DNA of 64,000 bases from Corallococcus macrosporus DSM 14697 (GTDB lineage Bacteria > Myxococcota > Myxococcia > Myxococcales > Myxococcaceae), in NCBI RefSeq assembly GCF_002305895.1, contig NZ_CP022203.1, positions 3,636,501 through 3,700,500 on the forward strand, given 5' to 3'. The notes under the pieces were generated by a model, which made no database searches, was not told the origin of the DNA, and worked only from the letters and a program-made list of their open reading frames with translations. Positions 1-64,000 of this stretch are shown here, one piece after another. A program made the translations under genes and the position numbers. Positions within the stretch are counted from its first letter, which is position 1; every line of letters starts with the position of its first letter.

Positions 1-2
1 TC

Positions 3-608
3 CCGGCCGCGCTGGACGCGGTGGTGCTGCGCAGCCTGGCCAAGCGGCGCGAGGACCGGCACCCGGACGTCGACGCGTGGTTGGAGGCGCTCCGGCACGC
101 GGTGAAGGGCGGCCCGGCGCAGGCCTTGTCCACGCTCGCGGTGGCGCTGTACGCGGAAGCGCGGCTCCAGGGCGCGTTGGACCCGGCGGCGCTGGAGCGG
201 CTCGATGCGTTGCTGGAGCGCGTGGGGGGGACGGCGCGCGCCGCGGGGCTGGACGTGCGGCTGGAGGGGAGCGGGTGTCTGCTGGCCCTGGCGCCGCTGC
301 CTGGGGACGCCGGGGCGGAGCAGGCGGCGCGCGCCCGGGTGCTGCACGCGGCGCTGACCCTGGTGGAGTTCGTGGCGGCGGGTGAGTCGCCCCGTCCGGT
401 GGACCTGGCCATCACCGTGCACGTCGCGGAGCTGCCGCGCGAGGCCCGCGACGGGGGGCTGTTGCACCTGCCGGGCTGGGTCGCGGAGCCGCCCGGGACG
501 GCGCTGGTGGCGACCGCGCGGGCCCTGGAGGGCCTGGAGACGGGCTTCGTGGCGACGCCCGTCTCCGGCGCGGGGCTGGGCTGCTGGCGCGTCAGCCGGC
601 CGCGGTGA
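3..608 (+). CDS. Ser/Thr protein kinase, C-terminal part (5' end outside window)
   Basis: The open frame runs in from the left edge, so only about 201 C-terminal residues are visible. The first residues (LDAVVLRSLAKRREDRHPDV) match the end of subdomain XI of Hanks-type kinases, where a conserved Arg in an 'xKxxxxR' context closes the catalytic domain. The kinase core itself is not in the window. The remaining 170 or so residues are Ala/Arg-rich with no recognised sensor domain and no obvious membrane segment. The last part (VDLAITVHVAEL) looks like a small alpha/beta regulatory domain. The gene converges with the sigma-54 activator on the other strand, with 3 bp between the stop codons. Kinase identity rests on the short subdomain XI match only. 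Confidence 0.7.
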   Translation, partial: PAALDAVVLRSLAKRREDRHPDVDAWLEALRHAVKGGPAQALSTLAVALYAEARLQGALDPAALERLDALLERVGGTARAAGLDVRLEGSGCLLALAPLPGDAGAEQAARARVLHAALTLVEFVAAGESPRPVDLAITVHVAELPREARDGGLLHLPGWVAEPPGTALVATARALEGLETGFVATPVSGAGLGCWRVSRPR

Positions 609-611
609 CGC

Positions 612-2084
<1,473 letters not shown>

Positions 2085-2413
2085 TTCATTCAAAGGGGGG
2101 GCGTCGGCCGCTCGCTCTGGGAGCGAGGCGCGCCCCGGGCCGAGTGGGCGCCTCGGGGGTTTCCGCTAGTCGAGGCTGTCTGGAACTTCGCGTCTGAGGG
2201 CCGCTGTGTCACCCGGGACTCGGAGTGTCGGGGACCCACCAGAACGGCGGCGCGGAGGCCCGGGTGAAAACACAGACATGTGACGGCCAGCGGGCGGGAC
2301 TGAGACATCCGCCCCGGCGCGATGCCGTGTCTGTGTTTTGACGCGCCGGCCGCTGATTTCCGACGCGGCGCGCGACCAGACGTGGTTGCCTGCGGCACCA
2401 GGGAGGGCACCCC
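2085..2413. other. Intergenic region, 329 bp, with a large inverted repeat
   Basis: Region between the divergently placed FHA/sigma-54 activator and the YjbR remnant. Apart from the inverted repeat at 2267-2339 I see no gene. Open frames across it on either strand are shadows with no recognisable protein. The promoter of the sigma-54 activator should lie in the left part, but no convincing hexamers stand out. Confidence 0.6.
2267..2339. repeat. 73-bp palindromic element with perfect 12-bp arms
   Basis: AAAACACAGACA (2267-2278) is matched exactly by its reverse complement TGTCTGTGTTTT (2328-2339). Inside lies a second nested hairpin, GGGCGG (2292-2297) with CCGCCC (2309-2314), and ACGGC (2283-2287) can pair with GCCGT (2324-2328). 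The arms are conspicuously A/T-rich for this genome. The T-run at the right end means it could end plus-strand transcripts. The symmetric A-run and T-run would also suit a bidirectional terminator or a small mobile palindrome. The function is not known. Confidence 0.75.
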
Positions 2414-2644
2414 ATGGCGGCACGAGGCAAGGTCCGCGCGGCGCGCGGTGGAGGCACGCAGGGGCTGACGTTCGACGCGTTGCGCGAGCTGGCGTTGTCG
2501 TTTCCCGGGATGGAGGAGGGCACGTCCTTCGGCACGCCCGCGTTCCGCGTGCGCAAGAAGTTCATCGCGCGCTTCCACGAGGACGCGTGGCGGAGGAGCG
2601 CCTCCCAGCGGCAGCTCGCGGAGCGGGCGCGGGCCGCCGACTGA
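2414..2644 (+). pseudogene. MmcQ/YjbR-family remnant with internal deletion
   Basis: The 76-residue product keeps the N-terminal signature of MmcQ/YjbR (DUF419) proteins: LTFDALRELALSFPGMEEG followed by TSFGTPAFRVRKKFIARF. It then jumps directly to AWRRSASQRQLAER, which resembles the C-terminal 'eAWrrxAPkrl' helix of the same family. The central portion of a normal protein of about 110-120 residues is missing, in frame, so the gene looks like a deletion derivative. It may still be translated (GGGAGG lies upstream near 2402) but is unlikely to fold normally. That this is one gene with its middle lost, rather than a short family member, is inference from the two recognisable ends. Confidence 0.65.
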
Positions 2645-2782
2645 CGCCAGCCGTTTTCGCGGCGGACGTTGGCAGGCCCGGCATTCAATGCGAGTCTCCG
2701 AGAAAGAGGGGGCAGGCCAGGAAGGGGCGCAACCCGCGGGCTGCGCGGAGGCTGGCCGGTCTCACCGAACGGGAGACCCAAC

Positions 2783-3982
2783 ATGTCAGAGTCGGCAGGC
2801 GGTCAGGGTGAGGGGAGCGGGCGGCTGCGTACGCCCGTGGAAGGCGCCCTCCGCGCGGTGCAGTCGCTGGTGGCGCTGGAGGACACGGACCGGGCGGCGC
2901 AGCTTTACGAGGAGCTGGGGGACGCGCAGCGCGAGCGCATCCGGCACGAGGCCGAGCAGGGGCCCGCGAAGGAGCGGCGCGGCTTCGTGGAGGTGCTGCG
3001 GCGGGCGCGGGACTTCCTGGGCGCGGCCCGGCTGATGGATGGCCACGGCGAGGACGCCACCGCCGCCGACCTCTACTTCCAGAGTGGCAGGTACATGGCC
3101 GCGGCGGAGAGCTATCTCCGCGCGGGAGACGCCTTGCGCGCCGCCGCCGCCTTCGAGCGGGGTGGGGCGCTGGAGCGGGCCCTGGCCGTCTACCAGGAGC
3201 TGGGCGCGCGCGATGCCATGGCGCAGTGCCTGGTCCGGCTGGAGCGCCCGTTCGAGGCGGCCGAGCTCTACCGGGAGCTGGGGCAGGCGCACGCGGAGGT
3301 GGAGGCGCTGGGCGGCGTGCGGCCGGAGGACCCCCGCTTCGTGGACGCAATCCTTCGCACCTGCCAGTTGCTGGACGCGGAGGGCTTCACGCACCGGGCG
3401 CTCGCGGTGCTGGCGGACGCGGTGAGCAGCTCGGAGGCCGCGCGCGGAGCCCCGGCGCTGGTGACGGAGAAGGCGCGGCTGTTGCGGCGCATGGGCATGG
3501 AGGCGGAGGCGGAGGCCATGCTCATCCGCCGCGCGGGTGGGGTGTCCGCGCCCGCGGCGAACGGGTACCGGTTCCTCAAGGCCATCCCCATCTTCGGCGA
3601 GCTGTCCCTGGAGGACATGAAGGACCTCTACCGCCTGGCGCGCCAGGTCATCATCGCGCCCGGCGCGGTGCTGCTGGAGAAGGGCGCGCCCGGGGTGGGG
3701 CTCTTCGTGCTGATGGACGGCTCCGTGGATGTCTTCAGCGGCTCCGAAGAAGACGCCCGGCACCTCAACACGCTGGGGCCCGGGGCCTACCTGGGGGAGA
3801 TCTCCCTGGTGCAGGACGGTCCCGTCTCCGCCCATGTCCGTGCCCGGACGTCCGTGCGCGCGCTGCGCATCAGCCGCACCGACTTCGAGCGCTACGTGGA
3901 CACGCACGAGGCGGCGGCGCTGCGCATCTACCGCCTCTTCACCCAGAACCTGGCGGGCCGGGTGCGCGCGCTCAGCACCTGA
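2783..3982 (+). CDS. TPR-like protein with C-terminal cyclic-nucleotide-binding domain
   Basis: The 399-residue product has an N-terminal helical region of degenerate tetratricopeptide-like repeats (about 20-250: RAAQLYEELGD, AAAESYLRAGDALRAAAAFERGGALERALAVYQELG, AAELYRELG). A Crp/PKA-type cyclic-nucleotide-binding domain follows (about 275-395). It starts at LKAIPIFGELSLEDM and contains the phosphate-binding-cassette-like GAYLGEISLVQDGPVSAHVRA. No DNA-binding domain follows, so it is probably a cytoplasmic effector that responds to cNMP by protein-protein contact rather than a Crp regulator. The ATG at 2783 was chosen because GGGAGA lies 6 nt upstream. The frame is open further upstream but reads an implausible Arg/Gly-rich peptide. 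Confidence 0.85.
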   Translation: MSESAGGQGEGSGRLRTPVEGALRAVQSLVALEDTDRAAQLYEELGDAQRERIRHEAEQGPAKERRGFVEVLRRARDFLGAARLMDGHGEDATAADLYFQSGRYMAAAESYLRAGDALRAAAAFERGGALERALAVYQELGARDAMAQCLVRLERPFEAAELYRELGQAHAEVEALGGVRPEDPRFVDAILRTCQLLDAEGFTHRALAVLADAVSSSEAARGAPALVTEKARLLRRMGMEAEAEAMLIRRAGGVSAPAANGYRFLKAIPIFGELSLEDMKDLYRLARQVIIAPGAVLLEKGAPGVGLFVLMDGSVDVFSGSEEDARHLNTLGPGAYLGEISLVQDGPVSAHVRARTSVRALRISRTDFERYVDTHEAAALRIYRLFTQNLAGRVRALST

Positions 3983-4006
3983 CGGTGGGGGCCACCCGGG
4001 CCGCGC

Positions 4007-5179
4007 CTACGTGGGGCCCAGCGGCAGCCGGACGTTGAACGTGCTCCCGCGCCCCAGCTCGCTGTGGACCTCGATGCCGCCGCCGTGCGCCGTGACGACC
4101 TGGTGGGCGATGTAGAGGCCCAGCCCCAGGCCGCTGTAGTTGCGCCCGGACACGGCGCGCATGAACCGGTCGAAGATGTGGGGCAGCACCTCGGGCGCGA
4201 TGCCGATGCCCTCGTCACGGACGCTGAGCCGCGCCTGGCCGCCTTCCTCTCGCAGGCGGACGTGCACCGGCTTGCCCGCGCCGTACTTGAGCGCGTTGGA
4301 GAGGAGGTTGGTCAGCACCTGCTCCACCCGGCGCGTGTCCCACTCGCCCTGCACCGGCGCCGGCGCGTCCAGCTCCACGGTGGAGCCCGCCTGCGTGGCT
4401 TGCGGCTGGTAACGGGCGATGACCTCCCGGAGCAGCTCCCGGAGGTCGGCGGGCGTGCGCTCCAGCTTCAGTTGGCCCACGCTGATGCGTGACACGTCGA
4501 GCAGGTCGTCCACCAACTCCACCAGCTTGCGCACCTGGCGGACCGCCATGTCGAGGTCGCGTCCCACGCGCTCGCTGGACAACGTGCCGCCCTGGGCGCT
4601 GTCGACGGCGCGGCGCATGGCCGTCAGCTTCAGTTGCAGCGGGGTGAGCGGGGTGCGCAGCTCGTGGGACGCCACGGACAGGAAGTCGTCCCGGATGCGC
4701 AGGGCCTCCCGCAGGCGGTCCATCTCCCGCCGCTCCTCGGCCTGGTAGCGGGCCGTGAAGTCGCGCGTCACCTTGCCGAAGCCGCGCAACCGCCCCGTCT
4801 CGTCGAACAGCGCGGTGATGACGACGTTGGCCCAGAAGCGGCTGCCGTCCTTGCGCACCCGCCAGCCGTCCTCCTCGAAGCGGCCCTCGCGCGTGGCCAC
4901 GTCGAGCCCTCGCTGCGGCTTGTTCCGGGCCCTGGCCTCGGGCGGGTAGAAGCGACTGAAGTGCTGCCCCAGGATTTCGTCCGCGCGGTAGCCCTTGATG
5001 CGCTCGGCGCCCGGGTTCCAGCTCACGACGTGGCCGCTCACATCCAGCGTCAGGATGGCATGGTCGGTGACGCTCTCAATCAACAGGCGGAGCTGGTCCG
5101 CGGTGTCCTGCTTGGAATCGCCTTGCCCGGAGTAGGTGCTGCGCGTGGCCCGCGTCGGGCATCTGGTGGTGTCTTCCAT
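4007..5179 (-). CDS. PAS-domain sensor histidine kinase (orphan)
   Basis: The 390-residue cytoplasmic histidine kinase has no transmembrane segment. An N-terminal PAS/PAC domain (about 30-150: LLIESVTDHAILTLD, then VSWNPGAERIKGYRADEILG) is followed by HisKA with phospho-acceptor His172 in SVASHELRTPLTPLQ. The HATPase_c domain has N box LTNLLSNALKYG, G1 box DEGIGIAPE and G2 box GLGLGLY. No response regulator is adjacent, so it is an orphan kinase, as is common in myxobacteria. PAS domains of this type often bind haem, flavin or small ligands, but nothing here fixes the ligand. The ATG at 5179 is supported by GGAGG 5-6 nt upstream; the open frame extends further but without coding character. 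Confidence 0.93.
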   Translation of the reverse strand: MEDTTRCPTRATRSTYSGQGDSKQDTADQLRLLIESVTDHAILTLDVSGHVVSWNPGAERIKGYRADEILGQHFSRFYPPEARARNKPQRGLDVATREGRFEEDGWRVRKDGSRFWANVVITALFDETGRLRGFGKVTRDFTARYQAEERREMDRLREALRIRDDFLSVASHELRTPLTPLQLKLTAMRRAVDSAQGGTLSSERVGRDLDMAVRQVRKLVELVDDLLDVSRISVGQLKLERTPADLRELLREVIARYQPQATQAGSTVELDAPAPVQGEWDTRRVEQVLTNLLSNALKYGAGKPVHVRLREEGGQARLSVRDEGIGIAPEVLPHIFDRFMRAVSGRNYSGLGLGLYIAHQVVTAHGGGIEVHSELGRGSTFNVRLPLGPT

Positions 5180-5405
5180 GGGCCTCCTGCTCTGGCTCGC
5201 TGGTATGAGAGCACGCCCCCCGCCGTCACGGGGAATCGTAGGGAGTACCCTTCGGCCATTGGACACTCTGGCCGGAACGCGGGCTGGCGGCCGGGCGGAG
5301 CCGGTCCGCTCGCCTGCATTCATTGAAAAGCCTGGATGCCGTGGCCGCTGACAGCCAAGGAGGCCCTCGAGACGAAGGTCGACTCGCACCCAGGCGGGCG
5401 ATAAC

Positions 5406-7727
5406 ATGCCGCGCCGAATGTCCATGCAGGGTGGCACCGGTGACGATCCCGACCGGGGGCGGCGCATCGGGAAATACGAAATCCTCACGCGGCTCTCGAT
5501 TGGAGGGATGGCGGAGCTGTTCCTCGCCTACACGTCGGGGCCCGGAGGGTTTCGCAAGTTCGTCGCGGTGAAGCAGATCCTTCCGGACATCAAGAAGGAC
5601 GAGCAGTTCGTCCAGATGTTCCTGGATGAGGCGCGCATCACCGCGGCCTTCTCGCACGCCAACATCGGTCAGGTGTTCGACCTGGGCGAGGAGGGCGGCG
5701 AGCTGTACCTCGCCATGGAGTTCCTGCCCGGGCAGAACCTGGAGCAGGTCGTCAAGGCCTCCACGCGCCAGGGCTCCCCGCTGCCGCTGGGCTTCGTGGG
5801 GCGGGTGATTCGGGATACCTGCCTGGGCCTGCACTACGCGCATCACTTCACGGATCCATCGGGGCGCCCCGCGGTGGTGGTGCACCGCGACGTGTCGCCG
5901 AAGAACGTCATGCTCACCTACGACGGCGTCGTGAAGGTGATTGACTTCGGCATCGCCAAGGCGCGCGGGCGGCTGGGCAGGACGCAGGTCGGCACGGTGA
6001 AGGGGACCAGCGGCTACATGTCCCCGGAGCAGGTGCGGGGCGCGGCCACCCTGGATGGCCGCAGTGATTTGTTCTCCGTGGGCGTCATGATGCACGAGCT
6101 GCTGTGCGGCCAGCGGTTGTTCAGCGGGCCCCATGAAGCGGCGGTGATGATGCAGATCGCCGAGGCGCAGGTCGCCTCGCCGCGGAGCATCAATCCGGAC
6201 GTGCCCGAGGCGCTGGAAGCCGTGGTGATGCGGGCATTGTCGCGCGACGTGTCCCAGCGCTTCACCAACTGCCGGGAGATGGCGCGCGCCATCGAAGCGG
6301 CGCTTGGCGCGGAGCTCTTCGACGAGGACGGCATGACCGCCGTCATGGGCGACCTCTTCGCGGACAAGCGCCAGAAGACTCGCACGCTGCTGGAGCTGGC
6401 CAGCCGGGCGGAGGATGCCCGCGTCAGCGAGGCCGCGGGTGCCCTCCAGCAGGAGGATGGCGCGGACGCCGCCCCGACGTCGCAGATGCCCGCGCCCCGG
6501 GCCCGGCCTGGCGCGCCCACCGCCCGGCCCTCGAATGGGAGCGCGCCCAGGCCCGTGCCCCAGCGCCGTCCAGCGGAGCCCGGAAGCACGCCCCGGCCCG
6601 CGCCGCAGCGCCGCGTCAGCGAGGCCGCCGCCTCGGCCTCACGCACGCCTCGGGGAGGGCAGGACAGCGCGCCCGCTACGCGCACGCCGCGGCCACGGCC
6701 TTCGTCCCGGCAGGAGGCTCCGCCGGAGCCCGAGTCCTTCGACGAGCCGAGCGACCTCCAGACGCAGCGTTTCCGCTCGCGGCCCCCGCGTCCGGGCGCG
6801 GCGGAGGGTGCCCGGCCCGCGGTGCGCCCGGCGCGGCCGGGGACGGCCCAGGCGTTGGATACGCCCGTGGAGACGCCCGCCGCCCGCCCTCCGTCGCGTT
6901 GGATGGGCCGGCTGGTCCTGCTGCTGTTGTTGGGCGGCCTGGGGTGGGCGGCGACATTGCCGGCCGTCCGGGCCCAGCTCCAGCCGGGCTTCGAGGCCGC
7001 CAAGGCATGGGTGTCGGCCGAGCTGAACCCGCCGCCCGAGGAAAACCCCGCGAACCAGCCGTGGCCGCCACAGCAGGCGGGGCCTCCGCCGGGCTTCCGC
7101 CGTCCGGAACCGGAGCCCGAGCCGACGCAAGCGCCTCCCGAGCGCGACGCGGTGGCCCAGGCCGAGCCGTCCAGGCCCGAGCCCCCGCCGTCGAAGGCCG
7201 CGCCCGTGCGCAAGGCGAAGGAAGGTGCCTCGTCGGCCCGGCCGGCGTCCGCCCCCAAGGCCGCGCCCGCCGCCGCCAGCGCCGCGCCCGCCGCCAAGGC
7301 CGCGCCTGCCGCCGCCAGCGCCGCGCCCGCCGGTGGTGGGACGCCGACGCCCAGCCCACCGCCGCTCCAGCCGCCACCACAGGTGGCTGCCGCCACTCCG
7401 GCCGCCGAGCCCGTCACCACCGTGAGCCAGGACCCGGACGCCCTGGCCGAGGTGCTGGACACCAGCACGGCGAAGGGGGCCGCGAAGGCGGGCCTGGGGT
7501 GGATGACCCTCTACACGGTGCCGCGGGCGGCCGTGTTCGACGGCGCCACCGAGCTGGGCACCACGCCCTTGAAGAAATTCCCGCTGCCCGTGGGGGTCTA
7601 CCGCCTGCGCGTGGTGGACCCGACGGGGGTGGAGTCGGTGAGCCGGCTGCTGTCCGCCCCCATCAAGCCGGGCGAGGAGACGAAGATTCAAATCCGGCTG
7701 GCGGATCTCCCACCGTACAAGGAGTAA
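5406..7727 (+). CDS. Transmembrane Ser/Thr protein kinase with PEGA-like C-terminus
   Basis: Hanks-type kinase of 773 residues. The kinase domain (about 21-295) has the ATP-binding Lys56 (VAVK), catalytic loop HRDVSPKNV (His160-Arg161-Asp162), the DFG motif at 180-182 and GTSGYMSPEQV as P+1 loop. A long Pro/Ala/Arg-rich linker (about 330-495) leads to one transmembrane helix (about 501-519, LVLLLLLGGLGWAATLP). A second Pro/Ala-rich stretch (about 540-680) should span the periplasm. The end (about 705-773, FDGATELGTTPLKKFPLPVGVYRLRV) resembles a PEGA domain, a small beta-rich envelope-facing module. The kinase is therefore cytoplasmic and anchored in the inner membrane. Starts at 5406, 5418 and 5424 are all possible. 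The neighbouring FHA proteins are plausible phospho-binding partners (inference). Confidence 0.95.
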   Translation: MPRRMSMQGGTGDDPDRGRRIGKYEILTRLSIGGMAELFLAYTSGPGGFRKFVAVKQILPDIKKDEQFVQMFLDEARITAAFSHANIGQVFDLGEEGGELYLAMEFLPGQNLEQVVKASTRQGSPLPLGFVGRVIRDTCLGLHYAHHFTDPSGRPAVVVHRDVSPKNVMLTYDGVVKVIDFGIAKARGRLGRTQVGTVKGTSGYMSPEQVRGAATLDGRSDLFSVGVMMHELLCGQRLFSGPHEAAVMMQIAEAQVASPRSINPDVPEALEAVVMRALSRDVSQRFTNCREMARAIEAALGAELFDEDGMTAVMGDLFADKRQKTRTLLELASRAEDARVSEAAGALQQEDGADAAPTSQMPAPRARPGAPTARPSNGSAPRPVPQRRPAEPGSTPRPAPQRRVSEAAASASRTPRGGQDSAPATRTPRPRPSSRQEAPPEPESFDEPSDLQTQRFRSRPPRPGAAEGARPAVRPARPGTAQALDTPVETPAARPPSRWMGRLVLLLLLGGLGWAATLPAVRAQLQPGFEAAKAWVSAELNPPPEENPANQPWPPQQAGPPPGFRRPEPEPEPTQAPPERDAVAQAEPSRPEPPPSKAAPVRKAKEGASSARPASAPKAAPAAASAAPAAKAAPAAASAAPAGGGTPTPSPPPLQPPPQVAAATPAAEPVTTVSQDPDALAEVLDTSTAKGAAKAGLGWMTLYTVPRAAVFDGATELGTTPLKKFPLPVGVYRLRVVDPTGVESVSRLLSAPIKPGEETKIQIRLADLPPYKE

Positions 7728-7736
7728 GCGCCGTCC

Positions 7737-7765
7737 TTGACGCTCCGGACCCCCGTCACTAGGGT
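7737..7765 (+). promoter_or_regulatory. Sigma-70-like promoter for glyQS
   Basis: TTGACG (7737-7742), a 17-nt spacer, then TAGGGT (7760-7765). The -10 ends only 9 nt before the glyQ ATG, and no Shine-Dalgarno sequence precedes that ATG, so the transcript may be leaderless. Confidence 0.5.
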
Positions 7766-7774
7766 CCGCGCGCT

Positions 7775-8756
<982 letters not shown>

Positions 8757-8767
<11 letters not shown>

Positions 8768-10868
8768 TCTGCTCCTGGAGGTGGGCGCGGAAGAGATTCC
8801 GGCGTCGTTCATCGGCCCCGCGCTGGAGGACCTGAAGCGCGTCATCACCGAGCGCATGGCCGACGCCCGCCTGAAGCACGGCGAGGTGCGGACCTTCGGC
8901 ACGCCGCGGCGGCTCGCGGTGTGGGTGAAGGACGTGGCGGACGCGGGCGAGGACATCGTCAAGGAGGTGCTGGGGCCCAGCGCCAAGGCGGCCTTCGACG
9001 CGCAGGGCAAGCCCACCAAGGCGGCGGAGAAGTTCGCCGAGGGCCTGAAGCTCACGGTGGACCAGCTCGGCCGGGCCACCACGCCCAAGGGCGAGTACGT
9101 GTCCGCGCGCGTGGAGGAGAAGGGCCGCCCGGCGGCGGACATCCTGAAGGACGCGCTGCACACGGCGGTCCACGGCATCAACTTCCGCAAGTCCATGCGC
9201 TGGGGGGACGTGGACACGTCCTTCGCGCGCCCGGTGCAGTGGCTGGTGGCGCTGCTGGGGAGCGACGTGCTGCCCGTGGTGTTCGGCGACGTGACGAGCG
9301 GCCGGGCCACGCGCGGCCACCGCTTCCTGGCGCCTGGCGCCATCGAGCTGAAGGCGCCCGCGGACTACGAGGCGGCGCTGGAGCAGGCGCACGTGGTGGC
9401 GGACATCGCGAAGCGCCGCGCGCAGCTCGTGGAGAAGGTGAAGGCGGCCGCGGCCAAGGCCGGCGCCCGGCTCCTGGAGGACGAGTCGCTGGTGGACCAG
9501 GTGACGAACCTGGTGGAGCTGCCCAGCCCCGTGGTGGGCACCTTCGAGGAGCGCCACCTGGACCTGCCCCCGGAGGTGCTGGTGCAGGAGATGAAGAGCC
9601 ACCAGCGCTACTTCTCGCTGGTGGACTCGGCGGGCAAGCTGCAGCCGAAGTTCATCGCCGTGTCCAACACGCCGGTGCGCGACGAGCAGCTCAGCCTGCG
9701 CGGCTACCAGCGCGTGCTGCGCGCGCGCCTGGCGGACGGCCGCTTCTTCTTCGACGAGGACCGGAAGACGCCGCTCATCGACCGCGTGGAGAAGCTGGGC
9801 CGCGTGGTGTGGCAGGGGCAGCTCGGCAGCTACCTGGAGAAGGTGGAGCGCTTCCGCACGCTGGCGCTGTGGCTGGCGCAGCAGACGGGGAGGGCGGGGG
9901 ACGCGGCCACCATCGAGCGCGGCGCCACGCTGGCCAAGGCGGACCTCGTCACCGGCATGGTGGGCGAGTTCCCGGAGCTCCAGGGGGTCATGGGCCGCGA
10001 GTACGCCCGCGCGGGCGGTGAGCCGGACGCCGTGGCCCTGGCCATCGCGGAGCACTACCTGCCGCGCGGCGCCGAGGACGCGCTGCCCACGCAGGACGCG
10101 GGCGCGCTCATCGGCATCGCGGACCGGCTGGACTCGCTGTGCGGCATCTTCGCCATCGGCAAGGCGCCCTCGGGCGCGGCGGACCCCTTCGCGCTGCGCC
10201 GCGCGTGCATCGCCATCATCCGGCTGGTGCTGGGGCGGGGCTACCGCTTCAGCCTGTCGGCCGCGGTGGACGAGGCGCTCCGGTTGCTGGCGCCGAAGAT
10301 CGCCAACGCGAAGCGCAAGGCCGGCGAGCCCGCGCCGCGCGAGCAGGTGCTGGAGTTCTTCCGCGGCCGCCTCAAGGCGCTGTGGGGCGAGCAGCACCGC
10401 ACGGACGTGGTGGAGGCGGTGCTGTCGGCCGGCTTCGACGACCTGGTGGCCGCCCAGAAGCGGCTGGAGGCGCTGAGCGCCATCGTGGGCCGGGCGGACT
10501 TCCTGCCCCTGGCCGTGGCCTTCAAGCGCGTGGTCAACATCGTGGAGAAGCAGGGCCGCGACGTCCAGGGCGGGGAGACCAACCCCCAGAAGCTGGTGGA
10601 CGCGCCTGAGAAGCACCTCCACTCCGCCTTCACCCAGGCCCGGAGCACGGTGTCGGGGCTGGTGCGCGCGGACGACTTCACCGGGGCCCTCCGGGAAATC
10701 ACGGGTTTGAAGCCCGCCGTGGACACCTTCTTCGACAAGGTGATGGTCATGGCGGAGGACAAGGCCCTGCGGGAGAACCGCATCCGCCTGCTCGTGGAGA
10801 TTGGCGCCCTGTTCAACCAGGTGGCTGACTTCTCGAAGATCCAGGCCGAAACGGCCGCCGCGGCCTGA
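8757..10868 (+). CDS. glyS: Glycyl-tRNA synthetase beta subunit
   Basis: The 703-residue beta subunit partners GlyQ and supplies the tRNA-recognition part of the enzyme. The start is GTG at 8757 inside the end of glyQ and gives [18 protein letters not shown], the classic GlyS N-terminus. Other family segments include [38 protein letters not shown]-like [13 protein letters not shown], and [17 protein letters not shown]. The C-terminal half contains the HD-like and anticodon-binding-type helices ([24 protein letters not shown]-type region; [13 protein letters not shown]). Full length, no defects seen. It ends 137 bp before the next gene. Confidence 0.98.
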
Positions 10869-11005
10869 CACGCGGCTTGCCTGCCCTCCGGGGGATGAAG
10901 CACCCCGGGGGGCACGGCGGCGTCGGGCGCAAGGCGCATGGGAATGGCGCGCCGCGTTTCCGGTTGCCCGGGGGGAGGCCCCTTCCTACACTCCGCCCCC
11001 CTCTG

Positions 11006-12484
11006 ATGCGCCCCTACCTCCTGACTTCCGCGCTGCTTCTCATGTCGTGCAACGTCGGCACCGAGAGCAAGCCTCCCCCGTCCACCCGGCTCGTCTACCC
11101 GAGCGGTCTTGCCTTCTGGCGCCCCGAAGCGGGGCCGTCCACCAACGGCTACCTCTACGTGGCGAGCGCCAACTTCGACAAGTGCTACGACTCCGGCTCG
11201 GTCGTCGCACTGGACCTGGACGCCATGGGGGTGCGGCCCTTCGGCACGGACTTCGCCCCCGCGGAGACGCTGCCCAACGACATCACGTCGCTGGGGATTG
11301 GCGCGCAGTCGTACGTGCAGATCCAGAGCTTCGCGGGTGAAATGGCCATGTGGAGCCCCCCGGGCCGGCCGCCGCGGCTGTTCGTCCCGGCGCGCGCCGA
11401 GGAGAGCCTGCTGCACGCCATCGACGTGGGCGCTGACGGCCTCACCCTGAACTGCGTGCAGGGCGGCGACCGCGACTGCCGCGTCAACGCGCTGTCGCTG
11501 CTGGATATCCCGGGGGCCTCCAACGGGTTGCCCTCGGCCCCGGGGCCCCTGGGCGTCAGCGTGGCGGGCAACGAGGAGGACGCCCGGGTCTGGGTGACGC
11601 ACACGGAGCTGGCCGGGCCCGCGACGGCCGTCGCCGAGGCCGACCTGGAAGGCTACGTGCTGCACCTCTCCGCCGCGAACCCCACGCGCGACGCGCTGAG
11701 CACCAACGACTTCGTGGTGCTGGGGTCGGCGGACCGGCTCTCCGGCGTCGCGCACGCCACGGCCATTGGCAGCCGCTACGTGTACGCCTCGGGGCGCAAC
11801 TCGTCGTCCACGCAGTTGGGCGCGCTGCCGGCGCGCTTCATCCTGCGGCTGGTGGACCGGACCGTCGCGGGGCGCGTCCTGGAGACGGACCTGGAGCTTG
11901 CGTACTCGGTGCGTGAGGCGCGGGGGGTGGCGGTGGTGCCGTCGGCCACGCGCATTCCCGACCCGGCCGCGCCGGAGCAGACCATCGTGGATGAGCGCGT
12001 CTACCTGCTGGCGCGCGGCCCGGACACGCTGCTCGTCCTGGACGTCCTGAACGCGGCGGGCACGGCGCCTGACGCGGGGACGACGCCCACGGTGCGCATC
12101 GTGTCGGCGCTGCCGGTGCCGGCGGGCGCGAGCGAGCTGGAGGTCATCCCGCGCGGCGCTGGCCGCGGCAACCTGGTGGCGGTGACGGGCAGCGGCGACG
12201 AGGCCGTGGCCATCTTCGACGAGGAAGTGGGACAGCTCGTCGCCCAGGTGCAGGTGGGGGACAACGACCCGAACCAGCCCAGCCAGCCCTTTGGCCTGGC
12301 CGCGGATGTCCGGGGCAACAGCGCTCGTATCTTCACCAGCACCTTTGGTGATGGCCGCGTGGCCATCATCGACATTCCCGACCTCGACCGGCCGCAGAAC
12401 GCGCGGCTGGTGGCGCGGCTCGGCGCCCGGCAGGGGCGAGACCCGCGCCAGGGCACCAGCCTGTGCCAGGAGACCTCCCCGTGA
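11006..12484 (+). CDS. Putative lipoprotein, beta-propeller-like, unknown function
   Basis: The 492-residue protein has a lipoprotein signal peptide (MRPYLLTSALLLMSC, lipobox LLMS-C at residue 15), so it should be exported and lipid-anchored. The body reads like a series of short beta-rich blades (YLYVASANFDKCYDSGSVVALDL, LLVLDVLN, VAIFDEEVGQLVAQVQVGD), as in YncE/lactonase-type beta-propeller surface proteins. I see no enzyme motif. The ATG at 11006 was chosen because it gives the signal peptide; the open frame extends to 10877 without a signal. Its TGA overlaps the GTG start of the next lipoprotein by 3 of 4 bases (GTGA), so the two are almost certainly co-translated. Confidence 0.75.
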   Translation: MRPYLLTSALLLMSCNVGTESKPPPSTRLVYPSGLAFWRPEAGPSTNGYLYVASANFDKCYDSGSVVALDLDAMGVRPFGTDFAPAETLPNDITSLGIGAQSYVQIQSFAGEMAMWSPPGRPPRLFVPARAEESLLHAIDVGADGLTLNCVQGGDRDCRVNALSLLDIPGASNGLPSAPGPLGVSVAGNEEDARVWVTHTELAGPATAVAEADLEGYVLHLSAANPTRDALSTNDFVVLGSADRLSGVAHATAIGSRYVYASGRNSSSTQLGALPARFILRLVDRTVAGRVLETDLELAYSVREARGVAVVPSATRIPDPAAPEQTIVDERVYLLARGPDTLLVLDVLNAAGTAPDAGTTPTVRIVSALPVPAGASELEVIPRGAGRGNLVAVTGSGDEAVAIFDEEVGQLVAQVQVGDNDPNQPSQPFGLAADVRGNSARIFTSTFGDGRVAIIDIPDLDRPQNARLVARLGARQGRDPRQGTSLCQETSP

Positions 12485-14547
12485 AGCGCAGCACCCTTGC
12501 TCTGCTCCTCGCGAGCGCCGGCCTGTCCGGAAGCTGCTCCGCGACCGACGCGACCACCGGCTTCGCCGGCCTGTCCGGCACCTTCGACGTGACGCTGGCC
12601 AACGACCTCGTCTTCGTCACGTCCTCGGACCGGGACGAGCTGCGCGTGCTCGACCTGGCGTCGAACCCGCGCACCTTCATCCCCGCGCCCAACCCGCTGG
12701 AGGCGCTGTCCATCCCCGTGCTGGACCGGCCGGACGCGCTCACGCGCGACGTGGCCTACAACGCGGAAGGCAACGACGTCCCGGGGCCCTACATCTACGC
12801 GCGCAGCTCGGGCTCACCGGAGATTTCAGTGGTGGCCGCCGCGCGTGACCAGCTCCGGCAGGTGGCCCGGCTCCAGGCCGCGAGCATCGTCACCGCCTTC
12901 GCGGCGCGCTCGCCCGCGGAGGGCAGCGGCGGCCCCAGCGGGCTGTACTACGCCATCCAGGACCCCGACGGCCTCTTCACCGCCGACACCGGTGGTGCCC
13001 GGGTGATGCGGCAGGACCTCCCCGGGCCGGAGGCGCTGGCGGCCGCGGAGCCCGGCTCGCTCCCCGCGCCGGTGACGGTGTTCTGCCTCCAGCCCGGAGA
13101 GTCCATCCTGGCCATGACGATGCTGGCCGGTCCGGACACGTTCGCGCTCGCCACGCGGCAGGCCTCGGGCCGCTCGGGCCGCACGCTGCTCGTCACGGAT
13201 GCGGGCCCGGTCGCGGACTGCCTCCAGCCGTCCACGCCCACGGTGGACTTGTCCGCCGGCTTCGGCAACGTGCCGGTGCGCATCCTGGCGAGCCACCCCC
13301 GGGTGGACATCCCCGACGCCGGCTCCATCAACGCCGGCCGCTACATCTTCGGCGTCCGGGACGAGTCCGCGTGCTCGGCCGCGCGCGAGTGCTCCGGGGT
13401 GCTCGCGGTGGACACCGAGTCGTCGCCGCCGGGGCAGACGGCGCGGGACCTCAGCGGCGCGCCGATGCTCCCCATCTTCCCGGCGGGCGGACTGCCGACC
13501 GGCCTGGCCCTGGTTCCGGATCCGAACCTCCGCTTCGTCCTGGACAACGGCGCGGAGACGCGCCCGCGGGTGCCGCTGCTGGGGGTCATGCCGTCGTCGA
13601 ACGGCTACATCACGCTCTTCTCGGCGAGCGACCTGCGCCAGTTCGACCTGTCGGCGGCGACCGCGCGCTCCACGGTGGCCCTGCTGGACAGCAACGAGCT
13701 GCCGGTGACCATCGAGACCACGGACCTGGTGACGGTGACGCAGGACCCGACGCTGCAGCGGACCGTGCTCTACGAGGGCTCCGTCTCCAACGGCTTCTAC
13801 CGGATCATCTACCAGGGCGGGCTCCCCGGCCTGAGCAGCCTGCCGAGGGATCCGGCCACCCCGCGGCTCTTCGAGGCCGAGGCCGCCGTGGCCTCCACCG
13901 CGCGGGCAGGGGACATCCTCGTCCTGGAGAGCCCGGAGGCGCTGTGCGCCATCGACCTGCCCATCGCGTCGGTGGAGCCGGTGGCGGGCACCAGCCGGGT
14001 GCGCTTCGTCATCGCGGACTCGCAGGAGATTCCGGCGGACTGCGCCAGCCTGACGCGCTTCACCGTGCGTGCGGGTGGAGACCAGCCCTTCGTCCTCTTC
14101 AACGAGGCGGGGACCTTCCTGTCGCGCGACGTGACGGGGGCGTCCAGCTACAGCGTGCCCACGGAGTACTTCTTCCACCCGGATGGCTTCTACTTCGACG
14201 ACGACTCGAACCCCCAGACGCCCCCGGTGCCGAACCTGTCCCTCTTCCCCCAGCCGCCGCCGCCACTGCACATCCGGGTGGCGGCCGTGGGGCGCGAGCT
14301 GCGCCGCGGAGACCGCTACGCGGTGACGGTGATTTCGGGCATCCGCAACTACGTCTTCACGCCGGACGTCGCGGCGGGGACGGGGCTGGCCTTCTACACG
14401 CTGCCGGGGCCGGTGGTCGCCGCCCAGAACCGCGAGGCGAACATGGCCTACATCGCCTACCCCTCGGCGGACGGCATCCTCCAGGTCGGCTTCGAGGGCC
14501 TCACGGACAACCGGGCGCAGTCATTGGCGCTGGTTCCCTTCGAGTAA
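12481..14547 (+). CDS. Putative lipoprotein, unknown function, coupled to upstream gene
   Basis: The 688-residue protein starts at GTG 12481, overlapping the preceding stop (GTGA). It begins MKRSTLALLLASAGLSGSC, a lipoprotein signal with lipobox LSGS-C. The N-terminal half again has propeller-like blades (NDLVFVTSSDRDELRVLDLAS). The C-terminal half (about 390-690) is beta-rich and contains YKVITLFSASD-like and RGDRYAVTVISGIRNYVFTP segments. No catalytic motif is recognised. The pair 11006-14547 looks like a two-component surface complex, but the function cannot be inferred from sequence alone. Confidence 0.75.
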   Translation: MKRSTLALLLASAGLSGSCSATDATTGFAGLSGTFDVTLANDLVFVTSSDRDELRVLDLASNPRTFIPAPNPLEALSIPVLDRPDALTRDVAYNAEGNDVPGPYIYARSSGSPEISVVAAARDQLRQVARLQAASIVTAFAARSPAEGSGGPSGLYYAIQDPDGLFTADTGGARVMRQDLPGPEALAAAEPGSLPAPVTVFCLQPGESILAMTMLAGPDTFALATRQASGRSGRTLLVTDAGPVADCLQPSTPTVDLSAGFGNVPVRILASHPRVDIPDAGSINAGRYIFGVRDESACSAARECSGVLAVDTESSPPGQTARDLSGAPMLPIFPAGGLPTGLALVPDPNLRFVLDNGAETRPRVPLLGVMPSSNGYITLFSASDLRQFDLSAATARSTVALLDSNELPVTIETTDLVTVTQDPTLQRTVLYEGSVSNGFYRIIYQGGLPGLSSLPRDPATPRLFEAEAAVASTARAGDILVLESPEALCAIDLPIASVEPVAGTSRVRFVIADSQEIPADCASLTRFTVRAGGDQPFVLFNEAGTFLSRDVTGASSYSVPTEYFFHPDGFYFDDDSNPQTPPVPNLSLFPQPPPPLHIRVAAVGRELRRGDRYAVTVISGIRNYVFTPDVAAGTGLAFYTLPGPVVAAQNREANMAYIAYPSADGILQVGFEGLTDNRAQSLALVPFE

Positions 14548-14610
14548 CTGGGCGGGGATGGAAGCCTCTGCTATCGTCAGGGGCTTCCTGATTCACGCGA
14601 GTCAAGACCG

Positions 14611-15465
14611 ATGATCGATCAGAACTCCCGTCCCGCCCGCAAGGTCGGAATCGCCGACCACCTGTGGGAGACGTACGAAGACATGGCCGAGCAGATGGGC
14701 TCGGATCGCGATGCGCTGATCAACCAGGCGCTCTTCATGTTCGCGCGCCTGAACGGCTTCCTCGAAGTGAAGTCCCGCTCCGAGGCCGCCGAGGCCGCTG
14801 CCGCGCCGGTGAAGCCCGTCCAGGCCGCCGCGCCGCCGCGTCCGGCATCGCCCCCGGTGCTGGCGCCCGCGCCCAAGGCGGAGGCCACGCCCCCGCCCGC
14901 GCGGCCGCCCGTGCGCTCCACGCCGGAGGAGCGGGCCTCCGCCAACGGCCTGGACAATGACCCGGTGCGCCGTGAGGTGGCCGAGCGCGTGCTGGAGACC
15001 GCCGCGGAGCTGGAGCGCCTCATCAAGGGCAAGAACAGCGAGCCGCCCCCGCCCGCCGACGACCTGGTGGAGGAGGACGAGGAGCCGCTGCCCGAGGCCG
15101 AGGATCCGGGCCTCATGGACGAGGAGGAGCCGCCCCCGGAGGAGGCCGAGGAGGAGCCCGCCGACGAGCTCGCCGAGGAGGAGCCCGGCGCGCTGTACCT
15201 GGTGACCGAGTCGGGGGATCAGGAGCAGATCGTCAAGGAGCGCTTCGTCATCGGCCGCGGCAAGCACTGCGACTTCGTCATCAACTCCGGCAAGGTCTCC
15301 CGCGAGCACGCCGTCATCGTCCACGAGGGCGACGACTGGATCATCGAGGACCTGGGCTCGTCCAACGGAACCTGGTTCAACAAGCAGCGCATCAAGCGCC
15401 GCAAGGTTGAAGACGGGGACGAGTATTTCATCTGCAGCGAGAAAATCCGTCTCCTCGTCCGATAA
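14611..15465 (+). CDS. FHA-domain protein with N-terminal ribbon-helix-helix-like segment
   Basis: The 284-residue soluble protein has three parts. Residues 10-52 (KVGIADHLWETYEDMAEQMG, then SDRDALINQALFMFARLNGF) resemble a ribbon-helix-helix/CopG-type fold. Residues 55-190 are a low-complexity Ala/Pro- then Glu-rich linker. Residues 195-284 are a canonical FHA domain (FVIGRGKHCDFVI, SREHAVIV, DLGSSNGTWFN) that binds phosphothreonine peptides. It begins the FHA-rich secretion cluster and is followed by a hairpin and the prepilin peptidase gene. The likely role is a phospho-dependent scaffold or regulator of that cluster (inference). There is no clear Shine-Dalgarno before 14611. Confidence 0.85.
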   Translation: MIDQNSRPARKVGIADHLWETYEDMAEQMGSDRDALINQALFMFARLNGFLEVKSRSEAAEAAAAPVKPVQAAAPPRPASPPVLAPAPKAEATPPPARPPVRSTPEERASANGLDNDPVRREVAERVLETAAELERLIKGKNSEPPPPADDLVEEDEEPLPEAEDPGLMDEEEPPPEEAEEEPADELAEEEPGALYLVTESGDQEQIVKERFVIGRGKHCDFVINSGKVSREHAVIVHEGDDWIIEDLGSSNGTWFNKQRIKRRKVEDGDEYFICSEKIRLLVR

Positions 15466-15477
15466 TGGGTGACCCGG

Positions 15478-15506
15478 GCCCCGCCTCGCGGGGCTTCTGG
15501 TTGTTC
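15478..15506 (+). terminator. Hairpin terminator after FHA gene
   Basis: GCCCCGC (15478-15484) pairs perfectly with GCGGGGC (15488-15494) around a CTC loop. A T-rich tail (TTCTGGTTGTTC) follows. It sits 12 bp after the stop of the FHA gene. Confidence 0.6.
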
Positions 15507-15575
15507 GCCAATTGACGGGCTCCAGGCGTCCCTGGTTTGATACCGGACGCCTGCCGCGAATAAGGACAGGCGCTG

Positions 15576-16112
15576 ATGACGCCTGTTCAAATCGCGCTGT
15601 GGACGGTTCTTGGAGTGGCCCTCGTGATCTCGGTGGTGACGGATGTGCTTCGCCGCGAGATCCTCGACGCGGTCACCTACCCGCTGATGGCGGTGGGGCT
15701 GGGCGTGCGCCTGGCCACCGAGGGGGTGGGTGACCTGGAGCGCGGGCTCATCAGTGGGGCGGTGTCGGGGGTGGGGCTCGCGTTGCTGCTGCTGCCAGCC
15801 GCGCTGCGAGGGCGGATGGGGTGGGGTGACGTGAAGTTGATGGGCGGGGTCGGAGCGGTGCTGGGGTTCCCGGCGGTGCTCGCGGCCGCGGCCTTCATCT
15901 CTTTGGTAGGCGCGCTCCAGGCGGTGGTGACGCTGCTCTGGCAAGGCGCGGTTTGGGACACGCTGGCGGCGGTGGTGCGCCGGTGGGCGGTGCGGGTGCG
16001 GTTGGCCAGCGCGGACGCGCAGCCGGCGCCCCAGCGCCACATTCCCTATGGAGTGGCCATCGCGCTCGGCACCGTCTGGGCGCTGTGGTGGCAGCACGGA
16101 ACGTTGGGTTAG
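15576..16112 (+). CDS. Type IV prepilin peptidase, A24 family (CpaA/TadV type)
   Basis: The 178-residue polytopic membrane protein has about five hydrophobic segments. The two catalytic aspartates of the A24 family are visible: one in VISVVTDVLRREI near residue 21 and one in the GxGD-type motif GWGDVKLMGG near residue 86. It lacks the N-terminal methylase domain of PilD, as CpaA/TadV enzymes do. It would cleave the leader of Flp-type pilin or pseudopilin precursors at the inner membrane. No pilin gene is visible nearby. The gene ends 35 bp before the secretin gene and is probably co-transcribed with it. Confidence 0.9.
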   Translation: MTPVQIALWTVLGVALVISVVTDVLRREILDAVTYPLMAVGLGVRLATEGVGDLERGLISGAVSGVGLALLLLPAALRGRMGWGDVKLMGGVGAVLGFPAVLAAAAFISLVGALQAVVTLLWQGAVWDTLAAVVRRWAVRVRLASADAQPAPQRHIPYGVAIALGTVWALWWQHGTLG

Positions 16113-16147
16113 CTCGGACTTCTGGAAGAGAAGAGGGGACACGGACG

Positions 16148-17596
16148 ATGTTCACACGCATCACGCATGCCGCGGCGCTTGGCGCCCTCATCGCACTGGT
16201 GGCGGGCGGCAGCGCCCTTGCGCAGGATGGCACCAACGTCAGTCTCGGCGTGGGCTCCCAGAAGGTGATCACCATTCCGGGCCTCAGCCGCGTCGCGCTC
16301 GGTGACCCGAGCATCGCCGACGTGAAGACGCTCGGCTCCGGCCAGCTCCTCATCACCGGACAGGCCGAGGGCAAGACGACGCTGCTCGTCTGGAAGTCCT
16401 CGGGCCAGCGCGTCAGCTACCTGGTCGCGGTCCGCAAGCAGGACCCCAACGAGGTCATCACCGAGATCAAGCGCCTCCTGGGCGAAATCGAAGGTGTCTC
16501 CGTCCGCATGGTGGGTGACCGCATCTACCTGGACGGTCAGGCCTACACCACGCAGGACGCGGACCGCATCGAGCAGGTCGTGGGCCTGTACCCGAACGTG
16601 AAGTCGTTCGTGAAGATCGCCCCCAACGCCAAGAAGCTGGTGGCGCAGAACCTCAACGCGGCCTTCCAGAAGGCCGGCCTGAAGAACGTGCAGGCCAACG
16701 TGGTGGGCGCCACCATCTTCCTGGAGGGCTCCGTGGAGAGCCAGCAGGACCTGCAGAAGGCGGAGCTCATCACCAAGGCCATCGGTGAGAAGGTGGAGAA
16801 CCTCCTCGTCGTCGGCATCAAGCGGATGATCCTCTCCGAGGTCCAGTTCGTCGAGATCCGCCGCAACAGCCGCGACCGCTACGGCATCCGCTACCCCACG
16901 GACATCACCGGCACCGCGTCGGCCATCGCCAACATCTCCCAGGAGCTCTTCCCGGGGACCTTCGGCTCGGGCGTGTCCACGCTCGCCCTCAACGCCAACT
17001 CGGACTTCTCCTTCGGCTTCCAGGGCAACGACGGTTACGGCCGCCTGCTCGCGCAGCCCAAGCTGGTGTGTGCCAGCGGTGAGAAGGCGGAGTTCCTCGC
17101 CGGCGGCGAGGTCCCCATCCCGCTCATCACCAACAACCAGTTCACGGTGGAGTTCAAGAAGTACGGCGTCATCCTGAACCTGCGCCCCACCGCGGACCGC
17201 AACGGCAACATCCAGACGGAGATCGAGGCGGAGGCCTCTGAAATCGACACCTCCGTGGCGGTGTCCTTCGGTGGTTCGTCCTCCATCCCCGGCTTCCGGA
17301 CCCGCCGCGTGAAGACGAACGTCACCGTGCGCCACGGTGAGACCATCGTCCTGTCGGGCGTGTTCAGCCACGACGAGCAGAAGTCCGTGTCCAAGCTCCC
17401 CGGCCTGGGTCACATCCCCATTGTCGGTGAGCTCTTCAAGAGCCGCGGCTTCGACTCCACCAAGCGCGAGCTGGTCATCTTCGTCACCCCGCGCATCGTG
17501 AACCCGGACTCCGACAAGGTCCGGACCATCATCGAGGACGTGAAGAGCCGCTACAAGCAGGCCCGGTCCGAGGTGAACTTCAACATCTTCGACTGA
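16148..17596 (+). CDS. Secretin (CpaC/RcpA-type, type II/III secretion family)
   Basis: The 482-residue outer-membrane channel protein has a signal peptide (about 1-25, AALGALIALVAGGSALAQ). The N-terminal pilus-assembly domain (about 30-105) contains KVITIPGLSRVALGDPSIAD and LLITGQAEGKTTLLVW. BON-like N-domains follow (about 105-230). The secretin core (about 260-465) has RLLAQPKLVCASGEKAEFLAGGE, VPIPL and the C-terminal signature PGLGHIPIVGELFKS, RELVIFVTPRIV. The ATG at 16148 was chosen because AGAGGGG lies just upstream and a signal peptide follows. It forms the outer-membrane gate of a Tad-like apparatus together with the FHA-CpaF ATPase downstream. Confidence 0.95.
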   Translation: MFTRITHAAALGALIALVAGGSALAQDGTNVSLGVGSQKVITIPGLSRVALGDPSIADVKTLGSGQLLITGQAEGKTTLLVWKSSGQRVSYLVAVRKQDPNEVITEIKRLLGEIEGVSVRMVGDRIYLDGQAYTTQDADRIEQVVGLYPNVKSFVKIAPNAKKLVAQNLNAAFQKAGLKNVQANVVGATIFLEGSVESQQDLQKAELITKAIGEKVENLLVVGIKRMILSEVQFVEIRRNSRDRYGIRYPTDITGTASAIANISQELFPGTFGSGVSTLALNANSDFSFGFQGNDGYGRLLAQPKLVCASGEKAEFLAGGEVPIPLITNNQFTVEFKKYGVILNLRPTADRNGNIQTEIEAEASEIDTSVAVSFGGSSSIPGFRTRRVKTNVTVRHGETIVLSGVFSHDEQKSVSKLPGLGHIPIVGELFKSRGFDSTKRELVIFVTPRIVNPDSDKVRTIIEDVKSRYKQARSEVNFNIFD

Positions 17597-17644
17597 GGCG
17601 GGCGCCTCGGGCGCCGCTCCAGCCGGGCCTTGCGGGCCCACGGC

Positions 17645-17686
17645 ACGGGCCGGCTCCTCCCCTCCCGGGGGCGGATGCCGGCCCGT
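17645..17686. repeat. Perfect 10-bp inverted repeat between secretin and FHA-cpaF
   Basis: ACGGGCCGGC (17645-17654) is exactly complementary to GCCGGCCCGT (17677-17686), with a 22-nt loop. There is no T-tract, so it is not a typical intrinsic terminator. It could attenuate transcription or stabilise the upstream secretin mRNA. Confidence 0.55.
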
Positions 17687-17723
17687 CGCCTTGCGGGCAG
17701 GCGTGCGGCCTGGTTCTCACGCT

Positions 17724-17751
17724 TTGAGGACGAAGGGGGGCTTGCTAGCAT
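17724..17751 (+). promoter_or_regulatory. Promoter-like element for FHA-cpaF
   Basis: TTGAGG (17724-17729), a 16-nt spacer, then TAGCAT (17746-17751), ending 8 nt before the ATG at 17760. There is no Shine-Dalgarno sequence, so the transcript may be leaderless. Confidence 0.4.
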
Positions 17752-17759
17752 CCGTTCCC

Positions 17760-19541
17760 ATGTTTCTCATCACCCTCGCGGAAAAGGGCGGCGGGACCGA
17801 GCAGCGCGAGTACCACAAGAATGAAGTCACCATCGGCCGTCTGCCGGGCAATGACATCATCCTCGCGAAGGGCAACGTCTCCAAGTACCACTCGCGAATC
17901 GTCGCCAAGGACGGGAAGTTCATCATCGTGGACATGAAGTCCACGAATGGCACGTTCGTGAACGGCAAGAAGATTGCCGCGCCCCAGGTTCTCAAGCCGA
18001 CCGACCAGGTCTACATCGGCGACTACATCCTCAACGTCGAGGCGCTCGAGGACGAGGGCCCGGTGATGACCCGCGCGGGTCAGCCGGAAGAGGAGTACTA
18101 CGACGAGCAGGGCGAGGAGCCCTACGAGGACGAAGAGGGGGCCTACGAAGAGGAGGAGCCCTACGAGGAGGAGGAGGAGCCGCCTCCCGCGCCCGCGCCC
18201 AAGGGCATGCCGGCGTCGCTGGCGTCCGCCCTGGCGAAGAACAAGCGCAAGGTGGACCCGCGCCAGGAGCGCTACACCCGGCTCCAGAAGGAGATCCACG
18301 ACCGGCTCATCGAGTACCTCGACCTGCGCCGCATGGACATGGACCGGCTCGGCGACGACGAGCTGTGGCGCCGGACCGAGAAGGCCATCCGCGACATCAT
18401 CGACCAGATGGACGCGGACGGGGAGCTCCCGGAGGACGTGGACCGCGAGGAGCTGCTCACCGACGTCATCAACGAGGCGCTGGGGCTGGGGCCCCTGGAG
18501 GCGTTCCTCGCGTCGGATGACATCAGCGAGATCATGGTGAACCACGCCAACCAGATCTACATCGAGCGCAAGGGCAAGCTGACCCTGTCGGAGAAGACGT
18601 TCTCCTCCAACCAGGCGGTGCTCGGCGTCATCGAGCGCATCGTGGCGCCCATCGGCCGCCGCATCGACGAGTCCAGCCCGCTGGTGGACGCGCGCCTCAA
18701 GGACGGCAGCCGCGTCAACGCCATCATCCCGCCGCTGGCCCTGAAGGGCCCCTGCATCACCATCCGCAAGTTCAAGAAGGACTCGCTGAAGATCTCGGAC
18801 CTCATCAAGTTCAAGACCGTCACGGCGCAGATGGCCGAGTTCCTGGAGATGTGCGTCAAGGCCCGGCGCAACATCGTCATCTCCGGCGGCACCGGCTCCG
18901 GGAAGACGACGACGCTGAACATCATCAGCTCCTTCATCCCGGAGGGGGAGCGCATCGTCACCGTGGAGGACGCCGCCGAGCTGCAGCTCCCCCAGGACCA
19001 CTGGGTGCAGTTGGAGAGCCGGCCGCCCAACCTGGAAGGCAAGGGCGCCATCACCATCCGCGAGCTGGTGAAGAACTGCCTGCGCATGCGGCCCGACCGC
19101 ATCGTCGTCGGTGAGTGCCGCTCCGGTGAGACGCTGGACATGCTCCAGGCCATGAACACCGGCCACGACGGCTCGCTCACCACGCTCCACGCCAACACGC
19201 CGCGTGACGCCATCGCCCGGCTGGAGACGATGGTGCTCATGTCCGGCATGGACCTGCCGGTGAAGGCCATCCGTGAGCAGATCGCCAGCGCGGTGCACAT
19301 GATCGTGCAGCAGACGCGCTTCTCCGACGGGACGCGGAAGATCTGCTACATCACCGAGGTGTCCGGCATGGAGGTCGACATCGTGACCCTCCAGGACATC
19401 TTCTATTTCAAGCAGGATGGCTTCACGGAGGACCACAAGGTCCGCGGCCGCTACGTCGCGTCCGGCTTCGTGCCGAAGTTCTACGACGAGCTGCAGCGCA
19501 AGGGCATCCCCGTCAACATGAGCATCTTCCGCGAGGACTGA
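17760..19541 (+). CDS. FHA-domain fused CpaF/TadA-type secretion ATPase
   Basis: The 593-residue protein has an N-terminal FHA domain (about 5-95: VTIGRLPGNDIILAKGNVSK, STNGTFVNG). A very acidic Glu/Tyr/Pro linker follows (about 100-150). The rest is a CpaF/TadA type II secretion ATPase: N-terminal helical domain (about 170-300) and RecA-like core with Walker A GGTGSGKT (376-383), Asp box VTVEDAAELQL, Walker B-like RIVVGECRSGE, and His box TLHANTP. It would power pilus or pseudopilus assembly at the inner membrane. Canonical CpaF lacks FHA, so this fusion suggests control by Ser/Thr phosphorylation. There is no ribosome-binding site before the ATG at 17760. Confidence 0.95.
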   Translation: MFLITLAEKGGGTEQREYHKNEVTIGRLPGNDIILAKGNVSKYHSRIVAKDGKFIIVDMKSTNGTFVNGKKIAAPQVLKPTDQVYIGDYILNVEALEDEGPVMTRAGQPEEEYYDEQGEEPYEDEEGAYEEEEPYEEEEEPPPAPAPKGMPASLASALAKNKRKVDPRQERYTRLQKEIHDRLIEYLDLRRMDMDRLGDDELWRRTEKAIRDIIDQMDADGELPEDVDREELLTDVINEALGLGPLEAFLASDDISEIMVNHANQIYIERKGKLTLSEKTFSSNQAVLGVIERIVAPIGRRIDESSPLVDARLKDGSRVNAIIPPLALKGPCITIRKFKKDSLKISDLIKFKTVTAQMAEFLEMCVKARRNIVISGGTGSGKTTTLNIISSFIPEGERIVTVEDAAELQLPQDHWVQLESRPPNLEGKGAITIRELVKNCLRMRPDRIVVGECRSGETLDMLQAMNTGHDGSLTTLHANTPRDAIARLETMVLMSGMDLPVKAIREQIASAVHMIVQQTRFSDGTRKICYITEVSGMEVDIVTLQDIFYFKQDGFTEDHKVRGRYVASGFVPKFYDELQRKGIPVNMSIFRED

Positions 19542-19548
19542 CGCGTCC

Positions 19549-21765
19549 ATGGCCACCCTGGTCGTCCGTCACCCTGACGGCACTGAGAACGAATTCGCCA
19601 TCGCCGGTGAGCTGAAGATTGGCCGCCAGCAGGGCAGTGACATCCTCATCACCGAGGGAGGCGTGTCGCGCACGCACGCGCGCGTCTTCGAGGAAGGCGG
19701 CGCCGTCTTCATCGACGACGTGGGCAGCGCCAACGGCACGTTCGTGGACGGCCAGCGCATCATGGCGCCCACGGCCCTGACGCCGCAGTCGGAAGTACTT
19801 CTCGGGGACTACGTGCTGCGCCTCAAGGCGCCCGCGGCGCGGGGCTCGGGGGCGCGGCGCGCGGCCCGGCCCGCGGCGGGGGGCGAGGAGCCCATGCCGG
19901 TGGGCGGCGAGGGGGGCGGCGCGCGCGCCACGCGGGCGATGCCCAGCATCAAGAAGGGCGCGGCGAGGGGCGAGCCCGGCGCGGCGCTGGCGAAGCGCCC
20001 CGCGCGTCCGGCACGGCCCTCCCCAGGCGGGGGCGCGCGGCCGGCGCCGGCGGCCAGCGGCCCGGTGCTGCGGGGCATGACCGGCCCGTGGGCCGGTCAG
20101 ACCTACCCCCTCCGGGGCAAGGTCATCGTGGGGCGGCAGCCGCCAGCGGTCATCCTCCTGGAAGACGACTCGGTGAGCCGCCGCCACGCGGAGCTGGAGG
20201 TGACGGCCGCGGGCGTGACGGTGAAGGACCTGGGCAGCGCCAACGGGACGCTGCTCAACGGCGATCCATTGGACCAGACGCCGGTGCCGCTCGAGCCTGG
20301 GGACCAGCTCCAGTTCGGCGTGGTGGAGATGACCTTCGAGGCCGAGGCCTCCGCGGCGCCCGTGCGCCGGGGCGCGGCGCGTGGGGGGGCGGAGGAGGAC
20401 CCCGCCGCCAAACGCAAGAAGCTCATCATGGTGGCTGCCGGCCTGATGGGCGTGCTGCTCATGGTCGGCATGGTGTCCTCCATCCTGAGTCCGGCGCCGG
20501 TCGCCGTCCAGGGGCCGGGCGGGGGCGCGCAGGCGGACCCGTCGCAGAAGATTCAAGAGCTGCTGAGCGAGTGCCGCTCCTACGCGTCCAGTGAGCTGGG
20601 CGCGCCCAACTGGGACAAGGCCAACGAGGTCTGCACCCAGGCGCTGGACCTGGACCCCATCCACGCGGAGGCGAACACCCTCATCCGCCGCATCAAGCTG
20701 GAGAAGGAGTCCTTCGAGTACTACTCGCAGGGTGAGCGGCTGCTGCAGCGCCTCAAGCCCGAAGAGGCGCTGGAGTCGTTCCGGAAGATCCAGAAGGAGA
20801 GCGAGTACTTCCGCCGGGCCCGCGCCAAGGCGCGCGAGGCCGCCGAGGCGGTGACGAAGCGCGCGCTGGAGGACTGCAAGCTGTACCTGCGGGACGCGCA
20901 GTGGAGCGCCGCGGTGTCACGCTGCGACGTGTACATGGCGGTGTGGTGCCAGTCGCAGCCGCGCGAGAACCTTCAGCCGCCCCTGGGCTTCACGCTGAAG
21001 CTGTGGGGCCGGCTGCGCCGCGACGAGTGGCGGCCCAAGGACCCGCTGTTCGTGAAGTTCCTCATCGCGCGCCAGAAGATGGACGCCAACGCGGCGCCCT
21101 GGGTGTGCCCGGTGGCGGAGGTGCTGGCGGGGGATGAGCGGACCGTGGATCCGCGCACCGTCGTCATGGAGGCGGCGAAGAAGCGCTTCCCCAACAAGCT
21201 GATGCAGGCCGCGCTCCTGGACTACTGGAGCGGCCGCGGCAGCGAGGCGCTGGCCACCATGCAGAAGCTGCGCTCCAACTACGAGGCCGCGCAGTACCAC
21301 GCCCAGGCGGACGAGCTGATCAAGGTCATGTCCACCGTCGACCAGCTCTTCAAGGCGGGCCAGAGCTTCCTGGCCGCTGAAGATCCGGAGAAGGCCGCCG
21401 AGCCCTTCCGCGAGGCGCTGGCCACGGACAAGGCCGTGATGCTGGAGCTGGCGGAGTCCAAGCCGTCGTTCTACCGGCGCAACATCCTCCAGGACTTCGC
21501 GGAGAAGTCGTACCTGCGCGGCAAGCACTGGGCAGACCGCGAGGACTTCCGCCGCGCCTGCCGTGTGTGGAAGCTGGGCTTCAGCTTCTACGCGGGCAAC
21601 CCGAACCTGAACAAGGCGGCGGCCTTCTGCTCCTCGCGGGCGCTGGAGGCCTTCCGGGCCGCCGGGAGCTGCGGCGACATGGCGGTGGCGCTGGACTACG
21701 CCGTCAAGGGCGACGGCGTGGAGGAGATGGTCGTCGCGAAGCAGGCGGAGATGGGCTGCAAGTAG
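19549..21765 (+). CDS. Double-FHA transmembrane protein with TPR-like C-terminus
   Basis: The 738-residue protein starts 7 bp after the ATPase gene, clearly in its operon. FHA domain 1 spans about residues 5-90 (LKIGRQQGSDILITEGGVSR, GSANGTFVDG) and FHA domain 2 about 180-265 (IVGRQPPAVILLEDDSVSRR, LGSANGTLLNG), separated by an Ala/Arg/Gly-rich linker. One transmembrane helix follows (about 287-310, LIMVAAGLMGVLLMVGMVSSIL). The C-terminal half (about 330-738) is helical and TPR-like (AEANTLIRRIKLEKE, SEALATMQKLRSNYEAAQ) and contains several Cys residues, presumably periplasmic. It looks like an inner-membrane scaffold linking cytoplasmic phosphoproteins to the secretion apparatus (inference). 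Confidence 0.88.
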   Translation: MATLVVRHPDGTENEFAIAGELKIGRQQGSDILITEGGVSRTHARVFEEGGAVFIDDVGSANGTFVDGQRIMAPTALTPQSEVLLGDYVLRLKAPAARGSGARRAARPAAGGEEPMPVGGEGGGARATRAMPSIKKGAARGEPGAALAKRPARPARPSPGGGARPAPAASGPVLRGMTGPWAGQTYPLRGKVIVGRQPPAVILLEDDSVSRRHAELEVTAAGVTVKDLGSANGTLLNGDPLDQTPVPLEPGDQLQFGVVEMTFEAEASAAPVRRGAARGGAEEDPAAKRKKLIMVAAGLMGVLLMVGMVSSILSPAPVAVQGPGGGAQADPSQKIQELLSECRSYASSELGAPNWDKANEVCTQALDLDPIHAEANTLIRRIKLEKESFEYYSQGERLLQRLKPEEALESFRKIQKESEYFRRARAKAREAAEAVTKRALEDCKLYLRDAQWSAAVSRCDVYMAVWCQSQPRENLQPPLGFTLKLWGRLRRDEWRPKDPLFVKFLIARQKMDANAAPWVCPVAEVLAGDERTVDPRTVVMEAAKKRFPNKLMQAALLDYWSGRGSEALATMQKLRSNYEAAQYHAQADELIKVMSTVDQLFKAGQSFLAAEDPEKAAEPFREALATDKAVMLELAESKPSFYRRNILQDFAEKSYLRGKHWADREDFRRACRVWKLGFSFYAGNPNLNKAAAFCSSRALEAFRAAGSCGDMAVALDYAVKGDGVEEMVVAKQAEMGCK

Positions 21766-21774
21766 CGCGCGTCA

Positions 21775-21803
21775 TGGACAGGGCGGGGCGGGCGCGCTAG
21801 GCA
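21775..21803 (+). promoter_or_regulatory. Promoter-like element for polA
   Basis: TGGACA (21775-21780), a 17-nt spacer, then TAGGCA (21798-21803), ending 7 nt before the polA ATG at 21811. It lies in the short gap after the double-FHA gene. Confidence 0.45.
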
Positions 21804-21810
21804 CGGGGGC

Positions 21811-24537
21811 ATGGTCGACACCAGCCCTCCGCGCTCAGCGCCCACCCTGGTCCTCATCGACGCGTCCGGCTTCATCTTCCGCGCCTACCACGCCATCCCT
21901 CCGCTCACGACGAGCAAGGGGGTGCAGACCAACGCCGTGCTGGGCTTCACGCGCATGGTGCTCAAGGCCCTGCGCGAGCTGAAGCCCACGCACGTGGCGC
22001 TCGCCTTCGACAAGGAGAGCCGCACCGAGCGCCAGAAGATCGACCCCACGTACAAGGCGAACCGCGAGGGCCCCCCGGAGGACCTCGTCCCCCAGTTCGC
22101 CCTCATCCGCCGCGTGGTGGAAGCCATCAACGTGCCCGTGCTGGAGGTGGCCGGCTGGGAGGCCGACGACGTCATCGGCACCCTGGCCGTGAAGGCGAAG
22201 GCGGAGGGCTTCTGCGTCCAGGTCGTCACCGGCGACAAGGACTTCGTCCAGATTGTCGACAGCGACGTGCGCCTGTACGACCCGATGAAGGACGTGCACA
22301 CGGAGCCCGCGGACGTGAAGGCGCGGCTGGGCATCGAGCCGGGGCAGATGCGGGACTACCTGGCCCTCATCGGCGACGCGGTGGACAACGTCCCCAAGGT
22401 GCCGGGCATCGGCCCGAAGACGGCCACCGAGCTCATCCAGCAGTTCGGTGACGTGGAGACGCTGCTGTCGCGCCTGGACGAGGTGAAGAAGCCGAAGATC
22501 CGGGAGAACATCGCCTCGCACCGCGAGAGCCTCCTGCGCGCCAAGCAGCTCGTCACCTTCAAGACGGACCTGGCGCTGGACGTGCGCATGGCGGACCTGG
22601 CCCGCCGGCCGCTGGACGCGCAGCGCTCGCGTGAGCTGTTCACCGAGCTGGAGTTCTTCGCCCTCCTCAAGGAGCTGCCGCAGCAGGACGGCGCCGCGGG
22701 CACCTCCGAGCCGCCGAAGGAGCAGCCCGCGCCGCTGACGGTGACGCCGACGCTGGTGGGCTCGGACGCGGAGCTCACGCGGCTCGCGGGCGCCGCGCGC
22801 GAGGCGGGCGCCGTCACGCTGATTCCCGCGTACGAGGGCGCGCCCTTCGCCGCGAAGCTGGTGGGCCTGGGCGTGGCGCTGCCGGACGGCCAGACGGCGT
22901 ATGTGCCGCTGCGGCACGCGCAGCTCGGCGTCACGCAGGTGAAGCCGGAGTCCTTCACCGCGGCCTTCCGCGAGGTGCTGGAGGACGCGGCGGTGAAGAA
23001 GGGCGGTCACGACCTCAAGGCGCTCAGCCTGGTCCTGGCCAACGACGGCCTCACCCTGCACGGCGCGCACGACGACGTGGAGCTGCTCAGCTACCTGCTC
23101 AACCCGTCCCGCCGGGAGCACGCGCTGGTGGACCTGGCGCGCGAGCGGCTCTACACGGAGCTGCCGCCGCTGCCGAACGCCGCGGAGGGCAAGCGCGGCA
23201 AGAAGGACCGGGCCCTGGCGGACCACACGGTGGAGGAGGTGGCCACCGGGTTCGCCATCCGCGCCGAGGCCGCGCGCCGGCTCGCGCCCGAGCTGTGGAA
23301 GGAGCTGGAGGCCGCGAAGCTGGCGGCGCTGGCCCGGGACATGGAGCTGCCGCTGCTGCCGCTCCTGGCGCGGATGGAGCGGCGGGGCGTGCTGCTGGAC
23401 ACCGCCGAGCTGTCTCGCACCTCGGTGAAGGTGGACGCGGCCGTCGAGGCGCAGGTGAAGGAGGTCTACCGGCACGCGGGCCGCGAGTTCAACATCGGCT
23501 CCAACCCGCAGCTCGTGGAGGTGCTCTTCACGGAGCTGAAGCTGCCCGTCATCAAGCGGGGCAAGACGGGCCCCTCCGCGGACCAGGAGGTGCTGGAGAA
23601 GCTCTCCGAGGAGCACCCGCTGCCGGGCGCCATCATCGAATACCGCAGCCTGTCCAAGCTGAAGAGCACCTACCTGGACACGCTGCCCACGCTGGTGGCC
23701 GCCGACGGGCGCATCCACACCACCTACCACCAGGCGGCCACCGCCACCGGGCGCCTGTCCTCCACCGACCCGAACCTCCAGAACATCCCCGTGCGCACGG
23801 ACCTGGGCCGGGAGATCCGCCGCGCCTTCGTGGCCGCGGAGGGGCACCAGTTGGTGAGCGCGGACTACAGCCAGGTGGAGCTGCGGCTGCTGGCGCACAT
23901 CGCGAACGACGCGGTGCTCATCGAGGCCTTCCTCCATGACGAGGACATCCACACCCGCACCGCGGCGGAGGTCTTCGGCGTGGCCAAGGAGCAGGTGGAC
24001 CGCGAGCAGCGCCGCGTGGCGAAGATGGTGAACTTCGGCATCGCCTACGGCCTGTCACCGCATGGCCTGGCGGCGCGGCTGGGCATCGCCCAGGACGTGG
24101 CCCGCGACATCATCGAGCGCTACTTCACGCGCTACGCGGGCATCAAGCGGTACCTGGAGGAGACCGTCTCCGTGGCGCGCAAGACGGGCTACGTGGAGAC
24201 GCTGTACGGCCGCCGCCGCTACATGGCGGACCTGAACTCCAAGAATCGCGGCGTGGCCCAGGCCGCCGAGCGCGCCGCCATCAACATGCCCATCCAGGGC
24301 ACGGCCGCGGACCTCATCAAGAAGGCCATGCTGGCGGTGGACGCGGCGCTCGAGGCGCAGAAGCTGAGCGCGCGGATGCTGCTGCAGGTCCACGACGAGC
24401 TCCTCTTCGAGGCGCCCGACGCGGAGGTGGAGGCGGTGAAGGCGCTGGCGGTCAAGGCCATGTCCTCGGTGGCCGACCTGAAGGTGCCGCTCAAGGTGGA
24501 CGTGGGCGCGGGGCGGAGCTGGGCGGACGCGCACTGA
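21811..24537 (+). CDS. polA: DNA polymerase I
   Basis: The 908-residue replication and repair polymerase processes Okazaki fragments and fills gaps. The 5'-3' exonuclease (FEN) domain covers about 10-300 (LIDASGFIFRAYHAIPPL, GWEADDVIGTLA, VTGDKDFVQIV, GDAVDNVPKVPGIGPKTA). A 3'-5' exonuclease-fold domain covers about 320-500. The polymerase domain covers about 510-908 with motif A SADYSQVELRLLAHI, the O-helix region RRVAKMVNFGIAYGLSPHGL and motif C LLQVHDELLFEAP. The proofreading site looks dead: where E. coli has the Asp-x-Glu of Exo I, this protein has VTLIPAYEG (about 334-342). The gene is followed by a hairpin at 24555-24590. Confidence 0.98.
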   Translation: MVDTSPPRSAPTLVLIDASGFIFRAYHAIPPLTTSKGVQTNAVLGFTRMVLKALRELKPTHVALAFDKESRTERQKIDPTYKANREGPPEDLVPQFALIRRVVEAINVPVLEVAGWEADDVIGTLAVKAKAEGFCVQVVTGDKDFVQIVDSDVRLYDPMKDVHTEPADVKARLGIEPGQMRDYLALIGDAVDNVPKVPGIGPKTATELIQQFGDVETLLSRLDEVKKPKIRENIASHRESLLRAKQLVTFKTDLALDVRMADLARRPLDAQRSRELFTELEFFALLKELPQQDGAAGTSEPPKEQPAPLTVTPTLVGSDAELTRLAGAAREAGAVTLIPAYEGAPFAAKLVGLGVALPDGQTAYVPLRHAQLGVTQVKPESFTAAFREVLEDAAVKKGGHDLKALSLVLANDGLTLHGAHDDVELLSYLLNPSRREHALVDLARERLYTELPPLPNAAEGKRGKKDRALADHTVEEVATGFAIRAEAARRLAPELWKELEAAKLAALARDMELPLLPLLARMERRGVLLDTAELSRTSVKVDAAVEAQVKEVYRHAGREFNIGSNPQLVEVLFTELKLPVIKRGKTGPSADQEVLEKLSEEHPLPGAIIEYRSLSKLKSTYLDTLPTLVAADGRIHTTYHQAATATGRLSSTDPNLQNIPVRTDLGREIRRAFVAAEGHQLVSADYSQVELRLLAHIANDAVLIEAFLHDEDIHTRTAAEVFGVAKEQVDREQRRVAKMVNFGIAYGLSPHGLAARLGIAQDVARDIIERYFTRYAGIKRYLEETVSVARKTGYVETLYGRRRYMADLNSKNRGVAQAAERAAINMPIQGTAADLIKKAMLAVDAALEAQKLSARMLLQVHDELLFEAPDAEVEAVKALAVKAMSSVADLKVPLKVDVGAGRSWADAH

Positions 24538-24854
24538 CGCGGGCCCAAAAAACACGGGAGGAGCGCCCACCCCCGTAGGCGCCCCTCCCGCGTGCTCCAC
24601 CCGCGGCCCCCACAGCCGCTGCTGCCACCCCTGCGACAAATGCGCCGACCCGTCCGACCGGCGAGTCGCGTGGACCCCCATCCACGCGTCTTGCCAGCGG
24701 CTCGCGGTGCGCGCTCACCACTCCCCAGCGGGAGCACGCCTTCCCACAAAGCGCGCCATGGGCCCCCACCCAGGCACACTCCCTCCCGCCGGTCTCGGAC
24801 GCGCCCGCTTCCAGGCGCGTCAAGTCGAACGGGCCGGCCAACCCCTCCACGCCC
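24538..24854. other. Intergenic region, 317 bp, between convergent genes
   Basis: It lies between the stops of polA (plus) and a hypothetical gene (minus). Apart from the hairpin at 24548-24590 I see nothing that supports a gene. Open frames here read Pro/Arg/Ser-rich low-complexity sequence. Confidence 0.6.
24548..24590 (-). terminator. Strong hairpin, intrinsic terminator in minus orientation
   Basis: The arms at 24555-24567 and 24578-24590 (CGGGAGGAGCGCC / GGCGCCCCTCCCG) pair at 12 of 13 positions around a 10-nt loop. On the minus strand the stem is followed by a six-T run (A-run at 24547-24552 on plus). It fits the minus-strand gene ending at 24855, although 264 bp beyond its stop, and may also stop polA readthrough 17 bp after the polA stop. 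Confidence 0.65.
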
Positions 24855-25379
24855 TCAGTGCATCGCCGTGCGTCCGTCTCCCGTGTCCGGAGTCACGCGC
24901 CGCGTCCGCGAGGGACGCTCGAAGTACTCGACGACCAACCCACCAAAGGGCACCCGCGGCCCATCCGCCCGCGGGTCCTTCATCCGTTGCAGGAGCGCCA
25001 CCGCGGAGTCCACGGCCTCGTCCACCGCGCGGTTGATGCACTCGCGCTCCCAATCCCCGCCTCCGAGCACCTCGGAGGCATCCACCAGGCAGCGCCGCAG
25101 CGCCGCGAATTCGTCGTAGAGCGAGCGGGCGCCCCGGTGCGGCGACAGGCGCAGCACCGCGCGCGTGCGGCTCCAGGGGCTCGACTCCTCGCCCGCGAGC
25201 GTCCGGCCCAGCTCGCGGATGAAGGGCTCCACCAGGTTGTCCAACTGGGTGGGCGCGCCCTGCGACGCGTCCGAATCCGGCGCCGCCAGCACCATCCGCC
25301 GCCACAGCGCGGAGATTCGATCCGGCTGCTGACGGAAGAACCGCGCCAGCACGGCTGCCTTACGTCCACGCTCGCTCAT
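24855..25379 (-). CDS. Hypothetical helical protein (RsbRD-N-like?)
   Basis: The 174-residue soluble protein is mostly helical. Residues 1-125 (MSERGRKAAVLARFFRQQPD, ISALWRRM, LDNLVEPFIRELGRTLAGEE, RSLYDEFAALRRCLVDA) resemble the four-helix RsbRD N-terminal sensory module found in myxobacterial kinases. This is a weak, pattern-level resemblance. No enzyme motif is seen. The ATG at 25379 was chosen because GGAAGG lies about 8 nt upstream; alternatives are 25397 and 25430. It stands alone, downstream of a hairpin that separates it from the peptidase gene. Confidence 0.65.
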   Translation of the reverse strand: MSERGRKAAVLARFFRQQPDRISALWRRMVLAAPDSDASQGAPTQLDNLVEPFIRELGRTLAGEESSPWSRTRAVLRLSPHRGARSLYDEFAALRRCLVDASEVLGGGDWERECINRAVDEAVDSAVALLQRMKDPRADGPRVPFGGLVVEYFERPSRTRRVTPDTGDGRTAMH

Positions 25380-25507
25380 GTCCAGTGCCTTCCGCATCGC
25401 GAACGGAAGCCAAAGCAAACCCGCGGCCAACGCCTCGGGACTGAGCGCGTCCAGTGAAATCAGCCACTTGCCGTGAAGGGCTGGGCAAGCAGCGGGGCAC
25501 GACGCCC

Positions 25508-25534
25508 GTAGAAACTACAGGCGCGGCCCTGTAG
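25508..25534 (-). terminator. Terminator after peptidase-MA gene (minus strand)
   Basis: CTACAGG (25515-25521) and CCTGTAG (25528-25534) form a perfect 7-bp hairpin. Read on the minus strand it is followed by TTTCT. It lies 27 bp beyond the stop of the metalloprotease gene. Confidence 0.6.
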
Positions 25535-25560
25535 CCCTGGAAGGAAGGAGGGTGCCGCCC

Positions 25561-26760
25561 TCAGTGGAGGGTGGGCTTGGGCGGGCGGCCGTGGTGGCTG
25601 TCCTCGTCGTCGGCCTCACCCGGGAAGTCGCTGAGGGTGCCGTCCGCCGGCGTCTCGCCGTCCCGGGCCTCCAGGTGGCCTTCCGGGGTCGGCGGGCCGG
25701 CGGGCCAGTCCGGCCAGGTGGCGTCCCCGGTGCTGACGCCGGGGCCCTGGGGGTGGGCCTGGGCGGCCTGGGCGGCCAGCAGGCGGAGCGCGGCGTCCTC
25801 CGCGGCATCCTGGGCGGCCAGCTCCGCCAGCTTCGCGGCCCGCTGCTGCCGGCGGCGCGCATAGGCCGCCACGCAGAGGAAGGACGCGCCCAGCCACACG
25901 AGCGCGGAGCTGGTGGTGAGGGGCAGCCAGCCGTAGCGCGCGGCCAGGCCCTCGCGCCAGTCCGTCTCCTCCACCAGCAGCGAGGTGCGGAAGGCCTTCC
26001 CGAAGGCCGTCTCGAAGGGCTCCCCGCGCGCCACGCCGTCCACCAGCGCGGCCATGGCCGTGGGGCCGAACTTCGCCGACAGGTGCGCGACGAAGGCGGC
26101 GCTCTGCGCGTAGGCAATCTCCACGTCCGACGGGACGTCCGGCCAGCTCCGGTCCAGGTGCTCGAAGTGGAAGACGCGCTCCTGGGTGACGGCGCGGAAG
26201 AGGGCGCTGTAGTGGGTGAGTGAGTAGCGCTCCCCGGTGACGTACTGCGCGACGCCTTCCTGGAACCAGCGCGGCCAGGACGGGGCGAGCTGCCCCAGCG
26301 CGACGTGCGCCAGCTCGTGCCGGAGCGTCTGCTGGCCGTCCGGCGCGTGGAGGCTGAGGGCGTCCAGGAGGATGATTTGATGGGCGGGGTAGGCCAGCGC
26401 CACGGCCCAGCCCGGGGGCCTGCCGCCCGGCAGCGCCAGGGCCTCGAACTCCGCGCGCCCCACGCCCAGGCGAATCTCCGTCACCCCCGGCCAGTCCTTG
26501 CCGAGGATGGTGCCGAAGCGATCCCGCACGCCCTCAATCTGCTGGGACAGCTCGTGCGCGGCGGCCGTGGCGGCGGCGGTGTGGAGGATGCGGAAGCGCT
26601 GCGTCGTCAGCTCCCCGCTGACCTGGGGCGGCCGCGTCAGGGGCACCAGCGCGGCGTCACTCACCACGTCATGGGCGTGGGCGCCATGGGGGCCGCCCGG
26701 TTCCTGGGCCCGGGCCCCAGGGGCGGCCAGCAGCAGGAGCAGGACAAGCAGGTGGCGCAT
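25561..26760 (-). CDS. Secreted/membrane peptidase-MA-like metalloprotease
   Basis: The 399-residue protein has an N-terminal signal peptide (MRHLLVLLLLLAAPGARA). The zinc-protease core has HExxH as LRHELAHVALG (about 148-158) followed by WFQEGVAQY, in which the Glu is the third ligand of a gluzincin. This is the pattern of the peptidase MA superfamily. A hydrophobic helix (about 288-306, SALVWLGASFLCVAAYA) anchors the C-terminal region, whose tail of about 90 residues is acidic and Pro-rich and presumably cytoplasmic. ATG 26760 was preferred to GTG 26775 because of GAGG about 9 nt upstream. The substrate is unknown. Confidence 0.85.
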   Translation of the reverse strand: MRHLLVLLLLLAAPGARAQEPGGPHGAHAHDVVSDAALVPLTRPPQVSGELTTQRFRILHTAAATAAAHELSQQIEGVRDRFGTILGKDWPGVTEIRLGVGRAEFEALALPGGRPPGWAVALAYPAHQIILLDALSLHAPDGQQTLRHELAHVALGQLAPSWPRWFQEGVAQYVTGERYSLTHYSALFRAVTQERVFHFEHLDRSWPDVPSDVEIAYAQSAAFVAHLSAKFGPTAMAALVDGVARGEPFETAFGKAFRTSLLVEETDWREGLAARYGWLPLTTSSALVWLGASFLCVAAYARRRQQRAAKLAELAAQDAAEDAALRLLAAQAAQAHPQGPGVSTGDATWPDWPAGPPTPEGHLEARDGETPADGTLSDFPGEADDEDSHHGRPPKPTLH

Positions 26761-26803
26761 GTGCGGCGGCCTCACGTTCCCACTGACATAACAGCCTCGC
26801 CCC

Positions 26804-26818
26804 AGGTTGCAGCAACCT
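26804..26818. promoter_or_regulatory. Near-perfect palindrome upstream of metalloprotease gene
   Basis: AGGTTGC (26804-26810), A, GCAACCT (26812-26818): perfect 7-bp arms around one base, in the 77-bp gap between DivIVA and the metalloprotease gene. It could be an operator or a short hairpin after DivIVA. Confidence 0.4.
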
Positions 26819-26837
26819 CACCTCGCGGCGCGGCGCG

Positions 26838-27365
26838 TCAGGAGTCGCCGTTGGCCTTCTTCTGGGACAGGTAGGCCACGTTGTCCTCGACGCGCGCGTA
26901 GTCGCGGTCCGCGAACGTGGGGCTCTTGAACGTCTCCAGCAGCTTCTGGTGCGCATCCAACACCGAGCGGACCTGCGACTCGAACTGGGTGCGCTGGCGC
27001 TTCAGCTCGTTGATGTCCTCCACCACCTGCACCAGCCGCTGGTGGGCGCCGTGGACGATCTTCTCCGCCTGGTGCTCGGCGTCCGCGATGATGATCTCCG
27101 CTTCCTTCTTCGCGGCGTCCTTCAGGTCCTCGCTGATGCGCTGCGCGGTGACCATGGTCTCCTGGAGGGTGCGCTCCCGTTCCTGGTGCTGCTCCACCTT
27201 GAACTGGGTGCGCTTCACTTCCTCCTTGAGGGCGATGTTCTCCTTCACCACCTCCTCGAATTCACCAGCGATGAGCTCGAGGTAGGCCTCCACCTCACGG
27301 CGGGAGAAGCCGCGCAGGGCCGTTTCGAACCGCTTCTGCCGGATGTCGAGCGGAGTGATTTTCAT
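26838..27365 (-). CDS. DivIVA-domain protein
   Basis: The 175-residue coiled-coil protein has the DivIVA N-terminus (MKITPLDIRQKRFETALRGF, SRREVEAYLELIAGEFEEV), in which the short N-terminal segment binds curved or negatively bent membrane. Two long coiled coils follow (about 35-140, heptads such as ENIALKEEVKRTQFKVEQHQ), and the tail is charged and disordered. DivIVA proteins recruit division, polarity or cell-wall factors. In myxobacteria the partner is not predictable from the sequence. The start ATG at 27365 is the only sensible one. It lies downstream of the HEAT protein on the same strand with a gap of about 105 bp. Confidence 0.93.
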   Translation of the reverse strand: MKITPLDIRQKRFETALRGFSRREVEAYLELIAGEFEEVVKENIALKEEVKRTQFKVEQHQERERTLQETMVTAQRISEDLKDAAKKEAEIIIADAEHQAEKIVHGAHQRLVQVVEDINELKRQRTQFESQVRSVLDAHQKLLETFKSPTFADRDYARVEDNVAYLSQKKANGDS

Positions 27366-27470
27366 GACGCCGGAGTGTAGCGCAGGGGCGTCACATCTCC
27401 AGGAATCAGCCCTTGACGGGGCCGGGGCCGCTGGCGGGTGGTGTCTGGCCGCCTGCCCGGCGGGCGGGCG

Positions 27471-27992
27471 TCAGCGGCGCGCCGGCGCCCATTGGGACAC
27501 GACGGTGCGCGCGGCGTTCTGCACGCCCGCGGTGAGCCGCGCGTCCACGGCGGCGTCCTGCACGGCCTGGCGCGCGGTGGGCGTGCGCTGGAAGACGAGC
27601 CCGTTGAGCGCTTGAATCTTCAACGCGTCCGGCATCCGGGGGTGGCGGACCACGTTGGCGAGAATCTCCTCCGCCCGGGGGTGCTGGAACAGCGCCACGG
27701 CCCGCAGCGCCGCCTGCTGGATGCGCGGGTTGGGGTCCCACAGGAGCGTGGCCAGCGTGTCCAGGGCGCGCGCGTCCCCCAGCAGGGCCAGGTCTTCAAT
27801 GGCGATGGCGCGAATCTCCTCCGGCGCCGGCCGCGCCGCCCCCAGCAGGCCCCGCAGCAGCGCGGTGTCGTCCGTCGCGGGCGCCGGGGCGGCCTCCGCC
27901 GGGGCCGCGGGCGCCGGGGTGGCCGGGGTGGCCGGGGCCTGGGCGCGGGCGGTGGTGGCGAGCAGCAGGCCAGCGAGAAGCAGGGGACGCAT
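27471..27992 (-). CDS. Exported HEAT-repeat protein
   Basis: The 173-residue protein has a signal peptide (MRPLLLAGLLLATTARAQA), an Ala/Pro linker (about 20-42) and three to four HEAT repeats (about 45-165: IRAIAIEDLALLGDARALDT, IQQAALRAVALFQHPRAEEI, ALKIQALNGLVF). HEAT arrays are protein-binding scaffolds, here probably periplasmic. There is no catalytic motif. The ATG at 27992 was chosen for the signal peptide and the GAAGGG upstream. It is transcribed away from the J-domain gene, with a shared upstream region. Confidence 0.8.
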   Translation of the reverse strand: MRPLLLAGLLLATTARAQAPATPATPAPAAPAEAAPAPATDDTALLRGLLGAARPAPEEIRAIAIEDLALLGDARALDTLATLLWDPNPRIQQAALRAVALFQHPRAEEILANVVRHPRMPDALKIQALNGLVFQRTPTARQAVQDAAVDARLTAGVQNAARTVVSQWAPARR

Positions 27993-28036
27993 GGAGGCCC
28001 TTCTACCCCGGAGAGGAGAGATTTTCTTGACGCGAT

Positions 28037-28051
28037 CTCCCATCGTGGGAG
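28037..28051. promoter_or_regulatory. Inverted repeat in divergent promoter region
   Basis: CTCCCA (28037-28042), TCG, TGGGAG (28046-28051) sits in the 103-bp gap between the HEAT gene (minus) and the J-domain gene (plus). A TTGACG-like -35 overlaps just to the left (28027-28032). It is a possible operator. Confidence 0.35.
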
Positions 28052-28095
28052 CTTCCCCGCTGCTACAGGCGTGTTGCAAACGGGAGCAAGGTTCG

Positions 28096-28605
28096 ATGAA
28101 CGCGGCGGCAGCGAACTGGCAGACACTGGAAAACGTCGATGTGGAGTGCACCCACTGCGGCATCCGGATGACCCTGCAACCGGGGACCCGGGTTCGCTAC
28201 TACCGGTGTTCCGGCTGCCACCGCTGGGTGTCCAGCGTGTACTCCGACGTCTTCCGGGCGGACGCGAAGGTGCGCACCCACCCGGTGAAGGACACCGGCG
28301 CCCAGGACGAGCAGTTCATCGAGGTCAAGGACCGGTTGGACCGCTGGCTGTCCGCGCGGGAGGAGCAGGACCCCTACCACCTGCTGGGCGTGTCGCCGCT
28401 GGACTCGGCGGAGACGGTCCGCGCGCGCTACCACGCGCTGGCCATGGAGCGGCACCCGGACCGCGGCGGCTCGGCGGAGAAGATGCGGGAGCTGAACGTG
28501 GCCTATGAGCGCATCCTCCGGCACCGTCAGCGCAAGCGTCAGGAGGCGCTGTCGGCCGGCGTGCCCGTGGCCTCCGCCTCCGTCCTGCCCGCGCGCAGCA
28601 GGTAG
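28096..28605 (+). CDS. J-domain protein with N-terminal zinc ribbon
   Basis: The 169-residue protein has an N-terminal zinc-ribbon-like segment (residues 16-42) with two Cys pairs, CTHC and CSGC. A C-terminal J domain follows (about 95-150, DPYHLLGVSPLDSAETVRAR). Its HPD tripeptide (ERHPDRGG) is intact, so it should stimulate an Hsp70 ATPase. There is no Gly/Phe region and no DnaJ C-terminal domain. It is therefore a type III co-chaperone with a nucleic-acid- or client-binding ribbon. Its last 67 bp overlap the 3' end of the convergent SpoIIM gene. Confidence 0.88.
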   Translation: MNAAAANWQTLENVDVECTHCGIRMTLQPGTRVRYYRCSGCHRWVSSVYSDVFRADAKVRTHPVKDTGAQDEQFIEVKDRLDRWLSAREEQDPYHLLGVSPLDSAETVRARYHALAMERHPDRGGSAEKMRELNVAYERILRHRQRKRQEALSAGVPVASASVLPARSR

Positions 28606-29531
28606 CCCCAGAAGAGCGCCCCCAGGGCCAGGCCCAGCGCCGCCTTCACCCAGGTGGGGAACAGGTCGCCCGGGGACACGTAGCCCTCCACCACGCCGAT
28701 GAGGGCCAGGAAGGGCGCGCAGCCCAGCACCAGCTTCACGGCCTCCCGCCCGCGCACCGCCAGCGCCTGTCCCCGGGGCAGCTCCCCCGGGTCGATGAGC
28801 GCCTGGCCCACCATCAGCCCCGCCCCGCCGGCGATGATGATGATGGACAGCTCCACCGGCCCGTGCGCGGCGATGAAGTCCAGCATCCCGCCCAGCATGC
28901 CCTCGCGGGCGCACAGCGCGGTGATGGCGCCGATGTGCACCCCGTTGTTCACCAGGATGAACAGCGTGCCCAGCCCGAAGGTGAGGCCCAGGGCGAAGGT
29001 GGCGATGGTGACGGTGAGGTTGTTGGTGGCGATGCCCGACGCCACCGAGTTGGGCGGCGCCACCGACAGGAGGTCGTCCGTCCACATGCGGCCCTGGGCC
29101 ACGTAGTGGCGCACCCCGGAGGGCACCAGCAGCTCGGCGCCTCGCGGCTCCCACAGCACCACCAGCGCGCCCAGCAGGATGCCCAGGAAGAACAGCGCGG
29201 CGCTGGCGCCCACGAAGCCGCGCTCGCGGCGCAGGGTGGCGGGGAACTCCCGGCGGAAGAAGTGGCGCAGCGCGGGCCAGCGCTCGCGCGGCGGCTGGTA
29301 GATGGACGCGTAGGCCTGGCCGCAGAGCTGGTTGAGGAAGCGGTGGGCGTCCGTGCCGGCGTAGAAGGTCTGCGCATGCGCCAGGTCCGCGGACGCGCGC
29401 CGGTACAACGTGTCCAGCGTGCGCAGCTCCTCCAGCTTCAGGGTGCCGGAGCGCTGCTTCGCCAGCAGGGCCTGGAGCGCGTCCCAGTCCGCGCGGCGGC
29501 GGGCGACATAGGCGGGCAGGGGCGTGGCCAT
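28539..29531 (-). CDS. SpoIIM-family (stage II sporulation protein M-like) membrane protein
   Basis: The 330-residue polytopic membrane protein has a soluble N-terminal third (about 1-95) and about six hydrophobic segments after that, including ASAALFFLGILLGALVVL, VTIATFALGLTFGLGTLFIL, HIGAITALCAREGMLGGML and AALGLALGALFWGYLL. This is the DUF95/SpoIIM pattern found widely outside spore-formers, often beside RDD proteins. Here it starts one base after the RDD stop (TGA-C-ATG), so the two are coupled. The role is unproven, probably envelope stress or transport accessory. The C-terminal coding end overlaps the convergent J-domain gene by 67 bp. Confidence 0.88.
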   Translation of the reverse strand: MATPLPAYVARRRADWDALQALLAKQRSGTLKLEELRTLDTLYRRASADLAHAQTFYAGTDAHRFLNQLCGQAYASIYQPPRERWPALRHFFRREFPATLRRERGFVGASAALFFLGILLGALVVLWEPRGAELLVPSGVRHYVAQGRMWTDDLLSVAPPNSVASGIATNNLTVTIATFALGLTFGLGTLFILVNNGVHIGAITALCAREGMLGGMLDFIAAHGPVELSIIIIAGGAGLMVGQALIDPGELPRGQALAVRGREAVKLVLGCAPFLALIGVVEGYVSPGDLFPTWVKAALGLALGALFWGYLLRAGRTEAEATGTPADSAS

Positions 29532-29532
29532 G

Positions 29533-30297
29533 TCAGCGCCCTCCCTGGACGCGGGCGCGCAGGAAGGCCTCGGTGCTCTCCGCGGAGGCCAGCACCGCGG
29601 CGCGCGCGTCCGCGTCAGCGGGCCCCACGCGCTCCACCAGCCGCGCGCCCAGCCGCCGCCGCACCTCGGGCGCAAGGCCTGGCGCGCGCGACAGGAAGGA
29701 GAGCACCAGCTCCACGTCCTCGGGCGCCAGCGGCCTCGCCCCGGCCTCCGGAGGCAGCGGCGCCGGCGCCGTGGGCGCGGCGGTGTACTTGTCCAGGTCG
29801 ATGCGCTCCTCGCGCACCAGCAGCGTGCCGGCCAGCAAGTCCCCCAGGCGCCGGTGCTGGCGGGTGAGCAGCATGCTGACGCAGGCGGCGGCGTACAGCA
29901 TGGGCATGAAGTCCACCGCGCGGCAGAGGTTGCGCACCGCGCTCTCGTAGACGCCCACGGGCGAGCCGTCCGTGCGCACCACGCGGATGCCGAGCACCCG
30001 CTTGCCCACCGTCTGCCCGTGGAAGAAGACCTCGCTCACCGTCCAGTACAGCCACTGCGTGGCGAAGACGCCCACCACCAGCAGCGTCTGCCCCAGGCCC
30101 GACAGCGCCTGGAAGACGCCGAGCACGTCCGACACCAGCAGCGTGAAGACGAAGTAGGCCACCAGCCAGAAGAAGAACAGCAGGCTCGCGTCCACCAGCC
30201 ACGCGAGGCACCGGTAGCCGATGCCCGCGACAGGCAGCGTGAGCGCCACGCGCTCGGGGGTGGCGACGTCGAGATGGGGAGTCGGAGCAGGGCGCAT
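29533..30297 (-). CDS. RDD-family membrane protein
   Basis: The 254-residue protein contains the RDD domain (about 20-165). A first transmembrane segment carries the RDD-type Arg-Asp-Asp/Ala-Asp-like signature (RCLAWLVDASLLFFFWLVAY), followed by further helices and the family segment QTVGKRVLGIRVVRTDGSP. The C-terminal third is soluble and Ala/Arg-rich. Its stop abuts the SpoIIM start. ATG 30297 (MRPAPTPHLDV) is preferred over 30342. RDD proteins have been linked to ion transport in some bacteria, but the substrate here cannot be told. Confidence 0.85.
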   Translation of the reverse strand: MRPAPTPHLDVATPERVALTLPVAGIGYRCLAWLVDASLLFFFWLVAYFVFTLLVSDVLGVFQALSGLGQTLLVVGVFATQWLYWTVSEVFFHGQTVGKRVLGIRVVRTDGSPVGVYESAVRNLCRAVDFMPMLYAAACVSMLLTRQHRRLGDLLAGTLLVREERIDLDKYTAAPTAPAPLPPEAGARPLAPEDVELVLSFLSRAPGLAPEVRRRLGARLVERVGPADADARAAVLASAESTEAFLRARVQGGR

Positions 30298-30824
30298 GCG
30301 GGGTTGGCAGCATACACGTCTGCCTTCCACCTCCGCCTGCATGTCGCACCCCCTTTTCCGCTTGGACTTGCGGGATATCCAGGTCCCAGGCCCGTGTGTC
30401 GCGGTCGACAGTCGGCGCCGTGGGGGAGGAGGGTTCCATCGACTACTGGACGGCCGCGCGTGTCATCCGGCGGACAGCGATGACGAACCAACGGATGAAA
30501 CCCCTGTAACGGGCTCTGATTCATGCACACTGGACACTCCCGTTGGGGCTGGTTCGCGTCTGCGCTTTCCCGGTGATAGGGTTTCAGCCGTTGGACCATG
30601 AACCTGGGCCGAAGGAGGTGCGGCCCGCAGGGACGTCAGGAGTAGCTGAAAGTCGAAAACAGTCAGGAGTCGAGTCGTACATCGGTAGGCCGACTCCGGA
30701 GTGGCTCAGCGGACGCGCTCGTTCTTCCCTGTCATGCAACCCACTGGCCCTGCTCGTACCGGAGCCGGCTGTGGTCAGTTGTCTGTTCATGCAGTTTTCG
30801 CCATGACGGCTGGGGGGCCTTCGC
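30298..30824. other. Non-coding region, 527 bp, upstream of LuxR-type regulator
   Basis: I see no convincing protein. It holds a perfect 10-bp palindrome ACTCCGGAGT (30693-30702) and a direct repeat GTCAGGAGT (30635-30643 and 30662-30670). Base composition is lower in GC than its surroundings, especially 30630-30690. It is long for an intergenic space here, so an untranslated leader or a small RNA is possible. Confidence 0.45.
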
Positions 30825-31514
30825 ATGGCAACCAATCAAGCAGCGATTCGTGTATCGATTCTGGAAGGACCGTGGGCGGCCTGGCAGGGCCTGGCTGACG
30901 GGCTCCGTGGTGAAGGCGTGCAGGTCTCCTCGGTGACGAGGGACGTGCGCCTGTTCCTCGACAGCCTGGGGACAGACCCGCCGCAGGTCGCGGTGATGGA
31001 CGTGGAAGGCGACAGCGAGGCGGCCGTGGGCTGCTCCGTCACGGAGGGCATCAACCTCCTGCGGGAGGCGCGCAAGCGCCGGCTCGAGGTGCGGATGCTG
31101 TTGCTCTCCGCGGTGAGCACGCCGGAAATCATCTCGCAGTGTTTTGATGAAGGCGCCTCCGGGTACCTGTTCCGGGCGGGCCTGGGCACCACCGCGGTGG
31201 CGTCCGCCATCAACTCGCTGGTTCGCGGCGAGCGGCTGTTCCCGGTCCAGCTCCTGAGGAACGACTTCGAGCATCCACCGGTGACGTCGCCCACCGCGAG
31301 CGTGCTGCTGGCGCTCACGCAGCGCGAGCGCGAGGTGCTGGCGTACGTGGCGGGCGGCGCGGACAACTTGAAGATCGCCGCGCACCTGCAGATCGCCGAG
31401 CGCACCGTGAAGTCCCACGTCACGCAGCTCTACCGGAAGCTGGGGGCGGAGAACCGCACGCAGCTCGCGCTGAGGGCATGCCACCTGGGCGTCCGGCCGC
31501 CGCCGGACCTCTAG
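30825..31514 (+). CDS. NarL/LuxR-type response regulator
   Basis: The 229-residue transcription factor has an N-terminal receiver-like domain (about 8-120). The expected phospho-acceptor Asp is in VAVMDVEGD near residue 65, but the acidic pair at the start of the domain is poorly conserved (IRVSILEGPW). It may therefore be an atypical receiver. The C-terminal LuxR HTH (about 160-220) reads LTQREREVLAYVAGGADNL, KIAAHLQIAERTVKSHV, TQLYRKLGAENRTQLAL, a typical GerE motif. There is no partner kinase next to it. The start ATG has no strong ribosome-binding site. Confidence 0.88.
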   Translation: MATNQAAIRVSILEGPWAAWQGLADGLRGEGVQVSSVTRDVRLFLDSLGTDPPQVAVMDVEGDSEAAVGCSVTEGINLLREARKRRLEVRMLLLSAVSTPEIISQCFDEGASGYLFRAGLGTTAVASAINSLVRGERLFPVQLLRNDFEHPPVTSPTASVLLALTQREREVLAYVAGGADNLKIAAHLQIAERTVKSHVTQLYRKLGAENRTQLALRACHLGVRPPPDL

Positions 31515-31540
31515 GCGAGGCGGGCGTTTCCGCGCATGCA

Positions 31541-31592
31541 GCACGCCCCCCGGACCCTGGCGTCATGGCCAGGGTTCGCGAGGGGCGTGTGC
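31541..31592. terminator. Bidirectional hairpin between convergent genes
   Basis: Inner stem ACCCTGGC with GCCAGGGT and outer stem CACGCCCC (31542-31549) with GGGGCGTG (31582-31589). It lies between the stops of the LuxR-type regulator (31514) and the MbtH gene (31609). There is no T-run, but its position fits a terminator for both strands. Confidence 0.5.
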
Positions 31593-31608
31593 ACGGGCGG
31601 CGCCGTGA

Positions 31609-31824
31609 CTACGACTTCAGCTCTTCCATCTTCTTGCGGAGGCTCAGCGGGCGCATGTCCGTCCAGACCTCCTTGATGTACTCCAGGCACTCTGCCTTGA
31701 GCCCCTGCTTGCCCGCATCCTTCCAGCCAAGCGCGTTCTCGCGGTCGGCGGGCCAGATGGAGTACTGCTCTTCGTGGTTCATCACGACCTTGTAGACGGT
31801 CGTGTCCTCGCGCTCATCCGCCAT
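31609..31824 (-). CDS. MbtH-like protein (stand-alone)
   Basis: The 71-residue protein carries the full MbtH signature: [28 protein letters not shown] and [13 protein letters not shown], including the three conserved Trp residues. MbtH proteins bind and activate adenylation domains of non-ribosomal peptide synthetases, and myxobacteria are rich in such pathways. No NRPS gene lies in the window, so this copy acts in trans on a distant pathway. AGGAGAG lies 7 nt before the ATG. Complete, no defects. Confidence 0.95.
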
Positions 31825-31920
31825 GGTGTCTCTCCTGGATCGGGCTGGTATCTGGCCATAATCCAGGAAAAGGGGTCAAGACACGGAAGGCGTGGGTGCG
31901 GTGGACGTCCGAAGCCCGCA

Positions 31921-31926
31921 TATACT
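31921..31926 (+). promoter_or_regulatory. -10 hexamer of DUF4105 gene
   Basis: TATACT ends 8 nt before the ATG at 31935. No Shine-Dalgarno site follows and no good -35 is visible. Confidence 0.4.
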
Positions 31927-31934
31927 CGCGGGCC

Positions 31935-32939
31935 ATGCGAAGCGTCTCCCGTGTCATCACCGCGCTCGTCCTCGTCTCGGGTGTGGCGTGGGCCGCGCTC
32001 GCCCTGGCGTTGACGGGGGCCGGCCCTGAAGGCGCGCACGTCCCGAGGGCGGTGGGCGCGGCGGTCCTCGCGGCGGGCGCGGTGGCGGCGTGGCGGCGTC
32101 ACTCCCAGTGGGCCGCGCTGGCCGTCGTCGGGGTCGGGTGCGTGGGCATCTGGGGCTGGACCCAGACGGTGCGGCCCGCGGCGCGAGCGGACTGGGCGCC
32201 GGACCTGGCGCGCTCCGCCCGGGCGGACGTGGCGGGCACCCGTGTCACGTTGTACGACGTGCGTGACTTCCGCTACCGCAGCACGTCGGACTGGGACGCC
32301 GCCTGGTACTCGGCCACGTACGACGCCAAGGACCTCACGGGCGCGTGGTTCATCGTGGAGCCCTTCTCCGGCGTCTGGGGCGCGGCGCACACCATGGTGA
32401 GCTTCGGCTTCGCGGACGGGCGCTACCTCGTCTTCTCCGTGGAGGTCCGCCGCGAGAAGGGCGAGACGTTCTCCGCGCTGGGCGGCCTGTTCCGCCAGTT
32501 CGAGCTCACCTACGTGGTGGGTGACGAGCGGGACCTGGTGCAGCTTCGCTCCAACCACCGGAAGGATGACGTCTACCTCTACCCGGTGGATGCGTCGAAG
32601 GAGCGCATCGCCAGCTTCTTCCTCGACATGGTGGCGCGGATGAACGCGCTCCACGAGAGGCCGGAGTTCTACGACACGCTCACCAACAACTGCACCACCA
32701 ACCTGGTGCGGCACCTGGAGAAGGTGAGCCAGCGCCAGGTGCCCTATGACCACCGCACCTTGCTGCCCGCCTTCTCCGACGCGCTCGCCTACGAACTGGA
32801 GCTCATCGACCGGGACGCGCCGCTGGAGGAGGTGCGCCAGCGCTACCACATCAACGCGCGGGCGCAGGCGGCGGAGGGGCGCCCCGACTTCTCACGGCGC
32901 ATCCGCGAGCCGCTGGCCAGCGCCGCCGCCGGGCCGTGA
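31935..32939 (+). CDS. DUF4105 membrane-associated protein
   Basis: The 334-residue protein has three N-terminal hydrophobic helices (about 5-80: ALVLVSGVAWAALALALTGA, AVLAAGAVAAW, WAALAVVGVGCVGIWGW). A soluble domain follows (about 100-330) with DUF4105 segments such as FRYRSTSDWDAAWYSATYDA, WGAAHTMVSFGFADGRYLVF and FYDTLTNNCTTNLVRHL. The Cys in NNCTTN and the nearby His suggest a papain-like (NlpC-type) fold seen in this family; catalysis is not shown. It is likely anchored in the inner membrane facing the periplasm. It converges with the next minus-strand gene, 13 bp between stops. Confidence 0.82.
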   Translation: MRSVSRVITALVLVSGVAWAALALALTGAGPEGAHVPRAVGAAVLAAGAVAAWRRHSQWAALAVVGVGCVGIWGWTQTVRPAARADWAPDLARSARADVAGTRVTLYDVRDFRYRSTSDWDAAWYSATYDAKDLTGAWFIVEPFSGVWGAAHTMVSFGFADGRYLVFSVEVRREKGETFSALGGLFRQFELTYVVGDERDLVQLRSNHRKDDVYLYPVDASKERIASFFLDMVARMNALHERPEFYDTLTNNCTTNLVRHLEKVSQRQVPYDHRTLLPAFSDALAYELELIDRDAPLEEVRQRYHINARAQAAEGRPDFSRRIREPLASAAAGP

Positions 32940-32952
32940 CACGCCGGGCCTC

Positions 32953-33672
32953 TCAGGGGGCCTGACGCGCCTTCAGGTGCGTGTCGTAGTGCTGCTGCAG
33001 CGTGGCGAAGTAGCCGCGCTCCTCCCAGAGCGAGGCGATGAGCCGCTCGGTCAGCGTCTTCACCTCGGCGCTCTCGCCGGGTTCGGGCGTGCGGGGGCCG
33101 GGGGCGCCGCTGCTGAAGAAGGCCCGGGTGGCCTCGGCCATGAGCAGGCGGCTGCCCGCGAAGAGCCGCCGAAGGGCCTGGTTGACGGGGCGTGGGTCCA
33201 GCTCCGCGCACGCGGCGACGATGGCGTCGTGGACCTTCCCGGGCCGCGGGCCCTCCATGTCCTCGGGCTTCAAGTCACCCCGGTCCAGCGCGTGGTTGAG
33301 CAGGTAGCCGTGGTGCAGGGCCGACGAGGCCACGTCCACGCAGTCCTTCACCCACAGGACGAAGAAGACCTTGCGGAACACCTTGCGCACCGGGAAGAGC
33401 GCCAGGCCCTTCACGTAGCTGACCAGCCGGCCGCCGGCCGTCCGGCCGACATGCGAGCCGGCGAGGACCTCCACCGCGCGCGCCGGCCGGGGCAGGCCGT
33501 GCTCGGAGAGGATGGTGAGGACCATGCTCTCTCGCGCCTGCCGGAGCGCGTAGTCGTCCAGGAAGGGGACGGGGATGAGGGGCGTCAGGCCGGAGACGAC
33601 GGCGAGAAAGGCCACGCGGCCCAGTACAGGGGGGAGCTCGCTCTCGGGAGGGCGGGGCTTCGGCTCGGTCAT
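32953..33672 (-). CDS. Conserved-type hypothetical protein with amphipathic/hydrophobic helices
   Basis: The 239-residue protein is not recognised. Residues 15-40 (LGRVAFLAVVSGLTPLIPVP) and 85-130 (YVKGLALFPVRKVFRKVFFV) are hydrophobic or amphipathic and could contact membrane. The C-terminal half is helical and charged. There is no signal peptide and no catalytic motif. The ATG at 33672 lies inside a doubled CATATG (two copies 11 bp apart, about 33669-33685), which may be an operator or coincidence. It follows panE-like on the same strand, 90 bp away, with a small hairpin between (33735-33751). Confidence 0.7.
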   Translation of the reverse strand: MTEPKPRPPESELPPVLGRVAFLAVVSGLTPLIPVPFLDDYALRQARESMVLTILSEHGLPRPARAVEVLAGSHVGRTAGGRLVSYVKGLALFPVRKVFRKVFFVLWVKDCVDVASSALHHGYLLNHALDRGDLKPEDMEGPRPGKVHDAIVAACAELDPRPVNQALRRLFAGSRLLMAEATRAFFSSGAPGPRTPEPGESAEVKTLTERLIASLWEERGYFATLQQHYDTHLKARQAP

Positions 33673-33762
33673 ATGACGTTCATATGCCCATCCGGCCCGG
33701 CGATTGCGCGGGGCCCGGAGGCGGAAGGGGGTGTTGGCTGTCCTCCAGCCAGGTTTCGTGGC

Positions 33763-34719
33763 TCAGGCCTTCCGTTCACCCCGGGCGTGAGGCAGCAGCA
33801 GGACATGGAGGGTGCTCAACACCGGCGTGGGGACGCCGCGCGCGCGGCCCCGGCGCACCACCGCGCCCTGGAGGGATTCGACCTCCAGGGGCTTGCCGTT
33901 CTCCAGGTCGCCGAGCATGGACGGCCGCATGTGGGCGGGCAGCTCGTCCATGTACCGCACCAGGGACTCCGGCGTGCGGGTGGTGGTGACGCCTTCCGCG
34001 GCGGCGACGCTGAGGACCTCGAGGGTGGCCTGCCGGAACATCTCGCGGAAGGCCGGATTGTCCCGCAGGGCGCCCACGGGCAGCCGGGCCGCGGTGCTGA
34101 ACGCGGACATGCAGCCGAGGAAGGAGAGCTTGTCCCAGAGCGCGCCGCGCGCGTCCGCCACGGCCTCCACCGTGACGCCGGCGCCGGCCAGCGCGTCCCT
34201 CAGTGCCTGGGCTCGGGCGGAGACGCGCGAGGTGTCGCCGAACACCTCGCCCAGCACGATGCGGTGGTTCGTGCCCGTCTGGGTGATGACGCCCGGCTCG
34301 CTGATGATGGCGGAGAGGTACGTGGTGCCGCCCATGACGGCGGCCTCGCCCACGACGGCGGCCACCTCGGACGGGCTGTCCACGCCGTTCTGCAAGGTGA
34401 GCACGAAGGGAGGGCTCTCGCCTGGCGCCGGTGTGCCGCGCGCGTCGAGCAGCGTCTTCACCGCGGGGAGCACGGAGGCGACGTCGTAGTTCTTCACGGC
34501 GAGGAGCACGGCGTCCACGGGGCCGAAGCGCTGGACGTCGTCGTCGGCCTTGACGGGGACGGTGAAGTCTCCGTCGGGACCGCGGATGGTCAGCCCGTGT
34601 TCCCGCATGGCGCGCAGATGGGCGCCGCGGGCGAGGAACGTGACGTCGTGCCCGGCGCGGACCAGCCTCGCGCCGAAGTACCCACCGACGCCTCCAGAGC
34701 CCAAGATGGCGAATCGCAT
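33763..34719 (-). CDS. Ketopantoate reductase (PanE/ApbA)-family dehydrogenase
   Basis: The 318-residue NAD(P)-dependent oxidoreductase has an N-terminal Rossmann fold (GSGGVGGYFGARLVRAGHDV, residues 7-26; LLAVKNYD, LTLQNGVDS) and a helical C-terminal domain (about 170-310). The catalytic Lys is in LWDKLSFLGCMSA near residue 190. The Asn normally found a few residues later in true PanE is not obvious, so this may be a PanE-family paralogue acting on another 2-keto acid or 3-hydroxy acid. A TTATCT -10-like hexamer ends 8 nt before the ATG, and no Shine-Dalgarno is present. Confidence 0.82.
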   Translation of the reverse strand: MRFAILGSGGVGGYFGARLVRAGHDVTFLARGAHLRAMREHGLTIRGPDGDFTVPVKADDDVQRFGPVDAVLLAVKNYDVASVLPAVKTLLDARGTPAPGESPPFVLTLQNGVDSPSEVAAVVGEAAVMGGTTYLSAIISEPGVITQTGTNHRIVLGEVFGDTSRVSARAQALRDALAGAGVTVEAVADARGALWDKLSFLGCMSAFSTAARLPVGALRDNPAFREMFRQATLEVLSVAAAEGVTTTRTPESLVRYMDELPAHMRPSMLGDLENGKPLEVESLQGAVVRRGRARGVPTPVLSTLHVLLLPHARGERKA

Positions 34720-34870
34720 GGCGCGGAAGATAACCGCGCGTCCCCAGCGGGGCAGGGCGGAATCACGCGCTCGCGCTCCACGCATCCGCGAGCGGGCTGC
34801 TGTGTTGGTGCACAGTCGCATGACGAGGCGCCAAGGCCTCGCCGCCTCGTCGCGACGACTCCAACCGTGC

Positions 34871-36193
34871 TCAGCGCGTCAGCGACACAGACACCTTCGG
34901 CTCCTCGGGAGGCGGGTGCCACGCCAGGGGGCTGGGAGGTGGCGCGGCCTCGCGGGCGAGGGGCCGGTGCCTCGCGATGAACGCCGCGGTGCTCTCCGGG
35001 CTGGCACATGCGGAGAGGATGAGCTCGGGCGTCACGAAGGCCGTGGCGATGGCATCCGCGACCCGCACGTCCTTGCTGCCGGCGGCGAGCAGCTCAATCA
35101 CGTGCGGAGGCGGCGGCTGGAGCAGGGCGTTGGTCCAGTGCGTCGCCGGCGCCGTCGCCGCCCACGAGCTCGCTTCGGCCTCGCGACAGAAGGCCTCGTC
35201 GAAGGGACGGTCCGCCGCCAGCGCGGTGACGATGTGCTCCGCCAGCGCGAAGGCGGAAGCGGACCCCGCGTTGGCGCCCTGGCCCGCGACGGGGTCATTC
35301 GTCACGTGCGTGTCGCCCACCGCCAGGACGAAGCGGCCACCCGGCAGCGGCGCCCAGCCCTGACGCACCGTCGGCGTGAAGGAGCCCTGCAGGAAGTCGA
35401 GCGGCCCGAGCACGCCGAAGCGCGCCGGGTCCACGCGCTCGAACGTGGCGGGCGCGAAGCGGCGCAGGAAGTCCATCAGCATCAACTCGAAGGCGCGCGG
35501 GTCTTCGTCGTAGCGCTGGGTGCTCAGCCGTGACAGCTCGCTGCCCGGGAGCGCCTCGATGAGCACGCTGGGAACGCGGCCGTTCGCGGTGACGACCTGG
35601 GACTCGAAGATTTCGCCCTGGCCCGGAATCAGGTTGGCGTTCATGCCAATGGGCTCCTGCATGCGCACGCCCTTCAGCAGCGCGGCGAACAGCATGCGCG
35701 GCGGCTGCGTGTGCGGCGACAGCTCCGGCACGCGGGGGAACAGGCGCGTCAGGCCATTTCGCCCGGTGGCGACCACCATCAGCGCGTGCTGCCGCGCCAG
35801 GCGCTCCAGCACGTCCAGGTCGACGGGGAGGACCTCCAGCTTGCCGCCGCGCGCGACGAAGTCCTCCGCGAGGCGCGGCTGGTACTGACGGTAATCCACG
35901 AAGATGGAAGGCGAGTCCACGCGGCCCCGGAGGCTGAACGGCTGGGGGCCGCCGTTGACGTGGATACCGATGTAGAACATGTCGGCGTTGGGGCCGCTCC
36001 AGTGGTCCACGCCCAGGATGCGCTCCCGCATGCGCGTGGGGGCGTGGTGCGCCACCGTGTTGAGCAGACGGGAACCACGTAGCCTGCCGGGCTCCTGCTC
36101 CGTGTAGAGCGTCACGGGGACACCGTGGGACAGCAGCTTCAGGCCCAGGTGAAGTCCTGCGGTGCCAGCGCCAACAATTCCAATGCGCTCCAT
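34871..36193 (-). CDS. StyA-like FAD-dependent monooxygenase
   Basis: The 440-residue flavoprotein has FAD-binding GxGxxG as GIVGAGTAGLHLGLKLL (residues 4-20), followed by a Glu/Arg-containing region. ATGRNGLTRLFPR (near 147) is the second dinucleotide-contact motif and DTHVTNDPVAGQGANAGSAS (near 305-325) the DG/GD motif. The overall layout matches the styrene/indole monooxygenase (StyA) branch of flavin hydroxylases, which take FADH2 from a separate reductase StyB. No StyB-like gene is beside it. GGAGGAAAG before the ATG at 36193 supports the start. The substrate is unknown, probably an aromatic or indole compound (inference). Confidence 0.85.
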   Translation of the reverse strand: MERIGIVGAGTAGLHLGLKLLSHGVPVTLYTEQEPGRLRGSRLLNTVAHHAPTRMRERILGVDHWSGPNADMFYIGIHVNGGPQPFSLRGRVDSPSIFVDYRQYQPRLAEDFVARGGKLEVLPVDLDVLERLARQHALMVVATGRNGLTRLFPRVPELSPHTQPPRMLFAALLKGVRMQEPIGMNANLIPGQGEIFESQVVTANGRVPSVLIEALPGSELSRLSTQRYDEDPRAFELMLMDFLRRFAPATFERVDPARFGVLGPLDFLQGSFTPTVRQGWAPLPGGRFVLAVGDTHVTNDPVAGQGANAGSASAFALAEHIVTALAADRPFDEAFCREAEASSWAATAPATHWTNALLQPPPPHVIELLAAGSKDVRVADAIATAFVTPELILSACASPESTAAFIARHRPLAREAAPPPSPLAWHPPPEEPKVSVSLTR

Positions 36194-36384
36194 GTGACTT
36201 TCCTCCATGTCGGGAAGGACCCCCCAAGGGTCGGGGGGCTTCCTTAACACAACACAAGCGAAAGACTTCAGACGGGACGTACTTGATAGCCGAGAAAAAG
36301 AGAGGCGCGTTGCGTCATGCCCCGTTGGGCAGTCTTTGGCGTCGGGTTGGGAACAGCAGGCGCAAGGCTTTACAGTGGGGCTCA
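36194..36384. promoter_or_regulatory. Divergent promoter region, StyA-like / macro-TIR-like genes
   Basis: This 191-bp gap between divergent starts is less GC-rich than its flanks. For the plus-strand gene, TACAGT (36371-36376) ends 8 nt before the ATG, with TTGGGA (36347-36352) 18 nt upstream of it as a possible -35. Confidence 0.45.
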
Positions 36385-37377
36385 ATGGCCCAGTTCCTCG
36401 ACGTGGCGTTGAAGGTAGGAGACCTGACCGAGTTCTCCTCGGACGCGGTGCTGTTCAAGTACGCACAACGTCTCTATGGCGTGACGGGTCAAGCGGCGCG
36501 GCGCCTGGAGCAGGCGGGCGTCCCGGAGACGTCGCTGGCGTTGGCGCCGGGAGCGCACCGGTTCGTGGAGACGCGGGGCGCCCTGACCGCGCCGCTGGCG
36601 CTCTTCCTGGGCACCGTCCGCCTGGGCGAGTTCGGCTACCACGAGATTCGCCAGTTCGCGGTGCGCGCGCTGACGGCGCTGGAAGGCCATTCAGGCCTCG
36701 CGCACGTCGCGGGCACCGTCCACGGGCCCAACTACGGCCTGGATGAGGATGAAGCGGCGCTCGCCTTCGTGGGCGGGCTGGTTGAAGCCTTCCAGCGTGG
36801 CGCCGGCCCTCAATCCCTGACGCGCTTCACGGTGGTGGAGCGGGACGCGCGCCGGGCGCAGAGGCTGGTCAAGGCCATGACGCGTGGGCTGAGCGCGACG
36901 CCTGGCGTGGAGCCGCTGCCGGACGGCGGCTTCCGGGTCCGGCGCATGTCCGCCGTGACGCAGGCGCCGCCCCTGGCGACGGCGGGCACCGTGTCCATGG
37001 CAAAGCCTCACGCCTTCGTGGCAATGCCTTTCGCGCCGGAGATGGAGGACACGTACCACTACGGCATCCTGGGGCCGGTGAAGGCCGCGGGCCTGCTGTG
37101 CGAGCGCGTGGACCAGGAGCGGTTCGACGGCCCCATCATCCAGCGCATCCGCGAGCGCATCGAGACGGCGAAGGTGGTGATCGCCGACCTGTCGCTCGCC
37201 AATCCCAACGTGTACCTGGAGGTCGGCTACGCGTGGGGGCGGGGCCGGCCCACGCTGCTGCTGGTGCGCGACGTGAAGGAGCTCCGCTTCGACGTCGCGT
37301 CCTATCGCTGCATCGTCTACCGCAGCATTCGGGAGCTGGAGACGCTGCTGTCGAAGGAGCTCCAGCGCCTGGACTGA
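36385..37377 (+). CDS. Macro/leucyl-aminopeptidase-N-like domain fused to TIR-like/deoxyribosyltransferase-like domain
   Basis: The 330-residue soluble protein has two parts. Residues 1-170 look like the macro-type fold seen at the N-terminus of M17 aminopeptidases and some CHAT proteins (VALKVGDLTEFSSDAVL; AGTVHGPNYGLDEDEAALAF). Residues 210-330 form a small alpha/beta domain of the TIR-like or nucleoside 2-deoxyribosyltransferase-like type: PHAFVAMPFAPEMEDTY, IIQRIRERIETAKVVIADLS, NPNVYLEVGYAWGRGRPTLL. Glu279 in NPNVYLEVGYA occupies the usual catalytic position. Such domains act on NAD or nucleotides, and many serve in anti-phage immunity. That role here is inference. GGGG lies just before the ATG at 36385. 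Confidence 0.75.
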   Translation: MAQFLDVALKVGDLTEFSSDAVLFKYAQRLYGVTGQAARRLEQAGVPETSLALAPGAHRFVETRGALTAPLALFLGTVRLGEFGYHEIRQFAVRALTALEGHSGLAHVAGTVHGPNYGLDEDEAALAFVGGLVEAFQRGAGPQSLTRFTVVERDARRAQRLVKAMTRGLSATPGVEPLPDGGFRVRRMSAVTQAPPLATAGTVSMAKPHAFVAMPFAPEMEDTYHYGILGPVKAAGLLCERVDQERFDGPIIQRIRERIETAKVVIADLSLANPNVYLEVGYAWGRGRPTLLLVRDVKELRFDVASYRCIVYRSIRELETLLSKELQRLD

Positions 37378-37387
37378 GGCGCGCGCG

Positions 37388-38479
37388 TCACCACCCGCGC
37401 GCGGTGATGGCGTACTGGCCGGCCCAGGCGCCCTGGCGCAGCAGGTGCAGCGTGTCGTGCAGGTTGACGGAGGCACAGGCGTGGTTGGGCACCACGCGCA
37501 CGCGCTCGCCCACGTAGGGTCGCCATGAGGTGTTGGAGAGGTCCAGCAGGCCGTGCTCCTCGGACAGGCCGCGGACCAGGACCTCCGGCTTGCCGAGCAG
37601 GGCGCCGTAGACGCCCGTGTCCGTGAAGCCTTCCTCCTTGGCCAGGGCCTTGGAGCCCGCGTCGATGACGGCCTGCCCCGGCACCGTCGTGCTCACCACG
37701 GTGGCCAGCACGGAGTACGCGCATTCGTCCCACGCGCAGGCGCCCACGGACACGGCGTTGCGGTCGTTGAAGATGTTGATGCCTGGGCGAATCTCCGTGA
37801 GGCCGGTGACGTCATGCGAGCGCCACAGCGTCGGCGTGGAGCCGCCGCTCACGGTTCCGGGCCGCAGCCCCGAGTCCGTCAGGGCCTCGATGAAGGTGGC
37901 CAGCCGCTCGGACTGCTCGCGCATCGCCGAGCCCAGCTTCTCCTGAGGCAGGCGAAGGTGGCCGGCGTAGAAGGTGATGCCCCGGTACTCCAGGCCACTG
38001 CCGAACGCCACGTTCCCGGCCAGGGCGATGGCGTCCTCTGGGGACTGGACGCCCACGCGCCGCATGCCCAGGTCCAGCTCCACCAGCACGCCCACGGTGC
38101 GGCCGGCCATGCGCGCCGCGCGGTCCAACATCCCCAGCGCCTCGCCCGAGTCCAGGGCCACGGTGAGCCGGACCTGAGGAGGGAGCGCCATGAGCCGGGT
38201 GAGCCGGTCCTCTCCCACGGGAGGGTAGGCGAGCAGCACGTCGTCGCAGACGGTGGCCATGACCTCCGCCTCTCGGACGGTGGCCACGGTGACGCCCTGG
38301 GCTCCGGCGGCGAGCTGGAGCCTGGCCAACTCCGGCGTCTTGTGTGTCTTCGTGTGGGGCCGCCACCGGAGGCCATGCTGGCGGGTGTACGCGGCCACGC
38401 GCCGCAGGTTGGCGTCCACGCGGTCCAGGTCCACGAGGGCGGCGGGGGTGGTCATCATGTCGAGCCGGTCCACGTCCAT
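37388..38479 (-). CDS. D-threonine aldolase / D-serine dehydratase-like PLP enzyme
   Basis: The 363-residue fold-type III PLP enzyme has the alanine-racemase-like N-terminal barrel. It begins TPAALVDLDRVDANLRRVA and the PLP-binding Lys lies in RWRPHTKTHKTPE (about 45-57). The C-terminal beta domain has the metal-site motif VPNHACASVNLHD (about 330-342). The His-x-Cys arrangement there is the form reported for D-serine dehydratases, whereas D-threonine aldolases usually have His-x-Asp. Either way it acts on D-amino acids. The start at 38479 (MDVDRLD) or 38458 (MMTTP) is possible. It converges with the macro/TIR-like gene, 10 bp between stops. Confidence 0.88.
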   Translation of the reverse strand: MDVDRLDMMTTPAALVDLDRVDANLRRVAAYTRQHGLRWRPHTKTHKTPELARLQLAAGAQGVTVATVREAEVMATVCDDVLLAYPPVGEDRLTRLMALPPQVRLTVALDSGEALGMLDRAARMAGRTVGVLVELDLGMRRVGVQSPEDAIALAGNVAFGSGLEYRGITFYAGHLRLPQEKLGSAMREQSERLATFIEALTDSGLRPGTVSGGSTPTLWRSHDVTGLTEIRPGINIFNDRNAVSVGACAWDECAYSVLATVVSTTVPGQAVIDAGSKALAKEEGFTDTGVYGALLGKPEVLVRGLSEEHGLLDLSNTSWRPYVGERVRVVPNHACASVNLHDTLHLLRQGAWAGQYAITARGW

Positions 38480-39014
38480 GCCGTGCAATGTGGCACTCGG
38501 AAGCGTCCGGCTCCAGGCTGATGGGGCGGGTTCGAATACCGCATGGGGGGGCGTACACGGTGGGAGAAACCCGGAACAACCGGAGGCGCCCACCCTGCAT
38601 GTGTTCAGCGCCCCCAGGTCGCGCAAAGGCTCTCCCCTGCACACGAGGAGGCATGGAGGGAGATTCATTCGGCGCTCACGGACGGCGGCGACGGGCTCTG
38701 GGATTTCGCGGTGCCTGGCGACGAGGGCGAAATCACGCTCCCTGTCTCCACTGAGCGGGGCGCTTGCGAGCCCACGAAGGAAGCGCCGTCAGACCAAAGG
38801 GACGCGCGCCGCGCGTCGGCGGGCCTTCTCCAGCCGGACGACCTGCCAACGGATCCCGGTGCGGGCTCCCGCCGCGCGTTGGCGAAGCAGCCGACGGCTT
38901 AACGTCAGCCCTCAATTCCTTCTACCCTGACGGATTCACCACCGGCACGGCGCCATCGGCCAGGTCGCCGTGTGCGTCTCGTGCCTCATTTCGGGGCACG
39001 CACCCGAGGCATCT
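38480..39014. other. Region of 535 bp without a confident gene
   Basis: This is the divergent space between the D-amino-acid enzyme (minus) and the outer-membrane protein (plus). A 119-codon frame at 38543-38902 (plus) has a plausible-looking middle (EEAWREIHSALTDGGDGLWD, FAVPGDEGEITLPV). Its N- and C-termini are low complexity, it has no ribosome-binding site, and I cannot support it as a gene. It could be a remnant. Confidence 0.4.
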
Positions 39015-40367
39015 ATGCACAGAATGCGAAGGTGTCTGGCCGCGCTGTTGCTGGTGTGTCTGCTTCCGATGATGGGGTGGGCCTCGGAGCCGCCCTTGCC
39101 CGAGGAAGAGGCTCCGTCCGCGCCACCGGCCTCGCCCGCGCGCAGGTGGTACTCCCTGACGCGCCTGGAGGTGACGACGTTCGCGTTGCTCCCTCGCGCT
39201 GGCGCTGGTGGTGATGGCGGCTTCATCCAGGTGGAGCCCACCTTCATCCTTGATGGGGGCCCCGAGTTCGGCGTCAACGTGGGCGCTCCCGTGCGCTTCC
39301 GCATGTGGGGCGGTGGCGAGGGCACGGGCCTCGTGCGGCGGGAGGACTGGGACTCCCTTTCGGACTGGGGGCAACTCGTCCGTGGCCTCAAGCTCGGCTC
39401 GGACAACGCGCCCATGGCCGTCTGGTTTGGCGCCCTGGCGGATTACCGGCTCCTCTCCGGCCATCTCGTCCGCCGCTACTCCAACCGCACGAATCCCGAC
39501 TACCACCCAGCAGCGGGCATCTTCACTGGTGAGGTTGGCCCGCTCTACACGGAGGCCTTCGCCTCGGACGTGCTGGGCGCGCGGCTGATGGGCGCGGAGG
39601 TCGCCCTGGACATGGAGCACGTCCTCTTCGGCCAGCCCAGGCAGCGGGGCCGTTACACGCTCGCGCTGTCCGCCGTGCATGACTGGGGACGCGCAGGTGG
39701 ACGCGCGGCCTCGGTGACGCTGGCGCACGTGGACGCAACGGCGGGGGTGTTGTTGCGGCCTGACCATGAGGTCCACGTGATTGCCGGGTGGGGCGGTCGT
39801 CCGGGAGATGGGGGCGCGTGGGGCGCCGTTGTGGGGGCCGGGGTGGACGTGCTCCGGGAGACGCTCCACCTGCGGTTGCGGCTGGAGGCTCGGCGCCAGC
39901 AAGGCGGCTTCCGGCAAGGCTTCTTCGGAGCGGACTACGAGTTGGCGCGCTTCCAGGCCGCGGGCCCGGAGGGCATGCCGCTCGCGGGTGCTGGCTTCCC
40001 GGACGGCTACTCGGCTTTCGGAGAGGCGGAGGTGGGTTGGGACGCCGTCAGCTACGGGGGCCTCTACAAGCACCTGAAGCTGTCGCTGGGCGCGGAGGCG
40101 TTCTCCTGGGGGCGCTTCGACGTCGACGGGCGCGTGGCGGCGCAGCTCATCGAGCGCAGCTTGGAAGTGGCGTTGAAGGGCCTGGGCGTGGGCATGGGGC
40201 GGCCCGGAGCGCGCTACCTGGGGGCGGCGGAGGTGCGCTGGCGATTCCTGGGCGGGAAGCTCTATGCGATGGGGACGGGCGGCACGCTGCTGTTCGCCAC
40301 GGCGGAAGGGACACTGCGACCGGGGGCCTTCGCGTCGGTGGGCCTGGGGGTGGACAATGCGCGCTGA
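39015..40367 (+). CDS. Predicted outer-membrane/exported protein in toxin-like locus
   Basis: The 450-residue protein has a signal peptide (MHRMRRCLAALLLVCLLPMM, cleavage after GWAS). A short Pro/Glu/Ala spacer (about 26-44) leads to a long beta-rich body with alternating hydrophobic residues and many Gly/Tyr/Phe: WYSLTRLEVTTFALLPRAG, YTLALSAVHDWGRAGG, ASVTLAHVDATAGVLLRPDH, TLHLRLRLEARRQQG. It ends TLRPGAFASVGLGVDNAR. This is the look of a beta-barrel or surface protein; no family name is recognised. GAGG lies about 7 nt before the ATG. It overlaps the nuclease-like gene by 11 bp, so the two are translationally linked and probably act together. Confidence 0.75.
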   Translation: MHRMRRCLAALLLVCLLPMMGWASEPPLPEEEAPSAPPASPARRWYSLTRLEVTTFALLPRAGAGGDGGFIQVEPTFILDGGPEFGVNVGAPVRFRMWGGGEGTGLVRREDWDSLSDWGQLVRGLKLGSDNAPMAVWFGALADYRLLSGHLVRRYSNRTNPDYHPAAGIFTGEVGPLYTEAFASDVLGARLMGAEVALDMEHVLFGQPRQRGRYTLALSAVHDWGRAGGRAASVTLAHVDATAGVLLRPDHEVHVIAGWGGRPGDGGAWGAVVGAGVDVLRETLHLRLRLEARRQQGGFRQGFFGADYELARFQAAGPEGMPLAGAGFPDGYSAFGEAEVGWDAVSYGGLYKHLKLSLGAEAFSWGRFDVDGRVAAQLIERSLEVALKGLGVGMGRPGARYLGAAEVRWRFLGGKLYAMGTGGTLLFATAEGTLRPGAFASVGLGVDNAR

Positions 40368-41877
40368 CGTTCTGCTGTGGGTGGTAGCGGTGGTCCTGGC
40401 CACGAGGGCGCATGCGTCCGGCCCTGGCTCAACGCTGCACGACGCATCACGCGTGGCCACGTCCCCCGCGTGGGTGGAGCTGCCGGGCAGCGAGACTCCG
40501 CGCGTCCCGGCTTCACCTCCGCATTCCATCGCGGGGTCCGAAGCCCAGCAGCGGCTGTGGCGGAAGCTGATTCCACGAAACGACGCAATAGGCGCTGGAC
40601 CTGGCACTGCGTCCGTCGCTGTCGGGGGCGGCGTGCAGAGCGCCGCATCGGTGCGTCAGGCAACCCTCGACGCTATTGCCGAGGTGAAGCGCGCCCTGGA
40701 GGGCATCGAAGCCGCACGCGCTCGACTTGCGTCGCGTCCTTCCTCTCTTGGGGAACGTGGACTCGAGGGTGTCTTCACGCGCTATCTCGACCACGGCTCC
40801 AAGCAACTGACGTGGCTCCAACGGACGCTCGAGAGCGCCACGGCGCTGGCGGGAGTGGCGTCGGAGGTCGGGGATTCAGGAATGGAGCTGAGCATCCTCC
40901 AGATGTCGGGGCCCCGCCTTCAGTCCGCGATGTTCGGAACCCTGCTGCTGGCCACGTGGGTGGACTTCCTTCAACTCGCGGACGCCCTGCTCCGCGACTG
41001 CCCCATGTGCGGCTCCGAGAAGCTGTTCGCGGACCTGCACCGAGTTCAAAGCAAGCTGACCCCGACGCTGGAGGAATTCGCCTCGGAGGACTCGCAGCGT
41101 ATCGAGGCGGCGACGACCGCGATGCCCGCGCTGATGGGGGAGCTGACTCACGAGTTCGACACGATTCGTCGGGAGGCGCGCTCCGCCATGGAAGTGGGCG
41201 GCAAGGTCGTGGTGGCGGCGCAGGTGATGGAACTGCTCGCCCTGATTTCCACGCTGAAGATGTCACTCCCCCGGCCACCTCCAGCGACGCTCGGTGTAGG
41301 GCTCGTCATGAGTTCGGGGGGCGTCATGGCGGGCTCGCGGCTCGTCGTCTCGGCGGAGTGGGTGGAGATGATGCGCAGGCTGGTGCAGGCGGGCGTCCTT
41401 TCCCTCCCAGCCGTCAGCGCCGCTGTCCGCATTCACGGTGGGCAGGTGATGATGGCCCAGGCGCGCCAGGACTTGCCCGAGGGCGTGCGTGAAGCGCTGG
41501 GGGACAGCCCCGAAGTGCGCGGCATGCAGGTGACGGGCAAGGCCGGTGCGGGCATGGCCGACGCACCGAGGCATCACGTCCTGCCGAAGGAGCACCGGCG
41601 GTGGTTCGAGCAGCGCGGCTTCAAGGGAGACATGGACATCGACCAGTTCTGCGTCCGGCTGGAGCGGGCCTATCACGAGGCGATTCACGGAGGAGGGAAT
41701 TGGAAGCTGGGGCGCACATGGCCTGGAGAGTGGAGTCGAATGATCATGGAGGCGCTGTATGAAGCTGAGACCACGACAGGTCGGAGGTTGACGAATAGCG
41801 AAGTCCTGAACATCGTCGCGGAGCGCATGCGGAGCTACGACATCCCGATGAAGTTCATCAAAGGGAGGAGCCGATGA
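40357..41877 (+). CDS. Secreted toxin-like protein with C-terminal HNH/His-Me-like nuclease domain (DUF2380/TIGR02269-like)
   Basis: The 506-residue protein has a signal peptide (MRADVLLWVVAVVLATRAHA) without a lipobox Cys. The long helical middle (about 85-330) has amphipathic segments and a hydrophobic patch (about 290-345). The C-terminal domain (about 395-506) carries H406-H407-V-L-P and, after DIDQFCVRLERAY, H440-E-A-I-H444-G-G-G-N-W. This is an arrangement seen in HNH/AHH-type toxin nucleases and in the myxobacterial DUF2380/TIGR02269 group. N-terminal export plus C-terminal nuclease is the layout of polymorphic toxins. Its stop overlaps the next start (ATGA). The toxin role is inferred from architecture. 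Third codon positions are less GC-rich near the 3' end. Confidence 0.75.
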   Translation: MRADVLLWVVAVVLATRAHASGPGSTLHDASRVATSPAWVELPGSETPRVPASPPHSIAGSEAQQRLWRKLIPRNDAIGAGPGTASVAVGGGVQSAASVRQATLDAIAEVKRALEGIEAARARLASRPSSLGERGLEGVFTRYLDHGSKQLTWLQRTLESATALAGVASEVGDSGMELSILQMSGPRLQSAMFGTLLLATWVDFLQLADALLRDCPMCGSEKLFADLHRVQSKLTPTLEEFASEDSQRIEAATTAMPALMGELTHEFDTIRREARSAMEVGGKVVVAAQVMELLALISTLKMSLPRPPPATLGVGLVMSSGGVMAGSRLVVSAEWVEMMRRLVQAGVLSLPAVSAAVRIHGGQVMMAQARQDLPEGVREALGDSPEVRGMQVTGKAGAGMADAPRHHVLPKEHRRWFEQRGFKGDMDIDQFCVRLERAYHEAIHGGGNWKLGRTWPGEWSRMIMEALYEAETTTGRRLTNSEVLNIVAERMRSYDIPMKFIKGRSR

Positions 41878-42344
41878 CCGATGGACGTTCGTGGCAGGGG
41901 AACTGGAAGGCCCGCCTGTATGCGCGTGTCCGTGAACGCGGCTACGACTCACTCACGGCTTTTGCCGAGTCCCGTCCCACCTCATCGTTGGTAGCACTGG
42001 CCGAGGAGCTTGGGCCGGACGACGTTGCCGGAGTTCAGGTGTACGATGGTCTGGTGGTCGAGGCGGTGCGAAGCAAGCAAGTGACCCGCTTGGTTCGAGG
42101 ACAGCTCGTGCGCGAGCTCTGGGGGAGCCTCCCCGATGGGTGGCCGGCGGTGCTCGATGACACGAGTCGATTCGCCGTCGCAAAGGCGCTTGGCCCCTGG
42201 ATTGCCTATACCCCAGAAACGCACAAGGAGCGCGCACGCGCAGTCAGGACGTCGCTCCTCGTCGATCCGCCCCCTGCTGGCTGGCGCCCTCGCGGTCCTG
42301 ACGACGAGCTCCTCCGCACGCGCCTCCCCGACGAAGAATCGTGA
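41874..42344 (+). CDS. Putative immunity protein for the nuclease-like toxin
   Basis: The 156-residue acidic soluble protein begins at an ATG overlapping the toxin stop (ATGA) and has a strong AGGGAGG site, so it is co-translated with the toxin. It has no signal peptide, so it should stay in the cytoplasm, where a nuclease would have to be neutralised. The sequence (WKARLYARVRERGYDSLTAF, LVALAEELGPDDVAGVQV, LVRGQLVRELWGSLPDGWPA) matches no enzyme motif I can name. Its position, size and coupling are the standard arrangement of an immunity gene. Many codons end in A or T compared with neighbours, suggesting transfer as a unit with the end of the toxin gene. Confidence 0.7.
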   Translation: MTDGRSWQGNWKARLYARVRERGYDSLTAFAESRPTSSLVALAEELGPDDVAGVQVYDGLVVEAVRSKQVTRLVRGQLVRELWGSLPDGWPAVLDDTSRFAVAKALGPWIAYTPETHKERARAVRTSLLVDPPPAGWRPRGPDDELLRTRLPDEES

Positions 42345-42409
42345 CCAACATCCCTCCGCGACCCGCGCGGTGCGGCGTCACCCCAGTCTCACCGCGCGAG
42401 CGAGTCCAC

Positions 42410-43510
42410 ATGTCAGACACCCCATTGACCCTCAGGGCCCTCAACCGCGCGACGCTGGCGCGGCAGATGTTGCTGGAGCGTGAGAAGACCTCCGTGCTCG
42501 GCGCGGTGGAGCAGCTCCTGGCGCTTCAGGCCCAGCAGGCGAAGCCGCCGTTCATTGGCCTGTGGTCGCGTGTCGCGGGCTTCGGGCGGGATTCGCTCAA
42601 CGTGCTGCTCCATCGCAAGGAGGTGGTCCGGGCCACGTTGATGCGCGGCACGCTGCACCTGGCGAGCGCGAAGGACTATCGGCACCTGCGCGCCAGCTTC
42701 ACGCCGTTGCTGGAGGCCTCGGTGGCATCGGTGCTGCGCGAGCGCGCGAAGGGCCTGGACGTCGCGCCGCTCGTGAAGGACGCGCGCGCCTTCTTCGACG
42801 AGGCACCGCGCACCTTCGAGGCGCTGCGCGACCACCTGGTGGCCCGCTACCCGCGGAATGACGAGCGCGCCATGGGCTTCGCGGTGCGCATGTTCCTCCC
42901 CCTCATCCAGGTCCCCACGGAGACGGCGTGGGGCTACCCCGGCACCACGGACTTCGCGGTCGCGGAGTCGTGGCTGGGGGCGTCCCTGCGCGCGGAGGCG
43001 GACCTGCCCACGCTGGTGCGGCGCTACCTCGCGGCCTTTGGTCCAGCGACCGTGGCGGATGCCCAGACGTGGTCCGGGCTCAAGGGCCTGAAGGCCACCT
43101 TCGAGTCCCTCCGCCCTTCGCTGCGGACCTTCCGGGACGAGAAGGGGCGGGAGCTGTTCGACGTGCCCGAGGCGCCGCGGCCGGACGAGGACACGCCCGC
43201 GCCACCGCGCTTCCTCCCGGAGTTCGACAGCCTGGTGCTCGGCCACGAGGACCGGGCCCGGCTGGTGGATGAGGCGTACCGCCCCAGGCTCATCACCAAG
43301 AACCTGCGGGTCCCCGCCACCTTCCTCGTGGATGGCTTCATCGCCGGGACGTGGACGGTGGAGCGCAAGCGCTCGGTGGCCGCGCTCGTCGTCGAGCCCT
43401 TCGCGCCCATCAAGAAGAAGAAGGACCGTGACGCGCTCGCGAAGGAGGGCGAGGCGCTCCTGCGCTTCCTTGAGCCCGACGCCCGCACGTTCGAGGTTCG
43501 AGGGCACTGA
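42410..43510 (+). CDS. Winged-helix DNA-binding protein, AlkZ/YcaQ-like (HTH_42)
   Basis: The 366-residue protein begins LTLRALNRATLARQMLLERE and continues AVEQLLALQAQQAKPPFIGL, the typical opening of HTH_42 winged-helix proteins related to the AlkZ/YcaQ DNA glycosylases. MRGTLHLASAKDYRHLR matches the helix bearing the QxQ/Thr-His region of this group. AFGPATVADAQTWSGLKGLK and LPEFDSLVLGHEDRARL follow, both typical. The QAQQAK stretch may correspond to the catalytic QxQ motif of AlkZ-type glycosylases. Likely role: excision of unusual DNA lesions or crosslinks, or DNA binding. ATG 42410 was chosen by family start; a GTG at 42341 overlapping the immunity stop (GTGA) is an alternative. Confidence 0.82.
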   Translation: MSDTPLTLRALNRATLARQMLLEREKTSVLGAVEQLLALQAQQAKPPFIGLWSRVAGFGRDSLNVLLHRKEVVRATLMRGTLHLASAKDYRHLRASFTPLLEASVASVLRERAKGLDVAPLVKDARAFFDEAPRTFEALRDHLVARYPRNDERAMGFAVRMFLPLIQVPTETAWGYPGTTDFAVAESWLGASLRAEADLPTLVRRYLAAFGPATVADAQTWSGLKGLKATFESLRPSLRTFRDEKGRELFDVPEAPRPDEDTPAPPRFLPEFDSLVLGHEDRARLVDEAYRPRLITKNLRVPATFLVDGFIAGTWTVERKRSVAALVVEPFAPIKKKKDRDALAKEGEALLRFLEPDARTFEVRGH

Positions 43511-43864
43511 CAGGGCTTCAGCAGTGCGTGTCCAGCGCTGCCTGGGATGAGTCCAGGTGCGCTGCCGCCTCAGCCCGAAGTGGGAGCGGGGGCCCGCCGG
43601 CCTGCACGCCCGCCTCGTCGACGACACGGGATTCCCGAGGAAAGGCCCGGTTTCTGTGGAGGTCGCGCTCCGCTCGTGGCGGGCGCGCTTCGGCGGGCCG
43701 GGACGCCCCTTCATCCGCTCGACAAGGAGCCCCATCCCGGGCCGTGCGCGGCGTCGTCCTGTTTCGACGATTGGCTTGCAAATGATACTTGGTTGCATTT
43801 ATTGCTGGGCCGGAGCAGTGGATATCGCGAGGGGGGGGCGCGGTGGATTCGAGGTGAGGGAAGC
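43511..43864. other. Promoter region of ABC exporter operon, 354 bp
   Basis: GC-rich non-coding sequence for the first 250 bp, then an abrupt A/T-rich island (43770-43810) that contains the candidate Fur box. I see no gene in it; the frames crossing it read Arg/Pro/Ser-rich sequence. Confidence 0.55.
43777..43800 (+). promoter_or_regulatory. Candidate Fur box upstream of ABC exporter
   Basis: The 24-bp A/T-rich site begins TGCAAATGATA and ends TTGCATTT. TGCAA (43777-43781) and TTGCA (43793-43797) form an inverted repeat. By eye it agrees at about 20 of 24 positions with a Fur-type operator built from AAATGATA half-sites. It lies 65-88 bp before the ATG of the ATPase gene. Confidence 0.45.
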
Positions 43865-44605
43865 ATGTCCGACAAAGTGAGTACTGGGGCGCTGGAGGCG
43901 ATCGGACTCGAGCACCACTTCGGGGTGAAGACGGTTCTTCGGGGGCTGAGCTTCACCGTGGAGCCGGGACAGATTTACGCGCTGCTCGGAGGCAACGGCG
44001 CGGGCAAGTCGACGACGCTCAGCGTCTTCCTGGGCCTGGTCCGGCCCACGGCGGGACAGGCTCGGGTGTGTGGCCACGACGTGGCGGTGGATCCCCGGGC
44101 CGCACGCTCACGACTGGCCTACGTCCCCGAGAACGTGGCCCTCTACGAGCACCTGAGCGCGAGGGAGAACATCGACTACTTCCTGTCCATCGCGGGAAGC
44201 GAGCAGCGGTCACCCGCGAACCTCGACGAGGCGCTGGAAGCGGTCGGGCTGGCGCGCGAGGCCTGGGAGAAGCGGGTGGGCGGCTTCTCCAAGGGGATGC
44301 GCCAGAAGGTGGCGATCGCGCTCGCCATCGCGCGGCGCGTGCCGGTGCTCCTGCTGGACGAGCCGACTTCCGGCCTGGACCCGAGGGCGACCGGCGACTT
44401 CAACCGGCTGCTGGACACGGCGCGTGGACGTGGCGTGGCCACGCTGATGGTGACGCACGACCTGCTGAGCGCCGCTGAGATCGCCGACCGGATTGGCTTC
44501 CTGGCGCAGGGCCGTCTCGAAGAGGAGCTGGCCGCCACCGGCCCTGAGCGGTTCGATGTCAGGGCCCTGCATCAGCGCTATGCGCGGGCAGGGGAGGCCC
44601 CATGA
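43865..44605 (+). CDS. ABC transporter ATP-binding protein
   Basis: The 246-residue ATPase has Walker A GGNGAGKST (42-50), a Q-loop-equivalent position with YVPENVALYEHLSAREN, ABC signature variant GFSKGMRQKVAIALAI (SKGMR in place of LSGGQ), Walker B VLLLDEPTSGLD and switch His in VTHDL. It is the energising subunit for the two DUF3526 permeases that follow. The SKGM signature is common in ABC-2-type exporters. GAGG lies 6 nt before the ATG at 43865. The stop overlaps the next start (ATGA). Confidence 0.95.
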   Translation: MSDKVSTGALEAIGLEHHFGVKTVLRGLSFTVEPGQIYALLGGNGAGKSTTLSVFLGLVRPTAGQARVCGHDVAVDPRAARSRLAYVPENVALYEHLSARENIDYFLSIAGSEQRSPANLDEALEAVGLAREAWEKRVGGFSKGMRQKVAIALAIARRVPVLLLDEPTSGLDPRATGDFNRLLDTARGRGVATLMVTHDLLSAAEIADRIGFLAQGRLEEELAATGPERFDVRALHQRYARAGEAP

Positions 44606-46038
44606 GCTCGCGAAAGGTGAAGGTGCTCAGGGTGGCCGCCGAGGAGTGGCGGGCCCTGTTGCGCAACCGGGTGGCGATGATCGCCAGCCTCACGCTCGTG
44701 GCACTGACGGTCACCTCCGCCGTGCTGGGGCTGCAACAGCGCAACGCCACGGAGGCGGCCCGGGCTCGCTACCAGGCCACGTCGGACGAGGCGTTCGACG
44801 CCCAGCCGGACCGCCATCCGCACCGCATGGTGCATTACGGCCAGTTCGTCTTCCGGCCCCTGTCGGCGCTGGCGTTCTTCGACCCGGGGGTGGACGGCTT
44901 CACCGGCACCACGGTGTTCCTGGAAGGGCACCGGCAGAACAGCGCCAACTTCAGCGAAGCGCGGCAGTCCTCGCTGCTGCTGCGGTTCGGCCAACTGACG
45001 CCGGCCTTCGTGCTGCAGACGTTGGCGCCGTTGCTCATCGTCTTCCTCGCCTTCGGCGCAGTCGCGCGGGAGCGTGAGCAGGGAACGCTGCGACTGCTCC
45101 TGGCCCAGGGGTTGCGGCCGTCCGAGCTCGCCGCGGGCAAGCTGTTGGCCCACGTGGGCGTGGTGGCCCTGGTCGCCGCGCCGGCGCTCGTGGTGCTCGC
45201 GGTCGCGACGCTCGCCGACTGGGTGCCGCCGCTCCCGAGCGCGCTGATGCTGTCCGGCTATCTCGTCTACCTCTTCATCTGGGCGGCCGCGGCCCTGCTC
45301 GTGTCGCTGCTGGTGCGGCGCGCCCAGGACGCCTTGATTCTCCTGGTCGCGCTCTGGATGGGCGGGGTCATCCTCGTCCCCCGGCTCCTGCCCGAGCTCG
45401 CGTTGGCGCGAATCCCGACGCCGACACGCATCGAGACGGACGTGGCGGTCCACCATGAGCTCAAGCAGATTGGCGACAGCCACAATCCGGACGACCCGTA
45501 CTTCGCGAGCTTCAAGGCGAAGACCCTCGCTCGATACGGGGTCGACAAGGTCGAGGAGCTGCCGGTCCAGTGGGCGGGGCTGGTGGGCATGGAGGGCGAG
45601 CGCCTGACGAGCGAGCTGTTCGACCGCCACGCGCGAGCGGCCTTCGACAGGGAGGCCGAGCAGAACCGGCTCGTGCGCCAGTTCGGGAGCCTCAGTCCGC
45701 TCATCGCCTTGCGTCAGCTCTCCATGAGCCTGGCCTCCACGGATACCGAGAGCCACCAGGACTTCCTCGAGCAGGTGGAGCGTCACCGCTATCGCTTCGT
45801 CCAGGCGCTCAACCTCCTGCAGGTGGAGAAGATCCCGAACCAGAACGCCGGAGAGGACCCGCGGATCGCCGCCGAGCATTGGAAGACGCTGCCGGGCTTC
45901 ACGTACCAGGCGCCGGACATGCTCCACCTGGCGGGCGAGCGGATCCGGTCCAACCTCGTCGTCCTGTTCTGCTGGTTGGCGGCCTTGCTCGCCGGTTGTG
46001 GTTGGGCTGCCCGTCGTCTGGGGGAGGTCGCGCGATGA
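44602..46038 (+). CDS. ABC-2-type permease, DUF3526 family (first)
   Basis: The 478-residue membrane protein has one N-terminal helix (about 22-45), then a large periplasmic loop, and a central group of about five helices (about 135-275: FVLQTLAPLLIVFLAFGAVA, VGVVALVAAPALVVLAVATL, YLVYLFIWAAAALLVSLLV). A second soluble stretch follows (about 275-445), then a final helix (LVVLFCWLAALLAGCGWAA). The EREQGTLRLLLAQGLRPSEL segment is the ABC-2 coupling motif. Its ATG overlaps the ATPase stop and its TGA overlaps the next ATG, so all three genes are coupled. Confidence 0.9.
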   Translation: MSSRKVKVLRVAAEEWRALLRNRVAMIASLTLVALTVTSAVLGLQQRNATEAARARYQATSDEAFDAQPDRHPHRMVHYGQFVFRPLSALAFFDPGVDGFTGTTVFLEGHRQNSANFSEARQSSLLLRFGQLTPAFVLQTLAPLLIVFLAFGAVAREREQGTLRLLLAQGLRPSELAAGKLLAHVGVVALVAAPALVVLAVATLADWVPPLPSALMLSGYLVYLFIWAAAALLVSLLVRRAQDALILLVALWMGGVILVPRLLPELALARIPTPTRIETDVAVHHELKQIGDSHNPDDPYFASFKAKTLARYGVDKVEELPVQWAGLVGMEGERLTSELFDRHARAAFDREAEQNRLVRQFGSLSPLIALRQLSMSLASTDTESHQDFLEQVERHRYRFVQALNLLQVEKIPNQNAGEDPRIAAEHWKTLPGFTYQAPDMLHLAGERIRSNLVVLFCWLAALLAGCGWAARRLGEVAR

Positions 46039-47417
46039 GTGCCTGGAAGGCGGACGTGAAGTTGCTGTTCCGGGCGCGGTTGAGCGCGGGCGCGCTGCTC
46101 CTGCTGTTGCTGGTGTCCGCCCTGGCCGTCGCGGCCGGGCTCGCCGCGACGGCGCGGCAGCGGGACGTCATCGGCCGGGTGGAAGCCGCGCAGCGGCTGG
46201 ACCTGGCCTCGGTGGTCCTGGAGTACGGCAAGCCCGACGGAAACGCGGGCTCCGCCGCCTACTACACCTTCCACCTCACCACGGACCCGCCGTCGCCCCT
46301 GGCGTTCGCGGCGCTCGGACAGCGGGATGTGCAGCCCTATGTCCTGCGGGTGCGGCTGCTGGGCCTCCAGTCACAGCTCTACGAGTCCGAGACCTTGAAC
46401 CCGGAGCTCGCGCTGCCAGGCGCCTTCGACTTCGCCTTCGTGCTCATCTATCTGGCGCCGCTGGTCATCATCGCCCTGATGTACGACCTGGTGTCGGGCG
46501 AACGTGAGGCGGGGCGGCTGCGGCTCCTGGTCTCCTTGCCGGTGTCCGGTCGCGGGGTGTGGGCACGTCGCAGCGTCCTGCGCTACCTGCTGGTCCTTGG
46601 GGCCCTGCTCGGACCGTTCGTGGTGGGCGCGGTGATTTCCAGGGCGCCGGTGGGGGAGACCTTCGCGATTGCCCTGGCGGCAGCGCTCTACGTGGCGTTC
46701 TGGCTGGGGCTGGCGCTGCTTGTCGCCGCTCGGGGCCGGAGCAGCTCCGCGGCCAATGGCGCCGCGCTCATCGGCTGTTGGATCGTGCTGACCCTGCTGG
46801 TGCCCGCGCTGGCCAACGCCGTCATCTCTCGCGCGCTCCCCGTGGCCAAGGGTATCGACCTGACGCTGGCTCAGCGGGAGTTGGTGCACCGCGCCTGGGA
46901 CATTCCCAAGCAGGAGACCTTCCAACGCTTCTTCGTCAATCATCCGGAGTGGAGGGACACGCCGCCGGTGCTCGGCCGCTTCCATTGGAAGTGGTACTAC
47001 GCCATGCACGAGGTGGGCGACGACGGCGTCTCCGCCGAGGTGGCTGAATACCGCCGGAGCCTGACGGCCCGCGAGGTGTGGACGGCCCGGCTCGGCTGGC
47101 TCCTGCCCGCGGCCGCCGTGCAGACGCTGCTTCACCGGGCCGCGGACAGCGACCTGCTGGCGCATCTGGCGTACCAGCGCGACATCGAGCGGTTCCACGG
47201 CCGGCTTCGCGACTTCTACTACCCGTACCTGTTCCAGGAGCGGCCGTTCCAGAACGCCGACTTCGAGCAGATGCCGCGCTACGCACCCAGACCCTCAAGT
47301 GCCTCTCTTCCGGTCTCGTCGCTGCTCGGACTGCTGGTGCTGGTGGTCCTCGTCCTGGGTGCCGCCGTCACCGCCGTCCGGTCCCTGTCATTGTCCGCGG
47401 CGCCTGACGCGTCCTAG
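46035..47417 (+). CDS. ABC-2-type permease, DUF3526 family (second)
   Basis: The 460-residue paralogue of the preceding gene has the same plan. An N-terminal helix (about 17-38) is followed by a periplasmic region, the coupling segment GEREAGRLRLLVSLPVSGRG, about five helices (about 130-270) including AIALAAALYVAFWLGLALLV and CWIVLTLLVPALANAVI, a soluble C-terminal part, and a final helix (LGLLVLVVLVLGAAVTAV). The two permeases probably form a heterodimer with the ATPase. DUF3526 exporters often sit beside TonB-dependent iron receptors, which agrees with the candidate Fur box, but no receptor gene is in the window. GGGGAGG precedes its ATG. Confidence 0.9.
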   Translation: MSAWKADVKLLFRARLSAGALLLLLLVSALAVAAGLAATARQRDVIGRVEAAQRLDLASVVLEYGKPDGNAGSAAYYTFHLTTDPPSPLAFAALGQRDVQPYVLRVRLLGLQSQLYESETLNPELALPGAFDFAFVLIYLAPLVIIALMYDLVSGEREAGRLRLLVSLPVSGRGVWARRSVLRYLLVLGALLGPFVVGAVISRAPVGETFAIALAAALYVAFWLGLALLVAARGRSSSAANGAALIGCWIVLTLLVPALANAVISRALPVAKGIDLTLAQRELVHRAWDIPKQETFQRFFVNHPEWRDTPPVLGRFHWKWYYAMHEVGDDGVSAEVAEYRRSLTAREVWTARLGWLLPAAAVQTLLHRAADSDLLAHLAYQRDIERFHGRLRDFYYPYLFQERPFQNADFEQMPRYAPRPSSASLPVSSLLGLLVLVVLVLGAAVTAVRSLSLSAAPDAS

Positions 47418-47555
47418 GCATCTGGTGGGTCACCTCCCGGCGCGCTGGTAGAGCGCCTCCGGGGTGGCCCGCAGGTTCCCCTTTATGCCCATGCGTCCTC
47501 GGCTGCTGGGGTAGCCTCCCGCCCGCCCCGGCGGTCCGGGGCCTCGGAGGCACGG

Positions 47556-48056
47556 ATGGCAGCGCGCAAGGCGACGGCGAAGAAGACACCCGCGAAGAAG
47601 GCCCCTGCGAAGAAGAGCGCCGCCAGGAAGACGCCCGCGAAGAAGGCCCCTGCGAAGAAGAGCGCGGCCGCGAAGAAGGCTCCTGCCCGCATGTACCTGC
47701 GCCGCGAGGACCTCGGCGCCCCGGCGGACGCCTTCTTCGCGCAACAGCCCCCGGAGCGGCGCGAGCACCTCGAGGCCCTGCGTGCCTTGGTGAAGAAGGC
47801 CGCCCCCGGCGCTCGCGAGTCCATGAAGTGGGGCATGCCCTACTACGAGCTGAAGGGCGGCTTCTGTGCGCTCTACACCGCGACGACCTACGCCGCCCTC
47901 AGCATCATGGCGCCCCCGGAGAAGCTCGACGACCCGGAAGGAAAGCTCGAGGGCACCGGGAAGACCATGCGCCACCTCAAGGTGCGCAGCGCCGCGGACA
48001 TTGACAAGGCGAGCATCCTGCGCTGGGTGAAGGCCGCGGTGGCGCACCACTCCTGA
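47556..48056 (+). CDS. DUF1801 protein with Lys/Ala-rich histone-H1-like N-terminus
   Basis: The 166-residue protein has two parts. Residues 1-45 are a Lys-Ala-Pro repeat tail (AKKTPAKKAPAKKSAARK repeated) like the C-terminal tails of eukaryotic H1 and bacterial H1-like proteins. The DNA for it contains two 45-bp tandem copies (47586-47630 and 47631-47675). Residues 55-160 are a DUF1801 domain (PPERREHLEALRALVKKAAP, ESMKWGMPYYELKGGFCALY, KLEGTGKTMRHLKV). The tail should bind nucleic acid. What the DUF1801 domain does here is unknown. Complete gene, no obvious operon partner. Confidence 0.85.
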   Translation: MAARKATAKKTPAKKAPAKKSAARKTPAKKAPAKKSAAAKKAPARMYLRREDLGAPADAFFAQQPPERREHLEALRALVKKAAPGARESMKWGMPYYELKGGFCALYTATTYAALSIMAPPEKLDDPEGKLEGTGKTMRHLKVRSAADIDKASILRWVKAAVAHHS

Positions 48057-48262
48057 AGGAGGCGCGCCCAGAAGTGGCCTACCGACACACGAGCCCGAGG
48101 GCTACACCAGCGGCGGCTGGGGCCAGCAAGTCCGTGCGCTGCGTCGGGGTAGGGGGCTGTGCCTGCCCTTGGGGCACGCTGATGCCCTGGCCGCCTTTGC
48201 TTGAGGAGGGCGGCTCATGAATGGCCGCTGGGTCGAACTGGGCGTCCATGGTGACGAGGACA

Positions 48263-48850
48263 TCACCCGGGCAGCGCCGTTCGAGGACTTCGCACGGGAC
48301 TGCGCTCGTCGGCCGGATAGGTGACATGTCCTCGCCTGACTCGTGCGAAGGCGGTCAGTGGATGCGGTGTGGCACGCGTGGCCGACTCAAGGTGCAGCAC
48401 TTCCACACCGCGCGCGACCAGCACGTCCGCGACGAGTGAGCGATGGCACCGCCAGCGCAACGCCTCCGCGCACATCAACGCCGGAGGACCGAACACCAGC
48501 TCGTCGTGCAGCTCGGAGAGTCCTTCCTCGAACTCCTCGCTCTGCATGTAGTCGGCGTACGCGCGGAAGCTCGCGTTGCGCCACGCGGCGTTCTCTCCAC
48601 CCGCTGACTTGCGCCTCTTGCGAAATCCTCCGAGCTTCGCCAGGTGCACGTAGCGGATGCCCACCCGAGGGAGCAGCTTCTCCAGCGCATCGCTGTTGAA
48701 CTGTGGGTTCGCACGCGAACGCGGAATCGTTCGGATGTCGACCACGGTCGCCACGCCGTGCGTCCACAAGAGCGTGACGAACTCCTCGATGGTGCGCGTC
48801 GAGTGCCCCACCGCAAACACCGTCGCCGGGCTCCAGCGGTGGGGGCCCAT
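48263..48850 (-). CDS. DUF488 family protein
   Basis: The 195-residue cytoplasmic protein has the DUF488 signature: FAVGHSTRTIEEFVTLL near the N-terminus, VVDIRTIPRSRANPQFN, YVHLAKLGGFRK and LMCAEALRWRCHRSLVADVL. The CxE...CHR pattern is the conserved core. The family is widespread and its biochemical role is not settled. The ATG at 48850 is preferred over 48868 because GGGAGG lies about 7 nt upstream. The C-terminal 35 residues are Arg/Pro-rich and probably disordered. A 206-bp gap separates it from the DUF1801 stop. Confidence 0.9.
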   Translation of the reverse strand: MGPHRWSPATVFAVGHSTRTIEEFVTLLWTHGVATVVDIRTIPRSRANPQFNSDALEKLLPRVGIRYVHLAKLGGFRKRRKSAGGENAAWRNASFRAYADYMQSEEFEEGLSELHDELVFGPPALMCAEALRWRCHRSLVADVLVARGVEVLHLESATRATPHPLTAFARVRRGHVTYPADERSPVRSPRTALPG

Positions 48851-49066
48851 CACGAACCTCCCTGCCACAAGGTCGAGGCGAGGCGCCCCCGTGGCGGATG
48901 CTCCCCCGCGTCAGCGCCTCGATGCTCTGCATCCTCACGAAGGTAGTCACGCGCACGCCCATGGGCGTGGCGGCGGCGCGGGGCGAGCTCGCTCGCTCGG
49001 AAGCCATACCGTGGCGTCAGGCGCGCCCCCACCGGGGGCCTGCATCTTCAAACGGCGGGACGCCGC

Positions 49067-50143
49067 TCAGCGCTCCTTGGGCATGTTCAGCGCCATCGCG
49101 ACCAGTGAGAGGGTCAGGTCCTCGGGCTGGTAGGGCTTGAACGGGTTCAGCGTCGTGCCGGTGGGATCCAGGTGGTCCAGGCCGGACAGGCTCACGGACT
49201 TGGAGCCGGGGATGAACGCGTCCTGGGGGAGCACCAGGCCGTCGGACTTCACGCCGTAGCGCTGCTGCATGTACTGCTCGGCGGCGAACAGCGGCGACGT
49301 GGGGTTCGTGGTGGTGGAGGCCATGCTCACGGTGGGGATGCCGGGGGGCATCGGGTGCCTGGCCAGGAACGCCTGGCGCGAGTCGTAGGTCAGGTCCTCA
49401 CCGGCCTGGATGCTGCCGCCCAGGGCCTCGATGGCTCCGCCCACGCCGTAGCGCACGAGCGGGTTGTCCAGCAGGTCCTGCGCCATGGGCGAACCCCCGT
49501 ACGGCGACTGGATGGTGACCAGGGCGCGCACGTGCTCCTGGAGCTCCGGGTACATGGCCAGTGCCGCCGCGGAGTCCAGGCCGCCCTTGCTGTGCCCGAT
49601 GAGCACCACCTGCTTGCCACTCTTCGCGGCCTCGAGCACCGCCTCACGGACGATGGCGGCGTTGTTCTCCACGCCCATGTCCGTGTCCACGGGGACGCGG
49701 CCGACCTGGAGGCCCTGGGCCTCGAGCGCGTCCAGGTTCCGGTCGAAGTAGAACTGCTTGGGCGCCGCTTCGGAGAGCAGGCCGCCCACCGCCAGGTACA
49801 CGCAGTCCTTGGCCTCGGCGGGCATCACGTTCTTGCCCGCGCGCACGGCCTGGTTGAGCTTCATGAACTCGGCCGTGGAATCCTTGGCGGGCGGATACGC
49901 CTTCTGGATCCAGCCGATCTTGTCCGCCTCGCCCTTGCCGGGCCAGGGGATGGGGAGGCGCAGCGCGTTGACCTGCGCCAGCGCGTTCGCCCGCTGCAGG
50001 TCCGCCGGAGCGCTCGCCGTGAAGGTGTCGCCCTCCACCACGGTGTTGACGCCCTGTGCGGCCTTGGCCCGGACAGGCGCCTCGGGTGTGGTCAGCGTCC
50101 GCGTGGACGGCGTGAGGCTGGGGGGACGGGTGACCTGGACCAT
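49067..50143 (-). CDS. Alpha/beta-hydrolase (lipase-like)
   Basis: The 358-residue protein has the nucleophile elbow GHSKGG (GxSxG, Ser near residue 186) in KQVVLIGHSKGGLDSAAALA, preceded by an Asp/Asn-rich loop. LVTIQSPYGGSPMAQDLLDN then resembles the lid/acid region of PGAP1- or triacylglycerol-lipase-like enzymes. The catalytic Asp and His are probably in the C-terminal third (DAFIPGSKSV, SGLDHLDPTG). There is no clear signal peptide, although the N-terminal 50 residues are Thr/Pro-rich and non-conserved. GAGG lies before the ATG at 50143; the open frame extends to 50236. The substrate is unknown. Confidence 0.8.
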   Translation of the reverse strand: MVQVTRPPSLTPSTRTLTTPEAPVRAKAAQGVNTVVEGDTFTASAPADLQRANALAQVNALRLPIPWPGKGEADKIGWIQKAYPPAKDSTAEFMKLNQAVRAGKNVMPAEAKDCVYLAVGGLLSEAAPKQFYFDRNLDALEAQGLQVGRVPVDTDMGVENNAAIVREAVLEAAKSGKQVVLIGHSKGGLDSAAALAMYPELQEHVRALVTIQSPYGGSPMAQDLLDNPLVRYGVGGAIEALGGSIQAGEDLTYDSRQAFLARHPMPPGIPTVSMASTTTNPTSPLFAAEQYMQQRYGVKSDGLVLPQDAFIPGSKSVSLSGLDHLDPTGTTLNPFKPYQPEDLTLSLVAMALNMPKER

Positions 50144-50394
50144 GGAGGACCTCGGGAGGGGGGAGCCGAGTTGAAGATCTGGGAGGCTTGCCTCCATTGT
50201 CGGACAGCGGCGTCGGAAGTTGCGTGCCCGTTCCAAGGCCGTGAGAAGACGAGAACTCCGGGTGCGTGTCGCGGCGCGGCACGTCTCGCGGATTCCCCGC
50301 GCGCCTCTCCCGCCTGTGCGCGGCTGTGGCTGGCCTCAGTGAAGGACACGCCGGAGCAAGGCGGAGCCTGGCCTTGCTCGGGGGACGTCGGACT

Positions 50395-51267
50395 TCAGGC
50401 GTGCTCGGCGAGTCCGTTCAGCGTGGCCAGGTCCTCGTCGCTCAGGACGATTGAGGCGCTCGCGAGGTTCTCCCTGAGGTGCGCGATGGAGGACGTGCCA
50501 GGAATGAGCAGCACGTTGGGCGAGCGACGTAAGAGCCACGCGAGCGCCACCTGCATGGACGTAGCCCCGAGCCGGGCGGCAACCGTGTTGAGCGCGCTGG
50601 ACTGCAACGGTGAGAACCCGCCGAGCGGGTAGAATGGCACGTACGCGATGCGGAGCGCGGCGAGCTCGTCGATGACGGCGTCATCGGTTCGGTGCGTCAG
50701 GTTGTACTGGTTCTGCACGCACACGATGTCCGTGAGCTTGCGTCCTTCCGCGATCTGCGCGGCCGTGACGTTGCTCAAGCCGATGTGTCGAATCAGCCCA
50801 CGTCGCTGGAGTTCGGCGAGCACGGTCAGCGGCGCCTCGATAGAGCCCTCCGCTGGGCCCTGGGCGCTGAACATCGCGCGAAGGTTCACGACGTCGAGCA
50901 CGTCCAGGCCGAGGTTGCGCAGGTTGTCGTGAACCGCGCGCTCGATGTCGGCGGCGGAGAAGGCGGGCTCCCACGACCCTGATGGGCCGCGCACGGCGCC
51001 GACCTTCGTGGCGATGACGAGGCCCTCGCGATACGGATGCAGCGCCTCGCGGATGAGCTCGTTCGTGACATGGGGACCGTAGATGTCGCTCGTGTCGAGA
51101 TGATTGACGCCCTGAGCGATGGCCTCTCGCAGCACGGCGATGGCGGCCTTGCGATCCCTGGGAGGGCCGAAGACGCCGGGGCCGGCGAGTTGCATGGCGC
51201 CGTAGCCGAGCCGGCGAACGGTGTGAGCGCCGAGGGGGTAGCTGTCCACGAGGTATGGGGCGGTCAT
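50395..51267 (-). CDS. Aldo/keto reductase
   Basis: The 290-residue NADPH-dependent (beta/alpha)8 oxidoreductase has the tetrad Asp and Tyr in HLDTSDIYGPHVTNELI (about 57-73) and Lys in VIATKVGA. The usual catalytic His position reads VVNLRAMFSAQ, so an Asn-Leu-Arg replaces the typical H, as in some YdbC-like members. The NADPH-binding end includes IPGTSSIAHLRENL. It faces the LysR gene divergently with 104 bp between starts, so the LysR protein probably controls it. The substrate cannot be told. Confidence 0.92.
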   Translation of the reverse strand: MTAPYLVDSYPLGAHTVRRLGYGAMQLAGPGVFGPPRDRKAAIAVLREAIAQGVNHLDTSDIYGPHVTNELIREALHPYREGLVIATKVGAVRGPSGSWEPAFSAADIERAVHDNLRNLGLDVLDVVNLRAMFSAQGPAEGSIEAPLTVLAELQRRGLIRHIGLSNVTAAQIAEGRKLTDIVCVQNQYNLTHRTDDAVIDELAALRIAYVPFYPLGGFSPLQSSALNTVAARLGATSMQVALAWLLRRSPNVLLIPGTSSIAHLRENLASASIVLSDEDLATLNGLAEHA

Positions 51268-51341
51268 GACGAGGTCCTTTGAGGAGTGGCTGCGTCACGA
51301 ACCTTACGAGGAGCCCTCTGCGCGGCAACCCACTGCAGTCC

Positions 51342-51368
51342 GCACAGGTTGTACGATAATCTGCACAG
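51342..51368. promoter_or_regulatory. LysR-type operator candidate in aldo/keto reductase-lysR gap
   Basis: GCACAG occurs twice 21 bp apart (51342-51347 and 51363-51368). TGTAC (51350-51354) with GCACA (51363-51367) forms an imperfect dyad around an A/T-rich centre. It lies just before the lysR start, as expected for a site through which LysR regulators control their own gene and the divergent one. Confidence 0.35.
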
Positions 51369-51371
51369 TCG

Positions 51372-52304
51372 ATGGATGACCTCGCAGACCTCACCGCGTT
51401 CTTGGCGGTCGCCCGAGAGGGCGGCTTTCGCAGCGCCGCCCGTGCGGCGGGCACCAGCGCGTCGCGCATGGGCGACGCGGTTCGTCGGCTGGAGGCCCGG
51501 CTTGGAGTTCGGCTGCTCCATCGCACCACCCGCAGCGTCACGCCCACCGACGCAGGCGCGCGTCTGATCGAGCGGGTGTCTCCGGCGCTCGGTGAAGTTC
51601 GCGCGGCGCTGGACGTGGTCAACGATTTCCGCGACCGGCCCGCGGGTCGTCTGAGGCTCAACGTGCCGACCGCCGCTGCACGGCTCGTCCTCCCTCACAT
51701 CGTGCCGCCCTTCCTGGCGAAATACCCCGACATCTGCCTCGAGGTGACCGCCGAGGAGCGAATCGTCGACGTGGTGGCCGAAGGCTTCGACGCTGGCGTC
51801 CGCTACGAAGAGTGGCTCGAAAAGGACATGGTGGCGGTTCCCATCGGTCCGCGTGTCCAGCGGTTCGCCGCAGCCGCGTCGCCCGCGTATCTTGCTCGAA
51901 GGGGGCGTCCCACACACCCACATGACCTGCTCGAACATGATTGCTTGCGATGGCGCTTCTCGAACGGGCCGCCGCACCCGTGGGAGTTCGAGCGAGACGG
52001 CGAGACCCTCAAAGTCGACCCGAAGGGCCCGCTGATCGCCGGCTTCGGCGGCACCACGGAGCTCGCCGTGGATGCCGCCGTGGCCGGCACCGGAATCATC
52101 TATCTGTTCGAGGACTGGCTACGGCCCTTCATCGACCGAGGCGCGTTGGTTCCCGTACTCCAACCATGGTGGCTGAGTTTTCCCGGACCCTTTCTCTACT
52201 ACCCCAGTCGTCGGTACCTGCCGACGCCGCTGCGTGCCTTCGTGGACTTCGTCAGGTCGATGCAGTCGACGCAACCGCGAGCGCGTCGACGCAACGAACG
52301 TTGA
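51372..52304 (+). CDS. LysR-family transcriptional regulator
   Basis: The 310-residue regulator has an N-terminal winged helix (about 1-60: DDLADLTAFLAVAREGGFRS, AARAAGTSASRMGDAVRRLE, LLHRTTRSVTPTDAG) and a C-terminal periplasmic-binding-protein-like effector domain (about 90-295: LRLNVPTAAARLVLPHIVPP, GRPTHPHDLLEHDCLRWRF). It belongs to the CrgA/YafC-like branch, usually linked to oxidoreductase genes, which fits the divergent aldo/keto reductase. The ATG at 51372 is the natural start. The inducer is unknown. Confidence 0.93.
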   Translation: MDDLADLTAFLAVAREGGFRSAARAAGTSASRMGDAVRRLEARLGVRLLHRTTRSVTPTDAGARLIERVSPALGEVRAALDVVNDFRDRPAGRLRLNVPTAAARLVLPHIVPPFLAKYPDICLEVTAEERIVDVVAEGFDAGVRYEEWLEKDMVAVPIGPRVQRFAAAASPAYLARRGRPTHPHDLLEHDCLRWRFSNGPPHPWEFERDGETLKVDPKGPLIAGFGGTTELAVDAAVAGTGIIYLFEDWLRPFIDRGALVPVLQPWWLSFPGPFLYYPSRRYLPTPLRAFVDFVRSMQSTQPRARRRNER

Positions 52305-52615
52305 GTTCACGGACCTGCTCCTGCTGACGCTCCGCTGGCAGACGTTGCGCGAGCGGCGGGGCCGCACACCTCACCGGTCCAGGTCACCGGGTACGTGGTG
52401 CCTTCCGTCGCTCCGGTGAGGCGTAGCTTCCTTTTGCCTTCAGGACGGAAAGGCAGCCGTACCCAGACTCGCCGCAATGATGGGCTCTTCAAAACGAACC
52501 GGATGCAGGTGGCTTTGACTCACCACCTGCTTGTCGTGGTCCGTGCCTACCCAGTCAGCCAGGCTTCCTCTTGAGGGTCGACGACTCCCGGCTTCAACGC
52601 GCGAGCCGCGTCAAC
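52305..52615. other. Region of 311 bp without a confident gene
   Basis: A minus-strand frame ending at 52307 (52307-52492) reads VRLPFRPEGKRKLRLTGATE and then GTTYPVTWTGEVCG, which has the texture of a protein's C-terminal beta strand. There is no start region attached, so it may be a gene fragment. Nothing else is seen. Confidence 0.35.
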
Positions 52616-53191
52616 TCACAAAGTACACGGGCCGAACCTAGGCTCCCAGCCGACCTGGACTCTGCTGTGGAAACTCTTTGTGGTTCCCTCGTAGGTCTCC
52701 TGGGTGGTGTAGGGCGGGTTGCCGCAGGTGTTATATGTCTCGGTAATACGGTACGATTCGCATACCGATGCATAATCCTGATAGACGCGGTAGTAGCAAT
52801 AGCCGCCATCCTGGATTCCCCCCGCGAGAAAGTCGGGGTAGACGGCGTCTGGCACCACCTGGCAGTTGCGAGTCACCGTGCCCTTGTCGGTGGTGATGAT
52901 CGCCGTGCAGTCACCTGCGCAACTGGAGCAGTTCTCTCCTCCCTGGTTGTGGCAGTAGCCGTCCCCACAGTAGCCATACGATTGCAGGTAGCAGTTGTCA
53001 TAGTTCTGCTGGCATTGACGCTCCGCCAACTCGCGCCCGAACGGGTCTCCCTCGTAGCTTGCAATGATCATGCAGTCCACATACTCCGCATGGCATGGTT
53101 CGGTAACGGAGGGCGTCGCGAAAGCGCTCGAGAGCGACACGGCTACGACAACGGCAGACACGGCGAAGGTCCAACCACGATTCAGGGACAC
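52616..53191 (-). CDS. Secreted Cys-rich protein with CGDGYC-type motif
   Basis: The 191-residue protein starts at GTG 53191 (GGAGGA 7 nt upstream) and has a signal peptide (about 1-26, TFAVSAVVVAVSLSSAFA). The mature part has about 16 Cys residues. One segment reads CGDGYCHNQGGENCSSCAGDC, a spacing typical of the short Cys-rich repeats in myxobacterial surface proteins. A Tyr/Thr-rich C-terminal part follows (YCYYRVYQDY, TYNTCGNPPYTTQETYEG). Codon use is clearly less GC-rich than in neighbours (many A/T third positions), suggesting relatively recent transfer. The function is unknown; disulphides imply an extracellular location. Confidence 0.75.
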   Translation of the reverse strand: MSLNRGWTFAVSAVVVAVSLSSAFATPSVTEPCHAEYVDCMIIASYEGDPFGRELAERQCQQNYDNCYLQSYGYCGDGYCHNQGGENCSSCAGDCTAIITTDKGTVTRNCQVVPDAVYPDFLAGGIQDGGYCYYRVYQDYASVCESYRITETYNTCGNPPYTTQETYEGTTKSFHSRVQVGWEPRFGPCTL

Positions 53192-53328
53192 GCAGTTCCT
53201 CCAGCGATATCCTGCTTTGCAGGACAGGTATTGATATGTCACTCGGCGGCTGGAAAGACACTAGCGGCAGGTGTCGGTAGGCTGTTGCGCGCGAAGGCGG
53301 TGACGCTTGGACAGAGACGTGGGCAACC

Positions 53329-53562
53329 ATGGCGCGGCGCACGATGGCTATCGACGAGGCGCAGGTTTGAAGATTTCTTGCCGAGGCGTTCGAGGACGAC
53401 CTGCACGTCAAACGCATCGTGATGGGCTTGAAGGAGGTGCGCGTCGGAACGCCCAAGCGGCGTGACAAACTGTTGCTCATGTTTGCCTTCGCCCAGGCGC
53501 TGCTGACGCTGCTGGGCGCAGCCGGCGAGTCGCTCGGCTACGACAAGCACCTGAAGGTCAAT
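53329..53562 (+). pseudogene. IS4-type transposase remnant
   Basis: Reading from ATG 53329 in one frame gives MARRTMAIDEAQV, a stop, then RFLAEAFEDDLHVKRIV, which joins without the catalytic centre to GLKEVRVGTPKRRDKLLLMF and AQALLTLLGAAGESLGYDKHLKVN. The second part is the recognisable C-terminus of IS4-family transposases (KRRDKLLLxFAxAQALLTLLGAAGE). The DDE catalytic middle is lost and the frame has a stop, so it is inactive. Ends of the element and target duplications were not found. Confidence 0.65.
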
Positions 53563-53829
53563 GAGGGGATGCCTCAGGGACTGAAGGGGACTCCGGGGAC
53601 CAGGTGGGGCCGCCGGGGACTCCCTTGTGGATCCGAAGTGCCCGGCTTCGCTCACGCTTCAGCGAAGAGCATGCGCCGTCGCGGGTTCAGGGCACTCCGT
53701 GTCCACGGGTTCATGTCGCGACCGGGCGCGCCGAGTCCAAGGCGCGGCGGGGACACTACCGCTGGGGCGTGGTGCGCAGGAGGGCTCGGGAGAACCCACT
53801 GTGCCGCCTCCGCGGTGCGTCGTGTGTTT

Positions 53830-53879
53830 CCACCTTTTCCTGGTCTAGACTGTGAATGCAGCTTGCTCAGGAAAGGTGG
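53830..53879 (+). promoter_or_regulatory. Inverted repeat covering the ribosome-binding site of the Cys-rich lipoprotein
   Basis: CCACCTTTTCCTG (53830-53842) pairs with CAGGAAAGGTGG (53868-53879) over 12 bp with one bulged T. The right arm contains the Shine-Dalgarno AAAGGTGG, 6 nt before ATG 53886. A -10-like TAGACT (53846-53851) lies in the loop. It may be an operator, or, if transcription starts further upstream, an RNA switch. Confidence 0.45.
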
Positions 53880-53885
53880 TTTCGC

Positions 53886-54248
53886 ATGCGAAGTTCAATG
53901 AAGCGGTGGGTGCTTCACGGTGCCGTGTTGCTGGCCGTCGCGGGGCTCTCGGGCTGTGGTGTGGTGGAGGAAGAGGGCGCGGCGGCCGACATGGGGAGCG
54001 CGGAGAGCGCGCTCAACCCGGGGTGCTGCACGGCCTTGACGGGGACGACCCAGGCCTTCTGTGACTCGATTCCGCAGACGCCGGGGCGCTGTAACGGGGT
54101 CAACCAGGGCACTTCCTGCATCTGGACGTGCACGGGGTGCTGCCAGGCGCTGCCGGGGACGACGCAGGCCTTCTGTGACTCGCTCCCCCAGACGGAGGGG
54201 CGCTGCAACGGGGCCTACGGCGGTACGGCCTGCAGCTGGACCTGCTGA
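53886..54248 (+). CDS. Cys-rich lipoprotein with duplicated 38-residue module
   Basis: The 120-residue lipoprotein has a signal peptide with lipobox LSG-C (about residues 20-23: AVAGLSGCG). After a short acidic spacer, two tandem 38-residue modules follow, each beginning with a Cys pair and containing GTTQAFCDSxPQT, GRCNG and a final WTC. The DNA of the modules is a 114-bp tandem duplication (54020-54133 and 54134-54247), still nearly identical. Each module has six Cys, presumably three disulphides. The protein should sit on the outer membrane. No family is recognised. Confidence 0.75.
   Translation: MRSSMKRWVLHGAVLLAVAGLSGCGVVEEEGAAADMGSAESALNPGCCTALTGTTQAFCDSIPQTPGRCNGVNQGTSCIWTCTGCCQALPGTTQAFCDSLPQTEGRCNGAYGGTACSWTC
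54020..54247 (+). repeat. 114-bp tandem duplication within lipoprotein gene
   Basis: The two units 54020-54133 and 54134-54247 keep high nucleotide identity, including GCCTTCTGTGACTCG and GGGGCGCTG segments at the same offsets. This points to a fairly recent duplication. Confidence 0.75.
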
Positions 54249-54269
54249 GCCGCGGTATCGCGGTAGCGC

Positions 54270-54305
54270 CTCCACCGCCGCGCCAGTGCCCGGGCGGCGG
54301 TGGAG
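54270..54305. terminator. Bidirectional hairpin between convergent genes
   Basis: CTCCACCGCCGC (54270-54281) pairs perfectly over 12 bp with GCGGCGGTGGAG (54294-54305), with a 12-nt loop. It sits between the stops of the lipoprotein (54248) and the S9 peptidase (54321). There is no long T-run. Confidence 0.6.
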
Positions 54306-54320
54306 TCCTGCTTCACACCG

Positions 54321-56528
54321 TTACTGCGGCTTGGGCGCCGCGACCTTCTTCGCCGGGGGCTGGTACTTCATGCCCAGGGCGTTGAACACGAACGAGTACA
54401 CGTCCACCTCCTCCTCGATGCGCGCGTTCAGCGGGGTGCCGGCGCCGTGGCCGGTCTCCGCGTTGGCGCGCAGCAGGATGGGGTTGGGCGACCTGGTGGC
54501 CTCCTGCATCCGGGCCACCATCTTCCGTGAGTGGAACGGATCCACGCGCGGGTCGTTCGCGCCGGACGTGAAGAGCACGGAGGGGTAGCGCGTGCCGTCC
54601 TTCACGTTGTGGTACGGCGAATACGCGTGCAGCGCCTTGAACTGCGCCGGGTCCTTCACGGAGCCGTACTCGGTGATGTTGAACTGGCCGTTGGGCGTCA
54701 GCTCCACCCGCAGCATGTCGTAGATGCCCACGCGCGCCACGACGGCGCCGTACATCTCCGGGTGCTGGGTGACGGCCGCGCCCATCAGCAGGCCGCCGTT
54801 GCTGCCGCCCTGGATGGCCAGCTTCTTCGGCTGCGTGTACTTCTGGTCCACCAGCAGCTTCGCGGCGGCGTAGAAGTCGTCGAAGACGTTCTGCTTGTTC
54901 GTGAGCGAGCCCTCGGCGTGCCACTTCTCGCCGTACTCCGAGCCGCCGCGCAGGTTGGCCACCGCGTACACGCCGCCCTGCTCCAGCCAGAAGCCGGCCA
55001 GCGCGTTGAAGTTGGGGCTGATGGAGATGTTGAAGCCGCCGTAGCCCGTCAGCAGCGCCGGGTTGTTGCCGTTGAGCTTGGTGCCCTTCTTCTTGAGGAT
55101 GCTGACGGGGACCTTGGTGCCGTCCTTGGACGTGGCGAAGGCGCGCACCACCTCCACGTTGCTCAAGTCCAGCGGCGACGTGCGGGCCAGCGCCGTCTTC
55201 TTCACCGTCTTGTCCTTGGCCGAATACCGGTACCACGCCATGGGCTGGGTGAAGCTGGCGTTGACGAAGAGCACGTCGTCATCGCCCTGGCTCACCAGTC
55301 CGCCCACGGAGGACACGGGCAGGGTGGGCACCAGGCCCAGCGCCTTGCCCTTCAGGTCCACCATGCGGAGCTGCGACGGCCCACCGAGCTGCTCGCTCAC
55401 GTAGAGGCGCGACTTCGTGGGGAAGAAGCCCTGGATGCTGGCCTCGCCCTCCGGCACCAGCACGGTGGCCTTGTCCAGCGTGGGCGTGGCCAGCGGCAGC
55501 CGCAGCACCTTGCCGCGCGGCGCGTCCTTGCGGCTGAGCAGGTAGATGGCGCCGTCGTGACCGAAGCGCGCGCGGATGACCTTGTCCTCGAACTTCGACA
55601 CCTGGGTCCACTTCCCGGCGGCGTCGCGCAGGTACAGCATGTATTCGCCGCCGTCGCCGTTGGCCACGACCGCGGAGATGAACTTGCCGTCGTGCGACGT
55701 ATCCAGCTCCGTCATCGCGATGCGCGGGAAGTCCTTGCCCAGCACATACGTGTCCTTCTCCGTCGGCGTGCCGAGCTGGTGGAAGTACACCTGCTGGAAG
55801 AAGTCCCGGTCCGCCGCGGGGCGCTCCTCGCCGCGCGGGTAGCGCGTGTAGAAGAAGCCCTTGCCGTCCGCCGTCCACGTCAGGCTGCCGCCCGCCGTGC
55901 CGCCGTTCACCCGGGGCACGACTTCATTCGGCAGCGGCTTGCCGCTGGCCACGTCATAGACGGTGACGTCGCCGCTCTCCGTGCCGTTCTTCGACATGGA
56001 CACGGCGATCTTCTTGCCGTCCAGCGTGGGGACGTACCAGTCGATGGTGGTGTGGCCCGACGGGTCCACCACCATGGGGTCCAGCAGCACGCGCTCCTTG
56101 GACGTGTCATCCACCGAGCCGAGCACCACCAGGAAGGCCTGCTGCTTGGGCGGTTGCGCCTTCATGGCGAACAGCGTGCCGCCGGCCTCGTGCAGCGCGA
56201 AGTGGCCGGGGGACTTCCAGCCCAGAATCTCTGAGACGCGCCGGCGGATGGACTCGCGGCCGGGCAGCTTGTCCAGGATGGCGCGCGTGTACGCGTTCTG
56301 CGCGTCGTTCCACTGCTTCACCTTCGCGTCGGACGACGCCTCCAGCCACTGGTACGGGTCCTTCACCGCCGTGCCGTGGTAGGTGTCCACCTTCTCCTGC
56401 TTCGGCGACGCGGGGGCCTTGGGCGCGGCCTTGCGGGGCGCCGCGGTGGCCGGCGCGGGCGCGGGAGCCGCCGGCGCGGCCAGCGGCAGGGTCAGCACCG
56501 CCGCCGTCAATGCGGTCTTCAGCTTCAC
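54321..56528 (-). CDS. Prolyl oligopeptidase, S9 family, exported
   Basis: The 735-residue serine peptidase cleaves short peptides after proline. The signal peptide (about 1-22) is followed by a Pro/Ala-rich spacer, then DPYQWLEASSDAKVKQWNDA at the start of the N-terminal part. A seven-bladed propeller fills about 90-420. The catalytic alpha/beta-hydrolase domain (about 440-720) has the Ser elbow IQGGSNGGLLMG, the Asp in GANDPRVDPFHSRK and the His in AETGHGAGTPL. TGYGGFNISISPNFN and GGSEYGEKWH are further family motifs. It is probably periplasmic or secreted, with a role in nutrient scavenging or predation (inference). Complete. Confidence 0.97.
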   Translation of the reverse strand: MKLKTALTAAVLTLPLAAPAAPAPAPATAAPRKAAPKAPASPKQEKVDTYHGTAVKDPYQWLEASSDAKVKQWNDAQNAYTRAILDKLPGRESIRRRVSEILGWKSPGHFALHEAGGTLFAMKAQPPKQQAFLVVLGSVDDTSKERVLLDPMVVDPSGHTTIDWYVPTLDGKKIAVSMSKNGTESGDVTVYDVASGKPLPNEVVPRVNGGTAGGSLTWTADGKGFFYTRYPRGEERPAADRDFFQQVYFHQLGTPTEKDTYVLGKDFPRIAMTELDTSHDGKFISAVVANGDGGEYMLYLRDAAGKWTQVSKFEDKVIRARFGHDGAIYLLSRKDAPRGKVLRLPLATPTLDKATVLVPEGEASIQGFFPTKSRLYVSEQLGGPSQLRMVDLKGKALGLVPTLPVSSVGGLVSQGDDDVLFVNASFTQPMAWYRYSAKDKTVKKTALARTSPLDLSNVEVVRAFATSKDGTKVPVSILKKKGTKLNGNNPALLTGYGGFNISISPNFNALAGFWLEQGGVYAVANLRGGSEYGEKWHAEGSLTNKQNVFDDFYAAAKLLVDQKYTQPKKLAIQGGSNGGLLMGAAVTQHPEMYGAVVARVGIYDMLRVELTPNGQFNITEYGSVKDPAQFKALHAYSPYHNVKDGTRYPSVLFTSGANDPRVDPFHSRKMVARMQEATRSPNPILLRANAETGHGAGTPLNARIEEEVDVYSFVFNALGMKYQPPAKKVAAPKPQ

Positions 56529-56681
56529 GGTTCACCTCGGGGTTGGGAAACGCGCGCGCAGCCTGCCACGTCCTCCAGGGCGGAGGAGGGCTTCCTTGCG
56601 TCGGGAATGCCGTCGAAGGTCGGCTGTTCGCCGTCGTTCCCGCCATGCCTTTGTCGGGAATGCGACAGCGCGTCCGGGCGC

Positions 56682-58166
56682 TCAGCGCAGCGGGAGTGTG
56701 ACCAGGCCTTCCGCGAACCGGTCGAACGCCGTGTTGGCGGGCAGGGCGGTGCCTTCATCCATGTTGCCCAGCATCAGCGCGAAGACGACGCGCGGGTGCC
56801 GCGTGTCACCCGGCCGGTCCACCACCCCCACGAAGCAGCGCTGGCCGGACAACGTGCCTGTCTTGGCGCGGACGCGGCCCGCGGTGTCGGCGGTGACGGG
56901 GCGGCCCGCGAGCGTGCCGTCCAGGCCGGCCACGGGCAGGCTGTCCAACAGCGCGGCGCCATAGGCCTCGCGCAGGCTGGTGAAGATGACGCGCACCAGT
57001 CCCCGCGCGGTGGCCAGGTTGTAGCGGGACAGCCCGCTGCCATCCACCGGACGCAAGTCCCGTGACGGGATGCCGCGCCGGGCCAGCTCCTCCGTCAGCG
57101 CGGTGCGCAGCGCGCCGTAGCTCTCCGCGCCGGTGCGCTCGCGCGCGAAGCGCAGGCCCAGGCGCTCCGCGTACAGGTTGAGGGACTCCTTGTTCGTCAC
57201 CTTCACCAGCTCGGACAGGGGCGGGCTGACCAGGGTGACGAGCGGCGCGGGCACGGCGGGCAGTGAAGGCGTGGGCGCCTCCAGCGTCATGGGCAGCCGG
57301 GGGATGCCGCGCTGGAGCAGGGCCGCTTCCACGCAGGCGGCGAACAGCGCCTCGGGCTCGTCCACCGCCAGCCGCACGGCGGCGGAGCGGGGGCAGGACC
57401 GCGCCGGGGAGCGCCACAGGCAGCGCACCCCGGGGCCGCCGCGCTGCCGCACGCAGGCCAGGGTGGGGCGCTCCGCGTTCGTGTCCACGCTCACCACGGC
57501 CGTCAACGTCGCGAACGGAGGCGTCACCTGGACCATGGGCGGCTGCGCGCAGTCCGCGCCCTCTGGCCGTGACAGCGCCAGGTCCACCACGTTCTCCCGG
57601 AACACGAAGGCCGTGGGCGCCGCGCTGTAGGCGTAGGCCGCGTCATCCCAGGCCCAGCCCGGGCCGAGGCGGAACTCCGCGTCCCGCGCGCCGCGCACGC
57701 GCACCTGGCCGCGCCACTGGCGGATGCCGCGCGCCTGGAGGGCATCCGCCACCTGCTCGCAGGCCAGGGCCGTCTCGGGGAAGCGCCACGAGCCCAGGGA
57801 CGGGTCCCCCACCGGGTCCACCACGACGTTCCCCAGGAACAGCCCGCCGGTCAGCGTGCCCTCCAGGGACACCGGCGTCTGGAAGCGGAAGTCCGGGCCC
57901 AGCGCGGCGAGGACGGACGCGGTGGAGACGACCTTGAGCGTGGAGGCGGGCAGGAGCCGGACGTGCTCGCGGTGGGTGTAGAGCGGCTCACCCGTCCGGG
58001 CGTCCACCACGTAGGCGCTGGCCAGGGCGCCTTCGGCTTCCAGGGTGTCGAAGAGCGCGCGGGCCAGGGAGGGCAGGGTGTCGCCCTCGGGCCGCGTGTC
58101 GCGGAGGCAGCCGGAGAGCAACAGGGGGGCCACGAGCAGCAGCGAGGCGAACGGGACGCGGCGCAT
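56682..58166 (-). CDS. D-alanyl-D-alanine carboxypeptidase/endopeptidase, PBP4 (S13) family, lipoprotein
   Basis: The 494-residue peptidoglycan hydrolase trims or cross-cleaves stem peptides in the periplasm. It has a lipoprotein signal (MRRVPFASLLLVAPLLLSGC, lipobox LLSG-C at residue 20). The penicillin-binding motifs are SxxK in LLPASTLKVVSTASVLAALG (about 72-90), SxN in KESLNLYAERLGLRF and KTG in AKTGTLSGQRCFVG. The central insertion between SxxK and SxN is typical of S13 enzymes. The ATG at 58166 was chosen for the signal; the frame runs open to 58439. S13 enzymes are usually not lipid-anchored. Confidence 0.94.
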   Translation of the reverse strand: MRRVPFASLLLVAPLLLSGCLRDTRPEGDTLPSLARALFDTLEAEGALASAYVVDARTGEPLYTHREHVRLLPASTLKVVSTASVLAALGPDFRFQTPVSLEGTLTGGLFLGNVVVDPVGDPSLGSWRFPETALACEQVADALQARGIRQWRGQVRVRGARDAEFRLGPGWAWDDAAYAYSAAPTAFVFRENVVDLALSRPEGADCAQPPMVQVTPPFATLTAVVSVDTNAERPTLACVRQRGGPGVRCLWRSPARSCPRSAAVRLAVDEPEALFAACVEAALLQRGIPRLPMTLEAPTPSLPAVPAPLVTLVSPPLSELVKVTNKESLNLYAERLGLRFARERTGAESYGALRTALTEELARRGIPSRDLRPVDGSGLSRYNLATARGLVRVIFTSLREAYGAALLDSLPVAGLDGTLAGRPVTADTAGRVRAKTGTLSGQRCFVGVVDRPGDTRHPRVVFALMLGNMDEGTALPANTAFDRFAEGLVTLPLR

Positions 58167-58278
58167 GTCGCCCGCCACGCTACCGCCGCGTGGCGGGTGT
58201 GTCATGGGGCCGGGGTGGGGGCGCCTGGAAATCGAGTGCGTCAACAGGAGAAGGCGCCTGCCAGCCACGCCGAGTGCC

Positions 58279-58307
58279 TTGACGGCACGGCGCTCGCCCC
58301 CCATCCT
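58279..58307 (+). promoter_or_regulatory. Promoter-like element for rdgC
   Basis: TTGACG (58279-58284), a 17-nt spacer, then CATCCT (58302-58307), ending 10 nt before ATG 58318. No Shine-Dalgarno site precedes the ATG. Confidence 0.4.
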
Positions 58308-58317
58308 GCCGCGCCCC

Positions 58318-58968
58318 ATGCCTGTCCTTCGTGGTGCTGTCACGTTGTCGCGCTTCCGGGTCGAACCGGCGAAGGAAGCGCCCTCGGATGTCAAACGCTG
58401 GCTGACGCGCGGCCTCAAGTCGCACGCGTTCGAGCCCATCGACCGCCGCTCCGAGGAGGAGCGCGCCGTCGGCTTCGTGGAGCTGGAGAACGAGGAGTCC
58501 AGCGAGTTCTCCGCCGGCCGCCTCTACTATGGCGAGTACGCCCTGTTCGCGTTCCGCATCGACACCATCAAGGTGCCGGCCGCGGCGCTCAAGGCGGAGC
58601 TGGCCAAGTGGGCCTCCGCCTTCGAGAAGGAGAATGGCCGCCCGCCCAGCCGGGGCGAGAAGACGCAGAGCCGCGGTGAAATCAGGCAGATGCTGCGCAA
58701 CCGCGCCACGCCCCGCACGTCCACGGTGGACGTGAGCTGGAACCTGAAGACGCAGCAGGTGCAGATCTGGTCCGCGTCGCGCAAGGTGGTGGATGAAATC
58801 ACCGTGGCGCTGGAGGGCGGGCTGAACGTGAAGTTCTTCGGCATGACGCCGGCGGCCATGGCGCAGCAGGCGGGCATCGACGAGTCCGCGCTGGGGCCCA
58901 CCGCGGCGCTGATTGGGATGGACCTGCCGGCGACGGCGGCTGACGAGGTGGCACATGGCGAGGCGTGA
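58318..58968 (+). CDS. rdgC: Recombination-associated protein RdgC, short form
   Basis: RdgC is a ring-shaped DNA-binding protein that limits RecA and replication-restart recombination. The 216-residue product begins MPVLRGAVTLSRFRVEPAKE and contains EYALFAFRIDTIKVPAAALK, TSTVDVSWNLKTQQVQIW and SASRKVVDEITV, segments of the RdgC family. E. coli RdgC has about 300 residues, so this form lacks part of the usual C-terminal or tip region. The next gene starts inside its 3' end (14-bp overlap) and may supply a missing part or partner. The assignment is by recognisable segments, not a full alignment. Confidence 0.75.
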   Translation: MPVLRGAVTLSRFRVEPAKEAPSDVKRWLTRGLKSHAFEPIDRRSEEERAVGFVELENEESSEFSAGRLYYGEYALFAFRIDTIKVPAAALKAELAKWASAFEKENGRPPSRGEKTQSRGEIRQMLRNRATPRTSTVDVSWNLKTQQVQIWSASRKVVDEITVALEGGLNVKFFGMTPAAMAQQAGIDESALGPTAALIGMDLPATAADEVAHGEA

Positions 58969-59644
58969 AGAGGCGCGGGCCGAAGCGGCCTTCATGCGCG
59001 GCGACGTCGGCGTGGACGGCGGCGCCACGGAGGAGACGCAGGACGAGGCCGAGGTCGAAAAGGGCAAGGCCCGCGAGCAGCTCCTGCGCGGCCGGGCCTA
59101 CCTGGGCCGGGAGTTCCTCACGTGGCTGCTGTGGCGCACGGAGACGGGCGGGCCGCTCGTGGAGGTGGAGGGCGAAGGCGTCAGCGTGCTCTTCATGGGC
59201 CGCGTGGTGCTGCGCGGCGTGGCCGGCGAGGTGACGGAGATGAGCGCCAAGGGCACGCTGGCGCCGTACTCCGAGCAGGTGCGGCACTCGCTGGACAAGG
59301 GCCTGCTGGTGGCCCAGGCCCGCCTGCGCTTCACCCACGGGGAGAAGGAGTTCGAGGCCACGCTGGACTCCGAGTTCCTCGACATCCGCGCGGGCAAGCT
59401 GCCGGCGCTGATGAGCGAGGAGGAGGATGACCAGCTCTCCGAGCGGCTCTTCCTGATGGAGCAGCTCTCCGCCATGGTGGACGCGCTGGTGCAGGACTAC
59501 CTGCAGGTGCGCGCCGGCAAGGGCTGGAGCAAGACCATCGTCCCCGCGATGAAGGAGTGGATGCGCGGCGAGGAGAAGGGCACGGACGTGCTGGCCAAGG
59601 CCGCTCGCGCCCGGGGCCGTGACGCTCGCGGCGCGCGGAGCTGA
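58955..59644 (+). CDS. Hypothetical protein coupled to RdgC
   Basis: The 229-residue protein overlaps rdgC by 14 bp (GAGG 8 nt before ATG 58955). Residues 1-40 are charged and low complexity. Residues 40-200 form an ordered alpha/beta region (EQLLRGRAYLGREFLTWLLW, EGEGVSVLFMGRVVLRGVAG, QVRHSLDKGLLVAQARLRFT, EFEATLDSEFLDIRAGKLPA). The WLLWRTE segment is reminiscent of the RdgC C-terminal domain start (LGEEFLTWLWWR-like). It may therefore be the C-terminal half of a split RdgC (inference). The tail of 25 residues is Arg/Ala-rich. No other function is suggested. Confidence 0.75.
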   Translation: MARREEARAEAAFMRGDVGVDGGATEETQDEAEVEKGKAREQLLRGRAYLGREFLTWLLWRTETGGPLVEVEGEGVSVLFMGRVVLRGVAGEVTEMSAKGTLAPYSEQVRHSLDKGLLVAQARLRFTHGEKEFEATLDSEFLDIRAGKLPALMSEEEDDQLSERLFLMEQLSAMVDALVQDYLQVRAGKGWSKTIVPAMKEWMRGEEKGTDVLAKAARARGRDARGARS

Positions 59645-59654
59645 GCGGGCCGCC

Positions 59655-60476
59655 CTAACGGGACGCCGGGGCCGGATGTGGCGGTGCTTGCCGCCGCATC
59701 CAGGCCAGGGCCAGACCGGGCAGCAGCACCATGCCCGCGAAGAGCAGCAGGAACGACTCCAGCCGCGCGGCGCTGGCGCCCAGCGCGGCATACGTCACCG
59801 ACACCCCCAGGTTGGCCAGGGCGCTCACGGTGAGGAAGTCCCGGCGGGGCATGCGGCTGGTGCCCGCGAAGAGCACGGAGGTCTCCGCCAGCACGGGCAC
59901 GGCCCGGAACGCGAGCAGGAACCAGGGCCCCAGCCGCTCCGCGGCGCGGGTCAGCCGGGCCAGCTCCGCGTCACCGGCCATGCGCCGCAGCGCGGCCGTG
60001 CCCGCCCGGGCGCCCAGACCATAGCCCGCCACGCAGCCCGCCATCATCCCCAGCCACGAGGTGGCCGCGCCCGCCCAGAAGCCCAGCAGGCCTCCGGCGG
60101 CGGCGCCCACCAGGCTGGAGGGCACCGGCAACACCACGTCCCCCGCCAGCAGGCCCGTGAGCAGCAACGCCACCTGCCAGTCCGGTGGCCGCGTGGCGAG
60201 GAAGCGCGCCGCCGCCGTCTCCAGGTCGCCGCCGAAGCAGGCGAAGGGGACGAGGATGCCGGCCAGCAGCAGGCCGCAGAAGGCGCTCCAGCCTGCGATG
60301 ACGCGCGCCGGTCTTCCGCCATCATCGGGCGCCGACTCGCCGCGCGAGGGCTCGGCCTCGCGTGAGAAGGCGCGCGCTGGACCCGGGCCGCCTTCTGGCC
60401 CCGCCATGCCCGCGCATGTGCGCTCGGGCGCCGCGCCATCACCCGCCACCGGCAGGCCCCGCGTGGGCTCAGCCAT
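59655..60476 (-). CDS. VTT/DedA-domain membrane protein
   Basis: The 273-residue protein has an N-terminal Pro/Gly-rich tail of about 58 residues, then about five hydrophobic segments. The family core includes LLAGDVVLPVPSSLVGAAAG (about 110-130) and FRAVPVLAETSVLFAGTSRM (about 200-220). The latter is the Phe/Arg-Pro...Ala/Gly motif typical of DedA/VTT proteins, which flip or sort lipids such as undecaprenyl phosphate. It follows the GAF gene and overlaps it by 8 bp, so the two form an operon. The long N-terminal tail is unusual for the family, so the real start could be further in, although GGAG-like sequence is lacking there. Confidence 0.85.
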   Translation of the reverse strand: MAEPTRGLPVAGDGAAPERTCAGMAGPEGGPGPARAFSREAEPSRGESAPDDGGRPARVIAGWSAFCGLLLAGILVPFACFGGDLETAAARFLATRPPDWQVALLLTGLLAGDVVLPVPSSLVGAAAGGLLGFWAGAATSWLGMMAGCVAGYGLGARAGTAALRRMAGDAELARLTRAAERLGPWFLLAFRAVPVLAETSVLFAGTSRMPRRDFLTVSALANLGVSVTYAALGASAARLESFLLLFAGMVLLPGLALAWMRRQAPPHPAPASR

Positions 60477-60894
60477 CCGCGAGCGGCAGCCGGGACGCGG
60501 CGGCCATCAGGGTCGACTCGCGCTCGGCGGCCAGCGAGCCCTCCTCGGTGAAGGCGATGCCCACCACCGCGCGCACCTGGCCCGTCGCGTCCAGCACGGG
60601 CAGCGCCACCGCCGCTCGCGCGTCCACCGCCTTCGCGCCTGGCTTGATGTCGCTGGACGTGTCTTCTTTCAGGTTGCAGGTCTGCACGGGCGCCTTGCGC
60701 ACCTGGGCGAGCCCCGCCATCCCCTTGCCGTGGGGCACGCGCTGGACGGCCGTCATCAACGGCGGCGGGATGTTGAGGGCCGCGACGAGGAAGAGGTCGT
60801 CTCCCCGCTGGAGGTGGATGGTTCCCGCGGTGGCGCCGTGCTCGCTGGCGAACGACTCCAGCCACGACTGGTAGGACGCGCTCTTTTCGTTCAT
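60469..60894 (-). CDS. GAF-domain protein
   Basis: The 141-residue small soluble protein consists almost wholly of one GAF domain (about 8-135: ATAGTIHLQRGDDLFLVAAL, HGKGMAGLAQVRKAPVQTCN, AVALPVLDATGQVRAVVGIA). GAF folds bind nucleotides, tetrapyrroles or act in dimerisation. The single Cys (TCNL) could hold a ligand or act in methionine-sulphoxide-type chemistry, but that is not shown. It overlaps the VTT gene by 8 bp. The start ATG at 60894 is the first in frame. Confidence 0.85.
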   Translation of the reverse strand: MNEKSASYQSWLESFASEHGATAGTIHLQRGDDLFLVAALNIPPPLMTAVQRVPHGKGMAGLAQVRKAPVQTCNLKEDTSSDIKPGAKAVDARAAVALPVLDATGQVRAVVGIAFTEEGSLAAERESTLMAAASRLPLADG

Positions 60895-61069
60895 GGCGCT
60901 TGAAACTGTGCGCCCCCGTTTCGCCCGCAGTCAACGCGGCTCCACCCACCGTGTTCACGGACGGCGCGTATGCATCGGCAAGTCGACGCTTGGCGCCGCC
61001 GCCGTGGGACTGTTCACCTCACATCAATCCAGTGTACTGGAGGGCACCTCGTTATCTCCTCCAGGCACG

Positions 61070-63280
61070 ATGACACGCGATGCTCCCTTGGATGGTCGCC
61101 GGTCGATGAAGCCGCGCTCGCTTCGCTTCTACCTGGGGCTGCTCGCGTTGGGGCTGCTCGTCCCGCTCGTCCTCTTCGCGGCGGGCGCGGTGAACCGCTT
61201 CGCGGCTTCGCAGCGCGAGGCCCGGGCCCAGGGCATGCGGGAGACGGCCCGCGCGCTGGCGCTCGTCTTGGACCGTGAGCTGGGGCAGTCCGTCCGGGCG
61301 CTGGAGGTGCTGGCGCACTCCGCGCCGCTGGCCCAAGGCGACCTGAGAACCTTCCATGCCACCTGCCAGGCGGTGGTGGCGTCGCAGGAGGCCTGGGTCT
61401 CGCTCTCCCTGCTGGACCTGGAGGGCCGGACGTCGTTGACCACGGAGCGTCCGTTCGGCGCCGACCTGGCCTCGCGGGTGGATGAACGGCCCTACGTGCG
61501 CGAGGTCGCCACGACAGGGCGGGTGGTCATCTCCGACGTCCCCTCCGCGCGGTTCCAGGGGCCGCCCACCGTGGTGGTGGCGATGCCGGTGCGCCGCCAG
61601 GGGGCGCTCACGGGCGTGCTGGTGGCGACGTATGCCATGCAGCACTTCGACAAGCTCTGGGACGAACAGCGCATCTCCGGTGACTGGTTGGGCACGCTGG
61701 TGGACGAGGAGGGCATCATCCTCGCGCGCAGCCGGGGCCGCGCGCGCTTCGTGGGCACGAAGGCCCGGGCCGAATACATCGAGAACATCCGCTCGGCTCG
61801 CGAGGGCTTCTTCCCGTCGGAGACGGTGGACGGGATGAAGTCGTTCGCGGCCTATGCGCGCTTGCAACTGGTGCCGTGGACGGTGTCGTTCTCCGGGCCG
61901 CGGGAGGCGCTCACCGCGTCGGTGGACCAGTCCCTGGTCGCGCTGCTCATCGCGGGGCTGGGGTGCTGTGCCATCGCCGCGGCCTGGGCCGCCTGGGTGA
62001 GCCGCCGGATGACGCGCCCGCTGCGCGCGCTGGCCCGCGCGGCCCGGGAGCGCCCGGATTCGGCGGACGCCTTCACCACCGTGGGGCCCACCGGTATCTC
62101 CGAGCTGGAGGACCTGAGGGCGACGCTCGCGCTCACCGCGGCCATGGTGATGGAGCGCGAGGAGGCGCTGCGGACGAAGATGCTGGAGGCCGAGGCGGCC
62201 AACCTCGCCAAGGACCAGTTCCTGGCCATGCTGGGCCATGAGCTGCGCAACCCGCTGTCCGCCATCACTGGCGGCGTGAAGGTGCTGGCGGTGGCGCGGG
62301 ACGCCGCGAGCCGCGAGCGGGCGCGCGCCTTGGTGGAGCGCCAGTCCCTCCACCTGGCCCGCCTGGTGGATGACCTGCTCGACGTGGAGCGGGTGAGCAG
62401 CGGCCGCATCCTGCTCCAGAAGCGCGCCATGGACCTGTCGGAGTGCGTGCGCCGCGCCGTCGCCGCGCTGGAGGCCTCCGGCCGGACACAGGCGCACCAG
62501 GTGGAGGTGGACGCCCCGGCCGCCTGGCTGGAAGGAGACGAGAGCCGCCTGGAGCAGGTGGTCTCCAACCTCGTGTCCAACGCGCTCAAGTACACGCCAG
62601 CGGGGGGCCACGTCCGCGTCGTCACTCGGGCGCGGCCCGAGCACGTGGAGCTGGAGGTGTCCGATAGCGGTGATGGCCTGTCACCGGAGCTCCAGGAGCG
62701 CGTGTTCGAGCTCTTCTTCCAGGCCGAGCGCACCCTGGACCGCGCGCAGGGGGGCCTGGGCATTGGCCTCACGCTGGTGAAGCGGCTGGTGGAGCTCCAT
62801 GGCGGTTCGGTGCGTGCGGACAGCGACGGGCTCGCCAAGGGCAGCACCTTCACGGTGCGCCTGCCCCGGGGCCACGTCGAACAGGCCCCGGCGCCCCAGG
62901 CGCCGCGCGCTGTGCCATCCGCGGGGCGGCACGTGCTGTTGGTGGATGACCACTCCGACAGCCGTCAGCTCGTCCGCGAGCTGCTGGAAATGGAGGGGCA
63001 CACCATCAGCGAGGCGGAGGATGGTCCCTCCGGCCTGGCGACGGCGCGCGCGCTGCGGCCCGACGTCGTCCTGCTGGACATCGGGCTGCCGGGGCTGGAC
63101 GGGTACGAAGTGGCCCGGGCGCTCCGCGCGACGGACGAAGGGCGCGACCTGCTGCTCATCGCCGTGACGGGGTATGGCCTGGAAGACGACCGGCGGCGCG
63201 CGCTGGAGGCCGGCTTCGACGAGCACCTGGTGAAGCCGGTGGACCTCTCGCGGCTGCGCGCGCTGCTCGTGCCGAGATAG
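61070..63280 (+). CDS. Membrane hybrid sensor histidine kinase/response regulator
   Basis: The 736-residue protein has a transmembrane helix (about 22-42: YLGLLALGLLVPLVLFAAGA), then an extracytoplasmic dCache-type sensor (about 43-275: VVVAMPVRRQGALTGVLVAT is typical) and a second helix (about 290-310). A short HAMP-like linker leads to HisKA with His390 in MLGHELRNPLSAITGG. HATPase_c has N box VSNLVSNALKYTP and G boxes DSGDGLSPE and GLGIGLTLVKRL. The C-terminal receiver (about 620-736) has acidic residues DD in LLVDDHSDSRQ, Asp670 in LLDIGLPGLDG and Lys in HLVKPVD. Phosphotransfer may run from His390 to Asp670. ATG 61070 or 61106 is possible. Confidence 0.95.
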   Translation: MTRDAPLDGRRSMKPRSLRFYLGLLALGLLVPLVLFAAGAVNRFAASQREARAQGMRETARALALVLDRELGQSVRALEVLAHSAPLAQGDLRTFHATCQAVVASQEAWVSLSLLDLEGRTSLTTERPFGADLASRVDERPYVREVATTGRVVISDVPSARFQGPPTVVVAMPVRRQGALTGVLVATYAMQHFDKLWDEQRISGDWLGTLVDEEGIILARSRGRARFVGTKARAEYIENIRSAREGFFPSETVDGMKSFAAYARLQLVPWTVSFSGPREALTASVDQSLVALLIAGLGCCAIAAAWAAWVSRRMTRPLRALARAARERPDSADAFTTVGPTGISELEDLRATLALTAAMVMEREEALRTKMLEAEAANLAKDQFLAMLGHELRNPLSAITGGVKVLAVARDAASRERARALVERQSLHLARLVDDLLDVERVSSGRILLQKRAMDLSECVRRAVAALEASGRTQAHQVEVDAPAAWLEGDESRLEQVVSNLVSNALKYTPAGGHVRVVTRARPEHVELEVSDSGDGLSPELQERVFELFFQAERTLDRAQGGLGIGLTLVKRLVELHGGSVRADSDGLAKGSTFTVRLPRGHVEQAPAPQAPRAVPSAGRHVLLVDDHSDSRQLVRELLEMEGHTISEAEDGPSGLATARALRPDVVLLDIGLPGLDGYEVARALRATDEGRDLLLIAVTGYGLEDDRRRALEAGFDEHLVKPVDLSRLRALLVPR

Positions 63281-63284
63281 CCGC

Positions 63285-63689
63285 TCACTCCACGTTGCCG
63301 GGGCAGTGCTGGACCGCGGGCTGGCAGAGCTGCAACACACGAGACGGGTCCGTGAAGGTCTGCTGCCGGGCCTGGAGGTAGCAGCCCGCGGGGTCCTCGT
63401 CGGGCGCGGCGAACTGGCAGAGCTGCACGGCCTGGCTCTGGGTGAGCGAGCCTTCATCCTGGGCGCGCACGAAGCACTCAGCGGGCGTGGATGAACGGGC
63501 GCCTCGGCAGAGCTGCGCGGCCAGCGAGTCGTCGAGCCCGCCCTCCGTCGCGCGCTGGTAGCAGGACACCTGCGGCACGACGCCCTGGGCCACGGCGGCC
63601 GGGGGGAATCCCAGGACGCCGAGCACGGCGGTGAGCGCCGCGCCGGCCCACGGACGGATGAACCTGGACGTCCCGCTGCCTGTCTTCAT
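63285..63689 (-). CDS. Exported Cys-rich repeat protein
   Basis: The 134-residue protein has a signal peptide (about 1-35, AALTAVLGVLGFPPAAVAQG). The mature part is three tandem repeats of about 33 residues, each with the pattern C-[YF]-x-x-A ... QxxLCxxA: CYQRATEGG...AAQLCRGA, CFVRAQDEG...AVQLCQFA, CYLQARQQT...VLQLCQPA. The regular Cys pair in each repeat suggests one disulphide per repeat and an extracytoplasmic helical-hairpin array. No family is recognised. It converges with the hybrid kinase gene, 4 bp between stops. Confidence 0.8.
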   Translation of the reverse strand: MKTGSGTSRFIRPWAGAALTAVLGVLGFPPAAVAQGVVPQVSCYQRATEGGLDDSLAAQLCRGARSSTPAECFVRAQDEGSLTQSQAVQLCQFAAPDEDPAGCYLQARQQTFTDPSRVLQLCQPAVQHCPGNVE

Positions 63690-64000
63690 GAGGCCTCCTT
63701 TCCGAGCAATCTAGGGACTCGTCCGCGGTGAGGCCGGCCCACGAGCGGCGGTCCGCCCCGGGATGAAGCGACGAGGGGTGGGGCCGTTCCGCCGCCTGCT
63801 CCACGGGGCGGACTGTCGGGTGGTGCCGCCATGTCCGGGGCGAGACGCCCCCGGGGCGAGGCGCTGGCTCACTTCAGGACGGCCGCCGCCGGCGCGGTCC
63901 GGCATCGGGCAGACGCGACCTCGGCCGCGAGGTCGGGGCCCTGGCGTTCCGTCCCCTCCCGGACCACCACAGCGGTGCCATGAAACAACGACGACCGTCC
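63690..64000. other. Region of 311 bp at right edge, no gene seen
   Basis: It is upstream of the Cys-repeat gene and runs to the window edge. Frames on both strands are Arg/Gly/Pro-rich shadows. A promoter for 63285-63689 should lie near 63700-63730, but I cannot define it. Confidence 0.5.

Follow-up and report, generated by a model that had tools for sequence, protein, structure and literature searches.

A macro-domain protein with an NDT/DrHyd-like C-terminal domain in Corallococcus macrosporus, a candidate NAD+/ribonucleotide glycohydrolase resident in the Myxococcaceae

The 64,000-nucleotide stretch of Corallococcus macrosporus DSM 14697 analysed here (the window) encodes a 330-residue protein (positions 36385..37377, + strand) that combines an N-terminal macro-fold domain with a C-terminal NDT/DNPH1-like domain of the DrHyd group, a fusion that is real, old and long conserved. 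We give about an even chance to the reading that it is a macro-controlled NAD+/ribonucleotide glycohydrolase, acting as a resident switch for stress or cell death and not as a mobile anti-phage module. The protein would be a single-chain, self-contained enzyme, in which the C-terminal DrHyd/TIR-like domain would use Glu279 to cut a ribonucleotide cofactor, most likely NAD(P)+, at its N-glycosidic bond. The N-terminal M17-type macro domain would bind a nucleotide, either an ADP-ribose-type product or another cue, and may switch or hold the enzyme; in the Myxococcaceae the gene is resident and vertically inherited. The open reading frame was found where a sequence-only reading of the window had placed it, and the gene is real and under purifying selection, with a dN/dS of 0.14-0.21 against seven close orthologues (lower in the C-terminal domain) and 38-92% identity to Myxococcota homologues. 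It has no co-directional neighbour on either side. The divergent gene upstream (34871..36196, -), announced in the sequence-only reading as a flavoprotein gene, encodes a styrene-monooxygenase-A-like FAD protein and was not considered part of the system; the convergent gene downstream (37388..38479, -) encodes a PLP enzyme of the D-serine-dehydratase/alanine-racemase fold. Neither half of the protein is named by NCBIfam (zero matches to the 330-residue protein) or by Pfam at cut-off (zero models).

An AlphaFold2 model based on an alignment of 23 orthologues (pLDDT 87.6, pTM 0.86) contained two domains and a weak linker (residues ~187-206; 36943..37002, +), in which residues 191-196 were of low confidence. 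Searches with Foldseek and VIA-align matched residues ~2-176 to macro domains and to the PepA N-domain (Z 16-17), and residues 206-329 to DNPH1 (Z up to 16.9, for human DNPH1). The sequence-only reading had proposed a macro-like half and a TIR-like/deoxyribosyltransferase-like half, with structure prediction as the check and a fold lacking the pocket as the outcome that would speak against it; of the two folds returned by prediction and fold search, one is macro-type and the other a Rossmann-type NDT/TIR-like (DrHyd) one, and the predicted fold has the pocket.

The N-terminal domain (residues ~2-186; 36388..36942, +) was assigned as an M17_N/macro homologue on the AlphaFold2 model, the VIA matches and profile comparison. 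A choice between macro and M17_N by fold was abandoned, as the two VIA Z scores, 17.1 and 16.8, are a tie that fold cannot decide. In hhalign comparisons, the domain aligned with M17_N (PF02789) at an E-value of 1.6e-5 and a probability of 79%, and with canonical macro domains, nearly end-to-end, at 1.4e-4 and 52%; in the latter alignment the pocket loops are in register, GDLT pairing with GDIT and HGPNYGLDE with the phosphate loop. The Pfam Macro model PF01661 found no match in the domain. M17_N and macro domains did not match each other in a direct profile comparison, and since the N-domain profile matches both, the domain forms a bridge between them. By profile, it is a little closer to M17_N than to macro domains that bind ADPr, and its loop motif is its own. 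The segment aligned with the macro GDIT motif is VGDLT (residues 11-15; 36415..36429, +), with D13 conserved in 39 of the 43 two-domain homologues, and the HGPNYGLDE loop (residues 113-121; 36721..36747, +), aligned with the STGaYGyP-type phosphate loop, has G114, L119, D120 and E121 invariant in all 43. These loops differ from canonical ADPr-binding ones, and M17_N, a close relative, is not known to bind ADP-ribose; both points, like the missing PF01661 match, speak against the glycohydrolase reading.

The link to M17 proteins drawn in the sequence-only reading was confirmed by sequence: the N-domain profile matched genuine M17 leucine aminopeptidases over their N-domain at E-values of 1e-13 to 1e-16 (in a small database; matches verified with PF00883 and PF02789). 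The M17 N-terminal domain is thus a sequence homologue of the same fold, but the peptidase domain is absent from the Corallococcus protein (no PF00883 match in the 330 residues), which differs further from the M17 N-domain in its conserved HGxxxGLDE loop and Lys25. The accompanying link to CHAT proteins stood in weaker form, as partial matches at 1e-6 to 1e-3 per genome. Four CHAT-protease proteins of ~1150 residues (L240, L241, L242 and L243), from two genera of the same family, combine an alpha/beta-hydrolase-like N-terminus with a diverged form of the macro-like domain.

The C-terminal NDT/DNPH1-like (DrHyd; TIR-related) domain (residues ~207-329; 37003..37371, +) was recognised by VIA, PADLOC and a Pfam NDT match below cut-off. 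Its FVAMPF motif (residues 211-216; 37015..37032, +) and the Glu279 of NPNVYLE (codon 37219..37221, +), the predicted catalytic nucleophile within NPNVYLEVGYAW, were both at the places given for them. Glu279 and the Glu of the CMP hydrolase MilB, the nearest solved sequence, fall in the same alignment column, and this alignment and the fold bear out the proposed NDT/DrHyd-type domain with a Glu in the catalytic position. F211, F216, D243, F247, G249, N275, E279, W284, F302 and D303 are invariant in 43/43 two-domain homologues, as is G281; identity at F211, N275, E279, G281, W284 and D303 throughout this set shows that the motif match is not due to chance. DNPH1/RCL, NDT (PF05014) and MilB share the fold and the catalytic Glu position. 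Phe211, however, replaces the active-site Tyr of NDT strand 1 in all 43 two-domain homologues, true NDT proteins having Tyr there, as do four Myxococcota proteins above the NDT cut-off. Tyr has been described as a mark of deoxy-specific NDT/DNPH1 sites and of one ThsB subfamily, and NADase TIRs usually have Phe or Ala at this position (PMC11204291), a rule that comes from this single paper on other families and was checked on few sequences. Because Phe211 is invariant in place of Tyr, NAD+/ribonucleotide chemistry would be favoured over that of deoxynucleoside enzymes; the residue would also suit a ribonucleotide hydrolase, MilB being an example.

These data bear on a metabolic reading, in which an NDT/DNPH1-type enzyme would clean or recycle nucleotides as a 2'-deoxynucleoside/deoxynucleotide hydrolase or as a deoxyribosyltransferase; we regard this as quite improbable. 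The DNPH1-like fold would agree with it, and the core-like syntenic inheritance and housekeeping surroundings described below suit metabolism, but the Pfam NDT score of 22.7 bits is below the curated cut-off of 28.8 and, with Phe211, ruled out a plain NDT as the leading reading. It is also at odds with the added macro domain, with the many C-domain relatives in conflict-system proteins and with a branch that has a TIR in place of the active site. Conservation merely as a metabolic deoxyribosyltransferase had been named beforehand as grounds for rejecting an immune or NAD-related role, and the invariant Phe211 argues against it.

As to the TIR side of the domain, the PADLOC TIR effector model PDLC00733 matched residues 249-314 at 4.6e-13, covering only model positions 291-356 of 388. 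The canonical Pfam TIR models (TIR_2, TIR, ThsB_TIR, CAP12) found no match in the 330-residue protein, and no match was obtained when the profile of the C-terminal domain was compared with the TIR domains of the Anaerolineae fusions described next; the relation to TIR rests on the published unification and on PADLOC, not on this comparison. The genome of the window contains a second, distant relative of the C-terminal domain (CFVIQPFD...NPNVWYEVGFA; G000:C1:6236884-6237171, L051:7876-8811) without a macro domain.

The strongest clue is provided by seven Anaerolineae proteins with a Pfam TIR domain ahead of the macro domain, the only members in which Pfam TIR matched (the window protein has none). 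Two of them form a tandem pair in one genome (L078:3983-5443 and 5581-6981, +) and a further one is found at L090:5464-7011 (+); each of these fusions is followed by an acyltransferase gene (PF01553) with a 4-base overlap with its end. Glu279 is lost in 7/7 fusions (six Gln, one Gly) together with much of the NDT pocket; all seven conserve the TIR Glu, found within SDWVEREI or SKWVRREI, and most macro-loop residues are retained. Glu279 is kept in 43/43 two-domain homologues, four of which are TIR-less Anaerolineae proteins. Most simply read, the TIR has assumed the catalytic role next to the macro domain, and the original C-terminal domain would therefore be linked to NAD+ chemistry. The fusions form one clade (100/98) and therefore reflect a single event, so that, to the detriment of the glycohydrolase reading, the partner swap counts once; for the same reason, a Fisher test of Glu loss with TIR (p 1e-8) is not independent evidence and was set aside. 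A model of the three-domain protein (pLDDT 77, pTM 0.60) supports the arrangement with moderate confidence. The same fusions, in which the NDT domain persists after loss of the Glu, and the inactive sensors described among related domains of the TDS clade (PMC9503650) would agree with a non-enzymatic nucleotide-binding regulator with both domains as sensors; this is very improbable for the two-domain protein, whose Glu279 and pocket, needless for a sensor, are invariant in 43/43.

Within the genus, the gene is single-copy in 25 of 27 genomes; among the 26 genomes other than that of the window, 24 have it full-length, one lacks it and one has a copy cut off by a contig end. Gene order on both flanks is mostly preserved in the genus, and its surroundings differ in other genera of the family, of whose 76 genomes ~44 carry it (a limited number of candidates was scored per genome, and absence is not proof). 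The Myxococcaceae sequences form one clade (100/99), which points to a resident, vertically inherited gene in this family. Sequences of other phyla are intermixed in the tree, and horizontal transfer outside the Myxococcaceae is therefore suggested. Scans with the N-domain returned the same two-domain architecture from Gallionellales, Chloroflexi, Acidobacteria, Actinobacteria, Verrucomicrobia, Zixibacteria and Proteobacteria, with a sporadic, patchy and phylum-mixed occurrence; a sample of 297 Acidobacteriota genomes, again with limited candidates scored per genome, yielded a single, already known copy and no others. When 98 neighbours at 27 loci, called as open reading frames by a simple script and in some cases possibly wrong, were searched with PADLOC and Pfam, at most seven matched a defence model and the rest were metabolic. 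Association with defence islands was dropped as a candidate, there being no sign of it in this sample, which is not a statistical exclusion. No conserved partner gene common to several phyla was found; shared neighbours occur only in Anaerolineae, as the acyltransferase after the TIR fusions (L078, L090) and as an upstream gene of similar size (L234-L237).

The gene differs from a typical mobile immune effector: almost every genome of the genus has it, as a single copy and mostly in synteny, and it lies outside defence islands. Relatives of the C-terminal domain were found in SLATT_1/TPR-S and AbiJ_NTD5 proteins of conflict systems, to which DrHyd and TIR domains have been assigned (PMC9503650, PMC7159879), in MAP3K-TRAF-binding proteins and on Staphylococcus prophages. 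Because of these conflict-system relatives and the Anaerolineae branch whose TIR stands in for the NDT active site, a link to NAD/immune chemistry is plausible. A dedicated anti-phage abortive-infection effector, whose macro domain would respond to infection or to a signal by setting off NAD+ depletion, is a possibility that we consider unlikely. The PADLOC TIR-effector match, the sporadic, phylum-mixed distribution beyond the Myxococcaceae, the TIR-fused relatives, a TIR protein next door in Aquabacterium and the C-domain homologues carried by Staphylococcus prophages all speak for it; the single-copy, vertical and mostly syntenic inheritance in the Myxococcaceae, the few defence-model matches among the 98 neighbours and the lack of a known partner gene or phage trigger speak against it. 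No viral-contig relative was found and a viral origin was rejected, phages carrying relatives of the C-terminal domain only. In the Staphylococcus prophage phiSa2wa-st30.2, such a relative of 219 residues (L288:3914-4573, +) lies opposite to the surrounding genes and looks like a cargo gene.

The partnership of a macro domain with a TIR/NDT-type domain is known from type II Thoeris, there as separate proteins, namely a ThsB TIR (including a subfamily with an NDT-like active site) and a TM-macro ThsA (PMC11204291). In both cases a TIR/NDT-class domain, NAD+-processing in Thoeris and predicted to be so in the macro-NDT protein, is paired with a macro domain; Thoeris consists of two proteins with a membrane effector, whereas the macro-NDT protein is a single soluble chain. 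At the active site, ThsB subfamily 9 has Tyr where the macro-NDT family has Phe, and, unlike that of Thoeris, the macro domain is M17_N-like with a loop motif of its own. No TM-macro ThsA gene lies beside the macro-NDT gene, whose adjoining genes are the divergent and convergent metabolic genes. According to work cited in PMC12405507, the NDT-like effector of Retron-Eco1 hydrolyses NAD+ in defence, a precedent by analogy for NAD+ hydrolysis by an NDT-like fold; it differs in being held by an RT-msDNA complex and in having no macro domain. Swarozyc, a group of DUF4062 TIR-like NADases (PMC13174449), likewise comprises TIR/NDT-related single proteins with a conserved Glu and an accessory domain, but the accessory domain is another one (DUF4062 found no Pfam match in the 330-residue protein) and Swarozyc sits in defence islands. 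A one-chain NAD-signalling device, in which the NDT/TIR-like half makes an ADP-ribose-type product that the macro half reads, is doubtful. It would have a conserved macro module with an exchangeable enzyme, the NDT-like Glu giving way to a canonical TIR in Anaerolineae, and, if true, would amount to type II Thoeris condensed into one polypeptide and fixed in a family of multicellular bacteria. The single-chain architecture across many phyla and the branch with TIR takeover offer a compact test system for macro control of NAD+ cleavage. The residence of such a pair in this family suggests that it may have a part in stress, development or cell death, and not in phage defence alone.

Several minor observations were made on the homologues. 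In four Chloroflexi genomes (L234, 4136-5437, +, to L237), a gene of ~430 codons lies ~10 bases upstream of the two-domain gene, whose macro loop has Gln for His113 in these copies; the upstream product at L234 is secreted or membrane-anchored and without a Pfam match. The TIR protein of Aquabacterium humicola (L109:4221-5843, -) has 541 residues with a C-terminal TIR, and its gene and the macro-NDT gene are divergent neighbours. In several lineages the gene is disrupted by internal stops or breaks of the frame (G071:C16:15919-16530; L084 and L128, from Frankia; L104, L114 and L125), which suggests repeated loss outside the core group. A record titled Comamonas sp. KCTC 72670 (L119, BNCN01000010.1) contains a Myxococcus-type copy and is probably a mislabelled assembly.

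What the first reader, a model, noticed from the sequence alone, without database searches (positions are those of the whole stretch)
39015..42344. Three-gene export-nuclease-immunity cassette
An outer-membrane-like protein, a secreted protein with HHVLP and HEAIHGGGNW nuclease-like motifs at its C-terminus, and a small overlapping cytoplasmic gene are all translationally coupled (11-bp and ATGA overlaps). The order accessory-toxin-immunity resembles the sitBAI cassettes of Myxococcus xanthus, whose SitA toxins pass between cells by outer-membrane exchange. Here, however, the toxin has a plain signal peptide without a lipobox. The less GC-rich toxin 3' end and immunity gene suggest swapping of toxin-immunity pairs.
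Basis: partly seen in the sequence, partly recalled or inferred. Interest (0 to 1): 0.78.

Follow-up and report, generated by a model that had tools for sequence, protein, structure and literature searches.

The report
Self-recognition toxin cassette lacking lipid anchor
This is a myxobacterial three-gene kin-discrimination cassette (helper, nuclease-like toxin, immunity) of the known SitBAI type, but its toxin belongs to a lineage that lost the lipid anchor thought to be needed for passing such toxins between cells, while still looking intact and selected.

Summary
Window 39015-42344 holds three overlapping genes (11 bp and 4 bp overlaps): a signal-peptide protein, a 506-aa secreted protein and a 156-aa cytoplasmic protein. 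They form a SitBAI-type kin-discrimination cassette. The first gene is 62-82% identical to SitB-like genes that precede SitA1/2-like and SitA3-like lipoprotein toxins in the same genome. The toxin's C-terminus is homologous to the SitA6 (DUF2380) toxin domain, with H406/H407/H440/H444 invariant. All 61 aligned homologues carry the small downstream gene. TraA and TraB are present. The last ~46 residues of the toxin vary with the immunity gene and independently of the rest, i.e. toxin-tip/immunity swapping. The unusual point is the anchor. Most homologues have a lipobox (LATGC), but the window toxin sits in a well-supported nine-member clade in which eight lost the cysteine and carry a type I AHA|S-like site; further losses occurred elsewhere in the family. 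These alleles keep purifying selection and toxin-immunity diversification, so they are not simply decaying. The literature describes SitA toxins as lipoproteins, and soluble periplasmic protein is barely exchanged, so their delivery is a sharp, testable question. Toxicity and delivery are untested here.

The parts
39015..40367 (+). SitB-like accessory gene (450 aa), type I signal peptide; predicted outer-membrane partner of the toxin
   Evidence: paralogues precede SitA1/2-like and SitA3-like lipoprotein toxins in the same genome; 11-bp overlap as in published sitBAI
40357..40367 (+). 11-bp sitB/sitA overlap ATGCGCGCTGA
40357..41877 (+). SitA-like toxin gene (506 aa) of a multi-copy myxobacterial family
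40357..40416 (+). type I signal peptide MRADVLLWVVAVVLATRAHA|S; the lipobox cysteine of relatives (LATGC) is missing through an in-frame deletion (lipobox region at about 40399-40407)
40627..41541 (+). escort-like middle region (aa 91-395), helical, purifying selection
41542..41736 (+). conserved histidine-motif part of the toxin domain (aa 396-460; HHVLP...HEAIHGGGNW), DUF2380/SitA6-like
41737..41874 (+). polymorphic toxin tip (aa 461-506), exchanged together with the immunity gene
41874..42344 (+). SitI-like cognate immunity gene (156 aa), all-helical model

Best explanation
This is a sitBAI-type kin-discrimination cassette: a SitB-like outer-membrane accessory protein, a SitA-like polymorphic nuclease toxin and its cognate SitI-like immunity protein. 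In this toxin lineage the lipobox cysteine was lost and a type I signal peptide is used. Shown from sequence: gene order and overlaps, homology, invariant histidines, co-exchange of the toxin tip with the immunity gene, purifying selection after cysteine loss, and presence of TraA and TraB. Inferred: the mature toxin is exported without a lipid anchor, stays associated with the outer membrane (most simply through SitB or its own helices), moves into a TraA-compatible neighbour by outer membrane exchange, reaches the cytoplasm through its escort region and cuts nucleic acid unless the matching immunity protein binds its tip.
For: SitB-like paralogues at 62-82% identity sit in front of, among others, a 783-aa SitA1/2-like lipoprotein and a Tox-REase-5 lipoprotein with Imm52. 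The toxin domain alone crosses the DUF2380 (SitA6) cut-off in Pfam, 18/18 members match, and profile comparison with the genome's own SitA6 gives 96%. The small gene overlaps the toxin stop in 61/61 loci. Tip and immunity distances correlate (Mantel r 0.35, p 0.005; within the cysteine-less clade r 0.62, p 0.006), while escort and immunity do not (-0.02; -0.01). Near-identical tip+immunity blocks sit on escorts only about 70% identical, on both lipidated and non-lipidated toxins. Eight cysteine-less copies in five genomes form a 100/98-supported clade with one cysteine-bearing member, and further losses occur elsewhere. dN/dS in the escort region is 0.20 in the cysteine-less clade vs 0.34 in lipidated sisters. 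TraA is above cut-off in 27/27 Myxococcus genomes and TraB was found in the window genome.
Against: No toxicity, immunity or transfer data. Periplasmic mCherry is poorly if at all exchanged by OME (PMC3721248), so loss of the anchor should hurt delivery. Of the three cysteine-less copies in this genome only the window one has an intact SitB gene. The AlphaFold model of the toxin is poor, so the nuclease assignment rests on sequence homology. SitB as a beta-barrel was not tested here.
Confidence: 0.6

Rival explanations
1. The cysteine-less alleles are delivery-defective. The cassette is kept mainly for its immunity gene (protection against kin carrying the lipidated allele) and as a donor of tip/immunity blocks for gene conversion with lipidated paralogues.
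For: Extra or displaced SitI genes are kept next to cassettes: a second SitI 90% identical to the window one in L091, and a decayed toxin fragment with an intact SitI in L090. One of the window genome's other cysteine-less copies has lost SitB and another has a frameshifted SitB. Periplasmic cargo is barely exchanged (PMC3721248).
Against: Cysteine-less toxins keep full-length frames, invariant catalytic histidines and low dN/dS in five genomes, and an apparent signal-peptidase I site (AHA|S) appears in the same clade, already in the cysteine-bearing member L055.
Confidence: 0.25
2. The cysteine-less toxins use another route: released into the medium or on vesicles as soluble bacteriocin-like proteins, or exported by another system, independent of TraA.
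For: A type I signal without an anchor would release the protein to the periplasm or outside; loss of the lipobox recurred several times in the family.
Against: Same escort region, same SitB overlap and same TraA-bearing genomes as the lipidated siblings; no dedicated secretion gene recognised among the neighbours scanned.
Confidence: 0.13
3. Not a toxin-immunity system: an envelope protein operon of unknown housekeeping role.
For: No bench data for this family here; the histidine-motif region is highly conserved.
Against: Multi-copy scattered cassettes, tip-immunity co-exchange, orphan immunity genes, homology to the SitA6 toxin domain and to SitB.
Confidence: 0.02

Closest known systems
SitBAI cassettes of Myxococcus xanthus (SitA1/2, SitA3; Vassallo et al. 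2017, PMC5562445)
   Same: Gene order, 11-bp sitB/sitA overlap, SitB with type I signal, C-terminal nuclease-type domain, downstream immunity gene, genome with TraA and TraB; SitB proteins homologous to those next to SitA1/2-like and SitA3-like toxins
   Different: The toxin lacks the lipobox; its escort region is not homologous to the SitA1/2-like or SitA3-like proteins of the same genome beyond the first ~95 residues shared with the SitA3-like one
SitA4 family (Vassallo et al. 2021, PMC8546572)
   Same: Non-modular toxin domain described as AHH nuclease, sometimes with sitB upstream: the best fit among the six published families
   Different: Identity could not be tested because no SitA4 sequence was available; published families are described as lipoproteins
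SitA6 family (TIGR02269 / DUF2380)
   Same: Homologous histidine-motif toxin domain (HHxxP...HxxxHGG...W)
   Different: Different N-terminal part, below the TIGR02269 cut-off (22 vs 85.75 bits), no lipobox, immunity protein has no CXXCG motifs

Membership tests
SitBAI / SitA toxins | sitB gene upstream, overlapping sitA by 11 bp, with a type I signal | tested here: met
   PMC5562445
SitBAI / SitA toxins | SitA is a lipoprotein (lipobox cysteine) | tested here: not met
   Window toxin has no Cys before residue 215; most of its family has the lipobox, so this is a secondary loss
SitBAI / SitA toxins | C-terminal nuclease toxin domain | tested here: met
   By homology only: DUF2380/SitA6 domain above cut-off for the isolated domain, invariant histidines; activity not tested
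SitBAI / SitA toxins | Cognate immunity gene directly downstream | tested here: met
   61/61 loci; tip and immunity co-vary; protection itself not tested
SitBAI / SitA toxins | Occurs in genomes with TraA and TraB | tested here: met
SitBAI / SitA toxins | TraA-dependent cell-to-cell delivery | not testable with these tools
   needs co-culture experiments
SitBAI / SitA toxins | SitB is an outer-membrane beta-barrel | not tested
   published prediction for SitB; no model made for this protein
SitA6 (TIGR02269) | Score above the curated cut-off | tested here: not met
   22 vs 85.75 bits, match only over aa 402-463
SitA4 | SitA4 escort domain | not testable with these tools
   The 2019 paper that defines the families is not held

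The most novel reading that the evidence does not exclude
A recurrent switch in SitA-type toxins from lipid-anchored to lipid-free: lipobox-less alleles remain active kin-discrimination toxins, delivered by hitch-hiking on SitB or another outer-membrane partner, or by a route other than outer membrane exchange. The lipid anchor would then not be obligatory for this toxin class.
Probability: 0.45. Interest if true: 0.75.

Novelty: new variant of a known kind. Interest (0 to 1): 0.6.

Why it matters
SitA toxins are described as lipoproteins because the outer-membrane anchor makes them cargo of TraAB-mediated exchange, and the founding study states that all orthologues have lipoboxes (PMC5562445, for the SitA1/2 and SitA3 searches). 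An intact, diversifying, lipobox-less lineage with lipidated siblings in the same genomes is a ready-made natural experiment on whether the anchor is required, what SitB does, and how the toxin leaves the outer membrane for the cytoplasm. The sharp boundary at residue ~460 also points to the last ~46 residues as the immunity-specificity determinant of this family.

Tried and rejected
AlphaFold of the full toxin: mean pLDDT 61, best PDB match E 0.1 to unrelated helical bundles, so no fold claim is made. The immunity model is confident (93.6) but has no PDB fold match; the weak RecA sequence match is a 28-position stretch and was dismissed. A PA14-domain search for TraA gave a different protein (L119); TraA and TraB were then found by looking for an OmpA-domain gene after a Cys-rich gene and confirmed with NCBIfam models. 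Recent horizontal transfer as the cause of low GC was rejected because the drop is family-wide. A mis-called start hiding a lipobox was rejected: the upstream frame is sitB coding sequence read out of frame, with no second signal sequence. A lipobox-less signal spreading among other SitA families was looked for and not seen: the three other-CTD toxins recovered with this signal region all have the Cys. SitA6 membership was rejected.

Full report
OBSERVATION. The window lies in a complete 8.97-Mb Myxococcus genome (genus inferred from the relatives).

WHAT IT IS. No curated family covers gene 1 or gene 3. Gene 2 touches only DUF2380 / TIGR02269, the latter named 'SitA6 family polymorphic toxin lipoprotein', over residues 402-469. 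When the C-terminal domain is scanned alone it passes the Pfam cut-off (28.6 vs 26.3 bits), all 18 tested relatives match, and profile comparison with the genome's own SitA6 proteins gives 96% probability. The toxin family is large: matches in 26 of 27 Myxococcus genomes, up to nine matches per genome, and also in Corallococcus, Pyxidicoccus and Archangium. The window genome has six full-length copies.

SITB. Gene 1 has paralogues in the same genome. One (76% identical) lies in front of a 540-aa lipoprotein with a Tox-REase-5 domain and Imm52 immunity; a Tox-RNase-5 (PF15648) domain is reported for a SitA3 allele (PMC8546572). One (62%) lies in front of a 783-aa lipoprotein, the reported length of SitA2 (PMC5562445). 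The published sitB and sitA genes overlap by 11 bp, as here. In at least 27 of 61 relatives a SitB-like frame of at least 350 matched residues runs to the same 11-bp overlap; others are truncated, absent or cut by contig ends.

IMMUNITY AND SWAPPING. All 61 loci have the small gene overlapping the toxin stop (58-87% identical to the window copy). Mean pairwise identity is 0.69 for the escort region (91-395), 0.875 for the histidine-motif part (396-460) and 0.59 for the tip (461-506). Tip distances follow immunity distances (Mantel r 0.35, p 0.005) and not escort distances (r -0.04); escort does not follow immunity (r -0.02). Within the eight cysteine-less copies the escort is 90% identical, the tip 58%, and tip-immunity r is 0.62 (p 0.006). 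Tip+immunity blocks at 93-98% identity are found on escorts that are only about 68-72% identical, and on both lipidated and non-lipidated toxins (L056 vs L034 and L035; L054 vs L041; also L056 vs own0496 with escort 86%). Extra SitI genes beside some cassettes look like displaced immunity genes; one in L091 is 90% identical to the window's.

THE ANCHOR. Most relatives read MRADALLL..VLATGCAS, a lipobox. The window toxin reads VVLATR-AHAS. It belongs to a nine-member clade (support 100/98) with four states at the cysteine: TGC kept (L055), GGC (own8561), GCC (five copies), deleted in frame (window, L079). Eight of the nine share AHAS, an A-x-A signal-peptidase I-like site not found in the lipidated sisters (VPHAP or similar); one copy has EHAS. 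Cysteine-bearing L055 already has AHAS. Because L055 is nested, the cysteine was either lost more than once or regained. Further cysteine-less copies occur elsewhere: L061 and L135 in two genomes, L161, and L013 (5' end replaced). On the 88-sequence tree the label needs six changes, and well-supported branches force at least five; L161 is a long branch with no SitI match in its fetched stretch, so it is the weakest case. Two of the other genomes with clade members (G007, G024) are single-contig assemblies, so assembly error is unlikely. The cysteine-less clade shows no relaxation: dN/dS is 0.30 overall (sisters 0.33), 0.20 in the escort region (sisters 0.34) and 0.24 in the toxin domain (0.25) (Nei-Gojobori, recombination ignored, so indicative only).

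MACHINERY. The window genome has a traA-traB gene pair (1163 and 995 bits against the TraA and TraB models). TraA is above cut-off in 27 of 27 Myxococcus genomes.

HOW IT PROBABLY WORKS. By homology with the characterised SitBAI cassettes, the toxin is exported, passes to a TraA-compatible neighbour during outer membrane exchange, enters the cytoplasm through its escort region and acts as a nuclease unless the recipient has the matching SitI. The lipid anchor is the accepted reason why SitA travels: a type II signal for outer-membrane localisation suffices for transfer (PMC3325183), periplasmic mCherry is poorly if at all exchanged (PMC3721248), and the founding paper states that all orthologues have lipoboxes. 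The cysteine-less lineage therefore either uses another outer-membrane association (SitB is the obvious candidate; CglE and CglF, with type I signals, are thought to transfer, PMC3325183), uses another route, or is weakly delivered and kept for its immunity. The evidence favours retained toxin function, because selection and tip-immunity diversification continue in the cysteine-less clade, but does not settle delivery.

STATUS. By descent it is a SitA-type toxin family. The window gene itself fails the lipoprotein criterion, so it is reported as a lipobox-less variant and not filed as a SitA lipoprotein. Which of the six published families it belongs to (SitA4 is the best guess) could not be tested.

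Noticed in passing
L091:4831-5298; L090:1032-2049; L089:537-1001: Second SitI genes behind some cassettes, one 90% identical to the window's immunity protein, one beside a decayed toxin fragment: probable orphan immunity genes.
   Followed up: partly
L088 (genome 8639179-8644992): A SitB + SitA3-like Tox-REase-5 + Imm52 cassette lies directly before what looks like a CRISPR array (regularly repeated sequence).
   Followed up: no
window 42341-43510: An AlkZ-like DNA glycosylase gene (PF06224) whose possible GTG start overlaps the immunity stop codon by 4 bp; a start at ATG 42411 is also possible, so coupling is unclear.
   Followed up: partly
genome 8032544-8033776 (L116): A distant SitB-like protein (35% identical) with no toxin gene recognised next to it, possibly a housekeeping relative of SitB.
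   Followed up: no
window 40357-40644 (toxin residues 1-96) and L088:3010-3297: The signal and linker region is shared (44% identity) between two toxins whose escort regions are otherwise unrelated, suggesting exchange of sitB plus the toxin 5' end between SitA families.
   Followed up: partly
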